The position numbers and the translations under genes are program-made. A stretch of 64,000 nucleotides of DNA from Methanoculleus formosensis (GTDB taxonomy: Archaea > Halobacteriota > Methanomicrobia > Methanomicrobiales > Methanoculleaceae): NCBI RefSeq assembly GCF_025384765.1, contig NZ_VHLL01000002.1, forward strand, positions 248,001 to 312,000. The letters are read 5' to 3'. The notes under the pieces are model-generated. The model had not been told where the DNA came from and did no database searches. It saw nothing but the letters and a program-made list of their open reading frames with translations. Numbering within the stretch: the stretch's first letter is position 1; the number at the start of each line of letters is the position of its first letter. Positions 1-64,000 of this stretch are shown here, one piece after another.

Positions 1-1
1 C

Positions 2-1237
2 GAGCGGCGGGTGGAGGAGAAGGTGGCGGAGTCGGGCGACCTCCTCGACGAACGGGCGGCGGCGATGCTGGTCGTCAGGGATCTGGGCCGCTCGCACATC
101 CGTATACGCGACCTCGCGGCCGCCCCGAGCCTCGCCTGCTTCTTTGCAAAGGTGCTTGCCGTCGAGGAGCCCCGGGAGTTCGAACGGCCCGACGGCGCCC
201 CCGGCATCGTCGCGAACGTGACGGTGGGCGACGAGACGGGGAGAGCCCGGCTGACCCTCTGGGACGAGAAGGCCGCTGCGGTCTCGGAGATCGCGGTCGG
301 CGACGTCCTCGAGATCCTCGGCCGGCCGAAGGGCAGAGGGAAGGTTCCCGACGTCACCGCCGTCGCCGTCCAGGAGGCGGCCTGCGAGATCACCTGCGAG
401 GAGACTGCGACCTCCGGGGGGCCCGGGCCCGCGGGGGACCTCGAGGTCCGGCTGATCGCGGTCGAGAGCCCGCGGACGTTCAAGCGCCGCGACGGAACGG
501 AGGGCGAGATGGTCGAGGCGGTGGTCGGGAACGAGGACGGCGTCTTCCGGCTCGTCGCCTGGGCGCCGGACGTCCTCCTCGGGGTGGAGCCGGGGGAGAG
601 CGTCGTCATCCGCGGCGCGACCGCCCGCGAGAACGACACTGCGATCGAGTACAGCCTCGGCGAGTCCGCGTCCGTCACGCCCTCCGACCACGAGATTGAT
701 ATCCCGATGGACGCCGTCGCCGATCTCAAGGAGGGGGGGCGATACTCTCTTGCCGGGACGGTGATCTCCGTCCAGCCCCCGCACTCCTTCGTCACGCGGA
801 ACGGGCGGCAGTCCTCGGTCAGGAACCTGGTCATCGCCGATCCGACCGGCGAGACCCCGGTTGTCATCTGGGGAGAGAAGGCAGACGAGCACCTGGCGCC
901 CGGCGACCGACTCTCACTCTACAACGCGACCGCACGCCGGGGACGTTACGGCGATCTCGAGGTGCACCTCTCGTGGGGGAGCGCGCTCGTCGTCCACGGC
1001 GAGGAGGAGGAGATCGAGGTGACAGGGACGGTCATCGCCACCCGGCAAGGGACCGCTCTCGAGACCGGCGACGCCTGTTACCTTCTCCGTGACCCGCTGC
1101 CCGTCGGATATACCGTGCGCGTCCGGGGAATCGTGCACAGGGGCGTGATCAGCCCGGGCAGTATCGAGGCCGTAGAGCCAGATCTCGATGCTCTGCAGCG
1201 CCGCCTGGATCGGTTCTCCAGGCAACAGCGATCCTGA
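2..1237 (+). CDS. rpa: Replication protein A, single-stranded DNA-binding protein (5' end outside window)
   Basis: This is an archaeal RPA-type protein that coats single-stranded DNA in replication, repair and recombination. At least three OB folds can be recognised at about residues 30-130, 145-230 and 240-330. Each contains the same pattern of a strand entering RDG/RNG, followed by a GxxxLVxWxE-like strand; the first has LTLWDE and the third VVIWGE. A shorter fourth OB-like segment follows at about 335-395. The frame is open to the window edge and no convincing start or ribosome binding site is seen, so the protein is probably N-terminally truncated here. It lies 94 nt upstream of radA in the same direction, which fits a recombination function. 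Confidence 0.85.
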
Positions 1238-1331
1238 TCTTCACTTTCACCCCGCACGGCAAGCGACCTTTATGTCTCCGGCTAAAGACTCTAGTGTATC
1301 AAACATACCTAGAGATCAAGTGAGGAATGAG

Positions 1332-2306
1332 ATGTCAGAGATTGATCTTGAAGACTTACCAGGCGTTGGACCAACCACCGCCGAAAAACTCCGGGAAGCC
1401 GGATACGGAACCGTCGAGAGCGTTGCGACGGCCACCACATCGGACCTCGCCGAGGCGGCGGAGATCGGTGAGGCCACGGCAAAGAAGGTGATCCTCGCCG
1501 CCCGGAAGATGGCGGATATCGGCGGGTTCAAGACCGGCAGGGATATCCTCGACAAGAGGAAGGACATCAAGAAACTCCGGACGCTGGTGCCCGAGTTCGA
1601 CGAACTGGTCGGCGGCGGCCTCGAGACGCAGGCGATAACGGAGGTCTACGGCGAGTTCGGGTCGGGGAAGAGCCAGATCGTCCACCAGATGGCCGTGAAC
1701 GTCCAGCTCCCTGAAGAACTCGGCGGCCTCGGCGGCTCGGCCATCTACGTCGACACCGAGAACACCTTCCGGCCGGAACGGATAGAGCAGATGCTTGCCG
1801 GCCTCCCCGAAGAGGCGGAACTCGGGGATATCGAGAATGTCCTCGAACGGATCCACGTCGCGCGGGCGCACAGCTCCGACCATCAGATGCTGCTCCTCGA
1901 GACAGCACGGGAACTCGCAAACGAGCTGCGGAACTCCGACTACCCGGTGAGGCTCTTCATCATCGACTCGCTGACGTCGCTCTTCCGTTCGGAGTACGCG
2001 GGACGGGGCACCCTTGCCCCCCGGCAGCAGAAACTGAACCGCCACATGCACGATCTCCTGAAACTGCTCGACGACCACAACGCCGTCGGCCTCGTGACCA
2101 ACCAGGTGATGTCGAACCCCGGCATCCTCTTCGGCGACCCCACGAAACCGATCGGCGGCAACATCGTAGGGCACACCGCAACCTTCCGGCTCTACCTCCG
2201 TAAGAGCAAGGGCGGCAAGAGAGTTGCCCGCCTGGTGGACAGCCCGAACCTCCCCGAGGGCGAGGCGGCGTTCATGGTCGAGCAGGCAGGACTCAAGCAG
2301 TGCTGA
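1332..2306 (+). CDS. radA: DNA repair and recombination protein RadA
   Basis: RadA is the archaeal RecA/Rad51 recombinase, which forms filaments on ssDNA and carries out ATP-dependent strand exchange. The N-terminal helix-hairpin-helix domain (residues 1-60) contains [12 protein letters not shown]. The ATPase core has the Walker A GEFGSGKS at 107-114 and a Walker B segment [11 protein letters not shown]. Loop regions such as [15 protein letters not shown] are typical of the family. The frame is open further upstream, but ATG at 1332 gives 324 aa, the usual RadA length, and follows a purine-rich GAGGAATGAG. The stop overlaps the start of the next gene by 7 nt, so the two are probably translated from one message. 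Confidence 0.97.
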
Positions 2307-3004
2307 AAGCGCTCGTAACGGACGTCGACGGCACCATCACCGACCGGCGGCGGCGGATCAACACCCCCGCCGTCGAGGCCGTCCGGACGCTCATCGACGC
2401 CGGGGTTGAGGTGGTCTTCGCGAGCGGCAACACCGTCTGCTTCATGGACGGGCTCTGCAAGATGGTCGGGACGGACGGGACGATCATCGGCGAGAACGGC
2501 GGCGTCTACCGGAGGGGGTTTTCCGGCACCCTCCGTGTCCCCGGCGACAAAAAGGCCTGCCTTGCGGCGTTCGAGGTTCTCAACGACTATTTTGCCGGGA
2601 AAGGCGTGGAACTCGAGCTCTTCGGAGAGCAGTACCGGTTCGCCGACGTCGCCTTCGCCCGGAACATCGACCCCGACGAGGCAAGAGCGGTCATCCGCGA
2701 CCACGATCTCTCCGTCCGGGTGCTCGACACCGGGTTTGCAATCCACCTCCAGACCCCCGGCGTGAGCAAGGGGGCAGCGCTCACGGCACTTGCCCGCGAG
2801 ATGGGGGTCTCAACCGACGATATGATGGCCGTCGGCGACTCCGAGAACGACATCGAGATGCTTGAGGCCGCCGGTATCGGTGTTGCGGTGCGAAACGCCC
2901 CCCCCGCGGTGCAGGCGGCGGCGGACCGAGTCACCGAAGGAGCCTACGGGGACGGGTTCGTGGAAGCGGTAAAAAAGTATTATCCCTATCTTTTCAGCAG
3001 GTAG
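2300..3004 (+). CDS. Phosphoglycolate phosphatase, archaeal HAD family
   Basis: This is a haloacid dehalogenase hydrolase of the archaeal phosphoglycolate phosphatase type (TA0175-like, Cof subfamily). It probably dephosphorylates phosphoglycolate or a related sugar phosphate. Motif I is DVDGT with the nucleophile Asp8 and acid/base Asp10, and motif IV is [10 protein letters not shown] near residue 178. A cap domain lies between them. The 234-aa length fits the family (about 225-230 aa). It starts at GTG overlapping the radA stop by 7 nt. Its 3' end overlaps the convergent PRC-barrel gene by 19 nt. Confidence 0.88.
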
Positions 3005-3237
3005 CGGTCGACGACGACATAATCTTTTATATCCTTCACCGCCTCGAACGGCACGAGCATCTTGTCCCCGTCCGTCCTGTAGCCGTCGGTCTTGAACGTC
3101 TCGTCCGGTTTGACGAGCAGGTCGACGACCTGCCCCGTGTTGAGGTCGACGATGATATTCTTGATGATTCCGATGAGCATGCCATCATTACTCATCAATC
3201 TTTTCCTCGCAAGGGAACGGCAGAAGGTTTTGGTCAT
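2986..3237 (-). CDS. PRC-barrel domain protein
   Basis: This is a small single-domain PRC-barrel protein of 83 aa. Members of this archaeal family are suspected of roles in RNA or ribosome-associated processes, but the function is not established. The fold is suggested by the pattern of short beta strands: SNDGMLIGIIKNIIVD, then VVDLLVKPDE, then KMLVPFEAVKDIKDYVVVD. ATG at 3237 is preferred over the longer frame (to 3291) because a TATA box at 3262-3270 would place transcription start at about 3239, making the message nearly leaderless. It is convergent with the phosphatase gene. Confidence 0.85.
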   Translation of the reverse strand: MTKTFCRSLARKRLMSNDGMLIGIIKNIIVDLNTGQVVDLLVKPDETFKTDGYRTDGDKMLVPFEAVKDIKDYVVVDRYLLKR

Positions 3238-3261
3238 ATAAAACCGTGGGGCGTTTGTACT

Positions 3262-3270
3262 ATTTATAAT
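3262..3270 (-). promoter_or_regulatory. TATA box of the PRC-barrel gene
   Basis: On the minus strand this reads ATTATAAAT. It lies about 27 nt upstream of the ATG at 3237, so the transcript would begin at or within a few bases of the start codon. The reading is by eye from the sequence; no transcription data support it. Confidence 0.55.
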
Positions 3271-3425
3271 TTCTAAATCCGATGAAATCACGGAAAAGAG
3301 CGTTACAGGGAATTGTCAGAGATGCATGCGCCGCCGTTGCCCGGAGCAGAGAGTCGGAGAGAGAGGCGCTCTCAACCGGAGGAATGCATACCGGATCGAT
3401 AGGGTTCCAAAAAGAGGTTTTCGGG

Positions 3426-3635
3426 TTATTTCACGGTTTCAGCCGCCATCCTGACATCGGTTGCCTTGACCGTCTTCCTGCCGGCGTGACCCGCCAGCTT
3501 GATCGCCTCTTTCGCAATCCGTGACGCGTACTGCTCCATCAGCTTCGCAAGTTCTTCATTGGCGTCGGAACTCACGCGCTCCGCGCCGGATTTTTTCACG
3601 ATTCTGCCAACAGGTGCCAGCGGTATATCAGTCAT
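3426..3635 (-). CDS. Archaeal histone
   Basis: This is a single histone-fold protein of 69 aa that dimerises and wraps DNA. The sequence shows the typical N-terminal IPLAPVGRIVKKSGAERVS, the central EELAKLMEQYASRIAKEAIKLA helix region (split here between helices 2 and its neighbours), and the C-terminal RKTVKATDVRMA motif that binds DNA. There is no tail. It is monocistronic, with its own TATA box about 90 nt upstream of the ATG and a perfect inverted repeat in between. Confidence 0.97.
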   Translation of the reverse strand: MTDIPLAPVGRIVKKSGAERVSSDANEELAKLMEQYASRIAKEAIKLAGHAGRKTVKATDVRMAAETVK

Positions 3636-3658
3636 GATCCATTTTCCCCCTTTTCATT

Positions 3659-3691
3659 GAGTTCTGTGAAATGTACTCACACACAGAACTC
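3659..3691 (-). promoter_or_regulatory. Perfect 10-bp inverted repeat in the histone leader
   Basis: GAGTTCTGTG at 3659-3668 is the exact reverse complement of CACAGAACTC at 3682-3691, separated by 13 nt. If transcription begins about 26 nt downstream of the TATA box at 3719-3728, the repeat sits just inside the untranslated leader of the histone message. It could act as a stem-loop in RNA or as a dimeric repressor site near the start of transcription. Confidence 0.6.
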
Positions 3692-3718
3692 GTTTGACAG
3701 AAGCACCATAGGTATCCT

Positions 3719-3728
3719 CATATAAATA
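3719..3728 (-). promoter_or_regulatory. TATA box of the histone gene
   Basis: Reads TATTTATATG on the minus strand. It predicts a transcription start near 3697 and a leader of about 60 nt, longer than for most neighbours in this window. Confidence 0.5.
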
Positions 3729-3779
3729 CTTATCCCCCATTAGAGGGGTTGAAGCGCAAAATTTCGAACGGGGAGGGGA

Positions 3780-4661
3780 TCAAAGTGAGGGAAAGACCCG
3801 AATTATATCGGTCTGGGTAACGATCCCGACGGGCTTGTCGTCCTCGACCACAATCAGTCTCCCGATCTCCCGTTCCTTGAACCGGCCCACGAGCTCATAG
3901 AGCCGGATCGACGACGGCGCCTCGACCACATCGGCCGTCATGACTCCGGCAACCGGCGTATCCAGCGTCAGCCCCTCGTCCAGGGCGCGGGCGACATCGC
4001 TCAGTGTCACGATGCCCACGAGTTCTTCGCCGTCCTTCATCACCGGCGCGCCGTGGATATGGTGGGTATTGAAGAGGCGCACGGCATCGCGGAGGGTGGC
4101 GGTGGACGGCAGGGTCAGGAGCGGGGTGCTCATATAGTGCTTGATGGGCTGTTTCGGGAGGGATATCATCTCGGAGACGCTGATGAGGAGTGCCTGCAGG
4201 TTCTCGTCCATCCCGAAGACCTCGCCGCGGACGAGGAGTTTATTCACCGGCGTGGGACCGATCGAGACCATATCCCCAATGCGGAAGAGTTTCACGCTTC
4301 CGATGATCCGTACCATCGCCTGGCAGAGGTCGGGGTGGCAGAGGGTGGTGAACCCGAGCTCCGTGACGCGGACGCCCCTCACCTTCTCGCCGTCGCGGAA
4401 GATCGGTACCTCGGACTGGTGCTCGAGATCCCCGAGATTCAGTTCCCGGTAGGCTTCTGCAGTCGGGCTGTATCCTCCTTTCGGGCCGGGGACGCCTTCG
4501 ACCAGCCCGAGAGCCTTCAAAGCCTGCATCTGGTTGCGGACGGTCCCGGGGTTGCGCTTCAGCACCTCTGCGATCTCCTCACCTTTTATAGAGTGGGAAG
4601 ACTGATGATATAGGGTAATCAGGGTTATCAGGATATCCTTCTGAATCGGAGAGAGCTCCAT
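3780..4661 (-). CDS. Transcriptional regulator with winged helix and paired CBS domains
   Basis: This is a 293-aa putative regulator. Residues 1-75 form a winged helix-turn-helix (SIKGEEIAEVLKRNPGTVRNQMQALKALGLVEG, here spanning the recognition helix and wing, followed by PGPKGGYSPT). A middle domain (about 80-165) of unknown fold follows. Two CBS motifs (about 175-230 and 238-293) usually bind adenosine nucleotides and could sense energy status. This architecture is common in methanogens, and its targets are not known. It is divergent from the GTPase gene with only 39 bp between them. A TATA-like TATTTAAA at 4684-4691 would place its transcript start at the ATG. Confidence 0.85.
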   Translation of the reverse strand: MELSPIQKDILITLITLYHQSSHSIKGEEIAEVLKRNPGTVRNQMQALKALGLVEGVPGPKGGYSPTAEAYRELNLGDLEHQSEVPIFRDGEKVRGVRVTELGFTTLCHPDLCQAMVRIIGSVKLFRIGDMVSIGPTPVNKLLVRGEVFGMDENLQALLISVSEMISLPKQPIKHYMSTPLLTLPSTATLRDAVRLFNTHHIHGAPVMKDGEELVGIVTLSDVARALDEGLTLDTPVAGVMTADVVEAPSSIRLYELVGRFKEREIGRLIVVEDDKPVGIVTQTDIIRVFPSL

Positions 4662-4671
4662 AATTATCAGT

Positions 4672-4691
4672 GATTATACGTTGTTTAAATA
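4672..4691. promoter_or_regulatory. Overlapping divergent promoters with little or no leader
   Basis: Within the 39-bp gap, TATTTAAA (minus strand, 4684-4691) lies about 26 nt from the start codon at 4661. GATTATACG (plus strand, about 4672-4680) lies about 25 nt from the GTG at 4701. Both messages would start at or near their start codons, and polymerase binding at one should block the other. Confidence 0.45.
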
Positions 4692-4700
4692 CATTAGGTT

Positions 4701-5690
4701 GTGCGTACCGTGGAATTTGAAACCATCCCGACCGTTCCGACGGCTGACGAGGTGCTCGACCGCAGTCTCCGGAGAGCGGCAGCCAAAAAGAAACTGAAGA
4801 CCAACATCGATACCGCGAACGAGGAATTCGTGCGGGCGGTCGGGAGCGCCATCCACGACAAACTCAAAAGCGTGGTCAGTTCGTTCCCGAGTTTCGAGCG
4901 GCTCTCCCCCTTCTACCAGGAGGCGGCCGACATCCTGGTCTCGCTCGACCGGCTGAAGAAGTCCCTCGGCGCCGTCACCTGGGCGGCCGACCAGGTCAGG
5001 GCCATCGGCTCCGGCTACGCCCGCAGCATGCGCAAGGCCGAGGAGACCGACCGGAAACGGAAGCAGGCCGTCGCCCGCATGGCCTCGATCGTTCACCAGG
5101 TGGGAGACGACCTCCTCTACCTCAACGAAGCGAGGAACGTCCTGCGAAAACTCCCGCACGTAAGCGAGGACGAGTTCACCGTAGTGGTGGCGGGGTTCCC
5201 GAACGTCGGGAAGTCCTCGTTCATCAGGCTCGTCTCGACGGCGGAGCCCGAGATCGCCGCCTACCCCTTCACCACCAAGGGGATCATCGTCGGTCACCGC
5301 GAGATCGGGAAGCGCGACCGGATCCAGTTCATCGATACGCCCGGCGTCCTCGAACGCCCGGCAGAGGAGAGGAACCCCATCGAGCGGCAGGCGGTCAGCG
5401 CCATCACCAACACGGCCGACGTCGTCCTCTTCATCCTGGACGCAAGCGAACACTGCGGCTACTCGCTCGACGACCAGAAGAGGCTTCTTCTGGAGATCGA
5501 AAGTCTCCTCGACGTGCCGGTGGTGACGGTCGCAAACAAGGCGGACATCCAGGGGCTCGAGGGCTATCCGGCGATGTCCACGCTCACCGGCGAAGGGGTG
5601 GAGGAGGCGCTCGATATCCTGCTCAAACACCGAAAAGAAGCCACGAAAACGAGCCTGCGAGAGCCGCCCCAACCAGAAACCCAAGAATAG
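4701..5690 (+). CDS. NOG1-family GTP-binding protein
   Basis: This is a GTPase of the Obg/NOG1 type, associated in archaea and eukaryotes with large ribosomal subunit assembly. An N-terminal helical domain (1-155) carries the NOG1 pattern with many basic helices. The G domain begins at about 158 with G1 GFPNVGKSS (165-173), G3 DTPG near 215 and G4 NKAD near 270. The 329-aa length is normal for the archaeal form. It starts with GTG. Its last 68 nt overlap the convergent presenilin-like gene, so the two 3' ends are encoded on both strands. Confidence 0.92.
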   Translation: MRTVEFETIPTVPTADEVLDRSLRRAAAKKKLKTNIDTANEEFVRAVGSAIHDKLKSVVSSFPSFERLSPFYQEAADILVSLDRLKKSLGAVTWAADQVRAIGSGYARSMRKAEETDRKRKQAVARMASIVHQVGDDLLYLNEARNVLRKLPHVSEDEFTVVVAGFPNVGKSSFIRLVSTAEPEIAAYPFTTKGIIVGHREIGKRDRIQFIDTPGVLERPAEERNPIERQAVSAITNTADVVLFILDASEHCGYSLDDQKRLLLEIESLLDVPVVTVANKADIQGLEGYPAMSTLTGEGVEEALDILLKHRKEATKTSLREPPQPETQE

Positions 5691-6537
5691 CCCCACCGTT
5701 CAGTGACGGGAGCCCCGCCTGGGGGTTGCCCTTGTTGACGAAGTAGAGGAGCACCCCGAGCCCTGCAAGCGATCCCACCATCGCACCGAGTGTCGGGGCG
5801 GAGAGGGTCCAGATGACCGCGGGCGCGTCCACGAAGACGTGCGACGAGACGACAAGGATCGAGGGCATGATCAGGTCGCCCATGCCCATGACGAACGCGC
5901 CGCGCTCCTCCCCGCCACCGATGTTGAGCCCCTCTTTTCTGAACGAGTAGTCCGCCCTCTTCGGGACCACGACCATGATGGGCGCCTTCGTCTCGAGGAC
6001 GCCTTCGGCGAGGGTGATCATGTGTTTTGTCCGGTAGACCGATATGGCATCGTAGATCGCGAGCAGCACGAGCAGCACGATCACCGGCAGGACGGCGAGG
6101 GATATCCCGAAGATGGACGCAATCCCGGCGGAGATCAGCACGCCGAGGATATCGATGACGTACCACTCCGGGTAGAGGTAGAGGAGCGCCGTCGCCGCTA
6201 CGGCGCCGATGAGCGTCCCTGCCGCGGCGGCGGCGGTCGACCCGAACAGGAGGAGGGAGAGCGCGCCGAATATGTAGAGGAACGTCATGAAGAGCGCGAA
6301 CCCGATGAAGACGGCGATGAACCGCCGCCCCCCTTTCCGGATCAGGAAGAGCAGAACCAGCGTAAAGGCGAGCAGCATCCCTATGAATATCAGGGAATTC
6401 GCCACCGATTCGGGATCTTCAAATGCAATAAGCCCCGCCGCCTGCATGGGCGTGACGAGGATGACGGCGATGATCTGGACGAACAAAAGCATCAGGGCCA
6501 TTCCGAGAATTGGCAGCCAGTCGCGTATCTGCATCAC
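5623..6537 (-). CDS. Presenilin/signal peptide peptidase-like intramembrane aspartyl protease
   Basis: This 304-aa polytopic membrane protein has about nine hydrophobic segments. The diagnostic motifs of family A22 are present: YD at 162-163 and GMGD at 218-221, whose aspartates (163 and 221) form the active site. A GLPSL at 276-280 stands where family members usually have the PAL motif. It is expected to cleave transmembrane segments within the membrane, and natural substrates in methanogens are unknown. The long linker between the two active-site helices (about 170-210) is soluble. The gene ends inside the convergent GTPase gene and is divergent from the small membrane protein at 6592. Confidence 0.88.
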   Translation of the reverse strand: MMQIRDWLPILGMALMLLFVQIIAVILVTPMQAAGLIAFEDPESVANSLIFIGMLLAFTLVLLFLIRKGGRRFIAVFIGFALFMTFLYIFGALSLLLFGSTAAAAAGTLIGAVAATALLYLYPEWYVIDILGVLISAGIASIFGISLAVLPVIVLLVLLAIYDAISVYRTKHMITLAEGVLETKAPIMVVVPKRADYSFRKEGLNIGGGEERGAFVMGMGDLIMPSILVVSSHVFVDAPAVIWTLSAPTLGAMVGSLAGLGVLLYFVNKGNPQAGLPSLNGGAILGFLVGAALAGSFSWLLFGV

Positions 6538-6591
6538 AAAACTCCACCCATGATAGGTAGGTTAATTAATGCATCCTCATCATTTTAAATT

Positions 6592-6906
6592 ATGGAGATT
6601 CGCGAACTCATCGGCGATATCGTTCTCACCATCGTGATGGTTGTCTCCACCGTCGTGCTGGTGATGCGGTTCTGGCAGGACCTGACCATAGCGATTGCTG
6701 CAACGCTCATGATGCTCTCCCTCGGGGGGCTGCTTATCTCTCTCGGCATGAAGATCGTGAGCCTTGAGCAGAGCGTCGTGCAACGGGAGCGCACCATGCG
6801 CGTGAACATGGAAGAGATGAGCAATGCGATGGCCGCCCGGTACGACAACACGGTGAGCCACATGGAGGAGATCGTCGACGGCCTCTCCCGGCGGATGTAC
6901 CGGTGA
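6592..6906 (+). CDS. Small membrane protein with C-terminal coiled coil
   Basis: This is a 104-aa protein of unknown function. Two hydrophobic helices (about 8-26 and 31-52) are followed by a charged, heptad-like helix (about 55-100). The protein would therefore be anchored in the membrane with a helical tail on one side. The ATG follows an AT-rich TTAATTAATG region whose position would allow a leaderless transcript. It lies 48 nt upstream of the FEN1 gene in the same direction and may be co-transcribed with it. Confidence 0.65.
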   Translation: MEIRELIGDIVLTIVMVVSTVVLVMRFWQDLTIAIAATLMMLSLGGLLISLGMKIVSLEQSVVQRERTMRVNMEEMSNAMAARYDNTVSHMEEIVDGLSRRMYR

Positions 6907-6954
6907 ACCGGATCGCCACCTTAATGGCATCTCCCTCTCTCATGAATAGGTAGC

Positions 6955-7956
6955 ATGGGCGTTGCAATCCGGGATATCCTGACAGACAGTAAAGAGGCGT
7001 TGACGTGGGACGATCTATCCGGTATCGCGGCACTGGACGCCCATAACGCGCTCTACCAGTTCCTCTCCATCATCCGGCAGCCGGACGGAACCCCACTGAT
7101 GAACGGTGCGGGGAGGGTCACCTCGCACCTCTCCGGCATCCTCTTTCGAACGGTGAACTTCCTGGAGAAGGGGATCCGTCCGGTCTTTGTCTTCGACGGA
7201 AAGCCCCCCGAGTTCAAGCAGGAGACGATCGACGAGCGGCGCGAAATCCGCGCCAGGGCCGACGAGGCCTGGAAGACGGCGCTCCGGGAGGGTGACATGG
7301 AGGAGGCCTACAAGCAGGCGAGCGCGTCCGCCCGCATCGACAGCCACATCATCGCATCGTCCCGTGAACTCCTCGACCTGCTCGGCATCCCCTGGGTGCA
7401 GGCGCCGAGCGAGGGCGAAGCGCAGGCGGCCCATATGGCGCGGCAGGGAAAGGTCACCTACGCCGTCTCCCAGGACTACGACTCGCTCCTCTTCGGTTCT
7501 CCGGTGCTGGTGCGAAACCTCACCGTCAGCGGCCGGCGTAAGATGCGGGGACGGACGATCACCGTGAACCCCGAACGGATCGTCCTCTCCTCCCTCCTCG
7601 ACTGCCTCGCCGTCACGAGGGAGGAACTCGTCGAGATCGGCATTCTGGTGGGGACGGACTTCAACCCGGGCATCCGGGGCGTCGGCGGCAAGACCGCCCT
7701 GAAGATCGTCCAGAAAGGCGGGTTCGAGGAGACGATCGCCGAGAAGCAGCCCGGGTTCGACCCGGCTCCCGTCCGGGAGTTCTTCCTCGACCCGCCGGTC
7801 ACCGACGACTACACCCTCGAATGGGGGACGCCGGACGTCGACGGGGTTATCGAGATGCTCTCCGGCCGCTACGACTTCTCTGAGGAGCGGGTCAGGGGCG
7901 CCCTCGCCAAGGTCTCGGTGAAGGCGACGCAGAAGACGCTGGATGCCTGGTTCTGA
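6955..7956 (+). CDS. fen: Flap endonuclease 1
   Basis: FEN1 is a structure-specific nuclease that removes 5' flaps during Okazaki fragment maturation and long-patch repair. Metal-binding carboxylates are visible at Asp28 (ALDAHNAL), Asp81 (FVFDGKPP), in SEGEAQAA, in QDYDSLLFG and in [10 protein letters not shown]. The helix-hairpin-helix follows as GVGGKTALK. The C-terminus QKTLDAWF (326-333) is a PCNA-interacting PIP box. The length of 333 aa is normal. ATG at 6955 is 4 nt after a purine-containing GGTAGC, and the family's MGVAI-type N-terminus supports this start. Confidence 0.96.
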
Positions 7957-8310
7957 TACGCCGCCTCCCGGGAGAAAATCTCAAATTGGCGCTCGATCCT
8001 GGAAACCGAAGGTCTCCTTTTTTGAATGGCGCATCGGAAGACGACACAACAGATATATGCCAGAACGACCAAGTAAGCCAATTGATAAAGAACTCCCAGG
8101 CCTTCAAGACAGGATGGGGAGTGCAGGGACCGAAAGCGGACAGGCACAATCTCTGATTACCGTTCAGTCTCCCGGACTATTATCGACCTTTCGTTCTCCC
8201 GGCTCATCCGGGCTATTCCCCGGAACCTCCCCCCTGTCTTCCAGCGTCGCCCTATAACCACGGTGGCCCTGCCGGACCGCCGTTAAACGCTACCCTGACA
8301 GGTGATTGAT
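7957..8310. other. Intergenic region with a possible orphan promoter
   Basis: This stretch holds no convincing gene. A short T-run (CCTTTTTTGAA, about 8017-8027) could end the FEN1 transcript. CAGATATATGCC at about 8049-8060 resembles a TATA box on the plus strand. It is followed by ACTCCC and GGGAGT about 25 nt apart, which could pair as a stem. CCTATAACC near 8251 is a candidate TATA element for the gene at 8311. A 104-codon open frame here has no family features and codon use unlike its neighbours. Confidence 0.4.
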
Positions 8311-9810
8311 ATGAAAGAACTCTACGAGAAGATGATAAACGAGGCCATGACCGCCCAGCGGGCGGACGTGGATACGTTAAAGGTGAAACGCGGCCAGAAG
8401 TTCGTGATCGAGGACACAAAACCCTACGTCGACGCGGTGAAGACGATGACGGCGATCGGCAACCAGAGCCAGGCGGTCATCGACCTCCACAAAAACTCGG
8501 TGGTCTCGCATTACGAGATTCTGAAAGGCCTTACAACGACTGTCCGCCCCGAAGACGACCCGTTCGTCGAGCACTACCAGACCCCCGTGGTGCTCGAGAT
8601 CCTGAAGGAACAGGACGAAGCGTTCGCAAAGAGCGTCGATGCCTTTGCGCAGGCGATCGCGGACGCGGAAGCCCTGATCAGCCTTGAGGCGGTGCGGCAC
8701 TACGGCGGGTTCTACGGCCCTACCTGCGTCGTCGACTTTGCGCTAATCCCGGGGAGCACTAGCAACGTCGTGAACCAGGTGCTCCTGAAGACCGATATCC
8801 CGGTCGAGCACAAACGGGCGATCCTCGCCGCCAAATCATGGGGCATGAACACCTCCTATGGATTTGGCGAGCACTTCTCCCATGCCCTCGAGGCAGGAGC
8901 CACCAACGCCGAGGCGACGGCAAAAGAGATCGCGACCATGCAGAAACTCTACCTTGAGCCGGTCAACGCCCAGGCGGAGCTGATGGATGATGCCGGGATG
9001 ACCTCCTTTGACCAGCGGAAGTACATGAGCGAGTATCGGCGGCGGATGGAAGGGACGATCAAGGCCGCGATCGACGACGGCGTCCACTACGGCAACATCC
9101 TGACCGTCCCGGCCTACAGCGTCGGAGACGTCTCCCACCACATCGCGCAGTCGACCTTCAACATGTGCAAGGACGACGTCGTCATGGCGACGATCGAGGC
9201 GGTCACCGACGTGATGGAGTCGTCGCTGCGGAAATCGCTCGACTCCTACAAGAGTTACTGGGACATCCTCTCGGTCGCGACCGGGTCGTCTGCCGCCGCA
9301 ACCGAGTACCTCCTCCAGCTCGATGGGTTCAACGCTCCCATGGTCGTCGACCTGCTCACGAGGCGGTTCCACAACTACGTCCAGCTCTACCCGTCCCGGG
9401 GCGCGGCGGCGGAACTCCACAACTGCGACTTCATGGACATGATCTACCGCGGGTGGAAGATCCTCGACAAGGCACAGCGGATGCGGAACGGTTCCGGTGA
9501 GGAACTGGTCCCCATGATCGGCAAGTACCCCGTCGATCTCTCGCCCATCAGCAAGAATGAGGTGTTGATGAACCCGCAGTGGTATGTCTACCCGGCCTGC
9601 GCCATAACTGTCCGGTTCGCCGCCCTGATGAGTCTTGCCGACTACCCGTGCCTCCTGACGAGCGAGCCGGTGACGGCGACGATGATGACGAACATCATCG
9701 CTCTCGAGAAGGAGACGGCGGCCGCCCCGGTGCGGGCCTGCAAGAACTGTGCCTCTGCGTGCCTGGTCGACATGCGGCACCAGTACTGCCAGTGGAGAGA
9801 AGCGGTATAG
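8311..9810 (+). CDS. DUF2193 family protein
   Basis: This 499-aa protein belongs to an archaeal, mainly methanogen family of unknown function (DUF2193 as I recognise it). The middle is rich in conserved polar and aromatic stretches such as GGFYGPTCVVDFALIPGS and HHIAQSTFNMCKDD. The C-terminus carries Cys477, Cys480, Cys484 and Cys493 (CKNCASAC, then HQYC), which could bind a metal or an Fe-S cluster. There is no signal peptide and no membrane span, so it is cytoplasmic. ATG at 8311 is preferred to the GTG at 8302 because AGGTGA lies 4-5 nt upstream. It is followed at 11 nt by the DUF2180 gene, which has a strong AAGGAG, so the two form an operon. Confidence 0.85.
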   Translation: MKELYEKMINEAMTAQRADVDTLKVKRGQKFVIEDTKPYVDAVKTMTAIGNQSQAVIDLHKNSVVSHYEILKGLTTTVRPEDDPFVEHYQTPVVLEILKEQDEAFAKSVDAFAQAIADAEALISLEAVRHYGGFYGPTCVVDFALIPGSTSNVVNQVLLKTDIPVEHKRAILAAKSWGMNTSYGFGEHFSHALEAGATNAEATAKEIATMQKLYLEPVNAQAELMDDAGMTSFDQRKYMSEYRRRMEGTIKAAIDDGVHYGNILTVPAYSVGDVSHHIAQSTFNMCKDDVVMATIEAVTDVMESSLRKSLDSYKSYWDILSVATGSSAAATEYLLQLDGFNAPMVVDLLTRRFHNYVQLYPSRGAAAELHNCDFMDMIYRGWKILDKAQRMRNGSGEELVPMIGKYPVDLSPISKNEVLMNPQWYVYPACAITVRFAALMSLADYPCLLTSEPVTATMMTNIIALEKETAAAPVRACKNCASACLVDMRHQYCQWREAV

Positions 9811-9821
9811 AAGGAGCGATC

Positions 9822-10031
9822 ATGAAGTGCTACTACTGCGCCCTCGAGGGCAAGGATAGCGAGGCGGTGGCGATCTGCATCGTCTGCGGGATGGGGCTCT
9901 GCATGGAGCACGCGATCAGAAAGGACGTCGACGTCTGGGAGGGGGGCTACCCGCTCCCCAGCAAGCGTGTGAAGGCTCCGCTGCCGAGGATCCTCTGTCC
10001 CGAGTGCTATAACGCCCTGTATGGAAAGTAA
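9822..10031 (+). CDS. DUF2180 family cysteine-rich protein
   Basis: This is a 69-aa zinc-ribbon-like protein of unknown function. Metal ligands are likely Cys3/Cys6 (CYYC), Cys19/Cys22 (CIVC), Cys27 and His30 (CMEH) and Cys59/Cys62 (CPEC). That is enough for two zinc sites in a B-box-like arrangement. The start is fixed by AAGGAG 5-6 nt upstream of ATG 9822; the frame is open upstream inside DUF2193 but only this start gives the family's N-terminus MKCYYC. It lies directly behind DUF2193 in one transcript, which suggests the two act together. Confidence 0.88.
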   Translation: MKCYYCALEGKDSEAVAICIVCGMGLCMEHAIRKDVDVWEGGYPLPSKRVKAPLPRILCPECYNALYGK

Positions 10032-10098
10032 GATCACTCCCAAGCCTTTTTTTGGCTGAAGTCGCTTAACAAGAAGTATACTCAGTATTGGTGTAATC

Positions 10099-10842
10099 AT
10101 GACCACATCTCTTGGAAAACGATGCGTCGCCGAAGCCGTCGGGACATTCATCCTGGTCTTCTTCGGTGCCGGCGCCGCGGTCGTCACGCTGATGCTCGCC
10201 GCGGGAACGACCCCGGCGACCCCCTTCAACATAGGGATCGGGGCGCTCGGGGGGCTCGGCGACTGGCTCGCCATAGGTCTTGCCTTCGGTATCGCCATCG
10301 CAGGGGCGATCTACGCCTTCGGGAGGATATCGGGCTGCCACATCAACCCGGCGGTGACGATAGCCCTCTTTGCAACCCGCCGGCTCCCCGGACGCGACGT
10401 CGCCCCGTACATCGCCGCACAGCTCGTCGGCGCGGCCGCCGCGAGCCTCCTCTTTGCCTGGGCGGTCGGCCCGGACGCCGTCACGATCGGAGGGCTCGGG
10501 GCGACGGCCCCCTTCGCCGGCATCGGCTACCTGCAGGCGATCGTCATCGAGGCGGTCGGGACGTTCCTTCTGATGCTCGTCATCATGGGAGTCGCCGTCG
10601 ACGAGCGGGCCACACCGGGTTTTGCCGGGCTTATGGTGGGCCTCGCGGTCGCGGGCATCATCACGACGACCGGGAACCTGACCGGCGCGTCGTTGAATCC
10701 TGCCCGTACGTTCGGGCCCTACCTCGGGGACTGGCTGCTTGGCGGGTCGAACCTCTGGGCATTCTTCCCTATCTACATCATCGGCCCCATCGTCGGTGCG
10801 CTGCTCGCTGCGTTCCTTTACGACTACCTCTGCAAAGAATAA
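10099..10842 (+). CDS. aqpM: Aquaporin AqpM-type water/glycerol channel
   Basis: This is a major intrinsic protein of 247 aa with six membrane helices and two half-helices carrying the NPA motifs (CHINPAVT near 80 and LNPARTFG near 198). The arginine after the second NPA contributes to the selectivity filter. Archaeal AqpM conducts water and glycerol, and this protein is closest to that type. The gene follows DUF2180 after 67 nt in the same direction. It may be read through or have its own promoter; AGTATACTCAG near 10075 is only weakly TATA-like. Confidence 0.92.
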   Translation: MTTSLGKRCVAEAVGTFILVFFGAGAAVVTLMLAAGTTPATPFNIGIGALGGLGDWLAIGLAFGIAIAGAIYAFGRISGCHINPAVTIALFATRRLPGRDVAPYIAAQLVGAAAASLLFAWAVGPDAVTIGGLGATAPFAGIGYLQAIVIEAVGTFLLMLVIMGVAVDERATPGFAGLMVGLAVAGIITTTGNLTGASLNPARTFGPYLGDWLLGGSNLWAFFPIYIIGPIVGALLAAFLYDYLCKE

Positions 10843-11162
10843 CCCCAACCCCTCTTTTGGAGTGGCAAAAAAGTCCGGCCGATTACGGCCGCAAGAACGG
10901 TGAACCGGAGCGGATCCGGCTCGCCGAAGTCTACCCCGGGCGCCTGCTCGCTTCGCAGGTTCCCGGGGACCCTCAGCGTGGAGCGAAGAACGAATTACCG
11001 ATCCTCCCACCCGGATCAACATCCGGAGATCCGCGCATTCCCGTAACGGGCATCGCAGACTGCGCTGCCCTGGACGGGATGTTCACACTACCCTCGGCCC
11101 TTCATTCCCTTGCACGGACTTATAAATTTCGGCTGAGCGCTGTGACGCGGCCACCCGGCCCC
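10843..11162. other. Intergenic region between convergent genes
   Basis: No gene is convincing here. A T-rich stretch, CCCTCTTTTGG (about 10852), is a possible terminator for aqpM. CTTATAAATTTC near 11118-11129 looks like a good archaeal TATA box on either strand. Both flanking genes end towards it, however, so it would start an unannotated transcript antisense to, or inside, the TPP enzyme gene, or it is a chance match. Confidence 0.4.
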
Positions 11163-12782
11163 TTACTCGAACCGCACCGGATCGGTCTCGATATCGATGA
11201 CGACGGGTTTCTCCATCGATACCGCCCTGAGAACGGCGTCCCGGAGGTCACCCGGCCGCGTCACCCATATCCCGACACCGCCGCATGCCTCTGCATACGC
11301 CGCGAAGTCCGGGTTCGTGAGATCGGTGCCGTAGACCGGATAGTTCGCCTCCCGCTGCTCCTCGCTGATCATAGCAAGGTGGTGGTTGTTTAAGACCGCG
11401 ACGACGATGGGGAGGTCGTACCTGACCGCCGTGACGAAGTCGCCCATGACCATAGAGAACCCTCCGTCGCCGGTGATGCAGACGACGGTCGCATCAGGGT
11501 AGGCCAGTTTCGCCGCAATCGCCCCGGGGAGCCCGAACCCCATCGTCCCGAGGTAGCCCGACATCGCGAACCGCTGCCGCTTCATCCGGAAACTCCTCCC
11601 GAACCACCACTGGTTCTCCCCGACGTCGAGGGAGATAACCGCGTCCTCCGGGAGCGTCTCGGAGAGGACCTTCATGATGTAGGGGGGGCGGATCGGGACC
11701 GCCTCCGGGTCGGCCTCCCGGTCGAGGCGCTCCGACCACTCCCGCTTCTGCTCCCTGAGCCATGCCCCCGTCCCCGTATCCTCCCGCGGCCTGACCCGTT
11801 CCCGGATCAGGGGTACGGCAACGGTGCAGTCGCCATAGACCCCTGCCGCGAGCGGGTGTTTGCCGAGCTGGAGCGGGTCGATGTCGATATGGACCGCCCG
11901 TATCTCCCGGGGAATCCCGGTGAAGTCGGAGAAACTCGCCCCGCAGGCGATCACGAGGTCGGACTCCTCGACGATCCTTTGGGCATGCGGCGTCCCGAGC
12001 GGGCCGTGCACCCCGGCGACCCACTCGTTCTCGTCGGGGAGGATCCCCTTCGCCCGGAAGGTGGTGACGATAGGCGCCCGGAGCGTTTCCGCAAGGTCGA
12101 GGACCGCTTCCGCCGCACGCATGGCGCCGAAACCGGCAAGGATGACCGGGCGGGCGGCACCGTCGATCGCCTCCGCCGCCGCACGGACGGCCTCGTCGGT
12201 CGGGGCCGTCGTGACCGCCGAGAGGCAGGTCTCGCGTTCGCAGTAGGCGGCCTCGAGCGGTTCTCTCTGTATATCGTTCGGGAGCGACAACTGGGCGACG
12301 CCGCGGCCGACGATCGCGTACCGGAGCGCCCGGGTGAGGAGTTTGACCGCCGTCGAGGGGTCGGCGACGGTGTTGTTGAAGACCGCGATCGGGCGGAAGA
12401 ACGCGTCCTGGTCGATCTCCTGGACGCCGCCGGGGCCGGCATACTGCGCCTGCACCTGCCCGTTCAGGGAGAGCACGCTCGCCCGGTCTTCTTTCGCGTC
12501 ATACAGGCCGGTCGCGAGGTTCGTCGCCCCCGGCCCGGCGATCGTCAGGCAGACGGCGACCTTCCCCGTGAACTTGTTGTAGGCCGAGGCGGCGAGGGCC
12601 GCGGTCTGCTCGTGCCGGACGACGATATACTGTGCGTCCGGGTTCCTCCTGACCGCGTCCACGAGCGGGAGCGACGACGAACCGGGGATGCCGAAGTAGA
12701 GGGTGATCCCCCAGGCCGCGAGCTCCGCGACCAGCACGTCGGCCACGGTCGTGGTGGCTCCTTCAGAGGTAGTCTTCGTCAT
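11163..12782 (-). CDS. Thiamine diphosphate-dependent enzyme, acetolactate synthase/pyruvate oxidase type
   Basis: This 539-aa enzyme has the three-domain layout of the TPP superfamily: Pyr domain 10-180 with catalytic Glu58 in VVRHEQTAALAA, a central nucleotide-binding-like domain about 195-330, and a PP domain about 370-530. The PP domain has the GDGGFSMVMGDF...NN cofactor motif. Members decarboxylate pyruvate or related 2-oxo acids and make acetolactate, acetyl phosphate or an aldehyde. The exact reaction cannot be read from sequence. ATG at 12782 is chosen because the family's N-terminus (VADVLVAELAAWGITLYFGIPG, shown here in part) begins just after it. The start overlaps the rubredoxin gene by 20 nt, and the two clearly form one operon. 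Confidence 0.88.
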   Translation of the reverse strand: MTKTTSEGATTTVADVLVAELAAWGITLYFGIPGSSSLPLVDAVRRNPDAQYIVVRHEQTAALAASAYNKFTGKVAVCLTIAGPGATNLATGLYDAKEDRASVLSLNGQVQAQYAGPGGVQEIDQDAFFRPIAVFNNTVADPSTAVKLLTRALRYAIVGRGVAQLSLPNDIQREPLEAAYCERETCLSAVTTAPTDEAVRAAAEAIDGAARPVILAGFGAMRAAEAVLDLAETLRAPIVTTFRAKGILPDENEWVAGVHGPLGTPHAQRIVEESDLVIACGASFSDFTGIPREIRAVHIDIDPLQLGKHPLAAGVYGDCTVAVPLIRERVRPREDTGTGAWLREQKREWSERLDREADPEAVPIRPPYIMKVLSETLPEDAVISLDVGENQWWFGRSFRMKRQRFAMSGYLGTMGFGLPGAIAAKLAYPDATVVCITGDGGFSMVMGDFVTAVRYDLPIVVAVLNNHHLAMISEEQREANYPVYGTDLTNPDFAAYAEACGGVGIWVTRPGDLRDAVLRAVSMEKPVVIDIETDPVRFE

Positions 12783-12960
12783 TCGTCCCCACCTCTTCTT
12801 CGCCGGCCCGCACGAACGCCTCCTTTCCCACGCTGCAGCGGGGGCACCGCCAGTCCCCGGGAAGTTCCTCGAAGGGCGTTCCCGGCGGTATCCCGGTAGC
12901 CGGGTCTCCCGCCTCCTCAACATACTCGTAATCACAGACACTGCAGACCCATCGTGCCAT
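12763..12960 (-). CDS. Rubredoxin
   Basis: This small electron carrier has one iron held by four cysteines: Cys6 and Cys9 (VCSVCDYEY) and Cys39 and Cys42 (RCPRCSVGK). The 65-aa length includes a short acidic C-terminal extension (EEEVGTNDEDYL). ATG at 12960 gives the standard N-terminus. Its 3' end overlaps the TPP enzyme gene by 20 nt, and a TATA box lies about 50 nt upstream. Rubredoxin may serve as redox partner for the TPP enzyme or for the flavodiiron protein encoded 2 kb away. Confidence 0.95.
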   Translation of the reverse strand: MARWVCSVCDYEYVEEAGDPATGIPPGTPFEELPGDWRCPRCSVGKEAFVRAGEEEVGTNDEDYL

Positions 12961-13009
12961 ATCATCCACGCTCCGAGAGTGACTCTCCGCGCCGTACCCA
13001 ATCTTCACG

Positions 13010-13018
13010 TATAAAAAT
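13010..13018 (-). promoter_or_regulatory. TATA box of the rubredoxin/TPP-enzyme operon
   Basis: Reads ATTTTTATA on the minus strand. The inferred transcript start is near 12988, giving a leader of about 28 nt. Confidence 0.5.
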
Positions 13019-13052
13019 GCCTCGCCGCCCGGTGACCGGGTCGGGGTTCCGG

Positions 13053-14009
13053 TCAGGGAACCCCGGGTTCTCCCGCCGCAGGCGGATTGGCTGTCTCGTC
13101 GCCGGCCGGGGTTCCCCGGCGGTTCCCGTTGTCTTCCGTCACGGTCTTCGCAAGCGCCGAGAGACCGAGGGTCGTTCCGAGGTTCATCGTATCGAGCACC
13201 GATGCGGGGACGAGGACAAGCGTCGCCTTCTCTTTGAGCCCTTCGTAGAGCATGTTCATCGCCCGGAGGTGGAGAGCGGTCGGGTTGTCCTGGTAGGTTC
13301 TCGCCGCCTCCTCGAACTTCTTTGCGACCTGCAGTTCGGAGTCGCCGAGGATCACCCGGGCCTGCCGCTCCCGCTCCGCCTGCGCCTGCATGGACATCGC
13401 GTCCTGCAGTTCTCGGGGGATCAGGATGTCGCGAATCTCAACAGAACTGACGTGGATACCCCACTGTTCGGTTCTGACGTCGATGATCCGCTGCAACTCC
13501 GCGTCCAGCCTCTCCCGGCCTTCGAGCATGTTTGCGAGATCGGACTTCCCGATAACCTCCCGGAGTGCTGTCTGCGCCGCCCAGCTGATGGCCGAACGGT
13601 AGTCCTCGACCTCCAGCGCCGCCCTCTCCGGATCCCTCACGCGCCAGAAGAGGACGGCCTCGACGTCGACTGGGACGGTGTCCCGGGTGAGTGTCTTCTC
13701 CGCCCGAAACGACGTCGTGATCGTCCGAAGATCGATCCAGTAGGCCACCGTATCGATGAGCGGCACGATGGCAAAGACTCCCGGCCCCCTGAGACCCGAG
13801 AACCGGCCCAGGCGCAGCACGAGCGCTTTCTCCCACTGGTCGGCGATCTGCACCGAGGCGGCGGCGACCACCCCCGCAAGGACGACGGCGGCGGCAGCCC
13901 AGAGAAGAGGAGAGAGACCGGGAGTCGTGAGAGCGGCGTAGGCGATCAGCACTCCGAGGAGCGCGATCAGGAGAGCAATCGCATAACGAAGCGGGTTATT
14001 GCGGCTCAT
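13053..14009 (-). CDS. Slipin, SPFH/band 7 membrane protein
   Basis: This 318-aa stomatin/slipin-type protein has two N-terminal hydrophobic segments (about 8-28 and 32-52), then the SPFH domain (about 55-240). The domain contains the typical WEKALVLRLGRF, a DTVPVDVEAVLFWRV strand and VSSVEIRDILIPRELQDAMS. A helical oligomerisation region and a disordered, Gly/Pro-rich tail follow. Such proteins form large membrane rings and organise membrane microdomains. The usual NfeD partner gene is not adjacent here. It is divergent from endonuclease V, and a shared AT-rich promoter region lies at about 14044-14053. Confidence 0.9.
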   Translation of the reverse strand: MSRNNPLRYAIALLIALLGVLIAYAALTTPGLSPLLWAAAAVVLAGVVAAASVQIADQWEKALVLRLGRFSGLRGPGVFAIVPLIDTVAYWIDLRTITTSFRAEKTLTRDTVPVDVEAVLFWRVRDPERAALEVEDYRSAISWAAQTALREVIGKSDLANMLEGRERLDAELQRIIDVRTEQWGIHVSSVEIRDILIPRELQDAMSMQAQAERERQARVILGDSELQVAKKFEEAARTYQDNPTALHLRAMNMLYEGLKEKATLVLVPASVLDTMNLGTTLGLSALAKTVTEDNGNRRGTPAGDETANPPAAGEPGVP

Positions 14010-14043
14010 AGGATGTTACCCGTGGTGTGCTGCATGCGCCAAG

Positions 14044-14053
14044 CATATAATAG
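14044..14053. promoter_or_regulatory. Bidirectional TATA-like element between slipin and nfi
   Basis: CATATAATAG reads as a TATA box on the plus strand for endonuclease V (start 14096). On the minus strand CTATTATATG can serve slipin (start 14009). Confidence 0.4.
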
Positions 14054-14095
14054 TAGGTATACAACACCACCCATACTGGGTAGCAGGAGACGACC

Positions 14096-14806
14096 ATGGA
14101 TATCAGAGAGACCCACCCCTTCGACCTGGCCCCAGCAGAGGCGATCCGCCTCCAGGAGAGGCTCCGAAAGCAGGTCAAGCCTTCCGGCGACGCAGGGGAG
14201 GTATCCCTCGTGGCCGGCGCCGATGCCTCTTACGCGAGGGGCTCGGACGTCATCCACGCGGTCGTCGTCGTCCTCCGCTACCCCGACCTCAGCGTCGTCG
14301 AGCGGGCCAGCGCCGCCACCGCGACCGCCTTCCCCTACATCCCCGGCCTCCTCACCTTCCGGGAAGGCCCCGCCATCATCGAGGCGTTCCAGCAGCTCGC
14401 CTCCGAGCCGGACGTGATCTTCTTCGACGGGCAGGGGATCGCCCACCCCCGGGGGCTCGGGATCGCGAGCCACATGGGCGTCCTCTTCGACCGCCCCGCC
14501 GTCGGGGTTGCAAAGAGCCTCCTCGTCGGCACGGCGACCGAACCCGGTCCCGGCAGGGGATCGACTGCTCCCATCCTCCAGGACGGCGAGACGATCGGGA
14601 TGGCGGTGCGGACAAAAGAGCGGGTGAAACCCGTCTACGTCTCGGTGGGCCACCGGATCGATCTATCGCAGGCGGTCGATCTCGTCCTCGCGACCGGCCG
14701 GGGTTACCGGCTCCCGGAACCGACCCGACAGGCCCACCTCTTTGCAAACACCGTCCGGAGGGAGGAGGGGCGGGACGACAGGCAGACCGGCCTCCCCGCC
14801 CGGTAA
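14096..14806 (+). CDS. nfi: Endonuclease V
   Basis: Endonuclease V nicks DNA near deaminated bases, mainly hypoxanthine, starting repair; some members cut inosine in RNA. The catalytic residues can be placed by motif: Asp43 in GADASYAR, Glu90 in LLTFREGPA, Asp111 in FFDGQGIAHPRGLG and Lys140 in VGVAKSLLVG. The 236-aa length is normal. The C-terminal tail (RREEGRDDRQTGLPAR) is polar and probably flexible. It is monocistronic and divergent from slipin. Confidence 0.93.
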   Translation: MDIRETHPFDLAPAEAIRLQERLRKQVKPSGDAGEVSLVAGADASYARGSDVIHAVVVVLRYPDLSVVERASAATATAFPYIPGLLTFREGPAIIEAFQQLASEPDVIFFDGQGIAHPRGLGIASHMGVLFDRPAVGVAKSLLVGTATEPGPGRGSTAPILQDGETIGMAVRTKERVKPVYVSVGHRIDLSQAVDLVLATGRGYRLPEPTRQAHLFANTVRREEGRDDRQTGLPAR

Positions 14807-14963
14807 GGAAGAGAAACCGTTATCAAGGTTCGGACTGAATTAGCGTTCACCGACCGGCACGGTGGAAGATCGCGGCCGGTTGCAGTTTATGGAGCGTGAA
14901 TATGTCAGAAAACCACTCACATACACTGTATCGCCACCGGAATGCACCCGCGGGGGGCAGCAC

Positions 14964-16154
14964 ATGACCCCGCGTGAGGTTGTGCCTGGTGTCTTCTCCG
15001 TCGGGGCCATCGACTGGGACCTCCGTCTCTTCGATGAGTTGATCCCAACGCCTGACGGCACCTCCTACAACAGTTACCTCATACGGGGCAGCGAGAAGAC
15101 GGCGCTGATCGATACCGTCAACCCGCCAAAGTTCACGGACCTCACGACGAACCTGGACCGGCTCGGCGTCGAGAAGATCGACTACATCATCGCCAACCAC
15201 GCCGAGCAGGATCACTCGGGCTCGATACCGGCGATGCTTGAGAGGTTCAGCGGGGCGAAGGTGGTGACGAACGCAAAGTGCCGCGATTTCCTGGTCGACC
15301 TCCTCCAGATCTCCGCCGATCAGGTCATCGTCATCGAGGACGGCGATACGCTCGCCCTCGGGGACAAGACGCTTGAGTTCATCATCGCCCCCTGGGTCCA
15401 CTGGCCGGAGACGATGCTGACCTACCTCCAGGAAGACCGGATTCTCTTCTCCTGCGACCTCTTCGGCTCGCACTACGCGACAAGTTCCCTCTATGTCCCC
15501 GATGAAGCGACGATCTACGAGTCCGCGAAGCGCTACTACGCCGAGATCATGATGCCCTTCCGGTCAAGCATCACGGCGCACCTCTCAAAACTGGAACCAC
15601 GCGAGATCGCCATGATCGCCCCGAGCCACGGCCCCATCTACGACCGCCCGGCGTTCATCATGGACGCCTACCGCGACTGGACGGGCGACGCCGTGACGAA
15701 CATGGTGCTGCTTCCTTTCGTCTCCATGCACGGGAGCACCCAGGCGATGGTCGACCACTTCGTCGGCGCCCTGATGGAGCGCGGTGTCCAGGTCCAGCCG
15801 TTCAACCTCTCGAAGACCGACATCGGCGAACTGGCAAAAGGTATGGTGGACGCTGCGACGATCGTGATCGGGACCCCGACGCTCATCTTCGGCCCCCACC
15901 CGCAGGCAGTCTACGCCGCCTACCTTGCAAACCTCCTCCGCCCGAAGACCCGGTATGTCTCGGTGATCGGGTCCTACGGCTGGGGCGGGAAGACGGTCGA
16001 TACCCTGGCGGGCATGCTCGGCCGGCTCAAGATCGAGGTGATCGACCCGGTCTATATCAAGGGCTACCCGAAGGAGGAGGACTTCGCGGCGCTCGACCGG
16101 CTCGCGGACGAGATCAAGAAGAAGCACGAGGAGGCGGGGGCCCTCTCCCCATAG
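14964..16154 (+). CDS. fprA: Flavodiiron protein, F420H2 oxidase type
   Basis: This A-type flavodiiron protein has 396 aa. The N-terminal beta-lactamase-fold domain holds the diiron site, with H79-x-E81-x-D83-H84 in NHAEQDHSG and further ligands in WVHWPE, SCDLFGSH and APSHGPIY. The C-terminal flavodoxin-like domain (from about 250) binds FMN through SMHGSTQAM. In methanogens it reduces O2 to water with F420H2 and so protects anaerobic enzymes. ATG at 14964 gives the standard start (EVVPGVFSVGAIDWD). The frame is open to 14862 but that extension is not conserved-looking. Confidence 0.95.
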   Translation: MTPREVVPGVFSVGAIDWDLRLFDELIPTPDGTSYNSYLIRGSEKTALIDTVNPPKFTDLTTNLDRLGVEKIDYIIANHAEQDHSGSIPAMLERFSGAKVVTNAKCRDFLVDLLQISADQVIVIEDGDTLALGDKTLEFIIAPWVHWPETMLTYLQEDRILFSCDLFGSHYATSSLYVPDEATIYESAKRYYAEIMMPFRSSITAHLSKLEPREIAMIAPSHGPIYDRPAFIMDAYRDWTGDAVTNMVLLPFVSMHGSTQAMVDHFVGALMERGVQVQPFNLSKTDIGELAKGMVDAATIVIGTPTLIFGPHPQAVYAAYLANLLRPKTRYVSVIGSYGWGGKTVDTLAGMLGRLKIEVIDPVYIKGYPKEEDFAALDRLADEIKKKHEEAGALSP

Positions 16155-16255
16155 ACACCCAATCCATTTTTCACGGTCGCCGCCCGCCCCCGGATCTCTC
16201 GGCCTGTACCGAAATCTTAACGCGCTGTGGTGCCGATCAACCTCTGAGCTGCATC

Positions 16256-17281
16256 ATGCCCCCATCCGACTTCAAGAGCGTCATTGCCGAATCACCCTAC
16301 GTCTTCATAATCGGCGTAGCGGGAGACAGCGGATCCGGAAAGACGACCTTCACCCGGGCGATCCGGGAGATCTTTGGAGGAGAACTCGTCTCCACGATCA
16401 CCATCGACGACTACCACCGGTACGACCGCCGGGAGCGCAAGGCTCTCGGGATAACTCCGCTCGTCCCCGAGGCGAACCGGTTCGACCTGCTCGAAGAGCA
16501 TCTTCTCGCCCTCAAGGCAGGGGAGACGATCGAAAAACCGGTCTACAACCACGACAACGGGCAGTTCGATCCCCCGGTGCCCTTCAGCCCCACGAAGATC
16601 CTGATCCTCGAAGGGCTGCACCCCTTCGTCACGGGGACGCTGCGTGACCTGATCGACTTCAAACTCTACGTGGACCCCGACCCCGACGTCAAGCGCGCCT
16701 GGAAGATCAAGCGCGACGTGGAGAAGCGGGGCTACGCGGTCGATACGGTCATCAAAGAGATGGAGGTGCGTAAACCCGACTACGAGCAGTACGTCGCGCC
16801 GCAGTGCCTCTTTGCGGATGCGGTCATCCGGATAGCCTTCTCGAAGTACGGCCGGGAGGTGAGCGAGGAGCGCAACGTCTATCGCGTCACCCTCTGCCAG
16901 AGCAGGCTTGAGAAGAGCATCGGCGACGTCGACCTCTCGATCGACCTCTTCGGGCTCCTCTCGCTCTCCGAGCGCGACTTCATGGTCGAGTTCACCACCG
17001 AGGACGTCGGCGGGGAGGCGATGGGGGCGCTCACGTTCGACGGGGAGTTGAATGACACCGTTGCACGAAAACTGGAGCGGAACATCGAGATCCAGACACA
17101 GGTGGAGCCGATCGACCTCAGCCAGGGCGGTGACTACCTGACGGCCGGGGATATGGCCCAGCTCATCCTCGCCTGGCGGATCATCAACCGGCGGATCTTC
17201 ATCGAGAGCGCGCCGGGGACGGACGGCGGGAGAAAGGAGATGCCGGGCGGGAGCAGCGGGTGCGGATGCGGCCGGCGGTGA
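16256..17281 (+). CDS. prk: Phosphoribulokinase, archaeal type
   Basis: This 341-aa P-loop kinase has Walker A GDSGSGKT at 23-30 and the phosphoribulokinase/uridine kinase fold (IDDYHRYDR, LEGLHPF). It matches the archaeal PRK type first characterised in Methanospirillum, which makes ribulose 1,5-bisphosphate for the reductive hexulose-phosphate pathway. Uridine kinase is less likely because of the long C-terminal domain (about 210-310). The last residues are an unusual glycine/cysteine tail, SSGCGCGRR. No RuBisCO gene lies in this window. Confidence 0.88.
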   Translation: MPPSDFKSVIAESPYVFIIGVAGDSGSGKTTFTRAIREIFGGELVSTITIDDYHRYDRRERKALGITPLVPEANRFDLLEEHLLALKAGETIEKPVYNHDNGQFDPPVPFSPTKILILEGLHPFVTGTLRDLIDFKLYVDPDPDVKRAWKIKRDVEKRGYAVDTVIKEMEVRKPDYEQYVAPQCLFADAVIRIAFSKYGREVSEERNVYRVTLCQSRLEKSIGDVDLSIDLFGLLSLSERDFMVEFTTEDVGGEAMGALTFDGELNDTVARKLERNIEIQTQVEPIDLSQGGDYLTAGDMAQLILAWRIINRRIFIESAPGTDGGRKEMPGGSSGCGCGRR

Positions 17282-17361
17282 TTTTATCGCTCGTCGGCGC
17301 CTGGAACCCCGAACGGTCGTGTGAGAGAAGATAGATAAGAGCGCCCGGAGAACGTGTAACG

Positions 17362-18819
17362 ATGGACAGGATCGAGCGGTTCTCGACCATCGCGCCCGAT
17401 ATCGGCAATATCTTCCGGTATATGAGCGTCGCCACAGCGGCGCCGCTTCTTGTGGCGGTGATCTACCGGGAGTGGGATATGATCCTGCCCATGGCCTCCG
17501 TCCCGGTCGTCCTCCTCCTCCTCGGCATGCTCCTCCGCCGGGTGCCCCGCGATGACCGCGAGGCGCCCCTCTCCGCCGCCCTCATGGCGGTCGCCCTGAT
17601 CTGGCTCGTCATCGCGATGGTGAGCGCGCTCCCGTTCTGCCTCGGGCTCGGCGTCCCGTACCTCGACGCCGTCTTCGAGGCGATGTCGGGATGGACGGAC
17701 ACCGGGCTGACGATGATGCGGTCGGTCGAAGACCTGCCCCGGACGCTCCTCTTCTGGCGGTCGCTGATGCAGTGGCTCGGTGGTCTCGGGATCGTCGCCT
17801 TCACCATCGCGATGGCATCGAGGACCGGGCTGACTCAGTTCCGCCTCTACCGCTCAGAGGGGCGCTCAGAGGCGCTGATGCCGAGCGTCGTCGCAACGGG
17901 CATGGAGATGTGGAAGATCTACCTGGTGCTGACCGCCGCCTCGATCGCCCTTATCCTCCTCTCGGGGGTACCCCTCTGGGACGCGGTGAACATCGCCCTC
18001 GTCGCGATCTCTACCGGGGGGTTCACCGTCCACTCGGCCGGGATCCCGTTCTACAACAACCCGCTGCTCGAAGTTCTCATCGTCCCGGTGATGATCGCAG
18101 GCGCCCTCCCGTTCAAACTCTACTATCTCCTCTACCGGGGGAAAGGCACGCGGTTCTTTGACGACCAGCAGGCACGACTCCTCTTCATGCTCGTCGCGCT
18201 CGGGATCGTCGTGATAGCGTGGGATCTCGTCACGCTCACCGCGGCCGATCTCCCGACAGCCATCCGTCAGGCGCTCTTCATGTCGGCGGCGGCCGTCACC
18301 TCTACCGGGTTTCAGACCGGCTCCCCGAACGAGTGGGCAAGCGTGACCGTCCTCTTCCTCGCGATGCTGATGGTGATCGGCGGAGCATCCGGGAGCACCG
18401 CCGGCGGCATCAAACTTTCCCGGGTGGTTCTCGGGTTCCAGAGCCTGGTCTGGTGGTTCCGGCGGATGTTCGTCTCGGGGAATGTGCTCGTGCCCTTCAA
18501 GTACGACGGCAGGGTGATCCCGAAGAACGTCGCCGACCTCGAGGTCTCCCGGAACATGCTGACGATCATGCTCTACTTTTTGATCATCTTCGTCGCCACG
18601 ATACTGGTGATGCACCTGCAGCCGACGGCCTTCGACTCGAGCAACGTGATCTTCGAGGTCGTCTCTGCGATGTGCAACAGCGGCATATCCACCGGGTTCG
18701 TCTCGCCCGATATGGCCGATTCGGGAAAACTCCTCTTCATCCTGATCATGTGGATCGGGCGTCTCGAGGTCATCCCGGTGATCATGCTCGTCATGGGCCT
18801 CTTCAGGAAGTCCGACTGA
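17362..18819 (+). CDS. trkH: TrkH-family potassium transporter
   Basis: This 485-aa membrane protein belongs to the TrkH/KtrB superfamily, with four repeated M1-P-M2 units. Selectivity loops are visible as EAMSGWTDTGLT, VAISTGGFTVH, AAVTSTGFQTG and AMCNSGISTGF, each with the central glycine. An N-terminal extension of two hydrophobic helices precedes the first unit. It imports K+ together with a cytoplasmic TrkA subunit, which is not encoded next to it. Confidence 0.93.
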   Translation: MDRIERFSTIAPDIGNIFRYMSVATAAPLLVAVIYREWDMILPMASVPVVLLLLGMLLRRVPRDDREAPLSAALMAVALIWLVIAMVSALPFCLGLGVPYLDAVFEAMSGWTDTGLTMMRSVEDLPRTLLFWRSLMQWLGGLGIVAFTIAMASRTGLTQFRLYRSEGRSEALMPSVVATGMEMWKIYLVLTAASIALILLSGVPLWDAVNIALVAISTGGFTVHSAGIPFYNNPLLEVLIVPVMIAGALPFKLYYLLYRGKGTRFFDDQQARLLFMLVALGIVVIAWDLVTLTAADLPTAIRQALFMSAAAVTSTGFQTGSPNEWASVTVLFLAMLMVIGGASGSTAGGIKLSRVVLGFQSLVWWFRRMFVSGNVLVPFKYDGRVIPKNVADLEVSRNMLTIMLYFLIIFVATILVMHLQPTAFDSSNVIFEVVSAMCNSGISTGFVSPDMADSGKLLFILIMWIGRLEVIPVIMLVMGLFRKSD

Positions 18820-19154
18820 GGGATCGCCCACCAGGGGCGGGCGGTGCCCTGCTATCTTAATCAAAGGTCATCCCGAAGAGATCCTGAACCTCTCCGGCAC
18901 CCCCTGATCGGAACACTCACCTCAGAGGTTTCTCCCCTTCTGTTCGATATCGCCGGCAAGGGGGTGAAACGGCTTCCCATCGGGTATCGCCACTCGGGGG
19001 AGGGGCCGGAGTGGGACACTCCCTCCCGGCAAAAGCACCCCGGGATCTCCTCAAAGACTGAAGAACCGGGACATCCAGGACCCGAGCACCGAAGAACAGC
19101 GTTCCCCGGGGGTCAACCGGCCCGGTTCTCCCGGAAAAAAAGGAACCGGCCGGA
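18820..19154. other. Intergenic region between convergent genes, holding a dispersed repeat
   Basis: Apart from the repeat copy at 18866-19030, nothing gene-like is seen. The distal part has an AAAAAAAGG run at 19135 near the end of the convergent exported-protein gene; read on the minus strand it is a T-run that can serve as its terminator. Confidence 0.4.
18866..19030 (+). repeat. Dispersed ~150-bp intergenic repeat, copy A
   Basis: This copy shares its whole length with copy C (53828-53994) and most of it with copy B (44516-44660). The shared blocks are GGTCATCCC, GATC..GAACC, CCCTGATCGGA, TGAAACGGCTT and ATATCGCC-like. Copies A and C also share the distal CCCTCCCGGC. All copies lie between genes and in the same orientation. 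On the minus strand the frame reads IPDGKPFHP and ends ECSDQGV, with a stop in this copy, so it is either decayed coding sequence or a structured RNA element. Confidence 0.75.
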
Positions 19155-19775
19155 TCACTCCGGCTGGTGGTGCAGGTACAGGTCGTCCACTGCCGCCCTG
19201 TTCCCGCCGTTCTTGACGAGCATGTCCATGTAGGTGTGAACCTCCGGGGCATACTTCTTCAGGACCTCAGGCGAGGTGTGGTAGAGCATGAAGGCCTCGG
19301 CGAAGATCGCCGCCTCCCGCTCCTCACCGGCGGGTGCGGTTATCCGGGCCAGGTAGGTGCCCGGGTCTTCGGCAAGCGCCGCAAACGCCTTGCTCTCGCC
19401 AACACCCGTCGTGTGGTAGACGCGGTAGCCCACCTGCTGGACAAAGACCTCGTCGGCTCGCGCCGGGTCCCTGTCCGATCGGATGTAGACGGCGTTCTCC
19501 TCCGGGACGTAGACCCCGCCCACGTCCCCGCTCACACCCTCCCGCTTGAACGCATCATTTCTGCTGTCGATATAGACGGTGAGGTTCTCGATGAACTCTT
19601 CCCGGATCTTGGTGCTCTGCTGCAGCACCAGGGCCTCCGCAAGCGCAGCTTCAGTGCCGCTCCCATCCCTGTTCTCAAGGTGGAAACCGGCGACCGGGCT
19701 GACTGAGAAGACCGAACAGACGACGAAGATGAGGATCGTCGCCGCAACCAGCCGTGATCGGAATCGTGGATCCAT
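19155..19775 (-). CDS. Exported protein of unknown function
   Basis: This 206-aa protein has a classic signal peptide (charged MDPRFRSR, hydrophobic LVAATILIFVVCSVF, then a likely cleavage around VAG-F). The mature part resembles no family I can name. It is acidic and contains a segment with EEREAAIFAEAFMLYHTSPE and a HTTGVGESKAFAALAE stretch; these have a faint look of zinc-metallopeptidase helices but lack a complete HExxH. ATG at 19775 is chosen because the signal peptide begins there. An AT-rich block with TATATAATAAA on the minus strand around 19815-19826 could be the promoter. Confidence 0.6.
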   Translation of the reverse strand: MDPRFRSRLVAATILIFVVCSVFSVSPVAGFHLENRDGSGTEAALAEALVLQQSTKIREEFIENLTVYIDSRNDAFKREGVSGDVGGVYVPEENAVYIRSDRDPARADEVFVQQVGYRVYHTTGVGESKAFAALAEDPGTYLARITAPAGEEREAAIFAEAFMLYHTSPEVLKKYAPEVHTYMDMLVKNGGNRAAVDDLYLHHQPE

Positions 19776-19935
19776 AGTCTGTTTCCCCTGCCTGACAAGA
19801 GTTTCAAATTGTTTATTATATATTTTTCTAATTTTAAAAGACGAATTATAAATGTCCAATTATTAAAAAAGGCCGGGAAGAGAACTGATCCAGGAGAAGA
19901 GACCCCCCAGGACGTCGATCGGTCTGCAACAAAGC

Positions 19936-19943
19936 ATATATAG
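19936..19943 (+). promoter_or_regulatory. TATA box of cfbC-cfbD
   Basis: CATATATA on the plus strand predicts a transcript start near 19967 and a leader of about 36 nt before the ATG at 20003. Confidence 0.5.
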
Positions 19944-20002
19944 TTCCGCCGTGCGAACCGCATCCGACACCTAATTACCCATGCGAGCGCATAGTAGATA
20001 CA

Positions 20003-20821
20003 ATGAAACAGATCGCCCTCTACGGGAAGGGGGGAATCGGAAAATCCACCACCGCAGCGAACCTCTCGGCAGCACTCGCGGGGGAGAATCTCGATATCCT
20101 GCAGATCGGCTGCGATCCGAAGCACGACAGCACCCGCATGCTGATGCACGGGACCTGGATCCCGACCGTCCTCGACCTCATCCGGGAGCGCGGAGACGAG
20201 AACATCACCGTCGACGACGTGGTCCACCGGGGCTTTGGCGGCGTGCGCTGCGTGGAGGCGGGAGGGCCCGAGCCCGGGATCGGGTGTGCCGGCCGGGGGA
20301 TCATCGCGACGTTCCAACTCCTGGAACGCCTCGACGCCCTCAAGGGCGATGTGATCGTCTACGACGTCCTCGGCGACGTCGTCTGCGGCGGGTTTGCGAT
20401 GCCGATGCGCGAGGGGTACGCGCAGGAGGTCTACCTGGTCACCTCCGGCGAACTGATGTCCATCTACGCGGCAAACAACATCGCAAAAGCCATTGCGCGC
20501 CTCTCGCGCCGGGTGCGGAGCAGGTGTACCCTCGGGGGCGTCATCTGCAACGCAAAGAACATCGAGGGCGAGCAGGAACTCGTGGAGGAGTTCGCCCGCC
20601 GGATCAACTCCCGGCTCATCGCCTACATCCCCCGCTCCCGGGTCGTCCAGGTCGCGGAACTGCAGAAGCAGACGGTCGTCGAGTACGCCCCGGAGTCCGA
20701 TCAGGCCGCGGTCTACCAGGAGCTGGCACGCACGATCCAGAGAAACGAGACGACAAGCATCCCCACACCCCTCGAGATGGATGAACTCGAATCTTTCGCC
20801 CTCGAATTCGTCCAGGTTTGA
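20003..20821 (+). CDS. cfbC: Ni-sirohydrochlorin a,c-diamide reductive cyclase, reductase subunit CfbC
   Basis: CfbC is a nitrogenase-iron-protein homologue of 272 aa. It transfers electrons with ATP hydrolysis to CfbD in the reductive cyclisation step of coenzyme F430 synthesis, the cofactor of methyl-coenzyme M reductase. It has the P-loop GKGGIGKS (8-15), switch-region DPKHDST, and the two cysteines (Cys95 in GCAGRG and Cys128 in VVCGGFAMP) that bind the shared [4Fe-4S] cluster. It is distinguished from true NifH by context: the partner overlapping it is CfbD-like and no nifDKEN genes are present. Confidence 0.93.
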
Positions 20822-21848
20822 GGGGTGCACCCTGACCGGGGCGCTCTCGGTACTCACGGAGGTACGGGACGCCATCGCCGTCATCCACGGCCCTGCGGGG
20901 TGCACGCACCATAACTTCTCCCTCCTGCACGCTACCCACCTCGCAAACGACCGGCTGGAGGCTCCCCGCCTCCTCTCCACCCGCCTGACAGAGAACGGCA
21001 TCATCTTCGGGGGCGAAGACGCACTGGAGGAGACCCTCGCGCGGGCGGTCTCGCTCTCGCCCGCCGCCGTCTTCGTCCTCTCGACCTGCATCGTCGAGAC
21101 GATCGGAGACGACGTCGCGGCGATCTGCGCGAAACACCAGGAAGTCCCGGTGATCCCTGTCCCGACCGCCGGGTTCCTCGGCGGGGTCTTCGAGACGGGG
21201 GTGAGAAACGCCCTCTCCTCGGTCGCATCGCTCGCCGGTCCCGCGGACGAAGAAACCCTCTCGGCAAACCTGGTCGGCGAGAAGAACCTTGAATACGGCG
21301 TCGAGGAGAACGCAGCCGAGATCGTGCGCCTTCTCTCCCGGATCGGCATAGGGGTCAACCTCCGGTTCGTGCGGGGGATCGAGACGCGGGATATCGGGCG
21401 GCTCGGATCGGCCGCCGTCAACATCCTCCGGGAACCGGCGCTCCGCCCGGTCGCCGAAGACCTCCAGCGGAGGTTCGGTACGCCGTACGTGGACTCGTTC
21501 CCGGCGGGCCTCGCCGGGACGTGCCGCTTCCTCGAAGAGGTCGGCCGGATCTGCGGCATCGACGCCGACGCCGCCGTCGAGGAGGAGCGGGCCTACCAGG
21601 CGGAGATGCTCGGGGCGTTCGACGACATCGCCGGGAGCCGGGTATCGTTCCAGTCGCCCCACCCGATGCTCAGGGGCGATCCGGGCGCGGAAGCCATCTG
21701 CACCGAATGCGCCGGGGCTCTCGATCTTGCGGTCGAAGAGGACGGGGCGGCGATCCCGCTCCCCTACCCGGCGCCCGTCGGGACCGCCGGCCTGCGGCGG
21801 ATGCTGAACCGGTGGCGGGTGCTGATCCGGGAGAAGCAGCGCGGGTGA
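20781..21848 (+). CDS. cfbD: Ni-sirohydrochlorin a,c-diamide reductive cyclase, catalytic subunit CfbD
   Basis: CfbD is a 355-aa nitrogenase-component-1 homologue that carries a [4Fe-4S] cluster and binds the nickel tetrapyrrole. Candidate cluster cysteines are Cys16 (EGCTLTGAL), Cys41 ([10 protein letters not shown]) and Cys103 ([12 protein letters not shown]). ATG at 20781 lies inside cfbC, giving a 41-nt overlap and tight coupling of the two subunits. The other F430 genes (cfbA, cfbB, cfbE) are not in the window. Confidence 0.92.
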
Positions 21849-21878
21849 GACAACAATTTCAAGCGAGATCTTGAGCAT

Positions 21879-22604
21879 TCACAGCACATACCTCCATCCT
21901 TCCTTCCGCAACCTCTCTTTTCGGATCTCATAGTCCGGCATTAACAATCTGAGAAGGTCCCAGAACTCGGCGGAGTGATCCTTGTGCCGAAGATGGCAGA
22001 GTTCATGGGCCACCACATACTCCACCTGGGACATGGGCGCCATGATAATCAGGAAATTGATGTTGAGCACACCGTCTTTCGTGCAACTCCCCCATCGTTT
22101 CAACTGGCGCCGGATTGTTATCTTCGGGGGATCAAGACGAAGTCGTTGAGCATAGACTCGCACCGCCTCACGCGCTTTCTGCAGGGCGTGCTCTTTGTAC
22201 CAGGCGCAGAGAGCATGCCTGACCGGGTCAACCTCAGGGCACACGTCATCAGGTATCGTCACCTCAAAATACCCTCCCACAAGTTTTACAGATAATTCCT
22301 CCCCCCTGACGGCGATCTTCAGTCGATACTGCCGTCCCAGGTAGAGAAATGTCTCACCGCTGACATACCTCTTCGTGGCGTCGAACATAGCGAGGTGCTC
22401 AAAGCCCCCAATCTGCTCCAGGATCCAGGGAGCCTTTTTCTGGACGAGTTCGCGCACCGAGTCGTGAGTCGTGCCGGTCGGGACCGTCACGGCCACACTT
22501 GTATCTGGGTAGACCGCAATCGCCGCCTTCTTTCGCCGGGAGCTGAACGAGACGGTATACCGGATCGTTGTTGTCCCGAACAGTATGGCTCCAGTCCCGG
22601 TCAT
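21879..22604 (-). CDS. YgjP-type zinc metallopeptidase (DUF45)
   Basis: This 241-aa protein has the zinc peptidase motif HELCH (200-204) in a VEYVVAHELCHLRHKDHS context. It also has the family's RRQLKRWGSC segment before it. It is the last gene of the restriction-modification operon; its ATG overlaps the hsdR stop by 4 nt (ATGA). YgjP-like peptidases are often encoded next to type I restriction genes. Whether they process HsdR or act on other targets is not known. Confidence 0.88.
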   Translation of the reverse strand: MTGTGAILFGTTTIRYTVSFSSRRKKAAIAVYPDTSVAVTVPTGTTHDSVRELVQKKAPWILEQIGGFEHLAMFDATKRYVSGETFLYLGRQYRLKIAVRGEELSVKLVGGYFEVTIPDDVCPEVDPVRHALCAWYKEHALQKAREAVRVYAQRLRLDPPKITIRRQLKRWGSCTKDGVLNINFLIIMAPMSQVEYVVAHELCHLRHKDHSAEFWDLLRLLMPDYEIRKERLRKEGWRYVL

Positions 22605-25558
22605 CCTCGATACCTCCGTGCGGCCAATTCGATGAGACGGGCCGCCATATCCTGGACCTTGTCCTGCGGGTATCCGACCGATCGGAGCACCCTCTTGACA
22701 TTCTGGCGCATCATTCGCTTGGTATTCTCTTTCTGCTGCCAGTCGATCACTGTGTGCCCCCTGATAACCGCGCAGATATCCGACGCTGCCTCTTTGAAAC
22801 GCTCCGGATTCTCGATTTCCGCTGCCATCACCAGATAGAAGGGTGCGACTTCAGGGTCGAGGCCAAGGGTTTCGGCGTGCCGTTGCGGGTTCTTGGCATC
22901 GTCGAGGACTGCAGTGAGGCAGGCGAGGCGTTCTGCGCTGCTGATCTGCTGCTGTTCATACTCCTGTAATATCCTGTTCAGGCGGTCCAGCAAAGACTCG
23001 TAAAAGATCGGATCCTCTTCGAGCTTAAGATGGATCTCCCGTTTGACAGCGTGCTCGATCATGCTCGCCTTGGCATCGTCCGAGCTGAGCCTTCCCACTT
23101 CGGCCTTAAAGTCCGTCGAATAGATGGATACCGGCTCAAAGACGCTGATAACACCATCAGCCCGGACGTGCTCGTCGATGAACGTCCGTACCTTTGCTTC
23201 AATATCTTCGATGGGATCGTCGTCCTCGCTGAACATGTTCCGCGCCCCGATACGGATGTCGGCGAGCCATCTGAGGTCAGACACATAGCGCAACGCTTCG
23301 GGGTCGGGGAGGAGCATGTCGAGATACTGCGAGAACTGCTTGAATACCTGATCAAAGGCGATCCGGTAGTCCTCAGGTTTAAGGTAGAGGATGCAGGCCT
23401 GTTTGTAGTCGTCCTTCCGACTTACTCTTGGCACGGGTGCAAAGAAGTTTATGGCGGCACGGTGGGCTGCCTGGAGGTGGGGGAGGATCTCCCTCTTGAA
23501 GTCGGTGTGGACCAGGCCCTCGATGTCGTTGTCGTCATACATGCTGAGAGCATCCCGGAGAGCGCCACCAAGACCCCAGTAATCGACCACAAGGCCGTAA
23601 CTCTTGCCTTTATACCGTCGATTCACCCGGCCCATAGCCTGGAGGAGAGTATGCTCTTTGAGGGGGCTATCGAGGTACATCACCTGCTCTCGCGGTGCAT
23701 CGAAGCCGGTGAGGAGCTTGTCGCAGACAATAATGATCTTCGGGTCGTCCTCCTCTTTATACCGGCGGATGATCTCCTGCTCCTCTGTCCTAGAGATGTG
23801 ATAGGGTCTGTAGTGCTCCTCGTCGTTGTGCATCTTGGAGATGAGGACTGCAGAGTCGTGTCTGCCAAGGGCGTCGAGCGCCTCCTTATACCGGACAGCC
23901 CCGAGCCGGTTGGGAGCAACTATCTGGGCCTTGAAACCGTTGGGCTCGATCCGGGTCCGGTAGTGTTCGAGCAGGTCCTCACTGATCCGCCTGACCCGTT
24001 CCGGGGCGATGGCGATGGCGGTTTTAGTGACATACTTCCTCATGAACTTCGCCCGCTGTTCCTCGGAGTAGCCGGCAAAGAGGCGCTCTGAAAGATCTTT
24101 GAGATTGTTCCCGGCGATGGAGAGCTTCGACATCCTGCCTTCGTAGTAGATCGGGACGGTGATCCCGTCTTTGACCGACTGCCGGTGATCGTATCGGTCG
24201 ATGCAGGGACCAAACTCGGCGAAGGTGTCACGCTTCTTCTGGGAGATGGGGGTGCCGGTGAACCCGATGAAGCAGGCGTTCGGGAGGGCCTTGCGCATGT
24301 TGGCAGCGAGGATGGTGTACTGGCTGCGATGTGCCTCGTCGACGAGGACAAAGATGTTCCTTTCCTCGGTGAGGGTTGGGTAGACTTCAGCGGCGTCCTG
24401 GAACTTCTGGATGGTGGTCATGACGGTCTGGCCGACGGGGCGGGAGAGGGCCTCCTTGAGGTCGGCGGCGCTCGCGGCGTTGACGGGGTTGGGGAAGCCG
24501 CAGTGGAGGAAGGTGCCGTGGATCTGCTGGTCGAGATCAGTCCTGTCGGTGACGACGACGATGGTCGGGTTGGCGAGGGCTCTGTTCCGCCGGAGTTTGA
24601 CGGCGGTGAACTCCATGGTGAGACTCTTGCCACTCCCCTGCCAGTGCCAGACGAAGCCGCCCCTGCGCTCAGGGGCGGTGACCTGCGCGAGGATCTTGTT
24701 GGCAGCCCGGAACTGCGGGTACTTGGCCACCTTCTTGACCACCCGGCCGTCTTCGCGCTCGAAGACGATGCAGTTCTGGATGAGATCGAGGAGATTGTTC
24801 TTCGAGCAGGTGCCGAAGAGCAGGGCGTCCTGGGAGGTGGGGAGCCTGCCGAGGGTGAGGGTGAGATCCTCAAGGGTCAACGGCCAGGGGTCTTTCCACT
24901 CCGCCCAGTGGCGCAGGGGGGTGTAGTTCGTCCCAAATCTGGCAACCGTGCCGTGCGTGGCGATGAGGAACTGAGCGGTCCTGAAGAGCTGCGGGCAGCC
25001 CTGGTTCCTGAACCCGGAGCCGTTCTCCTGGTAGCGGTTGAGTTGCTTGAGAGCCTCGGCCATCGCCCGGACTATGTAGGGGCTCTTGCACTCGACGATG
25101 CCGATGGGGATCCCATTGACAAAGAGGGCGATGTCAGGGATACACTCGGTGTAGTGTTCGATGGAATACTGCCTGACGACGGTGAAGTCGTTGTTCTCGA
25201 TCGTATCGTAGTCGATGAGCCGGACGGTCCGGCTCCGCTCGCCCCAGCCGTCACCGAGGTCCTGCAGGACTGTGGTGCCGAGGTCGAGCATGACATGGAT
25301 CTTCTCGTTGGCTTCGAGAACCGAGGAGGCCGGGATGCTGGTGAGCTGGTAGACAGCCCGGTCGATGTTCTCCTCCGAGATCCAGGGGTTGAGGTCCCGG
25401 ATCTTCTCCTTGAGGAGACCGACGAGGACTGGCTCTTTACGCGAGGGCCGGAGGGCGTCGGCCTCGCGGGCCGTACGTTCGGTCCAGCCGAGGTGGCGGG
25501 TGAGCACCTCGACGGCCGGGTTCTCTACTTCCGTCAGTTCCTTGGGATCGCGGGTCAT
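22601..25558 (-). CDS. hsdR: Type I restriction enzyme, R subunit HsdR
   Basis: HsdR (985 aa) supplies nuclease and translocase activity of the type I complex. The N-terminal endonuclease core has Asp142 (PDIALFVNG) and Glu156-x-Lys158 (GIVECKS). The helicase region carries Walker A HWQGSGKS, VVVTDRTDLDQQ, the DEAH box LVDEAHRSQ, TGTPI and the late motif QAMGRVNR. A helical C-terminal domain binds HsdM/HsdS. ATG at 25558 forms an ATGA overlap with the hsdS stop. An alternative start 27 nt upstream is less likely. Confidence 0.96.
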   Translation of the reverse strand: MTRDPKELTEVENPAVEVLTRHLGWTERTAREADALRPSRKEPVLVGLLKEKIRDLNPWISEENIDRAVYQLTSIPASSVLEANEKIHVMLDLGTTVLQDLGDGWGERSRTVRLIDYDTIENNDFTVVRQYSIEHYTECIPDIALFVNGIPIGIVECKSPYIVRAMAEALKQLNRYQENGSGFRNQGCPQLFRTAQFLIATHGTVARFGTNYTPLRHWAEWKDPWPLTLEDLTLTLGRLPTSQDALLFGTCSKNNLLDLIQNCIVFEREDGRVVKKVAKYPQFRAANKILAQVTAPERRGGFVWHWQGSGKSLTMEFTAVKLRRNRALANPTIVVVTDRTDLDQQIHGTFLHCGFPNPVNAASAADLKEALSRPVGQTVMTTIQKFQDAAEVYPTLTEERNIFVLVDEAHRSQYTILAANMRKALPNACFIGFTGTPISQKKRDTFAEFGPCIDRYDHRQSVKDGITVPIYYEGRMSKLSIAGNNLKDLSERLFAGYSEEQRAKFMRKYVTKTAIAIAPERVRRISEDLLEHYRTRIEPNGFKAQIVAPNRLGAVRYKEALDALGRHDSAVLISKMHNDEEHYRPYHISRTEEQEIIRRYKEEDDPKIIIVCDKLLTGFDAPREQVMYLDSPLKEHTLLQAMGRVNRRYKGKSYGLVVDYWGLGGALRDALSMYDDNDIEGLVHTDFKREILPHLQAAHRAAINFFAPVPRVSRKDDYKQACILYLKPEDYRIAFDQVFKQFSQYLDMLLPDPEALRYVSDLRWLADIRIGARNMFSEDDDPIEDIEAKVRTFIDEHVRADGVISVFEPVSIYSTDFKAEVGRLSSDDAKASMIEHAVKREIHLKLEEDPIFYESLLDRLNRILQEYEQQQISSAERLACLTAVLDDAKNPQRHAETLGLDPEVAPFYLVMAAEIENPERFKEAASDICAVIRGHTVIDWQQKENTKRMMRQNVKRVLRSVGYPQDKVQDMAARLIELAARRYRG

Positions 25559-26922
25559 GGGCGGTCCTCCGGGGGAGTATTGCACGACATTACGCTTTGA
25601 GAACCGGGGTCGGCCATCCTGCCAGCGCCGTTGAGCGGCACCCGCTTCCGCCCGGTGAGGAGATCCCGCATCAGGCCCTTCTTGAGGGTCAGGAGGTGGG
25701 CGCGGTGGGCGCGCTCGGCAGCGAGGTCGCGGTCGACGGTGGAGAGGATGGCGGCGATGCGGTGCTGTTCGGGGAGGGGAGGGAGAGGCAGATACAAATT
25801 TCCGATAATCTTCTGGTCGATCTTCTTCATGCTTCCGGAGGTTCCCTTCGCAGAGCGCCGGAAATATGTCCGACTCCTAGGATGCAATATGCTTTCGAGG
25901 AGAATCTTTGGCAAGATCATCTCGCGGTTTGCTCTTGCCCGGACCAGGAGATCCGGGTAGATAGCAAAGGGTTCGTCCCCTTCGTATAGTGCAGCAAGAC
26001 CGACCAATGCTAACGTGTTTGACCGCTCGATGAAAATGTCATTTCTTCTGATGAAGAGATCCTTCACTCGTTCATGGTCCGCTTTGATGTACTTTGTATT
26101 GCTGACGTCTATCCTGTTTTCTGTCACCGCGGTAAGTGTTAGTGCTCTTATTCCGTCACTCTCGCCAGTCTCGTATCCGGAGTATCCGCTTTGCAGTTTT
26201 TCGGAGATCACATCTTTCAACTGAGCAACTTCCCACCCCACCGGCACTCGCATTCTCTGTACCTCACAGAACTCATGTATCTCCTCGGATCGAATACGTC
26301 CATTCTCATCGATACCCTTCGTGAGGAGGTCTTGCACAAGGCCTCGTTTCAGTTCTTCAATCTTTGCGATGACCTCGCCGGTGGCGGTGATGCCGACGTC
26401 GACGGTGGAGAGGACGGCGGCGATGCAGTGTTGTTCGGGAAGAGGGGGGAGGGGGAGGGGATATTCGCCGATGGTATTGAAAGATGTCCTCGGCATCTTT
26501 GTTCCAAATGCGTGAGAGACATTATGTCCAACGAAGTCGTCCGAGTGGATGTGATAGATGAGAAATTGATTCAGTGAATTTTCTTTAGCATCCATTACAA
26601 CGATTTCTGTTGAACATATTCCGTCAAAAGGTGCAATTATGGCCTTATCGAGATACGGCCGCAACTTGCCGTAGAGAATATCACCCGCTTTAAACGCTGA
26701 GCAGGTACTTTGCACGAGGGATGGGTCTCCGCACCCGCTAGCGTCCATTTCACCCGAATCCAGATGTTCAAGCCCAAGATATGGCACTTCGGGGTGTGGG
26801 GGATAGGACTTATCTTTAATTTCGCGAAGGCAGTTCTTCATCCTTGTTAGGTGCCATTCCTCCGGGATTACTTCCGCCATTTTCTGCCTGTATCCCGGCG
26901 AAACATCCGTGTCCTTCATCAC
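25555..26922 (-). CDS. hsdS: Type I restriction enzyme, specificity subunit HsdS (full length)
   Basis: This 455-aa subunit has two target recognition domains (about 20-153 and 220-376), each followed by a conserved helical spacer. The two spacers are clear internal repeats: PLPPLPEQHCIAAVLSTVD at about 157 and PLPPLPEQHRIAAILSTVD at about 379, both ending in GL(V/M)xDLLT. This is the normal bipartite layout that recognises a split DNA site. Its start (GTG 26922 or ATG 26919) overlaps the SIR2 gene stop, and its stop overlaps hsdR by 4 nt. The recognition domains are AT-richer than the spacers, as expected for domains exchanged by recombination. Confidence 0.94.
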   Translation of the reverse strand: MMKDTDVSPGYRQKMAEVIPEEWHLTRMKNCLREIKDKSYPPHPEVPYLGLEHLDSGEMDASGCGDPSLVQSTCSAFKAGDILYGKLRPYLDKAIIAPFDGICSTEIVVMDAKENSLNQFLIYHIHSDDFVGHNVSHAFGTKMPRTSFNTIGEYPLPLPPLPEQHCIAAVLSTVDVGITATGEVIAKIEELKRGLVQDLLTKGIDENGRIRSEEIHEFCEVQRMRVPVGWEVAQLKDVISEKLQSGYSGYETGESDGIRALTLTAVTENRIDVSNTKYIKADHERVKDLFIRRNDIFIERSNTLALVGLAALYEGDEPFAIYPDLLVRARANREMILPKILLESILHPRSRTYFRRSAKGTSGSMKKIDQKIIGNLYLPLPPLPEQHRIAAILSTVDRDLAAERAHRAHLLTLKKGLMRDLLTGRKRVPLNGAGRMADPGSQSVMSCNTPPEDRP

Positions 26923-28826
26923 CTGCTCACCGTTGTGAATGCAAATGATGGCCTAGAAGCCTGCGATGTCTTGATTCCGAACCCTTTTGCATATTTCCGG
27001 CTTGCCGCTTCGAACACAGGACAATTCCCTTCGAAGAAAGTCGAGATTCTAACCCTTTGTCTGAGAACTGCAAGGCAGTCGATGACATGGGGGGGGAGAG
27101 ACAGAAATGGTTGAGTCGGATCGAGCATTGCATGACGGCACAGATACAGGTTCCGGGATCGTAAGGGTCCAGGTATCTTTGAACGAAGGAATGCCCCTTC
27201 ATCGACATTTCCTTCGATGTCTGCAAGATATGCAAGCCCGAAGATGTACTCAAAGACATCGAGCGATTCAAAGAAGGCATCCTGGTTAGGGAGCAGGATC
27301 TTCATGAACTCGTATATGGCCCGGTATGGATAATCCCGATAACTTATTTCGTCTCCGAACCGCTTGTGCGTGAGAGCGGCAAGCCACTCATGATCTAATC
27401 CAATGGCGTCCCAGACGTTTACATACTCATAGTAAGGCACCTTCTCCCGCAACAGACCATTGTACCGAGACTTCATCGGCCTCCGGACAATCGCCTCCAG
27501 AGTGTTGAAATGTCCGGTACGGATGGCAGCGATACCTGATGCATAGATCACAAGGATAGCTGAGTAGTATCGTAACTGAAGCAACCCCTCGACATAATCG
27601 CTCACTGCCATTTGCCTTCGGTTTTGGATCTCCGAGAACTCCGGAGTAACAGGAGGCACGTTGATCAGCCGCTCGATCGTGTCCGAGACGAGGTCTACAA
27701 ACACCTCATCGTCGTACTGTGCCACCGTAGCGACCATCGCTGCCAGGGGTGCGGCGGTACCTTCCAATCCCATGAGCATCGCTGTGTAGAACTCCCTGCC
27801 ATCAATAGTGTCGGCCTGGTATCGACTCTTGTCTGTGAGGAACGCAAGGACTCGATCCGTCTCTTCATTGATGAGATCGGGAAGAACAAGTTCGGGTTTG
27901 TCTTGCCGGAGGGCGTCCTTGACTTTCCTCACCGCCGGAGCGGCGGTTAGAGTAGTCCTCGGCTCAAACCGCGCAAACCTTTCAATCACCACTTCGAGCG
28001 TCGTGAAGAACTCGTCTGCGTCGTCGATATCGATCCCGTTTGGTAAGAGGGACTTGCACACCTCGGAGGGGTCGCTCCCCCCATTCCTCCGGCACCAGAA
28101 GACCGGATACCGGCGAGGAGTATCCGTAGCGCAGAGGATCTCTACGAGGTGTGTGTCGTAATTCCCGGACCATCCGCAGGTCACGAGGCCGTACTCCCCG
28201 AAGATCCGTCTCAGGTAGTCCTCCATCGCCGGAGGATACTGCCTGAGGTCTTCCGGAGTGATCCGGAGCGTCCCCCGCTCGAAATCGCCGTTGACCTTCA
28301 GGACCCGGCACCGGTCCGGGAATACCGACATCTGCCTGACGTCCGACTCCTCGGTGATGACCTCGTAGGGAACCCTCTCTACCTTCAGCGCCTCCTCCAT
28401 CAGCGTGTCGAAATTCGTGGTGATGATGAGGGAGATCCTTCCGGACTTCACCAGCCTCGCAATGACGCGGTGAGCCTCGGTAGGGGTTCCAGGGGCGGGA
28501 CCGCCGTTCACGTCGGTCCGATAAATGAACTTTTTCAGCCCGTCTTTCCGGTTCGCCTCGGAAATCCCGAGTTCCTTCATGAGGTGCTGGAATGTCGCAG
28601 GTTCCCCAAACGCCTCCTCGAACCACGCAAGACAGACCTCATTATTCTCCCCTCTCTCCACCTTCTCGCCCCGCCCTTCGGCGACGGCAAGGATCATATT
28701 CCCGGAGACGTCGCTTGCCGTCGGAAGGGCCGCAGCAACCGAGATCCCCGCCCCAAGCAACAGGGCGTAGCGTTTCGGGGAGGCCTGCATCGCGTATGCG
28801 ACCGGCACAACAGCATCAGCCTTCAT
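26919..28826 (-). CDS. SIR2-domain protein inside the type I restriction operon
   Basis: This 635-aa protein has an N-terminal SIR2-like domain (about 15-290) with LLLGAGIS (25-29 core) for NAD binding and IITTNFD (136-140), where Asn138 matches the conserved asparagine of the family. The position of the usual catalytic histidine (KxHGD in relatives) reads LKVNGD, with Asn179. Bacterial SIR2 effectors of this kind deplete NAD+ during phage attack. The C-terminal half (about 300-635) is helical, matches no family I know, and could be the sensor. Its start overlaps dinD by 11 nt and its stop overlaps hsdS, so it is an integral part of the operon rather than a passenger. Confidence 0.82.
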   Translation of the reverse strand: MKADAVVPVAYAMQASPKRYALLLGAGISVAAALPTASDVSGNMILAVAEGRGEKVERGENNEVCLAWFEEAFGEPATFQHLMKELGISEANRKDGLKKFIYRTDVNGGPAPGTPTEAHRVIARLVKSGRISLIITTNFDTLMEEALKVERVPYEVITEESDVRQMSVFPDRCRVLKVNGDFERGTLRITPEDLRQYPPAMEDYLRRIFGEYGLVTCGWSGNYDTHLVEILCATDTPRRYPVFWCRRNGGSDPSEVCKSLLPNGIDIDDADEFFTTLEVVIERFARFEPRTTLTAAPAVRKVKDALRQDKPELVLPDLINEETDRVLAFLTDKSRYQADTIDGREFYTAMLMGLEGTAAPLAAMVATVAQYDDEVFVDLVSDTIERLINVPPVTPEFSEIQNRRQMAVSDYVEGLLQLRYYSAILVIYASGIAAIRTGHFNTLEAIVRRPMKSRYNGLLREKVPYYEYVNVWDAIGLDHEWLAALTHKRFGDEISYRDYPYRAIYEFMKILLPNQDAFFESLDVFEYIFGLAYLADIEGNVDEGAFLRSKIPGPLRSRNLYLCRHAMLDPTQPFLSLPPHVIDCLAVLRQRVRISTFFEGNCPVFEAASRKYAKGFGIKTSQASRPSFAFTTVSR

Positions 28827-29682
28827 CGTCGGTCTTCTCCGCGTTTGTCAGCCGTCCGGCAGTGCCGGCGATCTTCTTCTCCTGCGACCTCGTCCGTCGT
28901 TCGAGTTTCTTCAGGTCCTCCTCCGGAGGGAGGGACTCGGGCTTGATCCCGCGCCGCACGAGGAGGTCTCTGACATCTGTGTTATTCTGGACATGTTCGT
29001 CCGTGATCGCACGCTCGCCCTGGAGATCCTCTTTAGCCACGTTGAAGTTCGTGATCTCGGTGGCGAGGTTCTTCGCCGTGATCGTCACCGTCGGGAGGAA
29101 ATCAGCAAGGGGACGATTTTGGGGCGTCCCAAGCCGCTCCTTCATCGCCTGGGTGGTATATCCGCCGAAAAGCGCCATATCACCTCTGCTGCGGATCCGC
29201 CCGAACCCTGCCTCATCCACGCCGCGCTCGTAGATATTCCGCGAAAGTTCGGACTCTGATTCTCGCAGCCGTTCCCGGGCTTTCAGGCGTTCGGTGAGAT
29301 GGATGTGCTCCTCGATGAGCTCCTGCTTGCGGGTCTGCACGGCGAAGTAACTCTGGGCAAACGCGATCTCCTCTTTCCTGGGATCCCCGTTCTGGGCGAT
29401 GAGGTAACAGGCATACCGGGTCAGCATGATGTCAGAGATCTCCCGCTCCGACCCCGACCCGAGGGAAACCATTTTGTTGACGTCAACAAAATGGTCTGAA
29501 ATCTCGTGTTTCGTAGTTTGGCAGGATTCTTTAGCCTTTACAACAACTTTGACGAAATTCCGCCACTCCTTGTAACCCAGCAACACCTGAAGGTCCCGGG
29601 CATACCAGAACTCGACCCCGCCTGCATCGTGGACGTAATCCTCGAAATGTCGGTGAAGCCGGTGCACAACTTCGGGTTTCAT
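28816..29682 (-). CDS. dinD: DinD-like DNA-damage-inducible protein
   Basis: This 288-aa protein belongs to the DinD family, with an N-terminal BRO/KilA-like DNA-binding segment (GGVEFWYARDLQVLLGY, EWRNF) and the family's long helical middle (ETRKQELIEEH-like, then LKARERLRESE). The conserved FGGYTTQAMKERLG is also present. In E. coli DinD interferes with RecA filaments; in many genomes dinD sits inside type I restriction operons. Here its ATG overlaps the stop of the 35-codon ORF (ATGA), and its end overlaps the SIR2 gene. Confidence 0.88.
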   Translation of the reverse strand: MKPEVVHRLHRHFEDYVHDAGGVEFWYARDLQVLLGYKEWRNFVKVVVKAKESCQTTKHEISDHFVDVNKMVSLGSGSEREISDIMLTRYACYLIAQNGDPRKEEIAFAQSYFAVQTRKQELIEEHIHLTERLKARERLRESESELSRNIYERGVDEAGFGRIRSRGDMALFGGYTTQAMKERLGTPQNRPLADFLPTVTITAKNLATEITNFNVAKEDLQGERAITDEHVQNNTDVRDLLVRRGIKPESLPPEEDLKKLERRTRSQEKKIAGTAGRLTNAEKTDDEG

Positions 29683-29786
29683 CGGAAGTCTCCACGCCGA
29701 ACAATTCGGAATTCCCGAATAGTTGCCTCAGGATCGAGTATCCGGGCCACAATACGGTTAGCCGCACCCGGCATCTCCTCGCTCAC
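29679..29786 (-). CDS. Small coupled ORF between hsdM and dinD (35 aa)
   Basis: This short frame fills the gap between hsdM and dinD exactly. It begins at GTG 29786, overlapping the hsdM stop as GTGA, or at ATG 29774 behind GAGGAG. It ends in TGA overlapping the dinD start as ATGA. The predicted peptide is basic, with MPGAANRIVARILDPEA and a tail RIVRRGDFR. The LDPEATIREF stretch faintly resembles a segment of RhuM-family proteins, so it could be a remnant; alternatively it is a genuine microprotein kept for coupling or regulation. I cannot assign a function. Confidence 0.5.
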   Translation of the reverse strand: MSEEMPGAANRIVARILDPEATIREFRIVRRGDFR

Positions 29787-31288
29787 GCCGACCGCCCCGT
29801 ATAGCCCAGTTCATCCAGGTACCGGTCCATCTCCGCCTCAACCACTGCCCGGCGCTCCCGCAGGTCGTGCAGTTCTCTGGCAACCGCCGCGACATCCACA
29901 ACCTCTTCCTCGGGCGTCGTGTCCACGTAGCGGGTGATGTTCAGGTTGTAGTCATTCTCCGCGATCTCCTCCATCGGAACAACTCGGCAGAGCTTCTCTA
30001 TATCCTGGTAATCCCGGTAGGCCGTCACGATCTTCTCGACGTCCTCCCGGCGCAGGCAGTTCTGGTTCTTCCCCTCCAGGAACTCCGCCGAGGCCTCGAT
30101 GAAGAGGACCTTCTCCTTCCGCTCGGCGGGCTTGTCCTTGTTGACGATCAGAACCCCGGCCGGGATCGATGTGCCGAAGAAGAGATTCGGCGCAAGCCCG
30201 ATCACCGCCTCCACCAGGTCATCCTTAAGGACGTTCGTCCGGATCCTCCCCTCGGCACCGCCGCGGAAGAGCACTCCATGCGGCACGATGACTGCAAGTT
30301 TCCCGATCTCGTTGAGGATGTTGATCATGTGGAGCACAAAGGCCCAGTCCCCTTTCGTCGCCGGGGGTATGCCGTAGCCGAACCTGCCGAACGGATCTTT
30401 CTCCGCCATCTCCTGGCCCCACTTGTCGAGCGAGAACGGTGGATTGCTGATAACCCGGTCAAACTGCATAAGGTGGTTGTCAAGCAAGAACTGCGGCTCC
30501 CGGATCGTGTCCCCAGCCCTGATATCGGCATCGATGTAACCGTGGAGGAGCATGTTCATCTTACAGAGACCCCAGGTTCCGATATTCTTCTCCTGCCCGG
30601 TCAGGGTGAGGTTTGCCGGGTTGCCCCCTTCCTCCTTCACGAGCCTCGCGCACTGGATCACTGCGCCACCTGACCCGCAACACGGGTCGTGAATGCGCAT
30701 ACCCTCCTTTGGGTCGAGGATCCGGGCCAGCAGATCAGCGACCTGATAGGGCGTGAAGAACTCTCCCCCCTTCTTCCCGCCATCATCGGCAAACCGCTCG
30801 ATGAGATACATGTAGACATCTCCGAGCATATCCGGGCTTTCGAGGTCGGCGTTCCTCATCGGGATTGCAGAGAAATTCCTGATAAGCGCAGACAGGTTGG
30901 TATCCCGCTGCTTGAGATCACCGAGTTTATACGAGTTGAAATCGATGTTCCCGAGAACTTTTTCCATCACCGGGTTCTGATCCTCAATCTTCTGCGTGAT
31001 CGTGTTCAGGGAGTCACCGATCTTCTGGGTAAGCTTCTGAATGTCCTTCCACAGGCATCCTTCGGGGAGATAATACAGATGTTCATCGGGATCGTTCCAG
31101 GCAAGATCGTGATCCCCCGTCTCGCGCTCGACCCGCTCCGCTTCCTCTTCAAATACATCGGAGAGGCGCTTCAGGAAGAGCATCCCCAGAATATAGTCTT
31201 TGTAATCAGCCGAACTGATAGACCCACGGAGAATATCCGCTGCCTCCCAGGTCTTCTTCTTCATTTCTTCGAATGTAATTGTCGCCAT
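29783..31288 (-). CDS. hsdM: Type I restriction enzyme, methyltransferase subunit HsdM
   Basis: HsdM (501 aa) is an adenine-N6 methyltransferase. It has the helical N-terminal domain (WEAADILRGS, GMLFLKRLSDVFEEE), the SAM-binding motif I DPCCGSGG (about 201-208) and the catalytic motif NPPF (about 282-285). GTG 31297 and ATG 31294 are also possible starts, but ATG 31288 gives the usual family N-terminus (MATITFEE). Its stop overlaps the small ORF. The gene upstream is a half-size HsdS, which is unusual in order and number. Confidence 0.96.
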   Translation of the reverse strand: MATITFEEMKKKTWEAADILRGSISSADYKDYILGMLFLKRLSDVFEEEAERVERETGDHDLAWNDPDEHLYYLPEGCLWKDIQKLTQKIGDSLNTITQKIEDQNPVMEKVLGNIDFNSYKLGDLKQRDTNLSALIRNFSAIPMRNADLESPDMLGDVYMYLIERFADDGGKKGGEFFTPYQVADLLARILDPKEGMRIHDPCCGSGGAVIQCARLVKEEGGNPANLTLTGQEKNIGTWGLCKMNMLLHGYIDADIRAGDTIREPQFLLDNHLMQFDRVISNPPFSLDKWGQEMAEKDPFGRFGYGIPPATKGDWAFVLHMINILNEIGKLAVIVPHGVLFRGGAEGRIRTNVLKDDLVEAVIGLAPNLFFGTSIPAGVLIVNKDKPAERKEKVLFIEASAEFLEGKNQNCLRREDVEKIVTAYRDYQDIEKLCRVVPMEEIAENDYNLNITRYVDTTPEEEVVDVAAVARELHDLRERRAVVEAEMDRYLDELGYTGRSA

Positions 31289-31298
31289 TGTCATCACA

Positions 31299-31913
31299 TT
31301 AAAGGGAATTTATTATCGAGTCAACAATAGAGTCCAAGAGTTTCTGCTCCTCTTTGAGGATCCTGGTATGCTCGGTTGCTAGTGCAAGATACCTGCTCAA
31401 GAGATCCTGTTGCTCACGGGGAGGTACCGGAACCTCTACCTGCAACAACTCTTTAAGGGAGATGCCTACCAGAGTGGATATACCAGCTCGTGGAACAAGG
31501 ATGCGCTGGCCTGCAGAACTATTGAACCAGGCCGCAAGAATTTCCGGTTTAATCAGGTCCGAGCATCGTAGTCCTACAAGATTAGCGCTGAGTGCCGCAC
31601 CGGCAACATCCGGACCTGCGATCGCGGCACGGAAGGGTTGGGCACGAAGAGTAAGGATAACATCACCAGGCAAGATAGTGTCGCTCTCTAATTTTCCGGT
31701 TCTTCTGACAGTTGCCCTTTTGACTGTTCCAGTGTTGATAACGCCGTCAACAATATCGCCCATATTGACAAGAGGAATGTCGACGGTAGGATCGCCCTTA
31801 TCTGGTTTTAGATAGTACGAAGATAACCCCGTGATTTTTGTTTCCAGAAGAAATTTGAGGGGAACTACCACTGCACCACATCGTGCCTTGGAGTCCATGT
31901 TTGTGGAGTGCAT
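31299..31913 (-). CDS. Half-size type I specificity subunit
   Basis: This 204-aa protein corresponds to one target recognition domain plus one conserved spacer of an HsdS. It has the fold's VNMGDIV and LRAQPFRAAIAG-like strands, then the spacer VEVPVPPREQQDLLSRYLAL and a helical end. Two such subunits could pair to form a symmetric specificity module, or one could compete with the full-length HsdS encoded downstream. It lies 4 nt downstream of the OB-like gene and just upstream of hsdM, so it is part of the same operon. A second ATG at 31898 is an alternative start. Confidence 0.82.
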   Translation of the reverse strand: MHSTNMDSKARCGAVVVPLKFLLETKITGLSSYYLKPDKGDPTVDIPLVNMGDIVDGVINTGTVKRATVRRTGKLESDTILPGDVILTLRAQPFRAAIAGPDVAGAALSANLVGLRCSDLIKPEILAAWFNSSAGQRILVPRAGISTLVGISLKELLQVEVPVPPREQQDLLSRYLALATEHTRILKEEQKLLDSIVDSIINSL

Positions 31914-31917
31914 CTAG

Positions 31918-32370
31918 TCACGTCCTGTGCGAGGGAGCAAGACCCTCATGTCTGTTCAATCCGGTGCCGACAAAAAACAGGGACATATGAGCATCATGTT
32001 CCACCCCATGATCAGAGATCGGAATGGGCCCGAGTTTTCGGACGTTCATCGGAGAACGCAGCTGACAACCAGTGGTAGGTGTTCGAACTGGAAGGTTGAA
32101 GATCCTCCGCACTCTAGAGACCTGGAAATATTCGTCTACTTGAGCGGTGAATACTATAACGTCACCCTCTTGGATCTCTCCAATCACATCGAATTCAGGA
32201 GTGTGGTTGACCCAAGCATGGGCGGTAAAAAACTTACCACGCGCGTCCCAGATATTCTGGAGATGGACGGATCTCCGCATTATGCCTTTTTCCCGATACG
32301 TGCCATATCCACCGAAAGTTGCGATGAATCGAGCTCTCTTACCCCGGAGGGGTTGCAGTTTGACTTTCAT
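31918..32370 (-). CDS. Hypothetical protein, possible OB-like fold, first gene of the restriction operon
   Basis: This 150-aa protein of unknown function has beta-rich segments (RARFIATFGGYGTYREKG, SVHLQNIWDARGKFF, EGDVIVFTAQVDEYF). I have the impression of a small nucleic-acid-binding family found on phages and mobile elements, whose members carry a DHLWFN-like motif where this protein has AHAWVN. The resemblance is weak and recalled from memory. The C-terminal 35 residues are polar and may be flexible. It ends 4 nt before the half-HsdS gene and is the most upstream credible gene of the operon; no clear TATA box is visible in front of it. Confidence 0.55.
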   Translation of the reverse strand: MKVKLQPLRGKRARFIATFGGYGTYREKGIMRRSVHLQNIWDARGKFFTAHAWVNHTPEFDVIGEIQEGDVIVFTAQVDEYFQVSRVRRIFNLPVRTPTTGCQLRSPMNVRKLGPIPISDHGVEHDAHMSLFFVGTGLNRHEGLAPSHRT

Positions 32371-33180
32371 TCATTCCTATACTTGGAGAGGGGTTTTGAG
32401 CCTCCCAACCTCATGTTCGGATTCAATACGCCCGAACCCAAAACTTGATGATGAGAGGAAGCAACTTATCTACGTCAGAGATTGTGTGCCGTCATCACCG
32501 ACCTTTGGGTTAGGTCTCGACAAAAGGAGATTCTTGTCGAGGATGAGCCCACAATTTTCGTATCGCACTCGTCAATATTACCGTGCGTCGTACCCATACT
32601 TATGGTTTCCGATCCTGGGCATCGTCAAGCAGTGTTTTATGGATGCATAGTGCCTCTGCCGCCATTCTAACAATGAGTTTATGCTCACAGGCTTCGCTAC
32701 ACTTTACATGGATATATGATACCAGAGGCGATTCGAAACAAACTCCCCATGAACTATTACCCAAGCTTTCATTCGCCTCATGGCATGAAAGCACATGCCA
32801 TCGGCACCACATATGATCCCACCCATACGTTTCTACCCCAAGATCATCCCTACCACAAACGTGATATCCACCACGGCTCAGGTACAGGGTTTTGTCATCA
32901 TTCTGTGATGCCACTCGATGCAACATCTAGCAAAACGTCACATATAAGATTATGTGATTGAAAGAAGCAGGAAGGATCTGCAATAGATGCTATAATCCAA
33001 GTATTTTAAAAAAAAAAACGATTGAAAACTGAGTTCTCAGATCAAACCCTCATCCGCTGACACCACTCTCCCACCACCTCCCGTCCCCAGCAGTATCGAG
33101 ACCTCCGCTCATCAAATGAAATCAATACAATCTCATTTATATCCTCTCCGCAGAAAGGACTCATCGGAGTGAGTGTCAGA
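32371..33180. other. Intergenic region upstream of the restriction operon, lower in G+C
   Basis: About 800 bp with no convincing gene. Several short frames overlap on both strands, including a 108-codon minus-strand frame (32600-32926) rich in Cys and His, but none has family features or a ribosome binding site. CACATA and TATGTG around 32939-32956 form a short inverted repeat. A run of A (about 33008-33019) stands out. The region may be decayed accessory DNA and should contain the promoter of the restriction operon. Confidence 0.45.
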
Positions 33181-33654
33181 ATGTTCAAACGCATCCTGGT
33201 TCCAACGGACTTCTCGGAGCCGTCCATGAAGGTGCTGGACTATATCCCCGTGCTGCACGAGGCGGGAACCCGGGAGGTGGTCCTCGTCCACGTCCTCGAT
33301 CCCAGGGAGACCCCGCTCGCCGCTTCAGGCGGGCAGGGATTCCTCGGAACCGTGCCCGACCGGGAGAGCGAGGTCCAGCGGCAATACCGCGAAAAGGCCC
33401 GGCACCGGATCATCGATATCCGCCGGACGCTCGAAAAACAGGGCATGCAGGTGATCGTCCGCACACCCGTCGGAACGCCGGGAGCGGGGATCGTGGCCGC
33501 GGCGGATGCAGATGGGGTCTCGCTCATCGTCATCGGCTCCCACGGCAGCTCGAACCTCCGCGACCGCCTGCTCGGGACGGTCTCGGAGTACGTGATCAAG
33601 AACGCCCGCCAGCCGGTCCTGGTCATCAAGCGCGACACGGTCATCGGAGGGTGA
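33181..33654 (+). CDS. Universal stress protein
   Basis: This is a single UspA domain of 157 aa. The start of the fold is RILVPTDFSEPSMKVL. The ATP-binding loop at the end, GSHGSSNLRDRLLGTVSEYV, keeps the spacing G-2x-G-9x-G(S/T) of nucleotide-binding members. ATG at 33181 is chosen; an in-frame GTG lies 12 nt upstream immediately after a GGAG, too close to use it. It is convergent with the PH-domain gene. Confidence 0.92.
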   Translation: MFKRILVPTDFSEPSMKVLDYIPVLHEAGTREVVLVHVLDPRETPLAASGGQGFLGTVPDRESEVQRQYREKARHRIIDIRRTLEKQGMQVIVRTPVGTPGAGIVAAADADGVSLIVIGSHGSSNLRDRLLGTVSEYVIKNARQPVLVIKRDTVIGG

Positions 33655-33685
33655 AGGCTCCCCCCGACAGACCAGACGAACCCCC

Positions 33686-34270
33686 TTATTTTTCCTGTCG
33701 GCTCTCCAGCAGGACCCGGATCGCCCGTAACTCTTCCACGACCGCATCGGCGGTCAGCGGTTCTTCCGGCGCACCCTCGACCGCAACCGGCCCGGTCCTC
33801 CGCACGAAGTTCATGATCTTCTCCTGGAGATCCCTTGGGTCGGCTATCCCGTTGATGACGATCTCCGCCTGCGCCTGGGCGGAGTAGCCCGCGGTCTGCA
33901 CCCTGACCGCCGAGAAGGAGAAGAACCGCATCAGGGGCCCCTGGGAGATATCGACGTTCGTGATCCGGTTGTAGGGGACGATCCCCGTCTGCCGGAACCA
34001 GACCCCGCGCTGCCAGGTCACCTCGGTGACGCTGAGCCGGTAGACGATGCTCTCGTGGTAGAGCGGTATCCAGTAGGCGACGAAGGCGATGACGGCGAGC
34101 GACGGGATGGCGATGGCGAGAGCGACGGGCGGCGGGCTGAAGATGACGGCGGGAGCAAGCCACGGCAGAACGAGGAAGACGACGGCCAGGACCAGGGACG
34201 CGTAGAGGTACGACCGGAACTGCGGCACCGGTTTGAACGCTTCTCCTATGCGAAAGGTGATGAGGGGCAT
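33686..34270 (-). CDS. Membrane protein with bacterial-type PH domain (bPH2)
   Basis: This 194-aa protein has two hydrophobic helices (about 22-42 and 48-70) and then a bPH2 domain (about 72-160). The domain includes YRLSVTEVTWQRGVWF, the typical IPYNRITNVDISQGPL-like VPYNRITNV strand, and a RVQTAGYSAQA strand. Family members are membrane-linked and of unknown function. It is encoded 9 nt downstream of the acetyltransferase in the same direction. Confidence 0.85.
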   Translation of the reverse strand: MPLITFRIGEAFKPVPQFRSYLYASLVLAVVFLVLPWLAPAVIFSPPPVALAIAIPSLAVIAFVAYWIPLYHESIVYRLSVTEVTWQRGVWFRQTGIVPYNRITNVDISQGPLMRFFSFSAVRVQTAGYSAQAQAEIVINGIADPRDLQEKIMNFVRRTGPVAVEGAPEEPLTADAVVEELRAIRVLLESRQEK

Positions 34271-34279
34271 GGTATCGCA

Positions 34280-34765
34280 TCATTCTCTGCCGGAGCAGAT
34301 TAAATCTTCCCGGTCGGTGAGGTCTCTTCGGAGGATGCAGCGATCGCCTCCCTCGCCGAAGTAGGCCGGGCAGAACTCCGTCTCCAGAAAGCCGTGCCGC
34401 GCGTAGAGCGCACGGGCGGCGCGGTTCTCCGGCGCGACCGAGAGATAGACCTCATACGCGCCCCGCTCCCGGAGGGCGGCGATGACGGCGGAAACGAGCC
34501 TCTCCCCGAACCCCCTGCGCTGGTACCGCTCCGCCACCACCAGCCGGACGATCCATCCTGTCGTCTGCCGGTGCTGGACGAGAGCGCCGATGGTGTAGCC
34601 GGCGACCTCCCCGCCGGACTCCGCGACGAGGAAGGTCCCGGCGAAGAGGACGCCGGCCTGCCGGATGAAGACCTCGGGTTTGCACCCACTCGGGCTGTTC
34701 TCCCGCTCCAGATCACAGACCGCCAAAAAATCCGTATCACGGTATCCCCTGATCGTCGGTTCCAT
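34280..34765 (-). CDS. GNAT-family N-acetyltransferase
   Basis: This 161-aa protein has the GNAT fold. Strand 4 and the acetyl-CoA loop appear as VRLVVAERYQRRGFGERLV, where RRGFG is the pyrophosphate-binding R/Q-x-x-G-x-G/A. Later, NRAARALYARHGF is the classical C-terminal motif. It is similar in type to RimI-like acetyltransferases, but the substrate cannot be told. It heads a two-gene unit with the PH-domain membrane protein. Confidence 0.88.
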   Translation of the reverse strand: MEPTIRGYRDTDFLAVCDLERENSPSGCKPEVFIRQAGVLFAGTFLVAESGGEVAGYTIGALVQHRQTTGWIVRLVVAERYQRRGFGERLVSAVIAALRERGAYEVYLSVAPENRAARALYARHGFLETEFCPAYFGEGGDRCILRRDLTDREDLICSGRE

Positions 34766-34831
34766 GCCGATATATATGCCGTGAGGTAAAAAAGAGGAGA
34801 CGATCCCCGGCGAAAGGCCATCCCGGGGTGC

Positions 34832-35038
34832 TCACTTCTTCATGCCCTTCTGGAGCATGTCGCGTGCCATCTTGTAGGTCTCGATCTTGTACTGCATCAT
34901 CTCGACGCGCTGCTCCTTCATCTTGATGCGGGACTCGAGCATCCGCACCATCAACTGCCGCATCTCGTCCTCGTCGAGGAGATCGTACATCTTCCCGAGA
35001 AGCATATCGTGGGCGCCGTATCCGCCGTGATGTGTCAT
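34832..35038 (-). CDS. Small helical protein of unknown function
   Basis: This 68-aa protein consists mostly of one charged helix (about 22-66) rich in Met, Arg, Lys and Glu, with heptad-like spacing, after a glycine/histidine-containing start (MTHHGGYGAHD). It probably forms a coiled coil. A good TATA box at 35101-35110 and a GC-rich hairpin in the leader support it as a real gene. No family is recognised. Confidence 0.65.
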   Translation of the reverse strand: MTHHGGYGAHDMLLGKMYDLLDEDEMRQLMVRMLESRIKMKEQRVEMMQYKIETYKMARDMLQKGMKK

Positions 35039-35052
35039 ACCATAACCCCCCC

Positions 35053-35110
35053 TGTACCGGCCCGCCCTGCGGGCGAACCGGCTCCCCGGTAGGAGCCGGG
35101 TTATAAATAT
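35053..35110 (-). promoter_or_regulatory. TATA box and GC-rich hairpins in the leader of the 68-aa gene
   Basis: ATATTTATAA on the minus strand (35101-35110) predicts a start near 35079. The ~40-nt leader contains GCCCGC/GCGGGC (around 35061-35077), which pair closely. Upstream of that, CGGCTCC and GGAGCCG (35078-35098) also form an inverted repeat around the start point. Confidence 0.45.
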
Positions 35111-35126
35111 CTTGCGGCGGGCCGGG

Positions 35127-36284
35127 TTACCGGGAAGACGTAAAGAGACCGCCGCGCTCTGCCCGGTTCCGGTCGATGCAGGCGTTGAGGACCTCTTCCA
35201 TCAGCCGGAGCGCCCCTTCCACCCCGGCGACCGCGTGGGAGGAGAGGGCGACCCTGTTCCGGAGCGGCAGCGTCAACCCGACGAATGCGGCGCCGGGGGC
35301 GATCGACGCTTCGTAGGAGGAACCGAGGATCAGGTCGGGTTCGGCGCCCCGGATCATATCCCGGATGACGGAGAAGTCGGTCGTATTCGTGGCGCCGGGC
35401 GCGCTGTTCCGGGCGGTGACGCAGGCGATATCGGCGCCGAGGTAGCGGTCGAGGAGGTCGGCGGCGAACGAGGCGTATGCGGCGGTGCCGGCGATCGCGA
35501 CCCGTGGAGGGTCAAACCTCCTGAGGTATTTGTCGCAGGCCTTCCTGATCCGGGCATCGGCCCACGCGACTTCTTCCATGACCGGCCGGGGGTCCACCCT
35601 GTCGATCTCGACGGTAAGCCGCTCGAAGGTCTCGGTGACACCATCGAGGCCGAGGATCGAGCCGCAGGAGATCCCGACGCCGCTTGCGATGTCCGGGTTC
35701 GTCCCGACGGTGAACGGCGCCGCCCGGCGGGTCGCGGCGTAACGGTCGAGGCAGAAGGTAGTGGCGACCGGCGCCCCGGCTAGGTTGAGCAGACGCCGCG
35801 CCTCGAGGGCGTTTCCCCGGCAGAAAGGGTCGGTGCGGCAGATGCCGTCGATGTTGACGCCGGGGGCGCCAGGGTCGACCTCCGGCGCGATCGTCTCGAG
35901 CGCACGGCGGTAGCCGGCCTCGAGGTCGCCGAGGAACCCGGGGCTGTCGACGACGAGGATCTGCCCGTCGCCGGCAAGGTCGCCGATATCCTCCCCCATG
36001 ATCGCGGGGACGCAGGTGTTGACCACGGCTATCCGGGCGTAGCGGCCGTCGAGTTCCCGGATCACCTCCGCGAGACGGGACTCCGTTCCGAAGATGACCT
36101 CGTTCTCGACGAGGAACGTCCCGTGGATGGGGACCCCGACGAGCGACGCGGGGTAGAAGTAGCACCCGCTCGAACCATGGACGACGACGGCGAGGTCCTC
36201 GAATCCCGCGAGGCAGGCGACCGCCCCGGTCATCGCACAGGGCCAGAGCGGGTTCTCGCACGGTGTATGCTGGTCGTTTTGCAT
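35127..36284 (-). CDS. Solitary nitrogenase component 1-like protein
   Basis: This 385-aa protein of the NifD/NifK superfamily has no nitrogenase neighbours. Cysteines at 9, 16, 24, 41 and 91 (ENPLWPC, HGSSGCYFYP, VVNTCVPAIMGEDI) match the region where relatives bind a P-cluster-like Fe-S cluster. EDIGDLAG follows, as in nitrogenase-like oxidoreductases. No reductase gene is adjacent, although cfbC 15 kb away could in principle serve. It is not CfbD, which is encoded at 20781, and its substrate is unknown. A TATA box at 36313-36320 lies about 31 nt upstream of the ATG. Confidence 0.8.
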   Translation of the reverse strand: MQNDQHTPCENPLWPCAMTGAVACLAGFEDLAVVVHGSSGCYFYPASLVGVPIHGTFLVENEVIFGTESRLAEVIRELDGRYARIAVVNTCVPAIMGEDIGDLAGDGQILVVDSPGFLGDLEAGYRRALETIAPEVDPGAPGVNIDGICRTDPFCRGNALEARRLLNLAGAPVATTFCLDRYAATRRAAPFTVGTNPDIASGVGISCGSILGLDGVTETFERLTVEIDRVDPRPVMEEVAWADARIRKACDKYLRRFDPPRVAIAGTAAYASFAADLLDRYLGADIACVTARNSAPGATNTTDFSVIRDMIRGAEPDLILGSSYEASIAPGAAFVGLTLPLRNRVALSSHAVAGVEGALRLMEEVLNACIDRNRAERGGLFTSSR

Positions 36285-36312
36285 CGATCTAGAAGATCAT
36301 GGCGGTGCGGGG

Positions 36313-36320
36313 ATATAAAA
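36313..36320 (-). promoter_or_regulatory. TATA box of the nitrogenase-like gene
   Basis: Reads TTTTATAT on the minus strand, about 31 nt from the ATG at 36284, so the leader would be only a few bases. Confidence 0.5.
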
Positions 36321-36370
36321 GACGGGTTCCGGGGGGAGGCGCTCGCGAGACATCTTTAGGTACCGGTGGC

Positions 36371-36456
36371 GCGGCTTCGCGTCCTTCGCGGCTTCGCGTG
36401 AGGTTGTAGTAGGAAAAGCAATCGGGTCTCACGCGAAGGACGCGAAGCCGCGAAGG
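36371..36456. repeat. CTTCGCG-rich inverted repeat, copy 1
   Basis: The left arm (36371-36402) and right arm (36428-36456) are inverted copies built from the unit CTTCGCG/CGCGAAG, with a 25-nt spacer. The left arm carries one extra 8-nt unit. Similar CGCGAAG-type intergenic repeats are common in bacteria and archaea; a second, more degenerate copy lies at 44418-44484. Confidence 0.75.
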
Positions 36457-36539
36457 AAAGGAGTTAACAACGCCCGGACTTCGCTCGAAACCCGGTTAGG
36501 GTGTGAAGATAGAAATAGAGGGAGAAAAGGCGGCAGGTC

Positions 36540-37661
36540 CTATACTGTCTTCACAAGCCCCGCGAGGTACCGCCCGACCTCGCTCGTCTTCTTCGCGCCG
36601 CCCATATCCCGGGTTACGTACCCGTCGAGGATACTCCTCTCGATCGCCCGGAGAACCGCCGCCGCTGCCTCGTGCTCGCCGAGGTGGTCGAGGAGCATCG
36701 AGCCCGCCCAGACGGTTGCAAGCGGGTTTGCAACGTCCTGGCCGCGGTACTTCGGCGCGGAGCCGTGGATCGGCTCGAACATCGAGGTCCCGGTCGGGTT
36801 GATGTTCCCGCCGGGGGCGAGCCCGAGCCCGCCCTGGATCATGGCGCCAAGGTCGGTGATGATGTCGCCGAACATGTTCGGGGTGACGACGACGTCGAAC
36901 CACTCGGGGTTCTTGACGAACCACATCGTGACGGCGTCGACGAAGTTGAACTCCGTTGCAACGCCCGGGTAGCCGGCGGCGACCTCGGTGAAGACGTCAC
37001 GCCAGAGGCCGTAGACGTCGGAGAGGACGTTTGCCTTGTCGACCGACGTGACCTTCTTCTCCCTCCGTTCCGCGAGATCGAAGGCGTAGCGGATCGCCCG
37101 CTCGGCACCCGGCCGGGTGATGATACCGATCTGGTAGGCGAGTTCGTCGGCGTCGGTCTCGACGTCGAGGCCGAATTTGACGTTGTAGAGGTCGCGGACG
37201 ACCTCGAGGGTCTTCTCCTCGCGCCGGCCGGCAAATCGCGAGCCGATCCCGACGTAGAAGTCCTCGGTGTTCTCCCTGACGACGACGAAGTCGATATCCT
37301 CGGGACGCTTGTTTGCGAGCGGCGTTGCAACCCCGTCGAGGAGTTTGATCGGTCTGAGATTGATGAACTGGTCGAAGTGGAACCGGATGGCAAGGAGGAT
37401 GCCCTTCTCCAGGATCCCGGGCTTCACCCGGTCGTCGCCGATGGCGCCGAAGTAGATCGCGGAGAACTTCGAGAGTTCCCGGATATCCTCCTCGGTCAGG
37501 AGTTCGCCCGTCTCAAGATAGCGTTCCGCTCCGATATCGAAGTCAGTCCACGCGACATCGAATCCATACCGCTCGCCCGCGGCGTCGATGACCTCTCTTC
37601 CTGCCGCGACGATCTCAGGGCCGATCCCGTCCCCGCCGATCGCGGCTACTCTGTGTTGCAT
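36540..37661 (-). CDS. leuB: 3-isopropylmalate dehydrogenase-type enzyme
   Basis: This 373-aa decarboxylating dehydrogenase belongs to the isocitrate/isopropylmalate family, with the N-terminal GGDGIGPEI, the metal/substrate segments NTEDFYVG and [16 protein letters not shown], and [15 protein letters not shown] near the NAD site. The family also contains tartrate dehydrogenase and the homoisocitrate dehydrogenase AksF of coenzyme B synthesis. Gene order with LeuC and LeuD supports leucine synthesis. Its start overlaps leuD by 16 nt. Confidence 0.85.
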
Positions 37662-38137
37662 GTCTTCACCTCATCCAGGTCTTTCGCGTAGGCCACAAGC
37701 CCGCCGGCATCAACGATCTCTTTCATGAACCCGGGCACCGGCTCGACGGGGAGCCGCTTCCCGTTCACATCGATATAGCCTCCGGCGATATTCACGGTCA
37801 CGGCATCCCCGTCACGGACAGAGTCCGTCCCGGCAGAGATCAGGGGCAGGAGTCCCGTGTTGACGGCGTTCCGGTAGAAGATCCGCGCAAACGACTTCGC
37901 GACCACGACCTTCACCCCGGCGCCGAGGAGCGCGAGCGGCGCGTGCTCGCGGGAGGAGCCGCACCCGAAGTTGGTGCCGCCGACGACGACGTCGCCGTCC
38001 CGCACCTCTTGTGCAAACTCGTCCCTCGTCCCCTCGAACGCGTGCTTCGCGAGCTCCGCCGGGTCATAGATCGTGAGGAACCTGCCCGGTATGATTGCAT
38101 CCGTATCGATATCGTTGCCGAACTTCCAGACTCGCAT
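37646..38137 (-). CDS. leuD: 3-isopropylmalate dehydratase small subunit
   Basis: This 163-aa swivelling domain of the aconitase family has [25 protein letters not shown] and [14 protein letters not shown]. In archaea, residues after GR(Y/F)L help separate isopropylmalate isomerase from homoaconitase, which keeps an arginine there (YLRT). Here the segment reads GRFLTIYD, without the arginine, so isopropylmalate is the more likely substrate. It lies 3 nt behind leuC. Confidence 0.88.
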
Positions 38138-38140
38138 GAT

Positions 38141-39394
38141 TCACACCTCCCTCGGGTCGGTGATCTCACCGTAGAGGGCGCTCGCCGCCGCCGTCGCCGG
38201 CGAGGAGAGGTAGACCGATGCCTGAGCGCTCCCCTGCCTCCCCCGGAAGTTCCGGTTCGACGTCGAGAGCGAGACCTCTCCCGGAGCGAGGAGGCCGAAC
38301 GCCCCGCCCATGCAGGGGCCGCAGCAGGGCGCTTCCACGAGCGCGCCCGCCTCGACGAACCGCTCGATCAGCCCCGCCCGGAGGGCCTTCAAGTACTCCG
38401 TCCGCGAGGCCGGGATGACGATCACCCGGACCCCGTCGGCGAAGCGGTCGGCGTTTCCGAGCACCTCGGCCGCCTCGGCGAGATCCTCGTAGCGGCCGTT
38501 CGTGCAGGAGCCGATGAAGACCTGGTCGACCTTCGTCCCGGCGACATCCGTCACGTCCACGACGTTGTCAACGTTGTGCGGGACGGCGACCTGCGGGGCG
38601 AGGTCGGTGACGTCGTAGTGCCGGCGCTCCCGATAGCTCGCATCCGCATCGCCCTCGAGATCGAACGGCTTGATATCGCGGCGGGCGGTGACGTAGTCCC
38701 AGGTGGCCGCATCGGGCGCCACGATCCCCGCTTTTGCCCCCATCTCGATCGCCATGTTCGCGCAGGTCATCCGGCCCGCCATATTCATCTCGCGCATCGC
38801 CCGGCCGGCGAACTCGAGCGCCATGTAGGTCGCCCCATCCGCGCCTATATCCCCGGCGAGGGAGAGGATCAGGTCTTTTGCTCCCACCCTCCTACCGAAC
38901 GCACCCTCGACCTCGACCCGAATGCTCTCGGGCACCCGGAAGTAGAGCGCCCCGAACTTCAGGACGAACCCCATATCGGTCGAACCGATCCCGGTCGCGA
39001 ACGCCCCCGCCGCGCCGTAGGTGCAGGTGTGGGAGTCGGTGCCGACGACGATCTCGCCCGGCGCCGCCCGCCCCTTCTCCATCACGACCTGGTGGCAGAC
39101 GCCCTCCAGGAGGTCGTAGTTGTGGATCCCCTGCTCTTTTGCGAACTCCCGCATGAAGACGTGGTTCTCGGCGGCGGGAATCGAGTCGGCGGGAATCTGG
39201 TGGTCGAAGAGCATGATGATCCGCTCCGGATCGAATACGCGTTCTCCACCCATCTCGCGAAAGACCCTGACCGCAAGCGGGCCGGTGATGTCGTGGATCA
39301 TCGCTGCATCCACGGGTGCCATCACTACCTCTCCTGCGCGGACGGATCTTCCGCACCGTTGCGAAAATATCTTCTCTGCGATAGTCGCCGACAT
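38141..39394 (-). CDS. leuC: 3-isopropylmalate dehydratase large subunit
   Basis: This 417-aa aconitase-type catalytic subunit has three cysteines for its [4Fe-4S] cluster, in [10 protein letters not shown] and the CCGPCMGG pair. It also has [19 protein letters not shown] and [12 protein letters not shown] at 39394 gives the family N-terminus (TIAEKIFS). The open frame upstream to 39451 is not conserved-looking. It is the first gene of leuC-leuD-leuB. Confidence 0.92.
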
Positions 39395-39538
39395 ACAGTA
39401 TCGTGTTCTGTTACGCGTTCCGGACGTATCTAACTTGTCCGGGCGCGCCACATGGTGCAGTGAATCAGAGCCTGTTTCGGTCGATTCCAGAGGACATCAT
39501 CCTTATGTGACTCCGTGTGGATTCTATAAGGAGAAGCG

Positions 39539-42157
39539 ATGACCGATGGACCGACTCCGGCAATGCGGCAGTATTACTCAGCGAAAGCCCAATACCCCGA
39601 TGCCGTCATCTTCTTCCGGATGGGGGACTTCTTCGAGACCTTCGGCGAGGACGCCGGCGTGGTGGCCCGGGAACTCGACATCACCCTGACGGCCCGGGGC
39701 AAGGACAAGAACGGCGACCGGATGCCGCTCGCGGGCGTTCCCCACCACGCCGCCGACGGCTACATCGCCCGCCTGGTGGCGAGAGGCTACAAGGTGGTGA
39801 TCTGCGACCAGGTGGAGGACCCCAAGACCGCGAAAGGCGTCGTGAAGCGGGAGGTGACGAGGGTGATCACCCCGGGAACCCTGATCGACTCATCGATGCT
39901 CGCCTCGGCCGGCGCCCACTACCTGATGGCGGTCGCCCCCGACCGGAAAGAGACCTTCGGGCTCGCGTTCCTCGACGTCTCGACCGGCGAGTTCTTCGTC
40001 TCCTCCGGGAGCGGCGGGCGCGACTACGCCGATCTCGTCTCGGAGGTCGTGCGCTACCGCCCGACGGAGGCGATCGTCCCCGAAAGCCTTGCAGGTGCGC
40101 TCCCCGCCCGGCTCGAAGCCCTCGGGGTGACGGTGAGCCGCTACCGCGACGACGCCTTCGAGACCGACGCGGCATACGAGCACCTCCGCGGGCAGTTCGG
40201 GACGGCGACGCTCGACGGCTACGGGTGCGCGGGGATACCCGGCGCGATAGCCGCGGCCGGAGCGGCCCTCCTCTACGCCCAGGAGACCCAGCAGTCGCCG
40301 CTCTCCCACATCTCGGGGCTCGCGACACGGGTGCCGTCGGGGAACATGGCGCTCGACGCGATCACCCTCAGAAACCTCGAGATCACGGCGGGCATCCGGG
40401 GCGAGGGCGACGCAACCACCCTGCTGGCCGCGCTCGACGTCACGGAGACGTCGATGGGGAGCCGGACGATGCGGTCGTTCCTGATCGCCCCCCTGCTCGG
40501 GAAGGAGGCGATCGAGGCGCGGCTCGATGCCGTTGAGTGGTTCGTTCTGCACGCGATCGAGAGGCAGGCGCTCCGCGCGACCCTCGGCGACTTCGCCGAC
40601 ATCGAGCGTATAGCAGGAAGAATCGCCTACGGGAACGCCGGCCCCCGGGACCTCGCGACGCTCGGGGACTCGCTCGCCGCCGTCCCGGACGTAAAGGAAC
40701 TCTTCGGCGCCGATGCCCCGGCCCTGGTTCGCGAGGCCCTCGACGCAATGAGCGACCACGCCGCCGTCGTCGACCTCATCGGCCGGGCGATCGTCGACGA
40801 GCCGCCGGCACGCGCGGTGGCCGGCGGGATGATCCGGGAAGGGTTCAACGCGAAACTTGACGAACTCCGGCACCTCGCGACGTCCGGGAAGGACTGGATC
40901 GCGGAGTTCCAGCAGCAGGAACGGGAGAGAACCGGGATCAAGTCGCTCAAGGTCGGCTACAACCGGGTCTTCGGCTACTACATCGAGGTGACGAGACCGA
41001 ACCTCTCCCTGGTGCCGCCGGAGTACGAGCGGCGGCAGACGACCGCGAACGGCGAACGCTACACGATACCCGAACTCCGGGAGAAGGAGGCGATGATCGC
41101 GACCGCCGAAGAGCGCCTTACCGCCCTCGAAGCGGAGATCTACGCAGAACTCGTCCGGACGCTCGCGGCGGAGGTCGCCGCCCTCCAGGCGACCGCCCGG
41201 GCGGTGGGGCTCCTCGACGTCTATGCGGCGCTTGCCGAGGTCGCCGCCCGCTACGGCTACACCCGCCCGGTGATCGAGGAGAACGGCCGGATCGTCATCC
41301 GCGACGGCCGCCACCCGGTGGTGGAGCGGCACCTCCCTGTCCCGTTCGTCCCGAACGACACCGAACTCGACTCCGCCGGCGACCAGATCATGATCATCAC
41401 CGGGGCGAACATGGCCGGCAAGTCCACCTACATGCGGGCGGTGGCGCTCTGCTGCATCATGGCCCAGATGGGGAGTTTCGTCCCGGCCCGGCACGCGACC
41501 GTCGGGATCGTGGACCGCGTCTTCACCCGGGTGGGAGCGTTCGACGACCTCGCCTCCGGGCAGTCGACGTTCATGGTCGAGATGCTCGAACTCGCGAACA
41601 TCTTAAACAACGCGACGGCACGAAGCCTCGTCATCCTCGACGAGATCGGGCGGGGGACGAGCACCCTCGACGGGTGCTCGATCGCCCGGGCGGTGGTGGA
41701 GTTCCTGCACGGGAAGGCGGTCGCGGGGCCGAGGACACTCTTTGCGACCCACTTCCACGACCTGGTCGACCTCGAAGGAACGCTCAAACGGGTGAAGAAC
41801 TTCCACTTCGCGGTGAAGGATACCGGAACCGATGTCGTCTTCCTCAGAAAAATCATCCCCGGCGCGACCGACCGGAGCTACGGCGTCCACGTCGCCCACC
41901 TTGCCGGCATCCCGAAGAAGGTGACCGACCGGGCGATGGAACTCCTGAAGGAGGCGTCGACCCGGGAACTCCCGGCCGGGGTGCGGGCGCCCCGCTACAC
42001 CCAGATGCTCCTCGTCGACCCGGGTGAGGGGGTCGTAGAGGAGAACCCGGCGGTCGGGGAACTCAAGAGGCTCAACCCCGACGAGATGACGCCAATCGAG
42101 GCGCTGAACGCCCTCTGCAGGCTCCAGAGGCTCGCGAACGGAGAGCGGGAGCGATGA
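39539..42157 (+). CDS. mutS: DNA mismatch repair protein MutS
   Basis: This is a bacterial-type MutS1 of 872 aa. The mismatch-reading F-x-E motif is present as GDFFETF (Phe31, Glu33). Walker A GANMAGKS lies at 622-629, and Walker B and the signature region appear as LVILDEIGRGTST. A C-terminal helix-turn-helix follows after the ATPase. ATG at 39539 follows AAGGAGAAGCG. Its stop overlaps the mutL start by 4 nt (ATGA). MutS/MutL of this kind are absent from many archaea and are thought to have reached Methanomicrobia from bacteria. Confidence 0.97.
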   Translation: MTDGPTPAMRQYYSAKAQYPDAVIFFRMGDFFETFGEDAGVVARELDITLTARGKDKNGDRMPLAGVPHHAADGYIARLVARGYKVVICDQVEDPKTAKGVVKREVTRVITPGTLIDSSMLASAGAHYLMAVAPDRKETFGLAFLDVSTGEFFVSSGSGGRDYADLVSEVVRYRPTEAIVPESLAGALPARLEALGVTVSRYRDDAFETDAAYEHLRGQFGTATLDGYGCAGIPGAIAAAGAALLYAQETQQSPLSHISGLATRVPSGNMALDAITLRNLEITAGIRGEGDATTLLAALDVTETSMGSRTMRSFLIAPLLGKEAIEARLDAVEWFVLHAIERQALRATLGDFADIERIAGRIAYGNAGPRDLATLGDSLAAVPDVKELFGADAPALVREALDAMSDHAAVVDLIGRAIVDEPPARAVAGGMIREGFNAKLDELRHLATSGKDWIAEFQQQERERTGIKSLKVGYNRVFGYYIEVTRPNLSLVPPEYERRQTTANGERYTIPELREKEAMIATAEERLTALEAEIYAELVRTLAAEVAALQATARAVGLLDVYAALAEVAARYGYTRPVIEENGRIVIRDGRHPVVERHLPVPFVPNDTELDSAGDQIMIITGANMAGKSTYMRAVALCCIMAQMGSFVPARHATVGIVDRVFTRVGAFDDLASGQSTFMVEMLELANILNNATARSLVILDEIGRGTSTLDGCSIARAVVEFLHGKAVAGPRTLFATHFHDLVDLEGTLKRVKNFHFAVKDTGTDVVFLRKIIPGATDRSYGVHVAHLAGIPKKVTDRAMELLKEASTRELPAGVRAPRYTQMLLVDPGEGVVEENPAVGELKRLNPDEMTPIEALNALCRLQRLANGERER

Positions 42158-43905
42158 CGAAGATCCGCGTCCTCGACACCGGGACCGTGAACCAGATCGC
42201 CGCCGGCGAGGTCGTGGAGCGGCCGGCATCGGTGGTGAAGGAACTCCTGGAGAACGCTATCGATGCGGGGGCGACGAGCATCCTCCTCGACGTCGGATCA
42301 GACATGGCGGGGATCACGAAGATCCGGGTGACCGACAACGGCGAGGGGATGACGGCGGACGAGGCGATCCTCGCGTTCCACCCCCACGCGACGAGCAAGA
42401 TCCGGGATATCGCCGACCTCTCCGCCATCCGCACCCTCGGGTTCCGGGGGGAGGCGCTCGCGAACATCGCCGCCGTCGCGGAGGTGACCATCGTCACCCG
42501 CCCCCGGGGAGGGGAAGCCCTCGCCGGGACGCGGATTGTCGTCAGGGGCGGCGAGGTCGTGGAGAAGAGCGAGGTGGGAGCACCGGAGGGGACGACGATC
42601 GTGGTGGAGCGCCTCTTCTACAACACCCCCGCCCGCCGGAAGTTCTTAAAAAGCAGGAACACCGAGCTCGCCCACATCTACGCGGTCGCAGAAAGTCTCG
42701 CCCTCGCCCACGGCGAGGTCGCCTTCCGGGTGGTGCAGAACGGCAAAGAGCGGATGGCGACCCAGCGGTCGGGCGGGGTCCTGACCACCGTCGCAGGGCT
42801 CTACGGCGCCGACCTCGCCCGGTCGCTCATCCCGGTCGAGGGACGGCTCCCGTTCATCCGTATCGGGGGCTACATCTCCCGGCCGTCGGAGAACCGGGGG
42901 AACCTCTCGCAGATCTCCGTCAGCATCAACGGGCGGAGCATCTCCTCCCGGCCGATCGCCGCCGCCGTCCGGGAGGGCTACGGCACCCTCCTCCCGAAGG
43001 ACCGCTACCCGGTGGCGTTCCTCGAACTCTCGATCGATACCGGTCTCGTGGACGTCAACGTCCACCCGACCAAACGGGAGGTTCGCCTCTCCCGGGAGCG
43101 GGAGATCACGGGGGCGATCGCGGCCGCGGTGGAGGAGGCGCTCGCCGGGCACGACCTCGCGCGCGAGACCCCGGCCGAGCCGGTGCAGCAGCAGATCGTC
43201 CCGGGCGAGGCCGAACCGTCCCCGCCGCCGGTCGCCGAGGCCGGGGCGGCCTACACGGTCGGCCACCGGGAACTCATCCTCTCCGAGAGGCAGCTCCGCC
43301 GGACGGAGGCAGAGGGCAAAGAGAACCTCCTCCCCGCGATGGAGCCGATCGGGCAGGTGGCCGCGACCTACATCGTGGCGGAGGGAGACGACGGCACCCT
43401 CTACCTCGTCGACCAGCACGCGGCCCACGAGCGGGTCCTCTACGACCAGGTCGTGGAGAGGCGCGATAAGGCGGCCGGGTCGCAGGAACTGATCGTGCCC
43501 GTCACTCTCTCGCTCCCCCCGAAGGAGTTCGCCGCGCTCCGGGACGCGATCCCCCTCCTCACGGATGAGGGGTTCGCCGTCGAGGAGTTCGGCCGGGACA
43601 CCTTCGCCGTCCGTGCGGTGCCGGCCGCCCTCGGCGCGGTCGAGAACCCCGAAACCATCCGGGAGACGATCGCCGACCTCCTCGCCGATGAGTCCCGGAC
43701 TGCCCCGGACCGGCGCGAGGCGGTCACCTGCATCGTCGCCTGCCGGGGAGCGGTGAAGGCCGGCGCCCTCCTCACGCACGACCAGCAGAAGCGCCTCCTT
43801 GCCCAGCTCGCCCGGACGAAGACCCCCTGGACGTGCCCCCACGGGAGGCCGACGGTCGTGGCGTTTGATAAGCGCAAACTTGATGTGATGTTCAGGCGGG
43901 GGTGA
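42154..43905 (+). CDS. mutL: DNA mismatch repair protein MutL
   Basis: This 583-aa MutL has the GHKL ATPase motifs ENAIDAGAT, DNGEGM and GFRGEALANI at the N-terminus. The C-terminal domain keeps features of the endonuclease type: VDQHAAHERVLYD (usually DQHAxxExxxxE, with Asp in the last position here), ACRGAVKAG and the CPHGRPT motif near the end. It should therefore nick DNA as in organisms without MutH. A Pro/Glu-rich linker separates the two halves. Confidence 0.96.
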   Translation: MTKIRVLDTGTVNQIAAGEVVERPASVVKELLENAIDAGATSILLDVGSDMAGITKIRVTDNGEGMTADEAILAFHPHATSKIRDIADLSAIRTLGFRGEALANIAAVAEVTIVTRPRGGEALAGTRIVVRGGEVVEKSEVGAPEGTTIVVERLFYNTPARRKFLKSRNTELAHIYAVAESLALAHGEVAFRVVQNGKERMATQRSGGVLTTVAGLYGADLARSLIPVEGRLPFIRIGGYISRPSENRGNLSQISVSINGRSISSRPIAAAVREGYGTLLPKDRYPVAFLELSIDTGLVDVNVHPTKREVRLSREREITGAIAAAVEEALAGHDLARETPAEPVQQQIVPGEAEPSPPPVAEAGAAYTVGHRELILSERQLRRTEAEGKENLLPAMEPIGQVAATYIVAEGDDGTLYLVDQHAAHERVLYDQVVERRDKAAGSQELIVPVTLSLPPKEFAALRDAIPLLTDEGFAVEEFGRDTFAVRAVPAALGAVENPETIRETIADLLADESRTAPDRREAVTCIVACRGAVKAGALLTHDQQKRLLAQLARTKTPWTCPHGRPTVVAFDKRKLDVMFRRG

Positions 43906-44417
43906 GAACGCCCGACCGCCGATACCTATAGAATAACGATTTTTCCCGGAATAACTGATTTAGAACAGCCGATACAGCAAAATACAGTATCATAATGGCT
44001 TTATTCAGGGAAGTCAGACAATTATATGTCGCAGCGGTATCCCGTTGCAGACGAAATGGATTGAACGATACAAGATCAGTCCGGCAGATCCGCCTCCGCA
44101 GGAGAGGAACCGGGGACCCGGGTCTCGAACTGCACATCAAGACCCTCGCTCCAGGCCATCCCTGCGGTCACCCGCGATCGTCTGCCGGGAAAGAACAGGT
44201 GACGGGGAAACACCCCTCTAAACGTCCTGCCGGAGATGATTGTCTCTCGACAACTCCATCTCCCCGCCACCTTTTTTCGATGCAATTTTTCCGATACGAC
44301 CCCCCGGACACGAGAGGCGTTCGTCCCCAGTGTTTCGCTAAGAACAGCCTCTGCAATCGACCCATGCAGCCTCGCAGAGCGACCTACAACGGGATCGGCA
44401 GCACCCGGGCACCGGAC

Positions 44418-44484
44418 TTCGCGGCTTCGCGTGAGAGCATATTGTTATCTCCGCCCATGAACTCACGCTGAAGCACGCGAAGAG
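44418..44484. repeat. CTTCGCG-rich inverted repeat, copy 2
   Basis: TTCGCGGCTTCGCGTGAG (44418-44435) is repeated in inverted, imperfect form as CTCACGCTGAAGCACGCGAAG (44462-44482, given here by its outer elements CTCACGC and ACGCGAAG). The left arm is identical to part of copy 1 at 36385-36402. It lies 32 nt before copy B of the dispersed repeat. Confidence 0.65.
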
Positions 44485-44515
44485 AGGTCGATGGATTGAC
44501 CTCTTGAAGATACGA

Positions 44516-44660
44516 GGTCATCCCAAAAAGATCTCCGAACCCCCGGTATACCCTGATCGGAGCCCTTAATTCTCAGGTGTCCGCCATCTGAGCCACATCC
44601 TGAGCCAGGGGGGTGAAACGGCTTTCCACTGGATATCGCCACGCGGGGGGTTCGGGAGAT
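44516..44660 (+). repeat. Dispersed ~150-bp intergenic repeat, copy B
   Basis: This is the most diverged of three copies. It shares GGTCATCCCAAAAAGATCT (with copy C: CACCCCAAAAAGATCTACG), CCCTGATCGGA and GGTGAAACGGCTTTCCA with the others, but lacks the distal CCCTCCCGGC block. It lies between the ends of mutL and the convergent exported-protein gene. Confidence 0.7.
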
Positions 44661-44670
44661 TCAAAAAAAG

Positions 44671-45276
44671 TTAGAGGAACCGGAACGACTCCGCCGTCGA
44701 GGCCGCGTCGACGTTGTAGACGTCGTACTCGGGCGGGAAGACCGTGTGCATGACCGAGTAGATGACGTCGTCTTTGACGGCGTAACGGACGACGAAGGTG
44801 TAGCGGTCCTCCTCAACGATAGGGACGGAGAAGACCGACTCATACCCCGGAACACCGTCGAGGGAGATCCTCTCCGTCGAGACCCATTCGGCACCGATCC
44901 CGGCGCGAAGATCCTCGGCGTAGGTCGCGTTCAGCGCTTCAAGAACCTTCTCCGTATCAACCTCCCCCTGGGCCGAGAGCGGGTTCGTGTTCACGCGGAC
45001 CTCCTCGTGTTTGTCCGGCGAGGAGAACCAGACGCTCTCGCCGGACTCGGTGTAAAACCACCCCTCGGGGCTGGTGACGGCATACCCGTAGGTAGTGTTG
45101 ACGTAGGTGCCGTTCCCGGGAACGAGCGCCGGGGTCGGGGTCGGAGCAGGGGTGGGCGGTTGGGTCGAGCCGGGGTCGGGCGGCTCTGGCGCCAAGAGCC
45201 CCGGGAGCGTGACCGCGAGGACCGCGATCAGCGCGACCGCAAGAACCCCGGTGAGCAGGAGTCTCTGTGACTTCAT
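44671..45276 (-). CDS. Membrane-anchored extracellular protein of unknown function
   Basis: This 201-aa protein has an N-terminal signal/anchor helix (LLLTGVLAVALIAVLAVTL), a Pro/Thr-rich linker typical of surface proteins (residues about 33-52), and a folded domain of about 145 aa. The domain starts with TYVNTTYGYAVTSPEGWFY, which resembles the opening of PsbP-like/lipoprotein domains (GYxxxxPxGW). No enzyme motif is seen. A TATA box on the minus strand near 45304-45312 lies upstream. Confidence 0.65.
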   Translation of the reverse strand: MKSQRLLLTGVLAVALIAVLAVTLPGLLAPEPPDPGSTQPPTPAPTPTPALVPGNGTYVNTTYGYAVTSPEGWFYTESGESVWFSSPDKHEEVRVNTNPLSAQGEVDTEKVLEALNATYAEDLRAGIGAEWVSTERISLDGVPGYESVFSVPIVEEDRYTFVVRYAVKDDVIYSVMHTVFPPEYDVYNVDAASTAESFRFL

Positions 45277-45741
45277 GGTTATCCGGGTAGGTGGCTCGGG
45301 CGATCATAAATACTCTTCAGTCACGCCGCATTGACGATCGCGATCCCTCTCTCGACCACCGGGCCCCGGCCCCTCTTCTGTATGCCCATACGCTGCTCGC
45401 ATTAGCATCCAGCCTGACAAATCTTTCGAAGCAGAATGCCCGTACCTCGATGTGGCCAGCGCGGCGTTCCGGATCCGGCGCTCGCATGAGTCCCCTCACC
45501 AGCCCGACCGAGGACGGCCGGAGGTTTCCAGACCCGGGCAGGAGATGAAAGGGGAGGGGGGCGATACAATCATTGTAATCATTTTCGATCCATTATCAAG
45601 AAGGATAAGCCAAATTAACTTATTTCAATTAACCCAGACCCGGAAAGCAATGATTTTCTCCATGAGGATGAAATTTCTCAATAATTCGGCGGGCCGTCCA
45701 GAAGAACGACTTGTTCCGCCGAACGCTAGCATACAGGTGTA
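45277..45741. other. Intergenic region with the leader of the ABC importer operon
   Basis: The left part serves the divergent exported-protein gene. Towards the right are ACAATCATTGT (about 45565), AT-rich sequence with TTAACTTATTTCAATTAA (45615-45632), and an inverted repeat just upstream of the importer gene. No gene is seen. Confidence 0.4.
45685..45723 (+). promoter_or_regulatory. Inverted repeat in front of the ABC importer operon
   Basis: TTCGGCGG (45685-45692) and CCGCCGAA (45716-45723) are exact inverted copies 23 nt apart. The right arm ends 18 nt before the first ATG. It could be an RNA stem in the leader or an operator. Confidence 0.45.
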
Positions 45742-46851
45742 ATGATGACGAAGACCCGTTACGTGCTCTGTGCACTCATCATCGCAGCCGGCATTCTCTG
45801 TTGTGGCTGCACGACGACAACACCGGCCTCCACGGCCGAAACACGGACGATCACCGATATGGCAGGAAACCAGATCACACTCCCCGCCAGCGGAGCAACC
45901 TTTGGTATCTTCGGCGGCCCCATCAGCCAGGTGCCCTACCTCCTTGGAGCGAACGAGAGCGTCACTGCAGTCACGAAAGGGCCGCAGATGATGGAGATGA
46001 TGCAGCAGATGGACCCGGGCATTGCCAGCAAACCAGCGCCGCGGACGACAAACGGCAACGTGAACATCGAGCAACTCCTGGTCACCAACCCCGACTGCGT
46101 CATTGCCTTCGACGTCGACGGCGAGATTGTGGAGTCGCAAACAGGCATCCCGGTCATCTATCTCTCCGGGACCATGAGCGACGGGTTCAAAGAGATGCGC
46201 CAGGAGATCATCTTCATGGGTGAGGTCTTCCAGAGACCTGAACGGGCACAGGCCTACATCGATTACCTGGATGAGACTCTCGCGTTCCTCGAGAACCGTA
46301 CCGCGGACATCCCTGAAGACGAGCGGGTCACCGTCTTCCTGGGCGAAGGCGTGAGCCACCTCCAGACGCTCGGGGGCGACACGTTCTTCACCGAGTGGAC
46401 CGAGGCCGCGGGATGCAGAAACGCCGTCGCCGCAATCGAGACCACCCAGGGACAGCAGGAAGGGATGCACACCGGCATCAATGAGGTCTCGATGGAGCAG
46501 GTCCTTGCCGTCGACCCCGGCCTCATCATCATCGATACCGGCGGCCCCGCCGATCTCGCGAAGGACAACCGCTGGAAGGAACTCACCGCCGTCAAAGAAG
46601 GCAGGGTCTACAAGCAGCCCACCGGGCTCTTCCTCTGGAGCCGTCCGTCCGCCGAGTCTGCCGTCCTCTACCCGGTCTGGATTGCATATATGGCCTATCC
46701 CGACCGCTTCGCCGACGTCCCGCTCACCGACCGGGTGAAGGACTTCTACACCGAGATCTTCGATTTCCCCATCACTGATGCGCAGGCGCAGAAGGTCATC
46801 GACGGTGCGTACGGAAGCGTGACGTTCGGTCAGGTGCAGCAGTCCGGATGA
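45742..46851 (+). CDS. ABC transporter substrate-binding lipoprotein (iron-chelate/corrinoid type)
   Basis: This 369-aa protein has a lipoprotein signal peptide (LCALIIAAGILCCGCTT, lipid likely on Cys22 of the GC pair), then a class III periplasmic-binding fold of the FepB/BtuF family. It has RTITDMAGNQITLP at the start, LVTNPDCVIAFD in the first lobe, a long central helix and DPGLIIIDTGGPAD in the second lobe. It delivers a metal chelate or corrinoid to the permease, and the ligand is unknown. The second ATG at 45745 is an alternative start. Its stop overlaps the permease start (ATGA). Confidence 0.9.
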   Translation: MMTKTRYVLCALIIAAGILCCGCTTTTPASTAETRTITDMAGNQITLPASGATFGIFGGPISQVPYLLGANESVTAVTKGPQMMEMMQQMDPGIASKPAPRTTNGNVNIEQLLVTNPDCVIAFDVDGEIVESQTGIPVIYLSGTMSDGFKEMRQEIIFMGEVFQRPERAQAYIDYLDETLAFLENRTADIPEDERVTVFLGEGVSHLQTLGGDTFFTEWTEAAGCRNAVAAIETTQGQQEGMHTGINEVSMEQVLAVDPGLIIIDTGGPADLAKDNRWKELTAVKEGRVYKQPTGLFLWSRPSAESAVLYPVWIAYMAYPDRFADVPLTDRVKDFYTEIFDFPITDAQAQKVIDGAYGSVTFGQVQQSG

Positions 46852-47963
46852 GACCGAAGACAATAGGCACCAAAAGTGCGTATGCTGACGTTGGAGGAGC
46901 ACCGGTGACCGGGACGGCAACGACCGAACCGGGTCAGGTTGACGGCCGGGGCTGGGGAGAGCGGCACCCGGGGACCGTCCTGGTGCTTCTCCTCGCCGTG
47001 CTCGGGATCGTTGCGTTTGCCGCCCTGATGCTCGGGCGGTATATCATCCAGCCAGAGACGGTGGTAGCGGTGATCCTGAGTTCGGTCCTCCCGATCGAGG
47101 AGACCTGGTCTTCGACGGCAGCCAGTGCCGTCGTGAACGTCCGGATCCCCCGGATCATCGCCGGACTGCTCGTCGGAGCCGGCCTCGCTATCAGCGGAGC
47201 CTCGTTCCAGGGGATGTTCCGAAACCCCCTTGTCTCTTCGCAGATCCTTGGCGTGGCCGCCGGAGCGGGTTTCGGGGCGGCGATCGGCATCCTCCTCTTC
47301 GACAGCCTTGTCGTCGTCCAGATCCTCTCGTTCGCCTTCGGTCTCCTCGCCGTGGGGATGGCCTACGGCCTCAGCCGGGTCAGGAGCTCGACTCCGATCC
47401 TGATGCTGGTTCTCTCAGGCATCGTGATCGCGTCACTCTTCTCGGCTCTCACCTCGATGGTGAAGTACGTGGCTGACCCGATGAACAAGATGCCGGCGAT
47501 CGTCTTCTGGCTGCTGGGGTCGCTCAACCACGTCTCGACACCGGACCTGCTGGTCCTCGGTCCGATCATAGCGGTCTCGGTCCTGGGACTACTTGCCGTC
47601 CGGTGGCGGATAAACGTCCTCACCATGGGCGATGAAGAGGCGCGGGCGCTCGGGGTGAACACCGAGCGCCTGAAAGTCATTATCATCCTCCTCGCAACGA
47701 TAATCACCGCTGCGGCGGTCTGCATGAGCGGGATCATAGGGTGGATCGGGCTCGTCATCCCGCATATGGGCCGGATGCTTGTCGGGCCGGACAACCGCTA
47801 CCTCCTGCCGGTCTCAGTGCTCCTTGGCGGAGCATTCCTGATCGCCGTCGACACCGTTGCGAGGACGGCAGCTCCCGCCGAGATACCCATCGGCATCCTG
47901 ACCGCGATCATTGGAGCGCCGATCTTTGCGCTACTCCTCCGGCGCAACAACCCGGGGTGGTGA
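46848..47963 (+). CDS. ABC transporter permease, FecCD/BtuC family
   Basis: This 371-aa permease has about ten membrane helices. Family signatures include VRIPRIIAGLLVGAGLAISG, which continues into FQGMFRNPL, and later GIIGWIGLVIPHMGRMLVGPDNR. The first 40 residues are polar and an unusual extension. It forms the channel for the substrate delivered by the lipoprotein. It overlaps its upstream neighbour by 4 nt and is 2 nt from the ATPase gene. Confidence 0.93.
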   Translation: MRPKTIGTKSAYADVGGAPVTGTATTEPGQVDGRGWGERHPGTVLVLLLAVLGIVAFAALMLGRYIIQPETVVAVILSSVLPIEETWSSTAASAVVNVRIPRIIAGLLVGAGLAISGASFQGMFRNPLVSSQILGVAAGAGFGAAIGILLFDSLVVVQILSFAFGLLAVGMAYGLSRVRSSTPILMLVLSGIVIASLFSALTSMVKYVADPMNKMPAIVFWLLGSLNHVSTPDLLVLGPIIAVSVLGLLAVRWRINVLTMGDEEARALGVNTERLKVIIILLATIITAAAVCMSGIIGWIGLVIPHMGRMLVGPDNRYLLPVSVLLGGAFLIAVDTVARTAAPAEIPIGILTAIIGAPIFALLLRRNNPGW

Positions 47964-47965
47964 GC

Positions 47966-48769
47966 ATGAGCCGTATCAGCGTAGAAGGTATAACATTCAA
48001 TTATCCAGGCAGAAGAGCAGTCTTTACGGAGATCACGCTTGCGGTGGAGGAGGGGGACGTATACTCCCTCCTCGGCCCGAACGGCACCGGGAAGTCCACG
48101 TTCCTCAAGTGCATGGCCGGACTCATCTCCCCCTCACACGGCCGCATCCTCCTCGACGGAAAGGAGATCAACGGGATGCAGCCATACGAGATCGCCCGGC
48201 GGGTTGGGTTTGTTCCCCAGACACAGGTCTCGCCGTTCCCGTTCCGGGTCAGGGATATCGTCCTGATGGGCAGGGCATCGCACCTCAATGCTTTTGCAAC
48301 CCCATCGGCAAAAGACGATGCCATCGCTGCCGACGCCCTTGCGCACGTCGGGATCTCTCACCTTGCCGACCGGGCATGCACCGCGATCAGCGGGGGCGAG
48401 TGGCAACTGGTCCTGATCGCCCGGGCAATTGCACAGCGCCCGGGGACCCTTCTTCTCGACGAACCGACGTCGCACCTGGACCTCGGCAACCAGATGCGGG
48501 TGCTCGACGTCATCAGGGGGCTCGCAGAAGGGGGGATGACCATTGTTGTTGCGACGCATTTCCCCGATCATGCGCTTTTGACATCAAGCAAGGTCGCAAT
48601 CCTGAAAGATCAAAGAATCATCGCCACAGGGCCTCCAGAAGAGGTTATCCGCGAAGACACCATGCGCCAGGCCTATGGGACGGACGTCAGAATCATGCAC
48701 CTTGGCGACCCGATCAACCGGCGGGTCTGCGTGCCGGTGGTTGAGACGTTCCGGAGAGGAGTATTATGA
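47966..48769 (+). CDS. ABC transporter ATP-binding protein, FecE/BtuD family
   Basis: This 267-aa ATPase has Walker A GPNGTGKST, the Q-loop in VPQTQ, a signature sequence SGGEWQ where LSGGQ is usual, Walker B LLLDEPTSHLD and the H-loop VVATHFPDH. The signature's Glu in place of Gln and the following Trp are uncommon but tolerated. ATG at 47966 follows GGTGAGC. The stop overlaps the methyltransferase start by 4 nt (ATGA). Confidence 0.93.
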   Translation: MSRISVEGITFNYPGRRAVFTEITLAVEEGDVYSLLGPNGTGKSTFLKCMAGLISPSHGRILLDGKEINGMQPYEIARRVGFVPQTQVSPFPFRVRDIVLMGRASHLNAFATPSAKDDAIAADALAHVGISHLADRACTAISGGEWQLVLIARAIAQRPGTLLLDEPTSHLDLGNQMRVLDVIRGLAEGGMTIVVATHFPDHALLTSSKVAILKDQRIIATGPPEEVIREDTMRQAYGTDVRIMHLGDPINRRVCVPVVETFRRGVL

Positions 48770-49407
48770 CAGAACAACCACACGAACCGTTTACCGGCAG
48801 AGGAGCCGGAAGAATGGATGCCATTGCGAAAGGGCCGTTTGCACCGATATATCCGGTCATCGCCCGGCAGATCATCGATACCTGCAACATCACCGAGGGC
48901 AGATGTGTCGATATCGGGTGCGGGCCCGGACACCTCGCAATGGCGCTCGGCGCCGCAAGCAACCTCAGTATCGACGCTCTTGACTCATCAAACGATATGC
49001 TTGCCATTGCACGGCAGAATATCCAGGAAGCCGGGCTCACCGACCGGGTACACACGGTCTGTGGCGATGTTCACGACCTCCCCTACGATGACAACTCCAT
49101 CGACCTGATCGTGAGCCGTGGCTCGTTCTTCTTCTGGGATGACCGGGTCCGGGCATTCCAGGAGATCTACCGGGTGCTCAGGCCGGGAGGGAGGACGTTC
49201 GTCGGCGGCGGGTTCGGGACTCCGGCTCTGAAGGCGGAGATTACGGAGAAGATGCGGGTCATCGACCCCGAGTGGGAGGTAAAGGCCGCAGAACGGCTTG
49301 CCCCGAAGAACAGGGACGCCATCCGCCGTGACCTGGAGAAGACAGGAATCCCGGTCTATGAGATCCACGAGGGCGAGGCCGGATTCTGGGTCATCATGCG
49401 GAAGTGA
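48766..49407 (+). CDS. Class I SAM-dependent methyltransferase in the ABC importer operon
   Basis: This 213-aa protein has motif I CVDIGCGPGHLAMAL and the acidic strand DALDSSNDMLAIA. FHDLPYDDNSIDLIVSRG (here VHDLPYDDNSIDLIVSRG) and YRVLRPGGR follow, placing it in the UbiE/Methyltransf_11 group that acts on small molecules. Co-translation with an importer suggests it methylates an imported compound or helps make one. The target is unknown. Confidence 0.88.
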   Translation: MTEQPHEPFTGRGAGRMDAIAKGPFAPIYPVIARQIIDTCNITEGRCVDIGCGPGHLAMALGAASNLSIDALDSSNDMLAIARQNIQEAGLTDRVHTVCGDVHDLPYDDNSIDLIVSRGSFFFWDDRVRAFQEIYRVLRPGGRTFVGGGFGTPALKAEITEKMRVIDPEWEVKAAERLAPKNRDAIRRDLEKTGIPVYEIHEGEAGFWVIMRK

Positions 49408-49414
49408 TCGAAGG

Positions 49415-51166
49415 ATGCGATGTACCATATGTGAGGTGGGGTGCGAGATCTCACCCGGAGGAACGGGGAGATGCCGGATGTACCGAAACGACGGGACCAC
49501 AATCGTCGAACGGTTCCCGGATGCCTTTCTCGCCGCCTTCCCCGTCGCCGTCGAGACGCTCCCGGTGCTCCATTTCTTCCCCGGCGCGAAGCTCCTACAG
49601 GTCTGCACGGTCGGATGCAACCTCGCATGCGGTGGGTGCGTCTCTGAGATCCTCGTCGGGCATGCCGATTCGCTTGCAGCCACCGGAGAGGCCCTCGGCC
49701 CCGATGACCTGCTCCGCCTCGCGACCGAGAACGCCTGTACCGGGATTGCCTTCGCCCTGAACGACCCGATCGCCTCCTTACCGACCTTCTGCCGTCTCGC
49801 AGAGAGGGCAAGGGAAGAAGGCCTCCTCGTCGGCTGCTCCACGAACGGCTACATGACCGAATCGTCCGCCCTGCGCCTCCGCGACCGGGTGGACTTCGTC
49901 AATATCGGGCTCAAGGGGGCGACCGACGCGAGTTACCATGCTTGCGGGGCAAAGAGCGCAGCACCGGTATTCCGGACGGTCCGGCTGCTTCACGAGGGAG
50001 GGGTGCACGTCGAGGCCTCCGTCGTCTACCGGCGGGGTGGTGAGGACGAGGTGATCGACGCAGCACGGATGCTTGCGGCGATCTCCCCTGATATCCCCCT
50101 GCAGGTGATGCGGTTCGTCCCCTTCGGCGATGCGGGGCTCGGTGAGGAGCCGACGATCTACGCGAGCGAGGAACTCTGCGACCGCCTCCGCGATATCCTC
50201 CCCTGGGTCTACCTCTTCAACTCACCGGGAACAACGCACCTGACGACCTTCTGCCCGGCATGCGGGATGCCCTGCATCGAGCGTGAGTTCTTCGGCCCGA
50301 TGGGGTCGCACCTCGTCAGTCGGGCGCAGACGGTCTGTGAATGCGGCCGCGCCCTCCCGGTTCGGGGTGCCGTGAGCCCCACAGTCTTTTACGAACCCGG
50401 GATGATGGGCGGATACCGGGTCACCCGGGGGCTCGAGATGGTCTGGGCAATCCTCGCCTGCCTCGGTGTGGAGGAACAGGCGGTCCTCGCCCGTGTCTGG
50501 GGCGAAGTTCTCCGGACCGGGATGCTCGGGAAGGAACTGCACGACCGGATGAACAACATCGACGCCTACCTCGAACTCGTCATGGACTTCGCCCGCCGGA
50601 CCGGCCGCGAGGAGGCGGGAAGGGAGCTCACTACCTACATCCGGGACCGGCTGGAGTTCATCCGGGAACGGGTGGCGGGTGCGCCACGGCCCCGGGTCTA
50701 CTACGCCATGGGCCACCCACTCTTCGCCCTCAATCCCGGCCGGTTCGAGGGGAAACTGGTGGAGGCGGCCGGCGGCACCTACGTCAACCGGGCGATAGAC
50801 AGGGAGGGGAAACCGGGGGTTTCCCTATCCCGGGAGGAGTTCGTCGCACTCGCGCCGGAGTACCTCTTCACGTCAGGTTTTCTCACCTCCACGGTCGAAG
50901 ATACCCTCCGCTACTGCGCGGAGCACGACCTCAACGTGCCGGCAGTCCGAGACGGTCAGGTCTACTCGATGCGCCCATCGTGGGACTTCGGGAGCCCCCG
51001 ATGGATCCTTGGCCTGATGACGATCACAAACACGCTCCACCCCGATCTCTTCGCCTTCGATATCGAGGAGGAGGCAGACAGGTTCTATCGTCGGTTCTAT
51101 GGGGTGCCGTATCGGGCGGCCGATGCCAACCGTTCGTTTGCGCATCCCGGGATGGAGTGGCGGTAA
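49415..51166 (+). CDS. Radical SAM enzyme fused to a substrate-binding-protein domain
   Basis: This 583-aa protein has an unusual layout. An N-terminal cysteine module (Cys3, 6, 10, 20) resembles that of glycyl-radical-activase-like radical SAM proteins. The radical SAM core carries the CX3CX2C motif Cys68-NLA-Cys72-GG-Cys75, then ALNDPI and VNIGLKG strands. A second cysteine cluster (Cys280, 283, 287, 308, 310) could hold another metal or Fe-S site. A C-terminal region (about 425-570) has the look of the periplasmic-binding fold (RPRVYYAMG, VEAAGGTYVN, LSREEFVALAPEYLFTSG). No signal peptide is present, so the binding domain is cytoplasmic. ATG at 49415 lies 7 nt after the methyltransferase stop, preceded by AAGG. 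Function unknown. Confidence 0.85.
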   Translation: MRCTICEVGCEISPGGTGRCRMYRNDGTTIVERFPDAFLAAFPVAVETLPVLHFFPGAKLLQVCTVGCNLACGGCVSEILVGHADSLAATGEALGPDDLLRLATENACTGIAFALNDPIASLPTFCRLAERAREEGLLVGCSTNGYMTESSALRLRDRVDFVNIGLKGATDASYHACGAKSAAPVFRTVRLLHEGGVHVEASVVYRRGGEDEVIDAARMLAAISPDIPLQVMRFVPFGDAGLGEEPTIYASEELCDRLRDILPWVYLFNSPGTTHLTTFCPACGMPCIEREFFGPMGSHLVSRAQTVCECGRALPVRGAVSPTVFYEPGMMGGYRVTRGLEMVWAILACLGVEEQAVLARVWGEVLRTGMLGKELHDRMNNIDAYLELVMDFARRTGREEAGRELTTYIRDRLEFIRERVAGAPRPRVYYAMGHPLFALNPGRFEGKLVEAAGGTYVNRAIDREGKPGVSLSREEFVALAPEYLFTSGFLTSTVEDTLRYCAEHDLNVPAVRDGQVYSMRPSWDFGSPRWILGLMTITNTLHPDLFAFDIEEEADRFYRRFYGVPYRAADANRSFAHPGMEWR

Positions 51167-51229
51167 CGGGGCGTCTGACCTCGACTCTCCCCGCTACCGG
51201 CCGAGAGAGCAATCCCGGTTGTGAAGCGG

Positions 51230-52084
51230 TCAGGAAACCGCCGCGGAGAGACGGACATAAGCGAGCAGATCGTCGAGAGTATCCGCGTACTCAACCTCGA
51301 TACCGTAGTTCTCCTCGATGTACTCCTTTGAGTCCACGAACGGCGGCCATTGCCGCGAGATTCTCAGCCGCCCGAGCGACCGGGACTCTTCAGGCTGATC
51401 GAGGATCTGGTCGTTTCCAGCGGGGAGGATGAGAAGCGTCTTTTCTCCGTGGCGAGCGGCCTCGGCTTTCTCAAGGATCCCGCCGACCGGCCCAATCTTC
51501 CCGTCCTCGCCGATGGTTCCCGTCACGGTCACGCTCTCGTTGAGCGGGATATCCTCCAGCACCGAGAGGAGGAGCACGGCCATCAGCGCCCCCGCACTGG
51601 GGCCGTCGATCTCGGAAATGTCCTCCGGGCCCTGGATGCTGAAGATGATGTCGCTCCCCGTGAGGTCGACATGGGAGTGGTTGGCGGCTACGACGACCGC
51701 GAGGTTCGCAGCGTCCTGAAACGCTATCCCCATCAGGGGCGTCGTCTGGACGAGCACCCTCCCCCTCCCATCCACGACCTCGACCGAGACGTTCACCATC
51801 GCCCCCTCTTCGGTCACCTCCTCGTAGGCGAACGGGCCGCCCCGGTCGACCTCGATCTTCTGGAGGATGACCGGGGCCTGCAACGATGCGGCGCTCCCGT
51901 TTTCGCCCGCCTCCATAGCGAGGAGAGGAGCGGCGGTCGCAGCCGGAAGAGTCTCAGTATCCCCGGGTTCGGAGAGCGACGGAGAGAGGTCGCTTTCCGG
52001 CACGAGGACGAAGGCCAGGAGGAAGACGTTTGCAACAAGCGAGAGAACAAGCAGAATTGTCAGGGTCCTCTCCCGTATCCACAT
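51230..52084 (-). CDS. Membrane-anchored Lon-type (S16) serine protease
   Basis: This 284-aa protein has an N-terminal membrane helix (TILLVLSLVANVFLLAFVLV), a region of unknown fold, and a Lon protease domain (about 75-275). The catalytic dyad is Ser163 (DGPSAGALM) and Lys206 (VGGILEKAEAA), 43 residues apart as in Lon. The AAA+ module of Lon is missing, so unfolding must be done by another protein, or it cleaves unfolded substrates at the membrane. ATG at 52084 follows a TATA box at 52110-52118 that would make the transcript almost leaderless. Confidence 0.85.
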   Translation of the reverse strand: MWIRERTLTILLVLSLVANVFLLAFVLVPESDLSPSLSEPGDTETLPAATAAPLLAMEAGENGSAASLQAPVILQKIEVDRGGPFAYEEVTEEGAMVNVSVEVVDGRGRVLVQTTPLMGIAFQDAANLAVVVAANHSHVDLTGSDIIFSIQGPEDISEIDGPSAGALMAVLLLSVLEDIPLNESVTVTGTIGEDGKIGPVGGILEKAEAARHGEKTLLILPAGNDQILDQPEESRSLGRLRISRQWPPFVDSKEYIEENYGIEVEYADTLDDLLAYVRLSAAVS

Positions 52085-52109
52085 ATGGTGCCCGAATATC
52101 CTGCGCCCG

Positions 52110-52118
52110 GATATATAC
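52110..52118 (-). promoter_or_regulatory. TATA box of the Lon-type protease gene
   Basis: Reads GTATATATC on the minus strand, with its centre about 30 nt from the ATG at 52084. Confidence 0.5.
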
Positions 52119-52227
52119 CTTTCCGAGAGCGATGTACGGAGCGTCCGGAGATCAAAGACCGCAGGGTGCGAACGGATGCCGAGGGTCCGGCTCCCTGAGG
52201 ATCGCATCGGCCGGTAAAAAAAAGATC

Positions 52228-53622
52228 TCAGGCCGGCCCCGGTTCCTCCCCGCCGAGGTTCAGTTTCTTCATCTTCCAGGCTCCCCGCCGGTAGAAGAAC
52301 AGGTCAACCAGGAAGACCACCACGGAGCCGCAGACCACCGCGTACCAGATGTACTGTAGCGGCATACCCATCAGAACAAAGATCGCGGCAAGACCCACCT
52401 GCACGATCAGCTGTCCTATGATCGCCGCGTACATGCCGGGTTTTGTCATCCCCGCGCCGTTCATCGCAAACCCCATCGTCATCGCCATGGCTATTACGAA
52501 GTACGACGTCGGGACGATCTGCATGAACGGGATGCCGTCCGCAAGCGACTCGCCTGTCGCGCCGAAGAACGCCAGGAGGTGCTCCGCAAACCGCAGGTAG
52601 AAGAGACCCACGATCACCATGAACGACGCGTTCGCGACGAGCGCAATCCTGACCGCCTTCTCCGCTCGCTCCACCTTCTGCGCCCCCAGGTTCTGCCCGA
52701 CCATCACCGCGACTCCCGTGCAGAGACCCATCACGACGATCAGGCCCAGCATATCCAGACGCTGGCAGATACCATATGCCGCCACCGCCGCCGTGCCATA
52801 CAGTGCCACGATGGCAGTCATCCCCAGGAACGCAAAACTCCGAATGCCGCTCTGCACCGCCGATGGGATCGTGACCCTCAGGATATCCATGACCAGTCGC
52901 GGTTCAAACGTCCACTTCTTCGGGAACCTGACCGGCCCGCTCTTTTTGGACGGGAGGAGGTACATCGCGCCGACCAGCAGGAGCACGCCGATCACACGCG
53001 ACGCAAGGGACGCATACGCCGACCCGGCTATCCCGAGTGCCGGAAGACCGCCAAGGCCCTGGATCAGCGTCGGGTTCAGGACGACGTTCACGATGTTCAC
53101 CGCAATCATCACAAACATCGGTGTCCGCGAATCTCCCGTGCTCTGGAAGGTTGTCGTCAGGATCATCAGGGTGACAAAGATAAACGCTCCCATCAGCATC
53201 GGGGAGAGGAAGCGCCCCCCCTCCGCTGCAACCGCGGCATCCGCTCCAAGGAGCAGGAGGAGATCCTGCGACCAGAAGAGGCCGATGACAGCAAGGACCG
53301 CCGAGAAGGAGAGCGCCAGATAGAGCGAGTGCGAGAGGATCACCTGGATACGCTCAAACCGTTCCGATCCGTACGCACGCGAGACGAATGCAGCGGTTGC
53401 CGTCACGACCCCGAAGATCACGGTCGTGAGCACCATGATGATGGATATACTCATCGCTCCCCCGGCGATCGAGACGTCGCCAAGTTTGCCGATGAAATAC
53501 ATATCCACCACCTCCACGATGCTCGCGAGGAAATTGCTGACGATGATCGGGAGAGCCACCATCAAGAGGCCTTTTCCGACCGGTCCCTCGGTGAGGATGT
53601 TATTGGAAGAGCTCATTGTCAA
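52228..53622 (-). CDS. MATE-family efflux transporter
   Basis: This 464-aa membrane protein has twelve hydrophobic segments and the internal two-fold repeat of MATE exporters: GPVGKGLLMVALPIIVSNF and EVVDMYFIGKLGDVSIAG in the first half, and PSAVQSGIRSFAFLGMTAIV and GICQRLDMLG in the second. It likely exports cationic compounds in exchange for Na+ or H+. ATG at 53616 is an alternative start. It is divergent from the next gene by nearly 800 bp. Confidence 0.92.
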   Translation of the reverse strand: MTMSSSNNILTEGPVGKGLLMVALPIIVSNFLASIVEVVDMYFIGKLGDVSIAGGAMSISIIMVLTTVIFGVVTATAAFVSRAYGSERFERIQVILSHSLYLALSFSAVLAVIGLFWSQDLLLLLGADAAVAAEGGRFLSPMLMGAFIFVTLMILTTTFQSTGDSRTPMFVMIAVNIVNVVLNPTLIQGLGGLPALGIAGSAYASLASRVIGVLLLVGAMYLLPSKKSGPVRFPKKWTFEPRLVMDILRVTIPSAVQSGIRSFAFLGMTAIVALYGTAAVAAYGICQRLDMLGLIVVMGLCTGVAVMVGQNLGAQKVERAEKAVRIALVANASFMVIVGLFYLRFAEHLLAFFGATGESLADGIPFMQIVPTSYFVIAMAMTMGFAMNGAGMTKPGMYAAIIGQLIVQVGLAAIFVLMGMPLQYIWYAVVCGSVVVFLVDLFFYRRGAWKMKKLNLGGEEPGPA

Positions 53623-54404
53623 GTGATCATATATAAACGGGGTGAAAGAAGATAAAGGTTCACTGCAAGTTCAGTGCAATTTATCCGCGAATTTTCCAGG
53701 GGCGGCCGATTCGGCGTTAAACCGGGGTGCTGGATGGATCCGGATCTCCGGAGGGAGGCAGGGAATAATTTCATCTGTTTGTTGGTCAGGGCGGGTGGAA
53801 GATTCGGTAGTGCCCCGGTATGCAAGAGGCCACCCCAAAAAGATCTACGAACCTCCCGTACACCCTGATCGGAACACTCCCCTCCGAGGTTTCTCTCCTC
53901 TGAACTATATCCGGGGCAGAAAGGATGAAACGGTTTCCCATCGAGTATACGCCTGGACGGGGGAGGGATCGAGAGGGGGTGTCCCCCTCCCGGCAACCAA
54001 CTGATGACCGAACTCGGTGGATCCAACCTGAATTTTTCCCATTACTGACCTCCGGTTAAGCCTTATTCAAGGCGCCATTCTTCCCTGACGAGGTTCGTGC
54101 CCGACCGGGTCGTTCTCGCGCAAGTACCTCTTCACGCTGTGGACCGTGGCGGCTCGCGGGGAGGAGGGGGCCTTCCTCCCCCGTTCACCTCCGATGATAC
54201 CTGTAGCCCCACCCCACCCCACCCGCGCTTCGCGCTCCTCCCCCGCCCACAAGGGGCGGGGGCAGTCATGGTGATACCCCGGGAAAAGCCGTATCCCGGG
54301 ACCGGCATGCGAGCGGGAAGGCCCGGGGATCTCAGACTACCCGTAGTATCGTAGAGTGTTACTGCAACATCTCCCCTTCATTCAAATAGGTTCATCCACT
54401 AACG
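53623..54404. other. Long intergenic region with a repeat copy
   Basis: It contains copy C of the dispersed repeat (53828-53994). The right part (about 54130-54270) is very rich in C and G on one strand, with CCCACCCCACCC and CCCCCGCCCACAAGGGGCGGGGGC; the latter is an inverted repeat at about 54239-54262. AGCGGTATCCCGGG-like GGGATACGG/CCGTATCCC pairs flank 54280-54300. No gene is convincing. Confidence 0.4.
53828..53994 (+). repeat. Dispersed ~150-bp intergenic repeat, copy C
   Basis: This copy aligns over its whole length with copy A, for example CCCTGATCGGAACACTC, GAGGTTTCTC, GATGAAACGGTTTCCCATCG and CCCTCCCGGC. On the minus strand this copy keeps an open frame through the whole unit (ILDGKPFHPFCPGYSSEERN, then GGECSDQGV), whereas copy A has a stop. 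Confidence 0.75.
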
Positions 54405-54908
54405 GTGATCGGGAAGAGGTGTCCCCTGTCATTTGAATGCAGTCAGTGCGGCGAATGCTGCAGCCACCTGGGCCTGGTCCATACGATCCATACCGATTAT
54501 GGGAATCACCGCTTCCTGATCCGCAACCAGTACACGGGCGAGACGACAGAGGTCTCGATCGATCCGGACAAGATCTCCCTGTTTGCCGACAGGAGCATCT
54601 TCTCCGAGCGGCCGGAGGCGTGCCCGTTCTTACGGTACGATGCGGCGGCCGCGAAGGGATACTGCACCGTCCACCTGACGCGCCCCGAGATCTGCCGGGA
54701 CTACGGCTGCTGGCGCCTGCTCATCCTCGACAACTCGGGGAGAAGAGCGGGAAGGATCATGGGCCAGCGTCACCTGGCCACAGAGGACGCTCTGTTGATC
54801 CGGCTCTTTGAAGAACGAATCAACCACCGGGCCGAACCCGACGATGCCGCATGGGATCGGCGGGTGATTGAGGTGCTGGCCGAGGCGGGCTACACGGTGC
54901 GGACCTGA
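54405..54908 (+). CDS. YkgJ-type cysteine cluster protein
   Basis: This 167-aa protein has the conserved cysteine pattern of the Fe-S/zinc-binding YkgJ family: FECSQCGECCSHLG near the N-terminus, then EACPFLRY, GYCTVH and ICRDYGCW. These are thought to bind one metal cluster, and the role is unknown. It begins with GTG at 54405. It is alone between two long intergenic regions. Confidence 0.85.
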   Translation: MIGKRCPLSFECSQCGECCSHLGLVHTIHTDYGNHRFLIRNQYTGETTEVSIDPDKISLFADRSIFSERPEACPFLRYDAAAAKGYCTVHLTRPEICRDYGCWRLLILDNSGRRAGRIMGQRHLATEDALLIRLFEERINHRAEPDDAAWDRRVIEVLAEAGYTVRT

Positions 54909-55110
54909 TCCAGGCTGCCACGGATGCGTGAAGGGAACTCCCACCATTTTCACCCGTGGCATGCTGTTGGAGATGACAAGTCAGTAAGACATTAAATGAT
55001 AGTTATCTCCGTGAGCGTAACACCCTGATCTATGGAAAGATAATATGAATTTACAAGCATAATATATGCTAGTGAATTCCAGCCTAGAATCTGGTCCCAG
55101 GAGATACAAT

Positions 55111-57021
55111 ATGAATATTAACAAATTATGGGAACAACTTCTACAAAGAGACGAGCATATCTGGCTAGAGGTGAAACTCGGCAACGAGATCGGAAATTCT
55201 GTGATGCAGACAGTTTGTGCCTATGCAAATACGATTGGACTTGGTGGAGGGTATCTTCTCCTTGGCATCAAAGAGGATAAAAACGCCAGCCCAAAATATA
55301 CCGTCGTGGGTGTTGGTAATCCGGATAAACTTCAGAGTGATTTAGCAACCCAATGTTCGTCTAAGTTTAATGAAATTATCCGCCCAAACATTCAAAGTGG
55401 GATTTTGGAAGGGAAAACTGTGGTTTGTGTGCATGTTCCTGAAGCAGAAGCACGGTTAAAACCAATATTCATGAAGAAACAGGGGCTAGATAAGGGAACG
55501 TACATCAGGGTTGGGCCAACTGACCAGGTATGCACGCCAGATGATTTAGCCCAGCTATTCCAACTGCGGAATATCCGACCGTATGATGAGACGGTGCTTC
55601 CCCAAACGTCAGTGTCGGACATAAACCCCAATGCATTAAACGAGTATCGGAAACTGCGGGCAAAAAAGCATCCTAATGCATCGGAGCTGCGTTATAATGA
55701 TGAGGAGTTGCTTGATGCCCTCCATTGTATCGAGAAGGTAGACGGGATTTCAAGACCAACTATCGCGGGATTGCTCCTGTTCGGGAATGAAAATGTGTTA
55801 AGACGTTATTTTTCAATGATGAGGTTTGATTATGTCCGGGTCAAAGGAAGAGATTGGGGAGGCGAAATGGATGATACATACTACTCAATTGAGTTGAGAG
55901 AAGCTTTATTGACACTTCTTCCAAAAGCGGAAGCTGCAATTATGGATAGTATGGAGCGAGAGTTTTCATTCCCGAAAGGAAGTTTAACACGTGAGGAAAA
56001 ACCTGCAATTCCATACGATGCAATTCGTGAAGTTCTTGTGAATGCGGTTATGCACCGTGACTATCAGGTAGCCGGACCTACTTTAGTGGTTCGATTTACT
56101 GATAGAATTGAGTTCCATAACCCTGGATACTCATTGAAACCAATTGATCGTATCGGTACGCCGGGTTCACAGAGCCGGAATCAGACGATTGCAAGCGTTC
56201 TACATGAAACAGAATATGCGGAAAATAAGGGTTCCGGTATCGCAAAAGTCCAGAAAAGGATGCAAGAAGCCCAACTTCCCCCGCCCCACTTCATGTCATC
56301 GAAAACAGACAATACCTTTGTTGCAACACTTTCGCTTCACCAGTTAATGGATGAGGCAGCACTTGCCTGGTTAAATCAGTTTAACCGGTTTGGTCTCTCC
56401 GGAGAAGAAGCCCGTACTTTGGTCTTTGCAAGAAATACGGGCTCTGTTTCAAACGAGGAGTGTAGAAAACTGACGGGGTATGATACGCCAAAGGCGAGTA
56501 ACCTCCTTACGAAACTCCGAGGATGCGGTATTTTAGAACAGCACTCACACGGATCCGGAACATATTATACACTGTCCAGTAGTTGCTTGGAAAAGGAGCC
56601 AAAAACAGGCTTAGATACCCAAATAAGAGTGCAAGATATCCAGATCGAAACTGAAAATAAGTCCGAATTAGACTTAGTTACCCAGTTAAGAACACAAGAT
56701 ACCCAGATAGAATCGGAGAGAGATCGTATATTATCACTACTTCCGGATAGTCTCCAAGACGAGATTCAAAACCTTGGACAGAGAATTACACCGGAGAAAC
56801 GAGAGGAACTGATATTCAAGGTATGCAAAGTCTGCCCATTTACTGCTACGGAGATCAGTTTCTTGTTTAGAAAGACACGAACATGGGCCAAAAACTGCTT
56901 AAGGGAACTTGTCAATGCGGAAAGGGTGTTTCTGACAATTCCTGACAAGCCAAACAGTAGAAATCAGGCATACTATGTGCCTAGATCTGATGGACAACGA
57001 AATATATCTGAGTGGAAATAA
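55111..57021 (+). CDS. Schlafen-type AlbA_2 protein with ATPase-like C-terminal domain
   Basis: This 636-aa protein belongs to the AlbA_2/COG2865 group. The N-terminal domain (about 5-130) has WLEVKLGNEIGNS and NTIGLGGGYLLLGIKED, shared with the Schlafen core. The middle domain (about 290-400) has IPYDAIREVLVNAVMHRDY and RIEFHNPG, a GHKL-like fold (HATPase_c_4). A winged-helix segment follows. Near the C-terminus a stretch of about 11 residues is repeated (TQIRVQDIQIE and TQLRTQDTQIE, 63 nt apart). ATG at 55111 follows AGGAGA. The gene is far richer in A+T than its surroundings, so recent transfer is likely. The family includes regulators and antiviral proteins; this one's job is not known. 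Confidence 0.85.
   Translation: MNINKLWEQLLQRDEHIWLEVKLGNEIGNSVMQTVCAYANTIGLGGGYLLLGIKEDKNASPKYTVVGVGNPDKLQSDLATQCSSKFNEIIRPNIQSGILEGKTVVCVHVPEAEARLKPIFMKKQGLDKGTYIRVGPTDQVCTPDDLAQLFQLRNIRPYDETVLPQTSVSDINPNALNEYRKLRAKKHPNASELRYNDEELLDALHCIEKVDGISRPTIAGLLLFGNENVLRRYFSMMRFDYVRVKGRDWGGEMDDTYYSIELREALLTLLPKAEAAIMDSMEREFSFPKGSLTREEKPAIPYDAIREVLVNAVMHRDYQVAGPTLVVRFTDRIEFHNPGYSLKPIDRIGTPGSQSRNQTIASVLHETEYAENKGSGIAKVQKRMQEAQLPPPHFMSSKTDNTFVATLSLHQLMDEAALAWLNQFNRFGLSGEEARTLVFARNTGSVSNEECRKLTGYDTPKASNLLTKLRGCGILEQHSHGSGTYYTLSSSCLEKEPKTGLDTQIRVQDIQIETENKSELDLVTQLRTQDTQIESERDRILSLLPDSLQDEIQNLGQRITPEKREELIFKVCKVCPFTATEISFLFRKTRTWAKNCLRELVNAERVFLTIPDKPNSRNQAYYVPRSDGQRNISEWK
56617..56712 (+). repeat. Internal direct repeat in the Schlafen-type gene
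   Basis: Two 33-nt units (56617-56649 and 56680-56712) are identical at 26 of 33 positions by my count and lie in the same frame with a period of 63 nt. Confidence 0.7.
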
Positions 57022-57176
57022 CTCTCGATAAAATTCAAAAGAACTCTGAAAATAGAAAGGTTTCAGAAAGAATTTATCTCAGCGGTGAGGGAAGGTGGGA
57101 AAGGGGGAGCACCTGCACCAATACTTCTCGATCCGCCTCGCTTCACCCCCGCAAATTAAAACCTTCCAGGGGAGCC

Positions 57177-57743
57177 TCACGCCCCCATCCGGCAGAGATC
57201 ACGCATCGCCCGGATCACGTAGAGGGTCTCGTCCTCGACCCTCTCCTCGTCAACGACGAACGAAATGAACCCCGCCCGTGCGAAGAGTTCCCGGACTGCG
57301 TCAAGCCCGGTCAGCGACGAGACAAGGAGGAGGACTCGCCCGAAGGGCGCAAGCACCCGGCCGATCTCCGCGGCGAACCGTTCTATGACGACCCTCCCCG
57401 TCGGCCCGCCGTCGAGGGCATACTCCATCCAGTCATCCATCCGCTCTTCTGGAGCCGTCGGGAGATAGGGGGGGTTGAAGAGGATGAGGTCGAACGGGCC
57501 ACAGAGTCCCGCGGCGAGGTCGGTCCAGACCGCCGCCACGCCCCGGGCGCGGGCGCACCCCACCGCGAAGGGGTTGATATCGGTCGCGGTCACCATCGCC
57601 GCCCGGCCGAGCATCCCGGCCGCGACGTAGCCGCTCCCGGTCCCAACCTCGAGCACCCGGTCGGTCTCCCGGACCTCGGCGAGCGCCGCCCGGAGGAGGA
57701 GGTGCGAGTCCTCGGCGGGAGAATAGACCTGGTCGGGGAGCAT
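57177..57743 (-). CDS. HemK2/Mtq2-like N6-glutamine (or adenine) methyltransferase
   Basis: This 188-aa class I methyltransferase has motif I LEVGTGSGYVAAG, DINPFAVGCARA and the catalytic NPPYLPT. In archaea this protein with Trm112 methylates the glutamine of the release factor GGQ motif, and the N-terminus VYSPAEDSHLLL is typical. ATG at 57743 lies 2 nt after the ksgA stop; the GTG at 57752 is an alternative. It is the last gene of the translation-related operon. Confidence 0.87.
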   Translation of the reverse strand: MLPDQVYSPAEDSHLLLRAALAEVRETDRVLEVGTGSGYVAAGMLGRAAMVTATDINPFAVGCARARGVAAVWTDLAAGLCGPFDLILFNPPYLPTAPEERMDDWMEYALDGGPTGRVVIERFAAEIGRVLAPFGRVLLLVSSLTGLDAVRELFARAGFISFVVDEERVEDETLYVIRAMRDLCRMGA

Positions 57744-57745
57744 CC

Positions 57746-58519
57746 TCAGCACCCGGCGAGCCGGTTCGCGATCAGCGCGAACTCTTCGAGCGCCAGGTCC
57801 TCAGGCCGGCGCTGCAGGAGATCGTCCGGGAGCTCCGCGATTGCCCGTTCGATCGACCCGGGCGAGAACGTATCTTTGCCGCTCCGAAGGCCCTTCCTTA
57901 TGGTCTTACGCCGGTGGGAGAAGAGCACCCGGACGACGTCGGCGTAGACCTGCCTGTCCGCTATCGGATACGGCGGGTCGCGCGGCGTGATCCGGACGAC
58001 CCAGGAGCGGACCTGGGGCCTCGGGCGGAACGAAGTGGGCGAGAGGTCAAGCAGCGGCTTCACCGATGCATACGTCTGCACCATCACCGAGAGCCGCCCG
58101 ACGTTCGACGTCCCCGGCGGCGCGATCATCCGCTGGGCGAACTCCTTCTGGTACATCAGAACGGCGACCTCGAAGCCGATCGCAAGCAGCCGGAACGTCA
58201 ACTGCGAAGAAACAGAGTAGGGAAGGTTCGCGACGACGATATCGAACGGCGGGATATCCACCTTCTTCGCGTCACCCGGGACGATCTCGAGGCGCCCTTC
58301 ATCGATCTCGTCGGCGAAGGCGATCTCGAGCTCCTCCACGAGAGCCGGATCGATCTCTACCGCGATGACGGTTGCGCCCCGGTCGAGGAGGGCGCGGGTG
58401 AGGATCCCCTCGCCGGGCCCGATCTCAAGCACCCTCCTGCCGGAGACCTCGACAAAACCGGCAATCTTCTCGACGGCCCAGTGGTCGACGAGGAAATGCT
58501 GATCCCGCGGAGCGCTCAT
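57746..58519 (-). CDS. ksgA: 16S rRNA dimethyladenosine transferase KsgA/Dim1
   Basis: This 257-aa enzyme dimethylates two adjacent adenines near the 3' end of 16S rRNA during small-subunit maturation. SAM motif LEIGPGEGIL, VEIDPALVEEL and the catalytic NLPYSVSSQL are present. The C-terminal helical domain is complete. Its ATG overlaps the stop of DUF655 by 4 nt. Confidence 0.95.
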   Translation of the reverse strand: MSAPRDQHFLVDHWAVEKIAGFVEVSGRRVLEIGPGEGILTRALLDRGATVIAVEIDPALVEELEIAFADEIDEGRLEIVPGDAKKVDIPPFDIVVANLPYSVSSQLTFRLLAIGFEVAVLMYQKEFAQRMIAPPGTSNVGRLSVMVQTYASVKPLLDLSPTSFRPRPQVRSWVVRITPRDPPYPIADRQVYADVVRVLFSHRRKTIRKGLRSGKDTFSPGSIERAIAELPDDLLQRRPEDLALEEFALIANRLAGC

Positions 58520-59079
58520 CTCGATGTAAAGACGTGATACTTCTCGTCCGGGTCCTCGATCTCGCGCAGGATCCGGCTGATGATCATCCGGCTCGGGTGC
58601 GGAAGCGACCTGATCCGCCCTGAGATGTCGGCAAAACTCTCGAACGGCTTCTTTTCCCGCTGTTCGAGGACCTCCCAGAGCAGTTTCTTCCCGATGCCGG
58701 GGAGCAGGTGCAGCATGTGGAACTTCGGCGTGATGGAGACGGACTTGTTGAAGAACTCGACGAACCGCTGTTCGTTCTCGCCGACGATCTGCTCGACCAC
58801 GAACGGCAACTCGAGTTTCGCGGTCGCCGTCAGGTCCTCGTAACCGATCCGCCGCTTGACACGCTCGACCTTCTCTCGCTCCGCATCGCCGATATAGACG
58901 CGATCGTAGATCTGAATGTCCGCACCCTGCTTCGGGATGAGCTCGAGCAACTTGAACTGGTCCACGCCGACCGCCTGGACGATCGGTTCGCGCTTGTAGG
59001 CCTGACGCTGCTCGCTCATGTACCCCATGGGAAGGACATCGATGACTATCGCGTTCTCCTCTTTCCTTTCGGTCTTCAT
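58516..59079 (-). CDS. DUF655 family RNA-binding protein
   Basis: This 187-aa archaeal protein has an N-terminal OB-like region (ENAIVIDVLPMGY, AVGVDQFKLLELIP, IYDRVYIGD) and a C-terminal helix-hairpin-helix domain (LHLLPGIGKKLLWEVLEQRE). It is conserved next to ksgA and rpl21e in most archaea and presumably takes part in ribosome or RNA metabolism. ATG at 59079 follows AGGGGTGG. A GTG at 59088 is an alternative. Confidence 0.9.
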   Translation of the reverse strand: MKTERKEENAIVIDVLPMGYMSEQRQAYKREPIVQAVGVDQFKLLELIPKQGADIQIYDRVYIGDAEREKVERVKRRIGYEDLTATAKLELPFVVEQIVGENEQRFVEFFNKSVSITPKFHMLHLLPGIGKKLLWEVLEQREKKPFESFADISGRIRSLPHPSRMIISRILREIEDPDEKYHVFTSR

Positions 59080-59096
59080 TGGCACCACCCCTTCGA

Positions 59097-59447
59097 TCAG
59101 AAGTGGGTCATTACCAGGTCGAGGATCTCGTCAAGCTCTTCCGTTGTAAGATTGAACCGTTCTTTGGCGTAGATTGCCCGCAGTTCGTCCCGGGTTCGCG
59201 GCATCAGGTTCGCGATGCGGTAGGCGATCTCCTCTTTCATCTTCTCGAGTTTCAGGAGCTCGTCGACAAGGGCGCGACCCTTCTCCGAAGACGCCTTTGT
59301 AAGCTGGTTGGCATGCTCGATACTCTTACGAAACTCATACGACATCTCCTCTCCGGACTCAAGCCGGGCTGCCTCCACCGAGAGAAGGGTATCCCGCAAC
59401 TCGGGGAGCAGCATCCGCTCTTCACTCACAATTCGTTTTACCGTCAT
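59097..59447 (-). CDS. rpoF: DNA-directed RNA polymerase subunit Rpo4 (RpoF/Rpb4)
   Basis: This 116-aa subunit forms the stalk of archaeal RNA polymerase with Rpo7. It is helical, with the family pattern RMLLPELRDTL, ANQLTKASSEKGRALVDELL and a C-terminal HRDC-like region (RTRDELRAIYAKERF). ATG at 59447 is chosen over 59456 because of the MTVKRIVSEE start. It lies in the L21e-Rpb4-DUF655-KsgA cluster known across Euryarchaeota. Confidence 0.93.
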   Translation of the reverse strand: MTVKRIVSEERMLLPELRDTLLSVEAARLESGEEMSYEFRKSIEHANQLTKASSEKGRALVDELLKLEKMKEEIAYRIANLMPRTRDELRAIYAKERFNLTTEELDEILDLVMTHF

Positions 59448-59469
59448 GCCAACCACTACCTGTTGAGGA

Positions 59470-59763
59470 TTATACTTTCTGCGCTTTTAGATGTTGCGGT
59501 CTCGCAATCACCTGCTTTACCGAATCGCCATCGCTGACCTCGACCACCCATGCGCGTCCGCGCTGTCCGATGACCGTGCCGGTCTTCCCGTGGAACCTCC
59601 GGTGGGGCATGCCCTTCTGGACACTCGGCTCGACCACGACGTGCACCTTCTGCCCGATCTCGTAGTTCTGAATCACCGAGGTGACCGGGGTGATACCGCG
59701 TTTTCTGAGGTCCTTCTTGAACTTATACCGCGTCTTCTTGCGTGGTCCATTGTGATGTGCCAT
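59470..59763 (-). CDS. rpl21e: 50S ribosomal protein L21e
   Basis: This 97-aa ribosomal protein has the basic N-terminus (MAHHNGPRKKTRYKFKKD), GQKVHVVVEPSVQKGMPH and the KOW-like GKTGTVIGQRGRAWVVEV. It is 2 nt behind pus10. Confidence 0.97.
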   Translation of the reverse strand: MAHHNGPRKKTRYKFKKDLRKRGITPVTSVIQNYEIGQKVHVVVEPSVQKGMPHRRFHGKTGTVIGQRGRAWVVEVSDGDSVKQVIARPQHLKAQKV

Positions 59764-59765
59764 GA

Positions 59766-61004
59766 TTACTCACCATACTCGTTTGCAGTTTTGACCAGCA
59801 CCACATCGAGGCTGACAACACTTGCGGTGCGCCCCAGGATCTGGGCAAGGCTGGGCTGGGTTCTCCCGCCGTCTCCCGATACCAGTTCTTTGATGTAGAG
59901 GCCCGCTTCGCCGACGACTTCAACCCAGTATCTGTCGCCTTCCGTGCCCGTGCATCCGATATCGAGGACACGCCGTTCCCGAACTTTATCTGCCCGTCGG
60001 TGTGACACCCGCAGGGGGGTGCGCTGTCGTATCGTTACACCTTTTAACTGATCGAGGGCTGTCCTGAACTCATCTGGGGTTGCAGAACCGTCTATCTCGA
60101 CCAGGATCCTGTATTTTTTATGCGCTTTGTCGGATTTAAGGCTTTGCACCATCTTCCGATCCGTCCATCCGTCGAGATGGACCGCCACCCGGCCGTCGGC
60201 CGCCTGGTTGATCTCCGCCTCAAGCGCCGCGAGATCCAGCGACCGCTTCCGCGGTGCCTCGATCTCCATCACGAAGGGGCGGCCCGATCCGAGCATCCGG
60301 GCATCGATATCCTCTCTTCCGGCACCGTGCAAGACGGCGTTCTCCGCGTCGAAGGCCTCGATCGCCGGCCTCCCGATCAGTTCCTCGACGGAGTCGGCGT
60401 ACTGCTTGCCCGTGAAGTCGCACTTCTCGCACCCGGCCCCCCTGCACGCCCGGCAATCCCAGTGGGTCTGGGGGATGCCGCGCTCGTACTTCATGTAGCG
60501 GCCGGAGAAGAAGACGGGGTTCACCTGCACCTCGACAGTGCCTTCCCCGAGATCGAGGATCGCGACGACGTCGGGTTTCTTCAGGTCGGCCGTCTTCCCC
60601 GTGAGGGCCGAGACGGCTTTTCCGACCTCCCGGTTCATCTCGGCCTTCAGCGGTTCGGGGTCGCGGAGCGAGAGATCGCTCCAGACCATCTCCTCGCTCT
60701 CCGCGACGAGCGGCGGCACCTTCGTCCCGATAAGGAACGTTGAAAACTCGATACCGTCCAGTGCCTCGATCACCCTCTTCGCCCAGTCTTCGGTGCGGGA
60801 GAGTTCGCCGGCGCATACCCAGCAGGAATCCGGGTCCGGTTCATGGTGCGGCTCGTTTGCCGCAATCTCGTGCGCGATCCGAAGAGCCCTGCCCCGCTCC
60901 TCGTTCGTAAGCGAAAACGACCGCTTGCCGAAGAACCGCCCGAGGCAGTGGTTGCAGGTATCGCCGTATCCAAGAATTGCTTCTACCTCTTGTATGATAT
61001 CCAT
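59766..61004 (-). CDS. pus10: tRNA pseudouridine synthase Pus10
   Basis: This 412-aa enzyme makes pseudouridine at positions 54 and 55 of archaeal tRNAs. Zinc-binding cysteines lie in CNHCLGRFF and CWVC, and a second set in CRACRGAGCEKC. A THUMP-like region precedes the catalytic domain. The catalytic aspartate sits in GREDIDARMLGSGRPF, followed by the family's R-containing loops (TPLRVSHRRAD, GEAGLYIKELVSGD). Its ATG overlaps the stop of trmY by one base. Confidence 0.95.
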   Translation of the reverse strand: MDIIQEVEAILGYGDTCNHCLGRFFGKRSFSLTNEERGRALRIAHEIAANEPHHEPDPDSCWVCAGELSRTEDWAKRVIEALDGIEFSTFLIGTKVPPLVAESEEMVWSDLSLRDPEPLKAEMNREVGKAVSALTGKTADLKKPDVVAILDLGEGTVEVQVNPVFFSGRYMKYERGIPQTHWDCRACRGAGCEKCDFTGKQYADSVEELIGRPAIEAFDAENAVLHGAGREDIDARMLGSGRPFVMEIEAPRKRSLDLAALEAEINQAADGRVAVHLDGWTDRKMVQSLKSDKAHKKYRILVEIDGSATPDEFRTALDQLKGVTIRQRTPLRVSHRRADKVRERRVLDIGCTGTEGDRYWVEVVGEAGLYIKELVSGDGGRTQPSLAQILGRTASVVSLDVVLVKTANEYGE

Positions 61005-61573
61005 CAGGATTCCCTCCGGTCCATCTCGTTTAAGAGGACGGTGATCGTGTGATCGGCGTGCAGCGACCGCGGCCCGACCGAGTAGCGGGGGTAGCCCGCG
61101 ATCGAAGCCTCCTCCTCCGCGGTGAAGTTATGGTGATCCGAGAGGAGATAGTTCTCCGGGAGATCGGGTGCCGCCCTGACGTCCTCGCCCGCCTCGTCGA
61201 GCACCGCGAACGGGATCTCGGCAAGCAGCCGGGAGAGCCCGCCGCGGCGGACGTAGACGCCCGGGGTCGACTCCCGGAACTCGTCCCCGCAGGGGATCGA
61301 GAGCGCCTTCTTGATCAGGGCGGCGCTGCTCCGCTCGTCCGGCGAGAGATGCCTGACCCCGGCGCCGCGAAAGAGGACGGTCTTCTCGGGCCCGGGCTCG
61401 CCGCAGAGGATGAGGTAGCACTCGACGTCGCGGCGCAGATCGTGAGAGAGGAAGAACGAGGAGTTGACGGAGCGGCAGAGGACGTCCATCCTCCCGCCGC
61501 TCCCGGGCAGATCGTTGAGGCTGAAGGTGCCGCTCGTCACGGCAAGGTGGCCCACGACGGCAAACCGTTTCAT
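61004..61573 (-). CDS. trmY: tRNA (pseudouridine54-N1)-methyltransferase TrmY
   Basis: This 189-aa SPOUT-class enzyme methylates N1 of pseudouridine 54 in the T-loop. The N-terminal [20 protein letters not shown] and the C-terminal [21 protein letters not shown] are typical. It lies directly upstream of pus10, whose product makes its substrate, so the two steps are encoded in one unit. Its ATG overlaps the ffh stop by 4 nt. Confidence 0.94.
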
Positions 61574-62901
61574 CTACTAGGTCCGCCGAACTTCTTCATC
61601 ATGCGCTGCATGTTGAACTTGCCGCCGCCCATGCCCCGCATGCCCTTCAGGGCACGCTGCATGATCTTGTAGTACTTGATGAGGTCGCGGACGTCGTCGG
61701 GCGTCACGCCGGCGCCCCGGGCGATCCGCTGGATCCGGGAGCTCCCGATCATCGACGGGTCGTCGAGCTCGGGAGACGTCATCGAGTCCATGATCACCTT
61801 GTAGCGCTGCATCTTCGTGCTGGTGATGTCGTAGGCGTCGTCGGGGATCTGCATCCCGCCGAGAGGGAGCATGCTCATGATCTGCTTCAGGGGCCCCATC
61901 TTGTTGAGCGCCTCGAGCTGCTTGTACATGTCCCGGAGCGTGAACTTCCCCTTGAGCATCGCGTTGACGTCGAGATCCTCGGTCGAGACCGCTTCCTCCG
62001 CCCGCTCGACGAGCGCTTTTAAGTCGCCCATCCCGAGCAGCCGGGATATGAACCCGTCCGGGTCGAACCTCTCAAGGTCCTCGATCGTCTCGCCGCTCCC
62101 GATGAAGACGATCCCGCTCTGCGTCTCGGCTACCGCCGAGAGAGCGCCTCCGCCCTTCGCCGTGCCGTCCATCTTCGTGACCAGGACACCGTCGATCCCG
62201 ATCGCCTCGTGGAATCTCCGGGCCTGCTCGCTCGCCTGCTGACCGAGCGCCGCGTCGATGACGAGCCACCGGTGGTCCGGGTGCGCGATCTCGTTGATGT
62301 TGACGATCTCCTCGATCAGGTTCTCCTCGAGGGCGTGCCGTCCCTGGGTGTCGATGATGATGACTTCGTACTGTTTGCGGTACTTCGGGAGGCCTTCCCG
62401 GACGATCTTGAGCGCATCCTTCTCGTTCGGGTCTCCGAAGCATGGGACGGCTATCCGGTCGCAGAGGGTCTTCAACTGCTGATAGGCGCCCGGCCGGAAG
62501 GTATCGGCGCAGATCACCCCGACCCGCAGCCCCTTGCGCTGGAAGTAGCGGGCGAGTTTCGCGGTCGTCGTGGTCTTCCCGCTCCCCTGCAGCCCCGCCA
62601 TCAGGATCGTCTGGGGCCCGAGAGCCACCTCGCCGGGCGTTCCCATCAGCCGGACGAGTTCCTGGTAGACGATCCGGAGAACGTGCTCCCGGACACCCAT
62701 CCCCTTCAGGGGCTCCTCATCGAGAGCGCGCTGCTTGATCGCCTGGGAGAGGTGCATCACGAGTTTGACGTTGACGTCCGACTGGAGGAGCGCACGCTGC
62801 AGGTCGCGCACCAGTTCGTCGACCGCCGCACGGTCGATCACCGTCTTGCCGGCGAGCTTCTTGACGGCGTCTTTCAAGGACGTGCCGAGGTTATCGAGCA
62901 T
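61570..62901 (-). CDS. ffh: Signal recognition particle protein SRP54
   Basis: This 443-aa GTPase binds signal peptides and 7S RNA. The N domain and G domain have [30 protein letters not shown] and [11 protein letters not shown]. The methionine-rich M domain (from about 305) ends with a basic RIARGAGV helix and [18 protein letters not shown]. It overlaps ftsY by one base. Confidence 0.97.
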
Positions 62902-63992
62902 CAGGCATCATCTCCAAGGAGTTCGTTCACCACGGCGCGGGGTTCAAACGGCATGATGTCGTCGTAGCCCTGGCCGGTACCGAGGAAGAGGATCGGTTTT
63001 CCAACGGTGTGAGCGACCGATATCGCCGCGCCTCCCTTCGGATCCATATCCGCCTTCGTCAGAACGACCGCATCGGTGCCGACGGCCTTGTTGAACTCGT
63101 CGGCCCGGATGACCGCGTCGTTTCCTGCGACCGCCTCGTCGACGTAGACGACGAGATCGGGCTTCATGACCCGCCGGATCTTATCGAGCTGGTTCATGAG
63201 GTTCGCCCGGTTGTGGAACCTTCCCGCCGTATCGGCGAGGACGACGTCGATATCGTGCGCCTTTGCGTACTGGACGGCGTCGAAGAGGACCGCAGAGGGG
63301 TCGGCGCCCGCCTGGTGCTGGATCGTCTTGATCCCGAGGCGGTCGGCGTGAACCCGTATCTGCTCGATCGCACCCGCACGGAAGGTGTCGCCTGCACCGA
63401 TCACGACCGTAAAACCGTTCTTCTGCAGGTATTGCCCGACCTTCGCGACGGTCGTCGTCTTGCCGGTCCCGTTCACGCCCGTAAAGAGGATCTTCACCGG
63501 CCGCTCGTGCTCGCGGATGTAGGTGGCAAGGTCGAGACCGTCGCCCAGCACCCCGCAGAGCGCGGAGCGCAGGGTCGATACGACCAGGTCGTCGACCGAT
63601 GCGCCGATCTTACGGCGCCTGCCCACCAGGTCGCGGCGCATGCGGGCGATGATCTCGTCCGTGACCGGGAGCGCGACGTCGTTTTCAAGGAGAACCATCT
63701 CGAGTTCGAAGAGCGGCTCCTCGACGTCCTTTTCCTGGAGGAGGACCTCCCGGTCCCGGACAAGGACTTTCACCTTCTCAAAAAACGTGGGGTTCTCCCG
63801 GGCCTCCTGCACCTTCTTTTCCGTGATGGAAGGTTCGGATCGGGTGGTCGGGGTGGGGACAGGTGCTTGAACCTCCGCGGCCTCCGGCAGTTCTGCAACC
63901 TGCGGCTCCGGTTCCGGCCCGGCAGCCTCCTCGATATTCGAGGCGAATTTCGTCCTGATATTCTGAAGTTTTTTCTTTAAGGAATCAAACAT
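62901..63992 (-). CDS. ftsY: Signal recognition particle receptor FtsY
   Basis: This 363-aa SRP receptor has a charged N-terminal A region (1-75, Pro/Glu-rich), then the NG domain with [25 protein letters not shown] and [11 protein letters not shown]. It docks SRP54-ribosome complexes at the membrane. It heads the minus-strand run ending with the HemK2-like gene; its promoter lies beyond the window edge. Confidence 0.97.
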
Positions 63993-64000
63993 TATGAACT

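Follow-up and report, generated by a model that had tools for sequence, protein, structure and literature searches.

Why would a methanogen encode an ABC importer together with two SAM-using enzymes, one of which carries part of a substrate-binding protein? We addressed this question for five genes at positions 45742-51166 of the window, the whole 64,000-nucleotide stretch of Methanoculleus formosensis DNA that was analysed. The original prediction described five co-directional genes joined by ATGA overlaps or gaps below 8 nt, and our inspection of the + strand bears this out, with no gap exceeding 7 nt. The features are as follows.

45614-45633, no strand assigned: inverted repeat ATTAACTTATTTCAATTAAC of the family GTTAA-N10-TTAAC, candidate site for a Mo/W-responsive regulator
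45642-45659, + strand: AAAG...TTTT block right behind the repeat, conserved among the aligned orthologs, probable archaeal BRE/TATA promoter
45742-46851, + strand: substrate-binding lipoprotein of MolA/FepB type, 369 aa (PF01497, 69.6 bits)
46848-47963, + strand: FecCD/BtuC-type permease, 371 aa (PF01032, 281.9 bits)
47966-48769, + strand: ABC ATPase of FecE/BtuD type, 267 aa (PF00005, 108 bits)
48766-49407, + strand: class I SAM-dependent methyltransferase, 213 aa (PF08241, 90.6 bits)
49415-51166, + strand: fusion of an AmmeMemoRadiSam-like radical SAM enzyme with a binding-protein lobe, 583 aa (domain search, AlphaFold, Foldseek)
49415-50374, + strand: radical SAM domain of the fusion, residues 1-320, with C3/C6/C10/C20, CX3CX2C at C68/C72/C75, and C280/C283/C308/C310
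50561-51109, + strand: binding-protein lobe of the fusion, residues about 383-565 (PF01497, 32 bits)

The permease gene overlaps the binding-protein gene by 4 nt at an ATGA, and the ATPase ATG lies 2 nt past the permease stop (an alternative in-frame GTG at 47960 would make these two genes overlap). A second ATGA joins the ATPase and methyltransferase genes, and the fusion gene follows after 7 nt. In gene order the domains are Peripla_BP_2, FecCD, ABC_tran, Methyltransf_11, and Radical_SAM then Peripla_BP_2, and near relatives (L051-L056) keep the order binding protein, permease, ATPase, methyltransferase, fusion. Neither a search of viral contigs nor an Rfam scan of the window returned matches. 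Recoding at an in-frame TAG, considered for some homologues, was ruled out wherever the homologue is intact: its open reading frame is complete, and the TAG serves as its natural stop near residue 581.

The importer resembles a molybdate/tungstate transporter

The lipoprotein has a signal peptide and a lipobox-like CCGC motif (judged by eye). Its best PDB matches were 4ovk, 4pag, and MolA HI_1472 (3psa/3psh), a molybdate/tungstate binder and its best functionally characterised PDB relative, alike in fold and sequence (3psa, E = 3e-18 over about 300 residues). Both 4ovk and 4pag outscore MolA, and Mo/W is a predicted ligand of the lipoprotein. A BtuC/FecCD-type permease is likewise common to MolBC-A (HI1470-1472) and the present operon. 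We know of no methyltransferase or radical SAM partner of MolBC-A. MolBC-A is a type II ABC importer of Mo/W that works in parallel with a Mod-type system (PMC4031551). Because the species taken up by MolA is bare molybdate, an importer of this type need not imply an organic ligand (PMC4031551).

The FecCD/BtuC-type importer and its BtuF-like matches also fit a scheme in which corrinoids or other tetrapyrroles would be salvaged by BtuFCD-like import and remodelled by methylation and radical chemistry. The proteins fell below the BtuFCD equivalog level (BtuF, 26.6 of 234 bits; BtuC, 230.6 of 461 bits), and the ATPase scored under the cut-offs of TIGR03873 and of the corrinoid/heme ATPase models. 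The family names FepB and FecCD would equally suit uptake of an iron (or nickel/cobalt) siderophore followed by processing of the ferri-siderophore, and among relatives one locus lies beside a TonB receptor (L131) and another beside a Nik/Opp-type importer (L119).

A radical SAM enzyme carries one lobe of a binding protein

The methyltransferase reached no NCBIfam equivalog. For the fusion, the AlphaFold model had a pLDDT of 86 and a pTM of 0.87 (the models carry no ligand), and Foldseek matched it to PflA, NifB, and MoaA as well as to binding proteins including MolA 3psa. Cysteines of the radical SAM domain are at least 95% conserved across 41 main-class rows, in a pattern nearly identical to that of the AmmeMemo radical SAM protein from the same genome. 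That protein contains CX2CX3CX9C, CX3CX2C, and CPxCG..CxxCG, and all of these motifs are found in the present fusion (P0004), with CxCG replacing CxxCG. While the domain and cysteine motifs are thus common to AmmeMemoRadiSam enzymes (TIGR04337), the present fusion also carries the binding-protein lobe, a long branch in the tree parts it from the same-genome AmmeMemo enzyme, and its TIGR04337 score (104.2 bits) misses the curated cut-off of 220. No Memo or AMMECR1 partner gene was recognised in the operon.

The original prediction gave this enzyme its own copy of a substrate-binding fold. The fold is present, but the copy is partial, comprising just the backbone helix and the C-terminal lobe; the N-terminal Rossmann lobe is absent from the model and a helical segment stands in its place. 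The lobe loops YxMGxPLFALN..RxE, GxPG, and WDFGSPRW are as conserved as the radical SAM core.

The methyltransferase and fusion are linked across phyla

We sampled 34 diverse main-class fusions from archaea, Clostridia, and sulfate reducers. Within 5.5 kb of the fusion, a methyltransferase was encoded in 30 of the 34, a binding protein in 23, and a permease in 17. The methyltransferase is the most constant neighbour, lying immediately upstream at 26 of the 34 loci. We checked whether homologues occur mostly apart from importers and methyltransferases, and they do not, which supports the earlier view of the five genes as one functional unit. The operons of some relatives encode two or three binding proteins, and TonB receptors are also found. 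No recurrent metallophore exporter was found among the neighbours of the fusions.

Many FecCD importers and methyltransferases occur in methanogen genomes, so the five genes might be a chance co-directional run. The linkage of methyltransferase and fusion across phyla argues against this, as does the regulatory evidence below.

Riboswitches and neighbouring genes point to Mo/W

The Mo/W-cofactor riboswitch RF01055 heads 9 of 16 clostridial operons of the present kind, on the correct strand (L103/L104, L111, L237(=L107), L247, L271, L277, L278, L279, and L280), compared with about 0.03 expected by our own arithmetic. The other seven had no riboswitch, and no RF01055 was found upstream of the present operon. 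At L272, a low-threshold scan gave no riboswitch either. A whole-locus Rfam scan of 43 loci detected many with Mo/W riboswitches and a cobalamin riboswitch only in L148, a 23%-identity outlier that we set aside. In none of the scanned loci was a riboswitch for iron or nickel reported.

Neighbouring genes lead in the same direction. In the methanogen locus L069, modA-modB-wtpC-like genes lie directly 5' of the methyltransferase and fusion, one of seven clusters with Mod genes near independent fusions. The Desulfosporosinus operon is preceded by modA, modB, and modD with riboswitches, and by an XdhC-family AOR maturation factor. FmdE lies near nine independent fusions, the Solidesulfovibrio operon contains a YdhV-type AOR (a W-type aldehyde oxidoreductase), and a second Methanosarcina copy adjoins the vnf and anf genes of V and Fe nitrogenases. 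Methanosarcina acetivorans has copies at L175 and L176.

NifDKH-like genes at the Desulfosporosinus locus could be tetrapyrrole reductases, as corrinoid remodelling would have it, but the NifD/K-like pair scores best with nifD/nifK models. With the cobalamin riboswitch confined to one outlier, we consider corrinoid salvage very unlikely. Siderophore processing is similarly improbable, since all regulatory evidence found points to Mo/W.

A repeat upstream of the operon is shared with wtpA

Half-sites of the inverted repeat are conserved upstream of seven orthologous operons. Only six exact matches occur in the genome, including the one at 45614-45633; a second precedes the start codon of wtpA, a tungstate-transporter gene, by 53 nt, and a third stands ahead of another FecCD importer. 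The wtpA repeat is also trailed by a similar AAAG...TTTT block, which at the present operon is probably the promoter, judging from its conserved sequence. With at most one mismatch, the repeat was found in 19 of 19 operon leaders and 17 of 20 wtpA leaders. TTAA words occur in AT-rich promoters, and 19 of 162 control leaders matched equally well, which would favour coincidence for both the repeat and the Mo/W neighbours. However, the repeat is enriched at wtpA over AT-matched controls (17/20 vs 15/78; Fisher P = 8e-8). Together with the excess of riboswitch-led operons, this makes a chance origin extremely improbable. In Methanomicrobiales, the repeat is a candidate site of Mo/W regulation.

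WtpA is encoded in this genome and in most relatives, which rules out the operon as a replacement for WtpABC. Since the genome also has WtpA, the operon is probably not the sole route for W. The metal is probably common to both systems, and a ModABC-type importer sometimes adjoins the methyltransferase and fusion; WtpABC and ModABC differ in that they are type I importers, carry bare oxyanions, and lack SAM enzymes.

Proposed function

Collectively, riboswitches, Mod/Wtp context, and the cis site shared with wtpA strongly support Mo/W as the metal of the operon, which would make a Mo/W species the substrate of its transporter. Among the ligands listed in the original prediction, which ranged over metals and corrinoids, Mo/W thus gained support, while corrinoids and iron gained none. 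Its broader suggestion, that the genes import and modify a metal chelate or other ligand or make and retrieve a metallophore, is plausible.

We propose that this is probably a Mo/W (possibly also V) acquisition operon in which the two SAM enzymes synthesise or remodel an organic ligand for the metal. The MolA-type lipoprotein, BtuC-like permease, and ATPase would import a Mo/W species. In the cytoplasm, the methyltransferase and radical SAM enzyme may act on a small organic ligand, either building a chelator or remodelling or opening an imported metal-ligand complex, and the fused lobe could hold this ligand beside the radical SAM active site. Expression would be tied to Mo/W supply by the riboswitch in Clostridia and by the GTTAA-N10-TTAAC site common to wtpA in methanogens.

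Alternatively, the importer might bring in a Mo/W oxyanion while the two enzymes, instead of acting on a chelator, modify a protein or take part in the maturation of an enzyme or cofactor of the pterin, nitrogenase-like, or AOR type. PflA-like radical SAM enzymes often act on proteins, the methyltransferase-fusion pair occurs with classical ModABC instead of a MolA-type importer at L069 and L105, and XdhC, AOR, NifDKH-like, and vnf/anf genes are among the neighbours. Nevertheless, no one Mo/W enzyme recurs as a constant neighbour, a ligand-binding lobe with conserved loops within the enzyme suggests a small ligand, and the multiple binding proteins and TonB receptors of some relatives suggest varied or large import ligands. 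We regard maturation as rather unlikely and retain ligand synthesis or remodelling.

Siderophore-type systems (FepBCD), with a chelate-type importer and cytoplasmic ligand-processing enzymes, provide a working analogy, and Azotobacter reportedly uses catechol molybdophores. The present operon differs in that no NRPS or catechol genes were seen and no exporter recurs, with SAM-radical chemistry instead.

More tentatively, anaerobic archaea and bacteria may share a dedicated SAM-based pathway for Mo/W metallophores or ligand remodelling, in which the radical SAM enzyme would use its acquired lobe for cytoplasmic recognition of the metal-ligand complex. A sister version would consist of a standalone radical SAM enzyme and X390, an unnamed family of about 390 aa. 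Mo and W are scarce in sulfidic, anoxic habitats, or locked in thio- or organic complexes, although methanogens, syntrophs, and sulfate reducers need them for formylmethanofuran and formate dehydrogenases, AOR, and nitrogenases. Our search of openly licensed PMC papers on radical SAM/metallophore, Mo/W, MolA, and WtpA-regulator topics found no named system of this make-up. These data suggest an undescribed route by which anaerobes capture or process scarce Mo/W. If correct, there would be a new means of obtaining or processing these metals, in a pathway that is widespread, Mo/W-regulated, and equipped with two SAM enzymes. An orphan radical SAM/methyltransferase pair would gain a function, and the position of the second Methanosarcina copies beside vanadium and iron nitrogenases would be accounted for.

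The pathway would also provide context for X390 and for DUF364, which is not part of the present operon but lies near nine independent fusions, in further support of Mo/W. The DUF364/DUF4213 'heavy-metal chelation' loci (Dhaf4260) were earlier placed near ABC importers and Mo/W/V transport, in a structure paper that makes no mention of radical SAM (PMC2954201). There, the predicted substrate of DUF364/DUF4213 was a compound resembling a pterin, flavin, or siderophore (PMC2954201).

Organization and linkage of the operon

The reading frames at 45742-51166 bear out the original observation of five closely spaced genes in one direction. Pfam and NCBIfam searches identified, in gene order, Peripla_BP_2 (the substrate-binding protein, SBP), FecCD (permease), ABC_tran (ATPase), Methyltransf_11 (methyltransferase, MT) and Radical_SAM plus Peripla_BP_2 (the fusion). 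None of the matches shown for the five genes attained an NCBIfam equivalog cut-off.

Gene junctions in the operon (45742-51166, + strand)
SBP/permease: ATGA
permease/ATPase: TGAgcATG or GTGA
ATPase/MT: ATGA
MT/fusion: 7-nt gap

Archaeal homologues of the fusion occur throughout Methanomicrobiales and in further families including Methanosarcinaceae, and bacterial ones in Syntrophomonas, Desulfosporosinus, Desulfobacula, Desulfobacter, Solidesulfovibrio and others. In gene maps built from simple ORF calls, the MT and fusion form the core of the locus, with the SBP, permease and ATPase set in line or convergent; Methanosarcinaceae have the order SBP-MT-fusion-permease-ATPase. We measured linkage in 42 representatives below 80% identity, comprising 34 main-class and eight divergent class-C fusions. 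An MT lay within 5.5 kb of 30 of the 34 main-class fusions (directly upstream in 26), an SBP near 23 and a permease near 17, while most class-C fusions stand alone. Main-class homologues are thus not mostly found away from importers and MTs, in agreement with the proposed unit. A MATE efflux transporter downstream, on the opposite strand (52228-53622; 213 bits to TIGR00797), is probably unrelated, since no exporter recurs near the fusion in relatives.

The fusion carries part of a binding protein

The nearest NCBIfam family for the radical SAM (rSAM) part is the AmmeMemoRadiSam enzyme (104 bits, cut-off 220), and the C-terminal match covers only Peripla_BP_2 profile positions 93-233. In an AlphaFold model built on 15 homologues (pLDDT 86, pTM 0.87), Foldseek matched about 200 residues to the binding proteins 4hn9, 4ovk, 4pag and MolA 3psa, and the barrel to PflA, NifB and MoaA. 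By DSSP, residues 335-395 are helical at the place expected for an N-terminal lobe. The substrate-binding fold predicted within this enzyme therefore consists of a backbone helix and C-lobe rather than a whole binding protein. Three loops of the lobe (YxMGxPLFALN..RxE, GxPG and WDFGSPRW) are as conserved as the rSAM core across a diverse set of 41 rows. This conservation argues for a ligand surface retained on the lobe; we infer that the lobe is turned toward the rSAM site.

The AmmeMemo rSAM protein encoded in the same genome lacks a lobe but has the Cys motifs of the fusion. A quick tree gathered the fusions into one clade (SH-aLRT 99), which also includes a short 'standalone' row from the end of a contig. 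A standalone-rSAM group fell outside this clade, and the AmmeMemo protein sat on a long branch. Three Methanoculleus-type genomes have separate rSAM and lobe frames (L065:8832-10568, L035:7690-9427, L036:6123-7746), which may reflect fission, frameshift or assembly error.

Regulatory elements point to molybdenum or tungsten

When the leaders of seven orthologous operons were aligned, they had in common the repeat GTTAA-N10-TTAAC with an AAAG..TTTT block after it. Exact RTTAA-N10-TTAAY occurs six times in the Methanoculleus formosensis genome, three of them promoter-proximal to metal importers.

Promoter-proximal RTTAA-N10-TTAAY sites
45614-45633: this operon
53 nt before the wtpA ATG: tungstate transporter
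GTTAACTAAGTAAAATTAAC, 33 nt upstream of the called start: second FecCD importer (G000:C2:130050-133258, L286), possibly another Mo/W importer

Allowing one mismatch, the repeat was present in 19/19 operon leaders and in 17/20 wtpA leaders, where its position is almost always the same, compared to 0.6 and 0.3 matches, respectively, in mononucleotide shuffles. Control genes of the same loci, some in the same intergenic region, carried it in 19/162 cases. For enrichment at wtpA over AT-matched controls P = 8e-8, an optimistic value because wtpA leaders are related and span about 420 nt versus 250 nt for controls; half-sites are nonetheless kept among wtpA leaders while spacers vary.

In clostridia, Rfam placed the Moco/Tuco aptamer RF01055 (Regulski et al. 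2008, PMC2408646) on the correct strand immediately before operons from Syntrophomonas (L103, 3770-3917, permease at 4078; L104 likewise), another Syntrophomonadaceae (L111, 1960-2101, SBP at 2362), Desulfosporosinus (L237, 9940-10072), its relative L247, and L271. Sister operons with a standalone rSAM and either X390, an unnamed protein family, or DUF364 are also RF01055-led (L277, L278, L279, L280). RF01055 leads nine of 16 independent clostridial operons with a visible 5' end and was absent from L250, L270, L272, L273, L274, L275 and L276 among them. A 3.2 Mb genome holding up to 15 aptamers gives a chance of about 0.0016 per 700-nt same-strand window; by our own arithmetic, about 0.03 such operons would be expected among the 16. 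Family names favour a corrinoid or an iron reading of the operon, but the regulatory evidence found supports neither.

The SBP fits the Mo/W assignment: its top phmmer matches were 4ovk, 4pag and the molybdate/tungstate binder MolA (3psa/3psh), with BtuF, FhuD and IsdE far behind. MolBC-A imports Mo with low affinity and operates beside ModBC-A (PMC4031551), paralleling the coexistence here of the operon importer with WtpA.

Neighbouring genes and a proposed function

The Desulfosporosinus locus runs modA, modB, ATPase, riboswitch, modB, modC-like ATPase, modA, modD, riboswitch, XdhC-family AOR maturation factor, SBP, permease, ATPase, MT, NifD-, NifK- and NifH-like genes, and fusion. The Nif-like genes (L107:6193-9899) thus lie between MT and fusion inside a Mo/W-riboswitch operon; the NifD- and NifK-like genes score under the nifD and nifK cut-offs. 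In Solidesulfovibrio the operon extends to genes for a YdhV-type aldehyde ferredoxin oxidoreductase and for YdhW, and methanogen locus L069 has modA (156 bits, above cut-off), modB and a wtpC-like ATPase before MT and fusion. Independent fusions lay near Mod permeases (7), DUF364 (9) and FmdE (9, with about one expected by chance given about three homologues per Methanoculleus genome). Second fusion copies in Methanosarcina adjoin vnfDGK of vanadium nitrogenase (L178, and L206 with its matching layout) or anfDGK-anfO of iron-only nitrogenase (L176).

Most likely, the MolA-type importer would deliver a Mo/W species, the MT and rSAM-lobe enzyme would make or remodel its organic ligand, and the fused lobe would present that ligand. 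The main alternative is maturation of a Mo/W cofactor or enzyme by the MT and rSAM enzyme, the imported species being a bare oxyanion. An organic ligand is indirectly supported by the two SAM enzymes, the lobe, multiple SBPs per operon, neighbouring accessory MTs (OMT, A278), DUF364 and HmdB/BioB-like rSAM proteins, and a TonB receptor in a Gram-negative relative, with further TonB matches. The HmdB/BioB-like proteins occur in clostridial operons (L271:4046-4930, L247:3007-3867), a hint that the ligand of those operons is more complex.

X390 (about 390 aa; no Pfam or NCBIfam match for the one member scanned) adjoins a standalone AmmeMemo-like rSAM at L102:5148-6326, L101, L106, L037, L197, L204, L250 and L276-L280. 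Mo/W riboswitches and an importer of the type described here are often present at these loci, which probably represent a sister Mo/W system. Within the window, 25 kb from the operon, a NifH/CfbC-like gene that scores above the CfbC cut-off precedes a nitrogenase component-1-like gene nearest NifE; together they form a nitrogenase-like pair (20003-21845).
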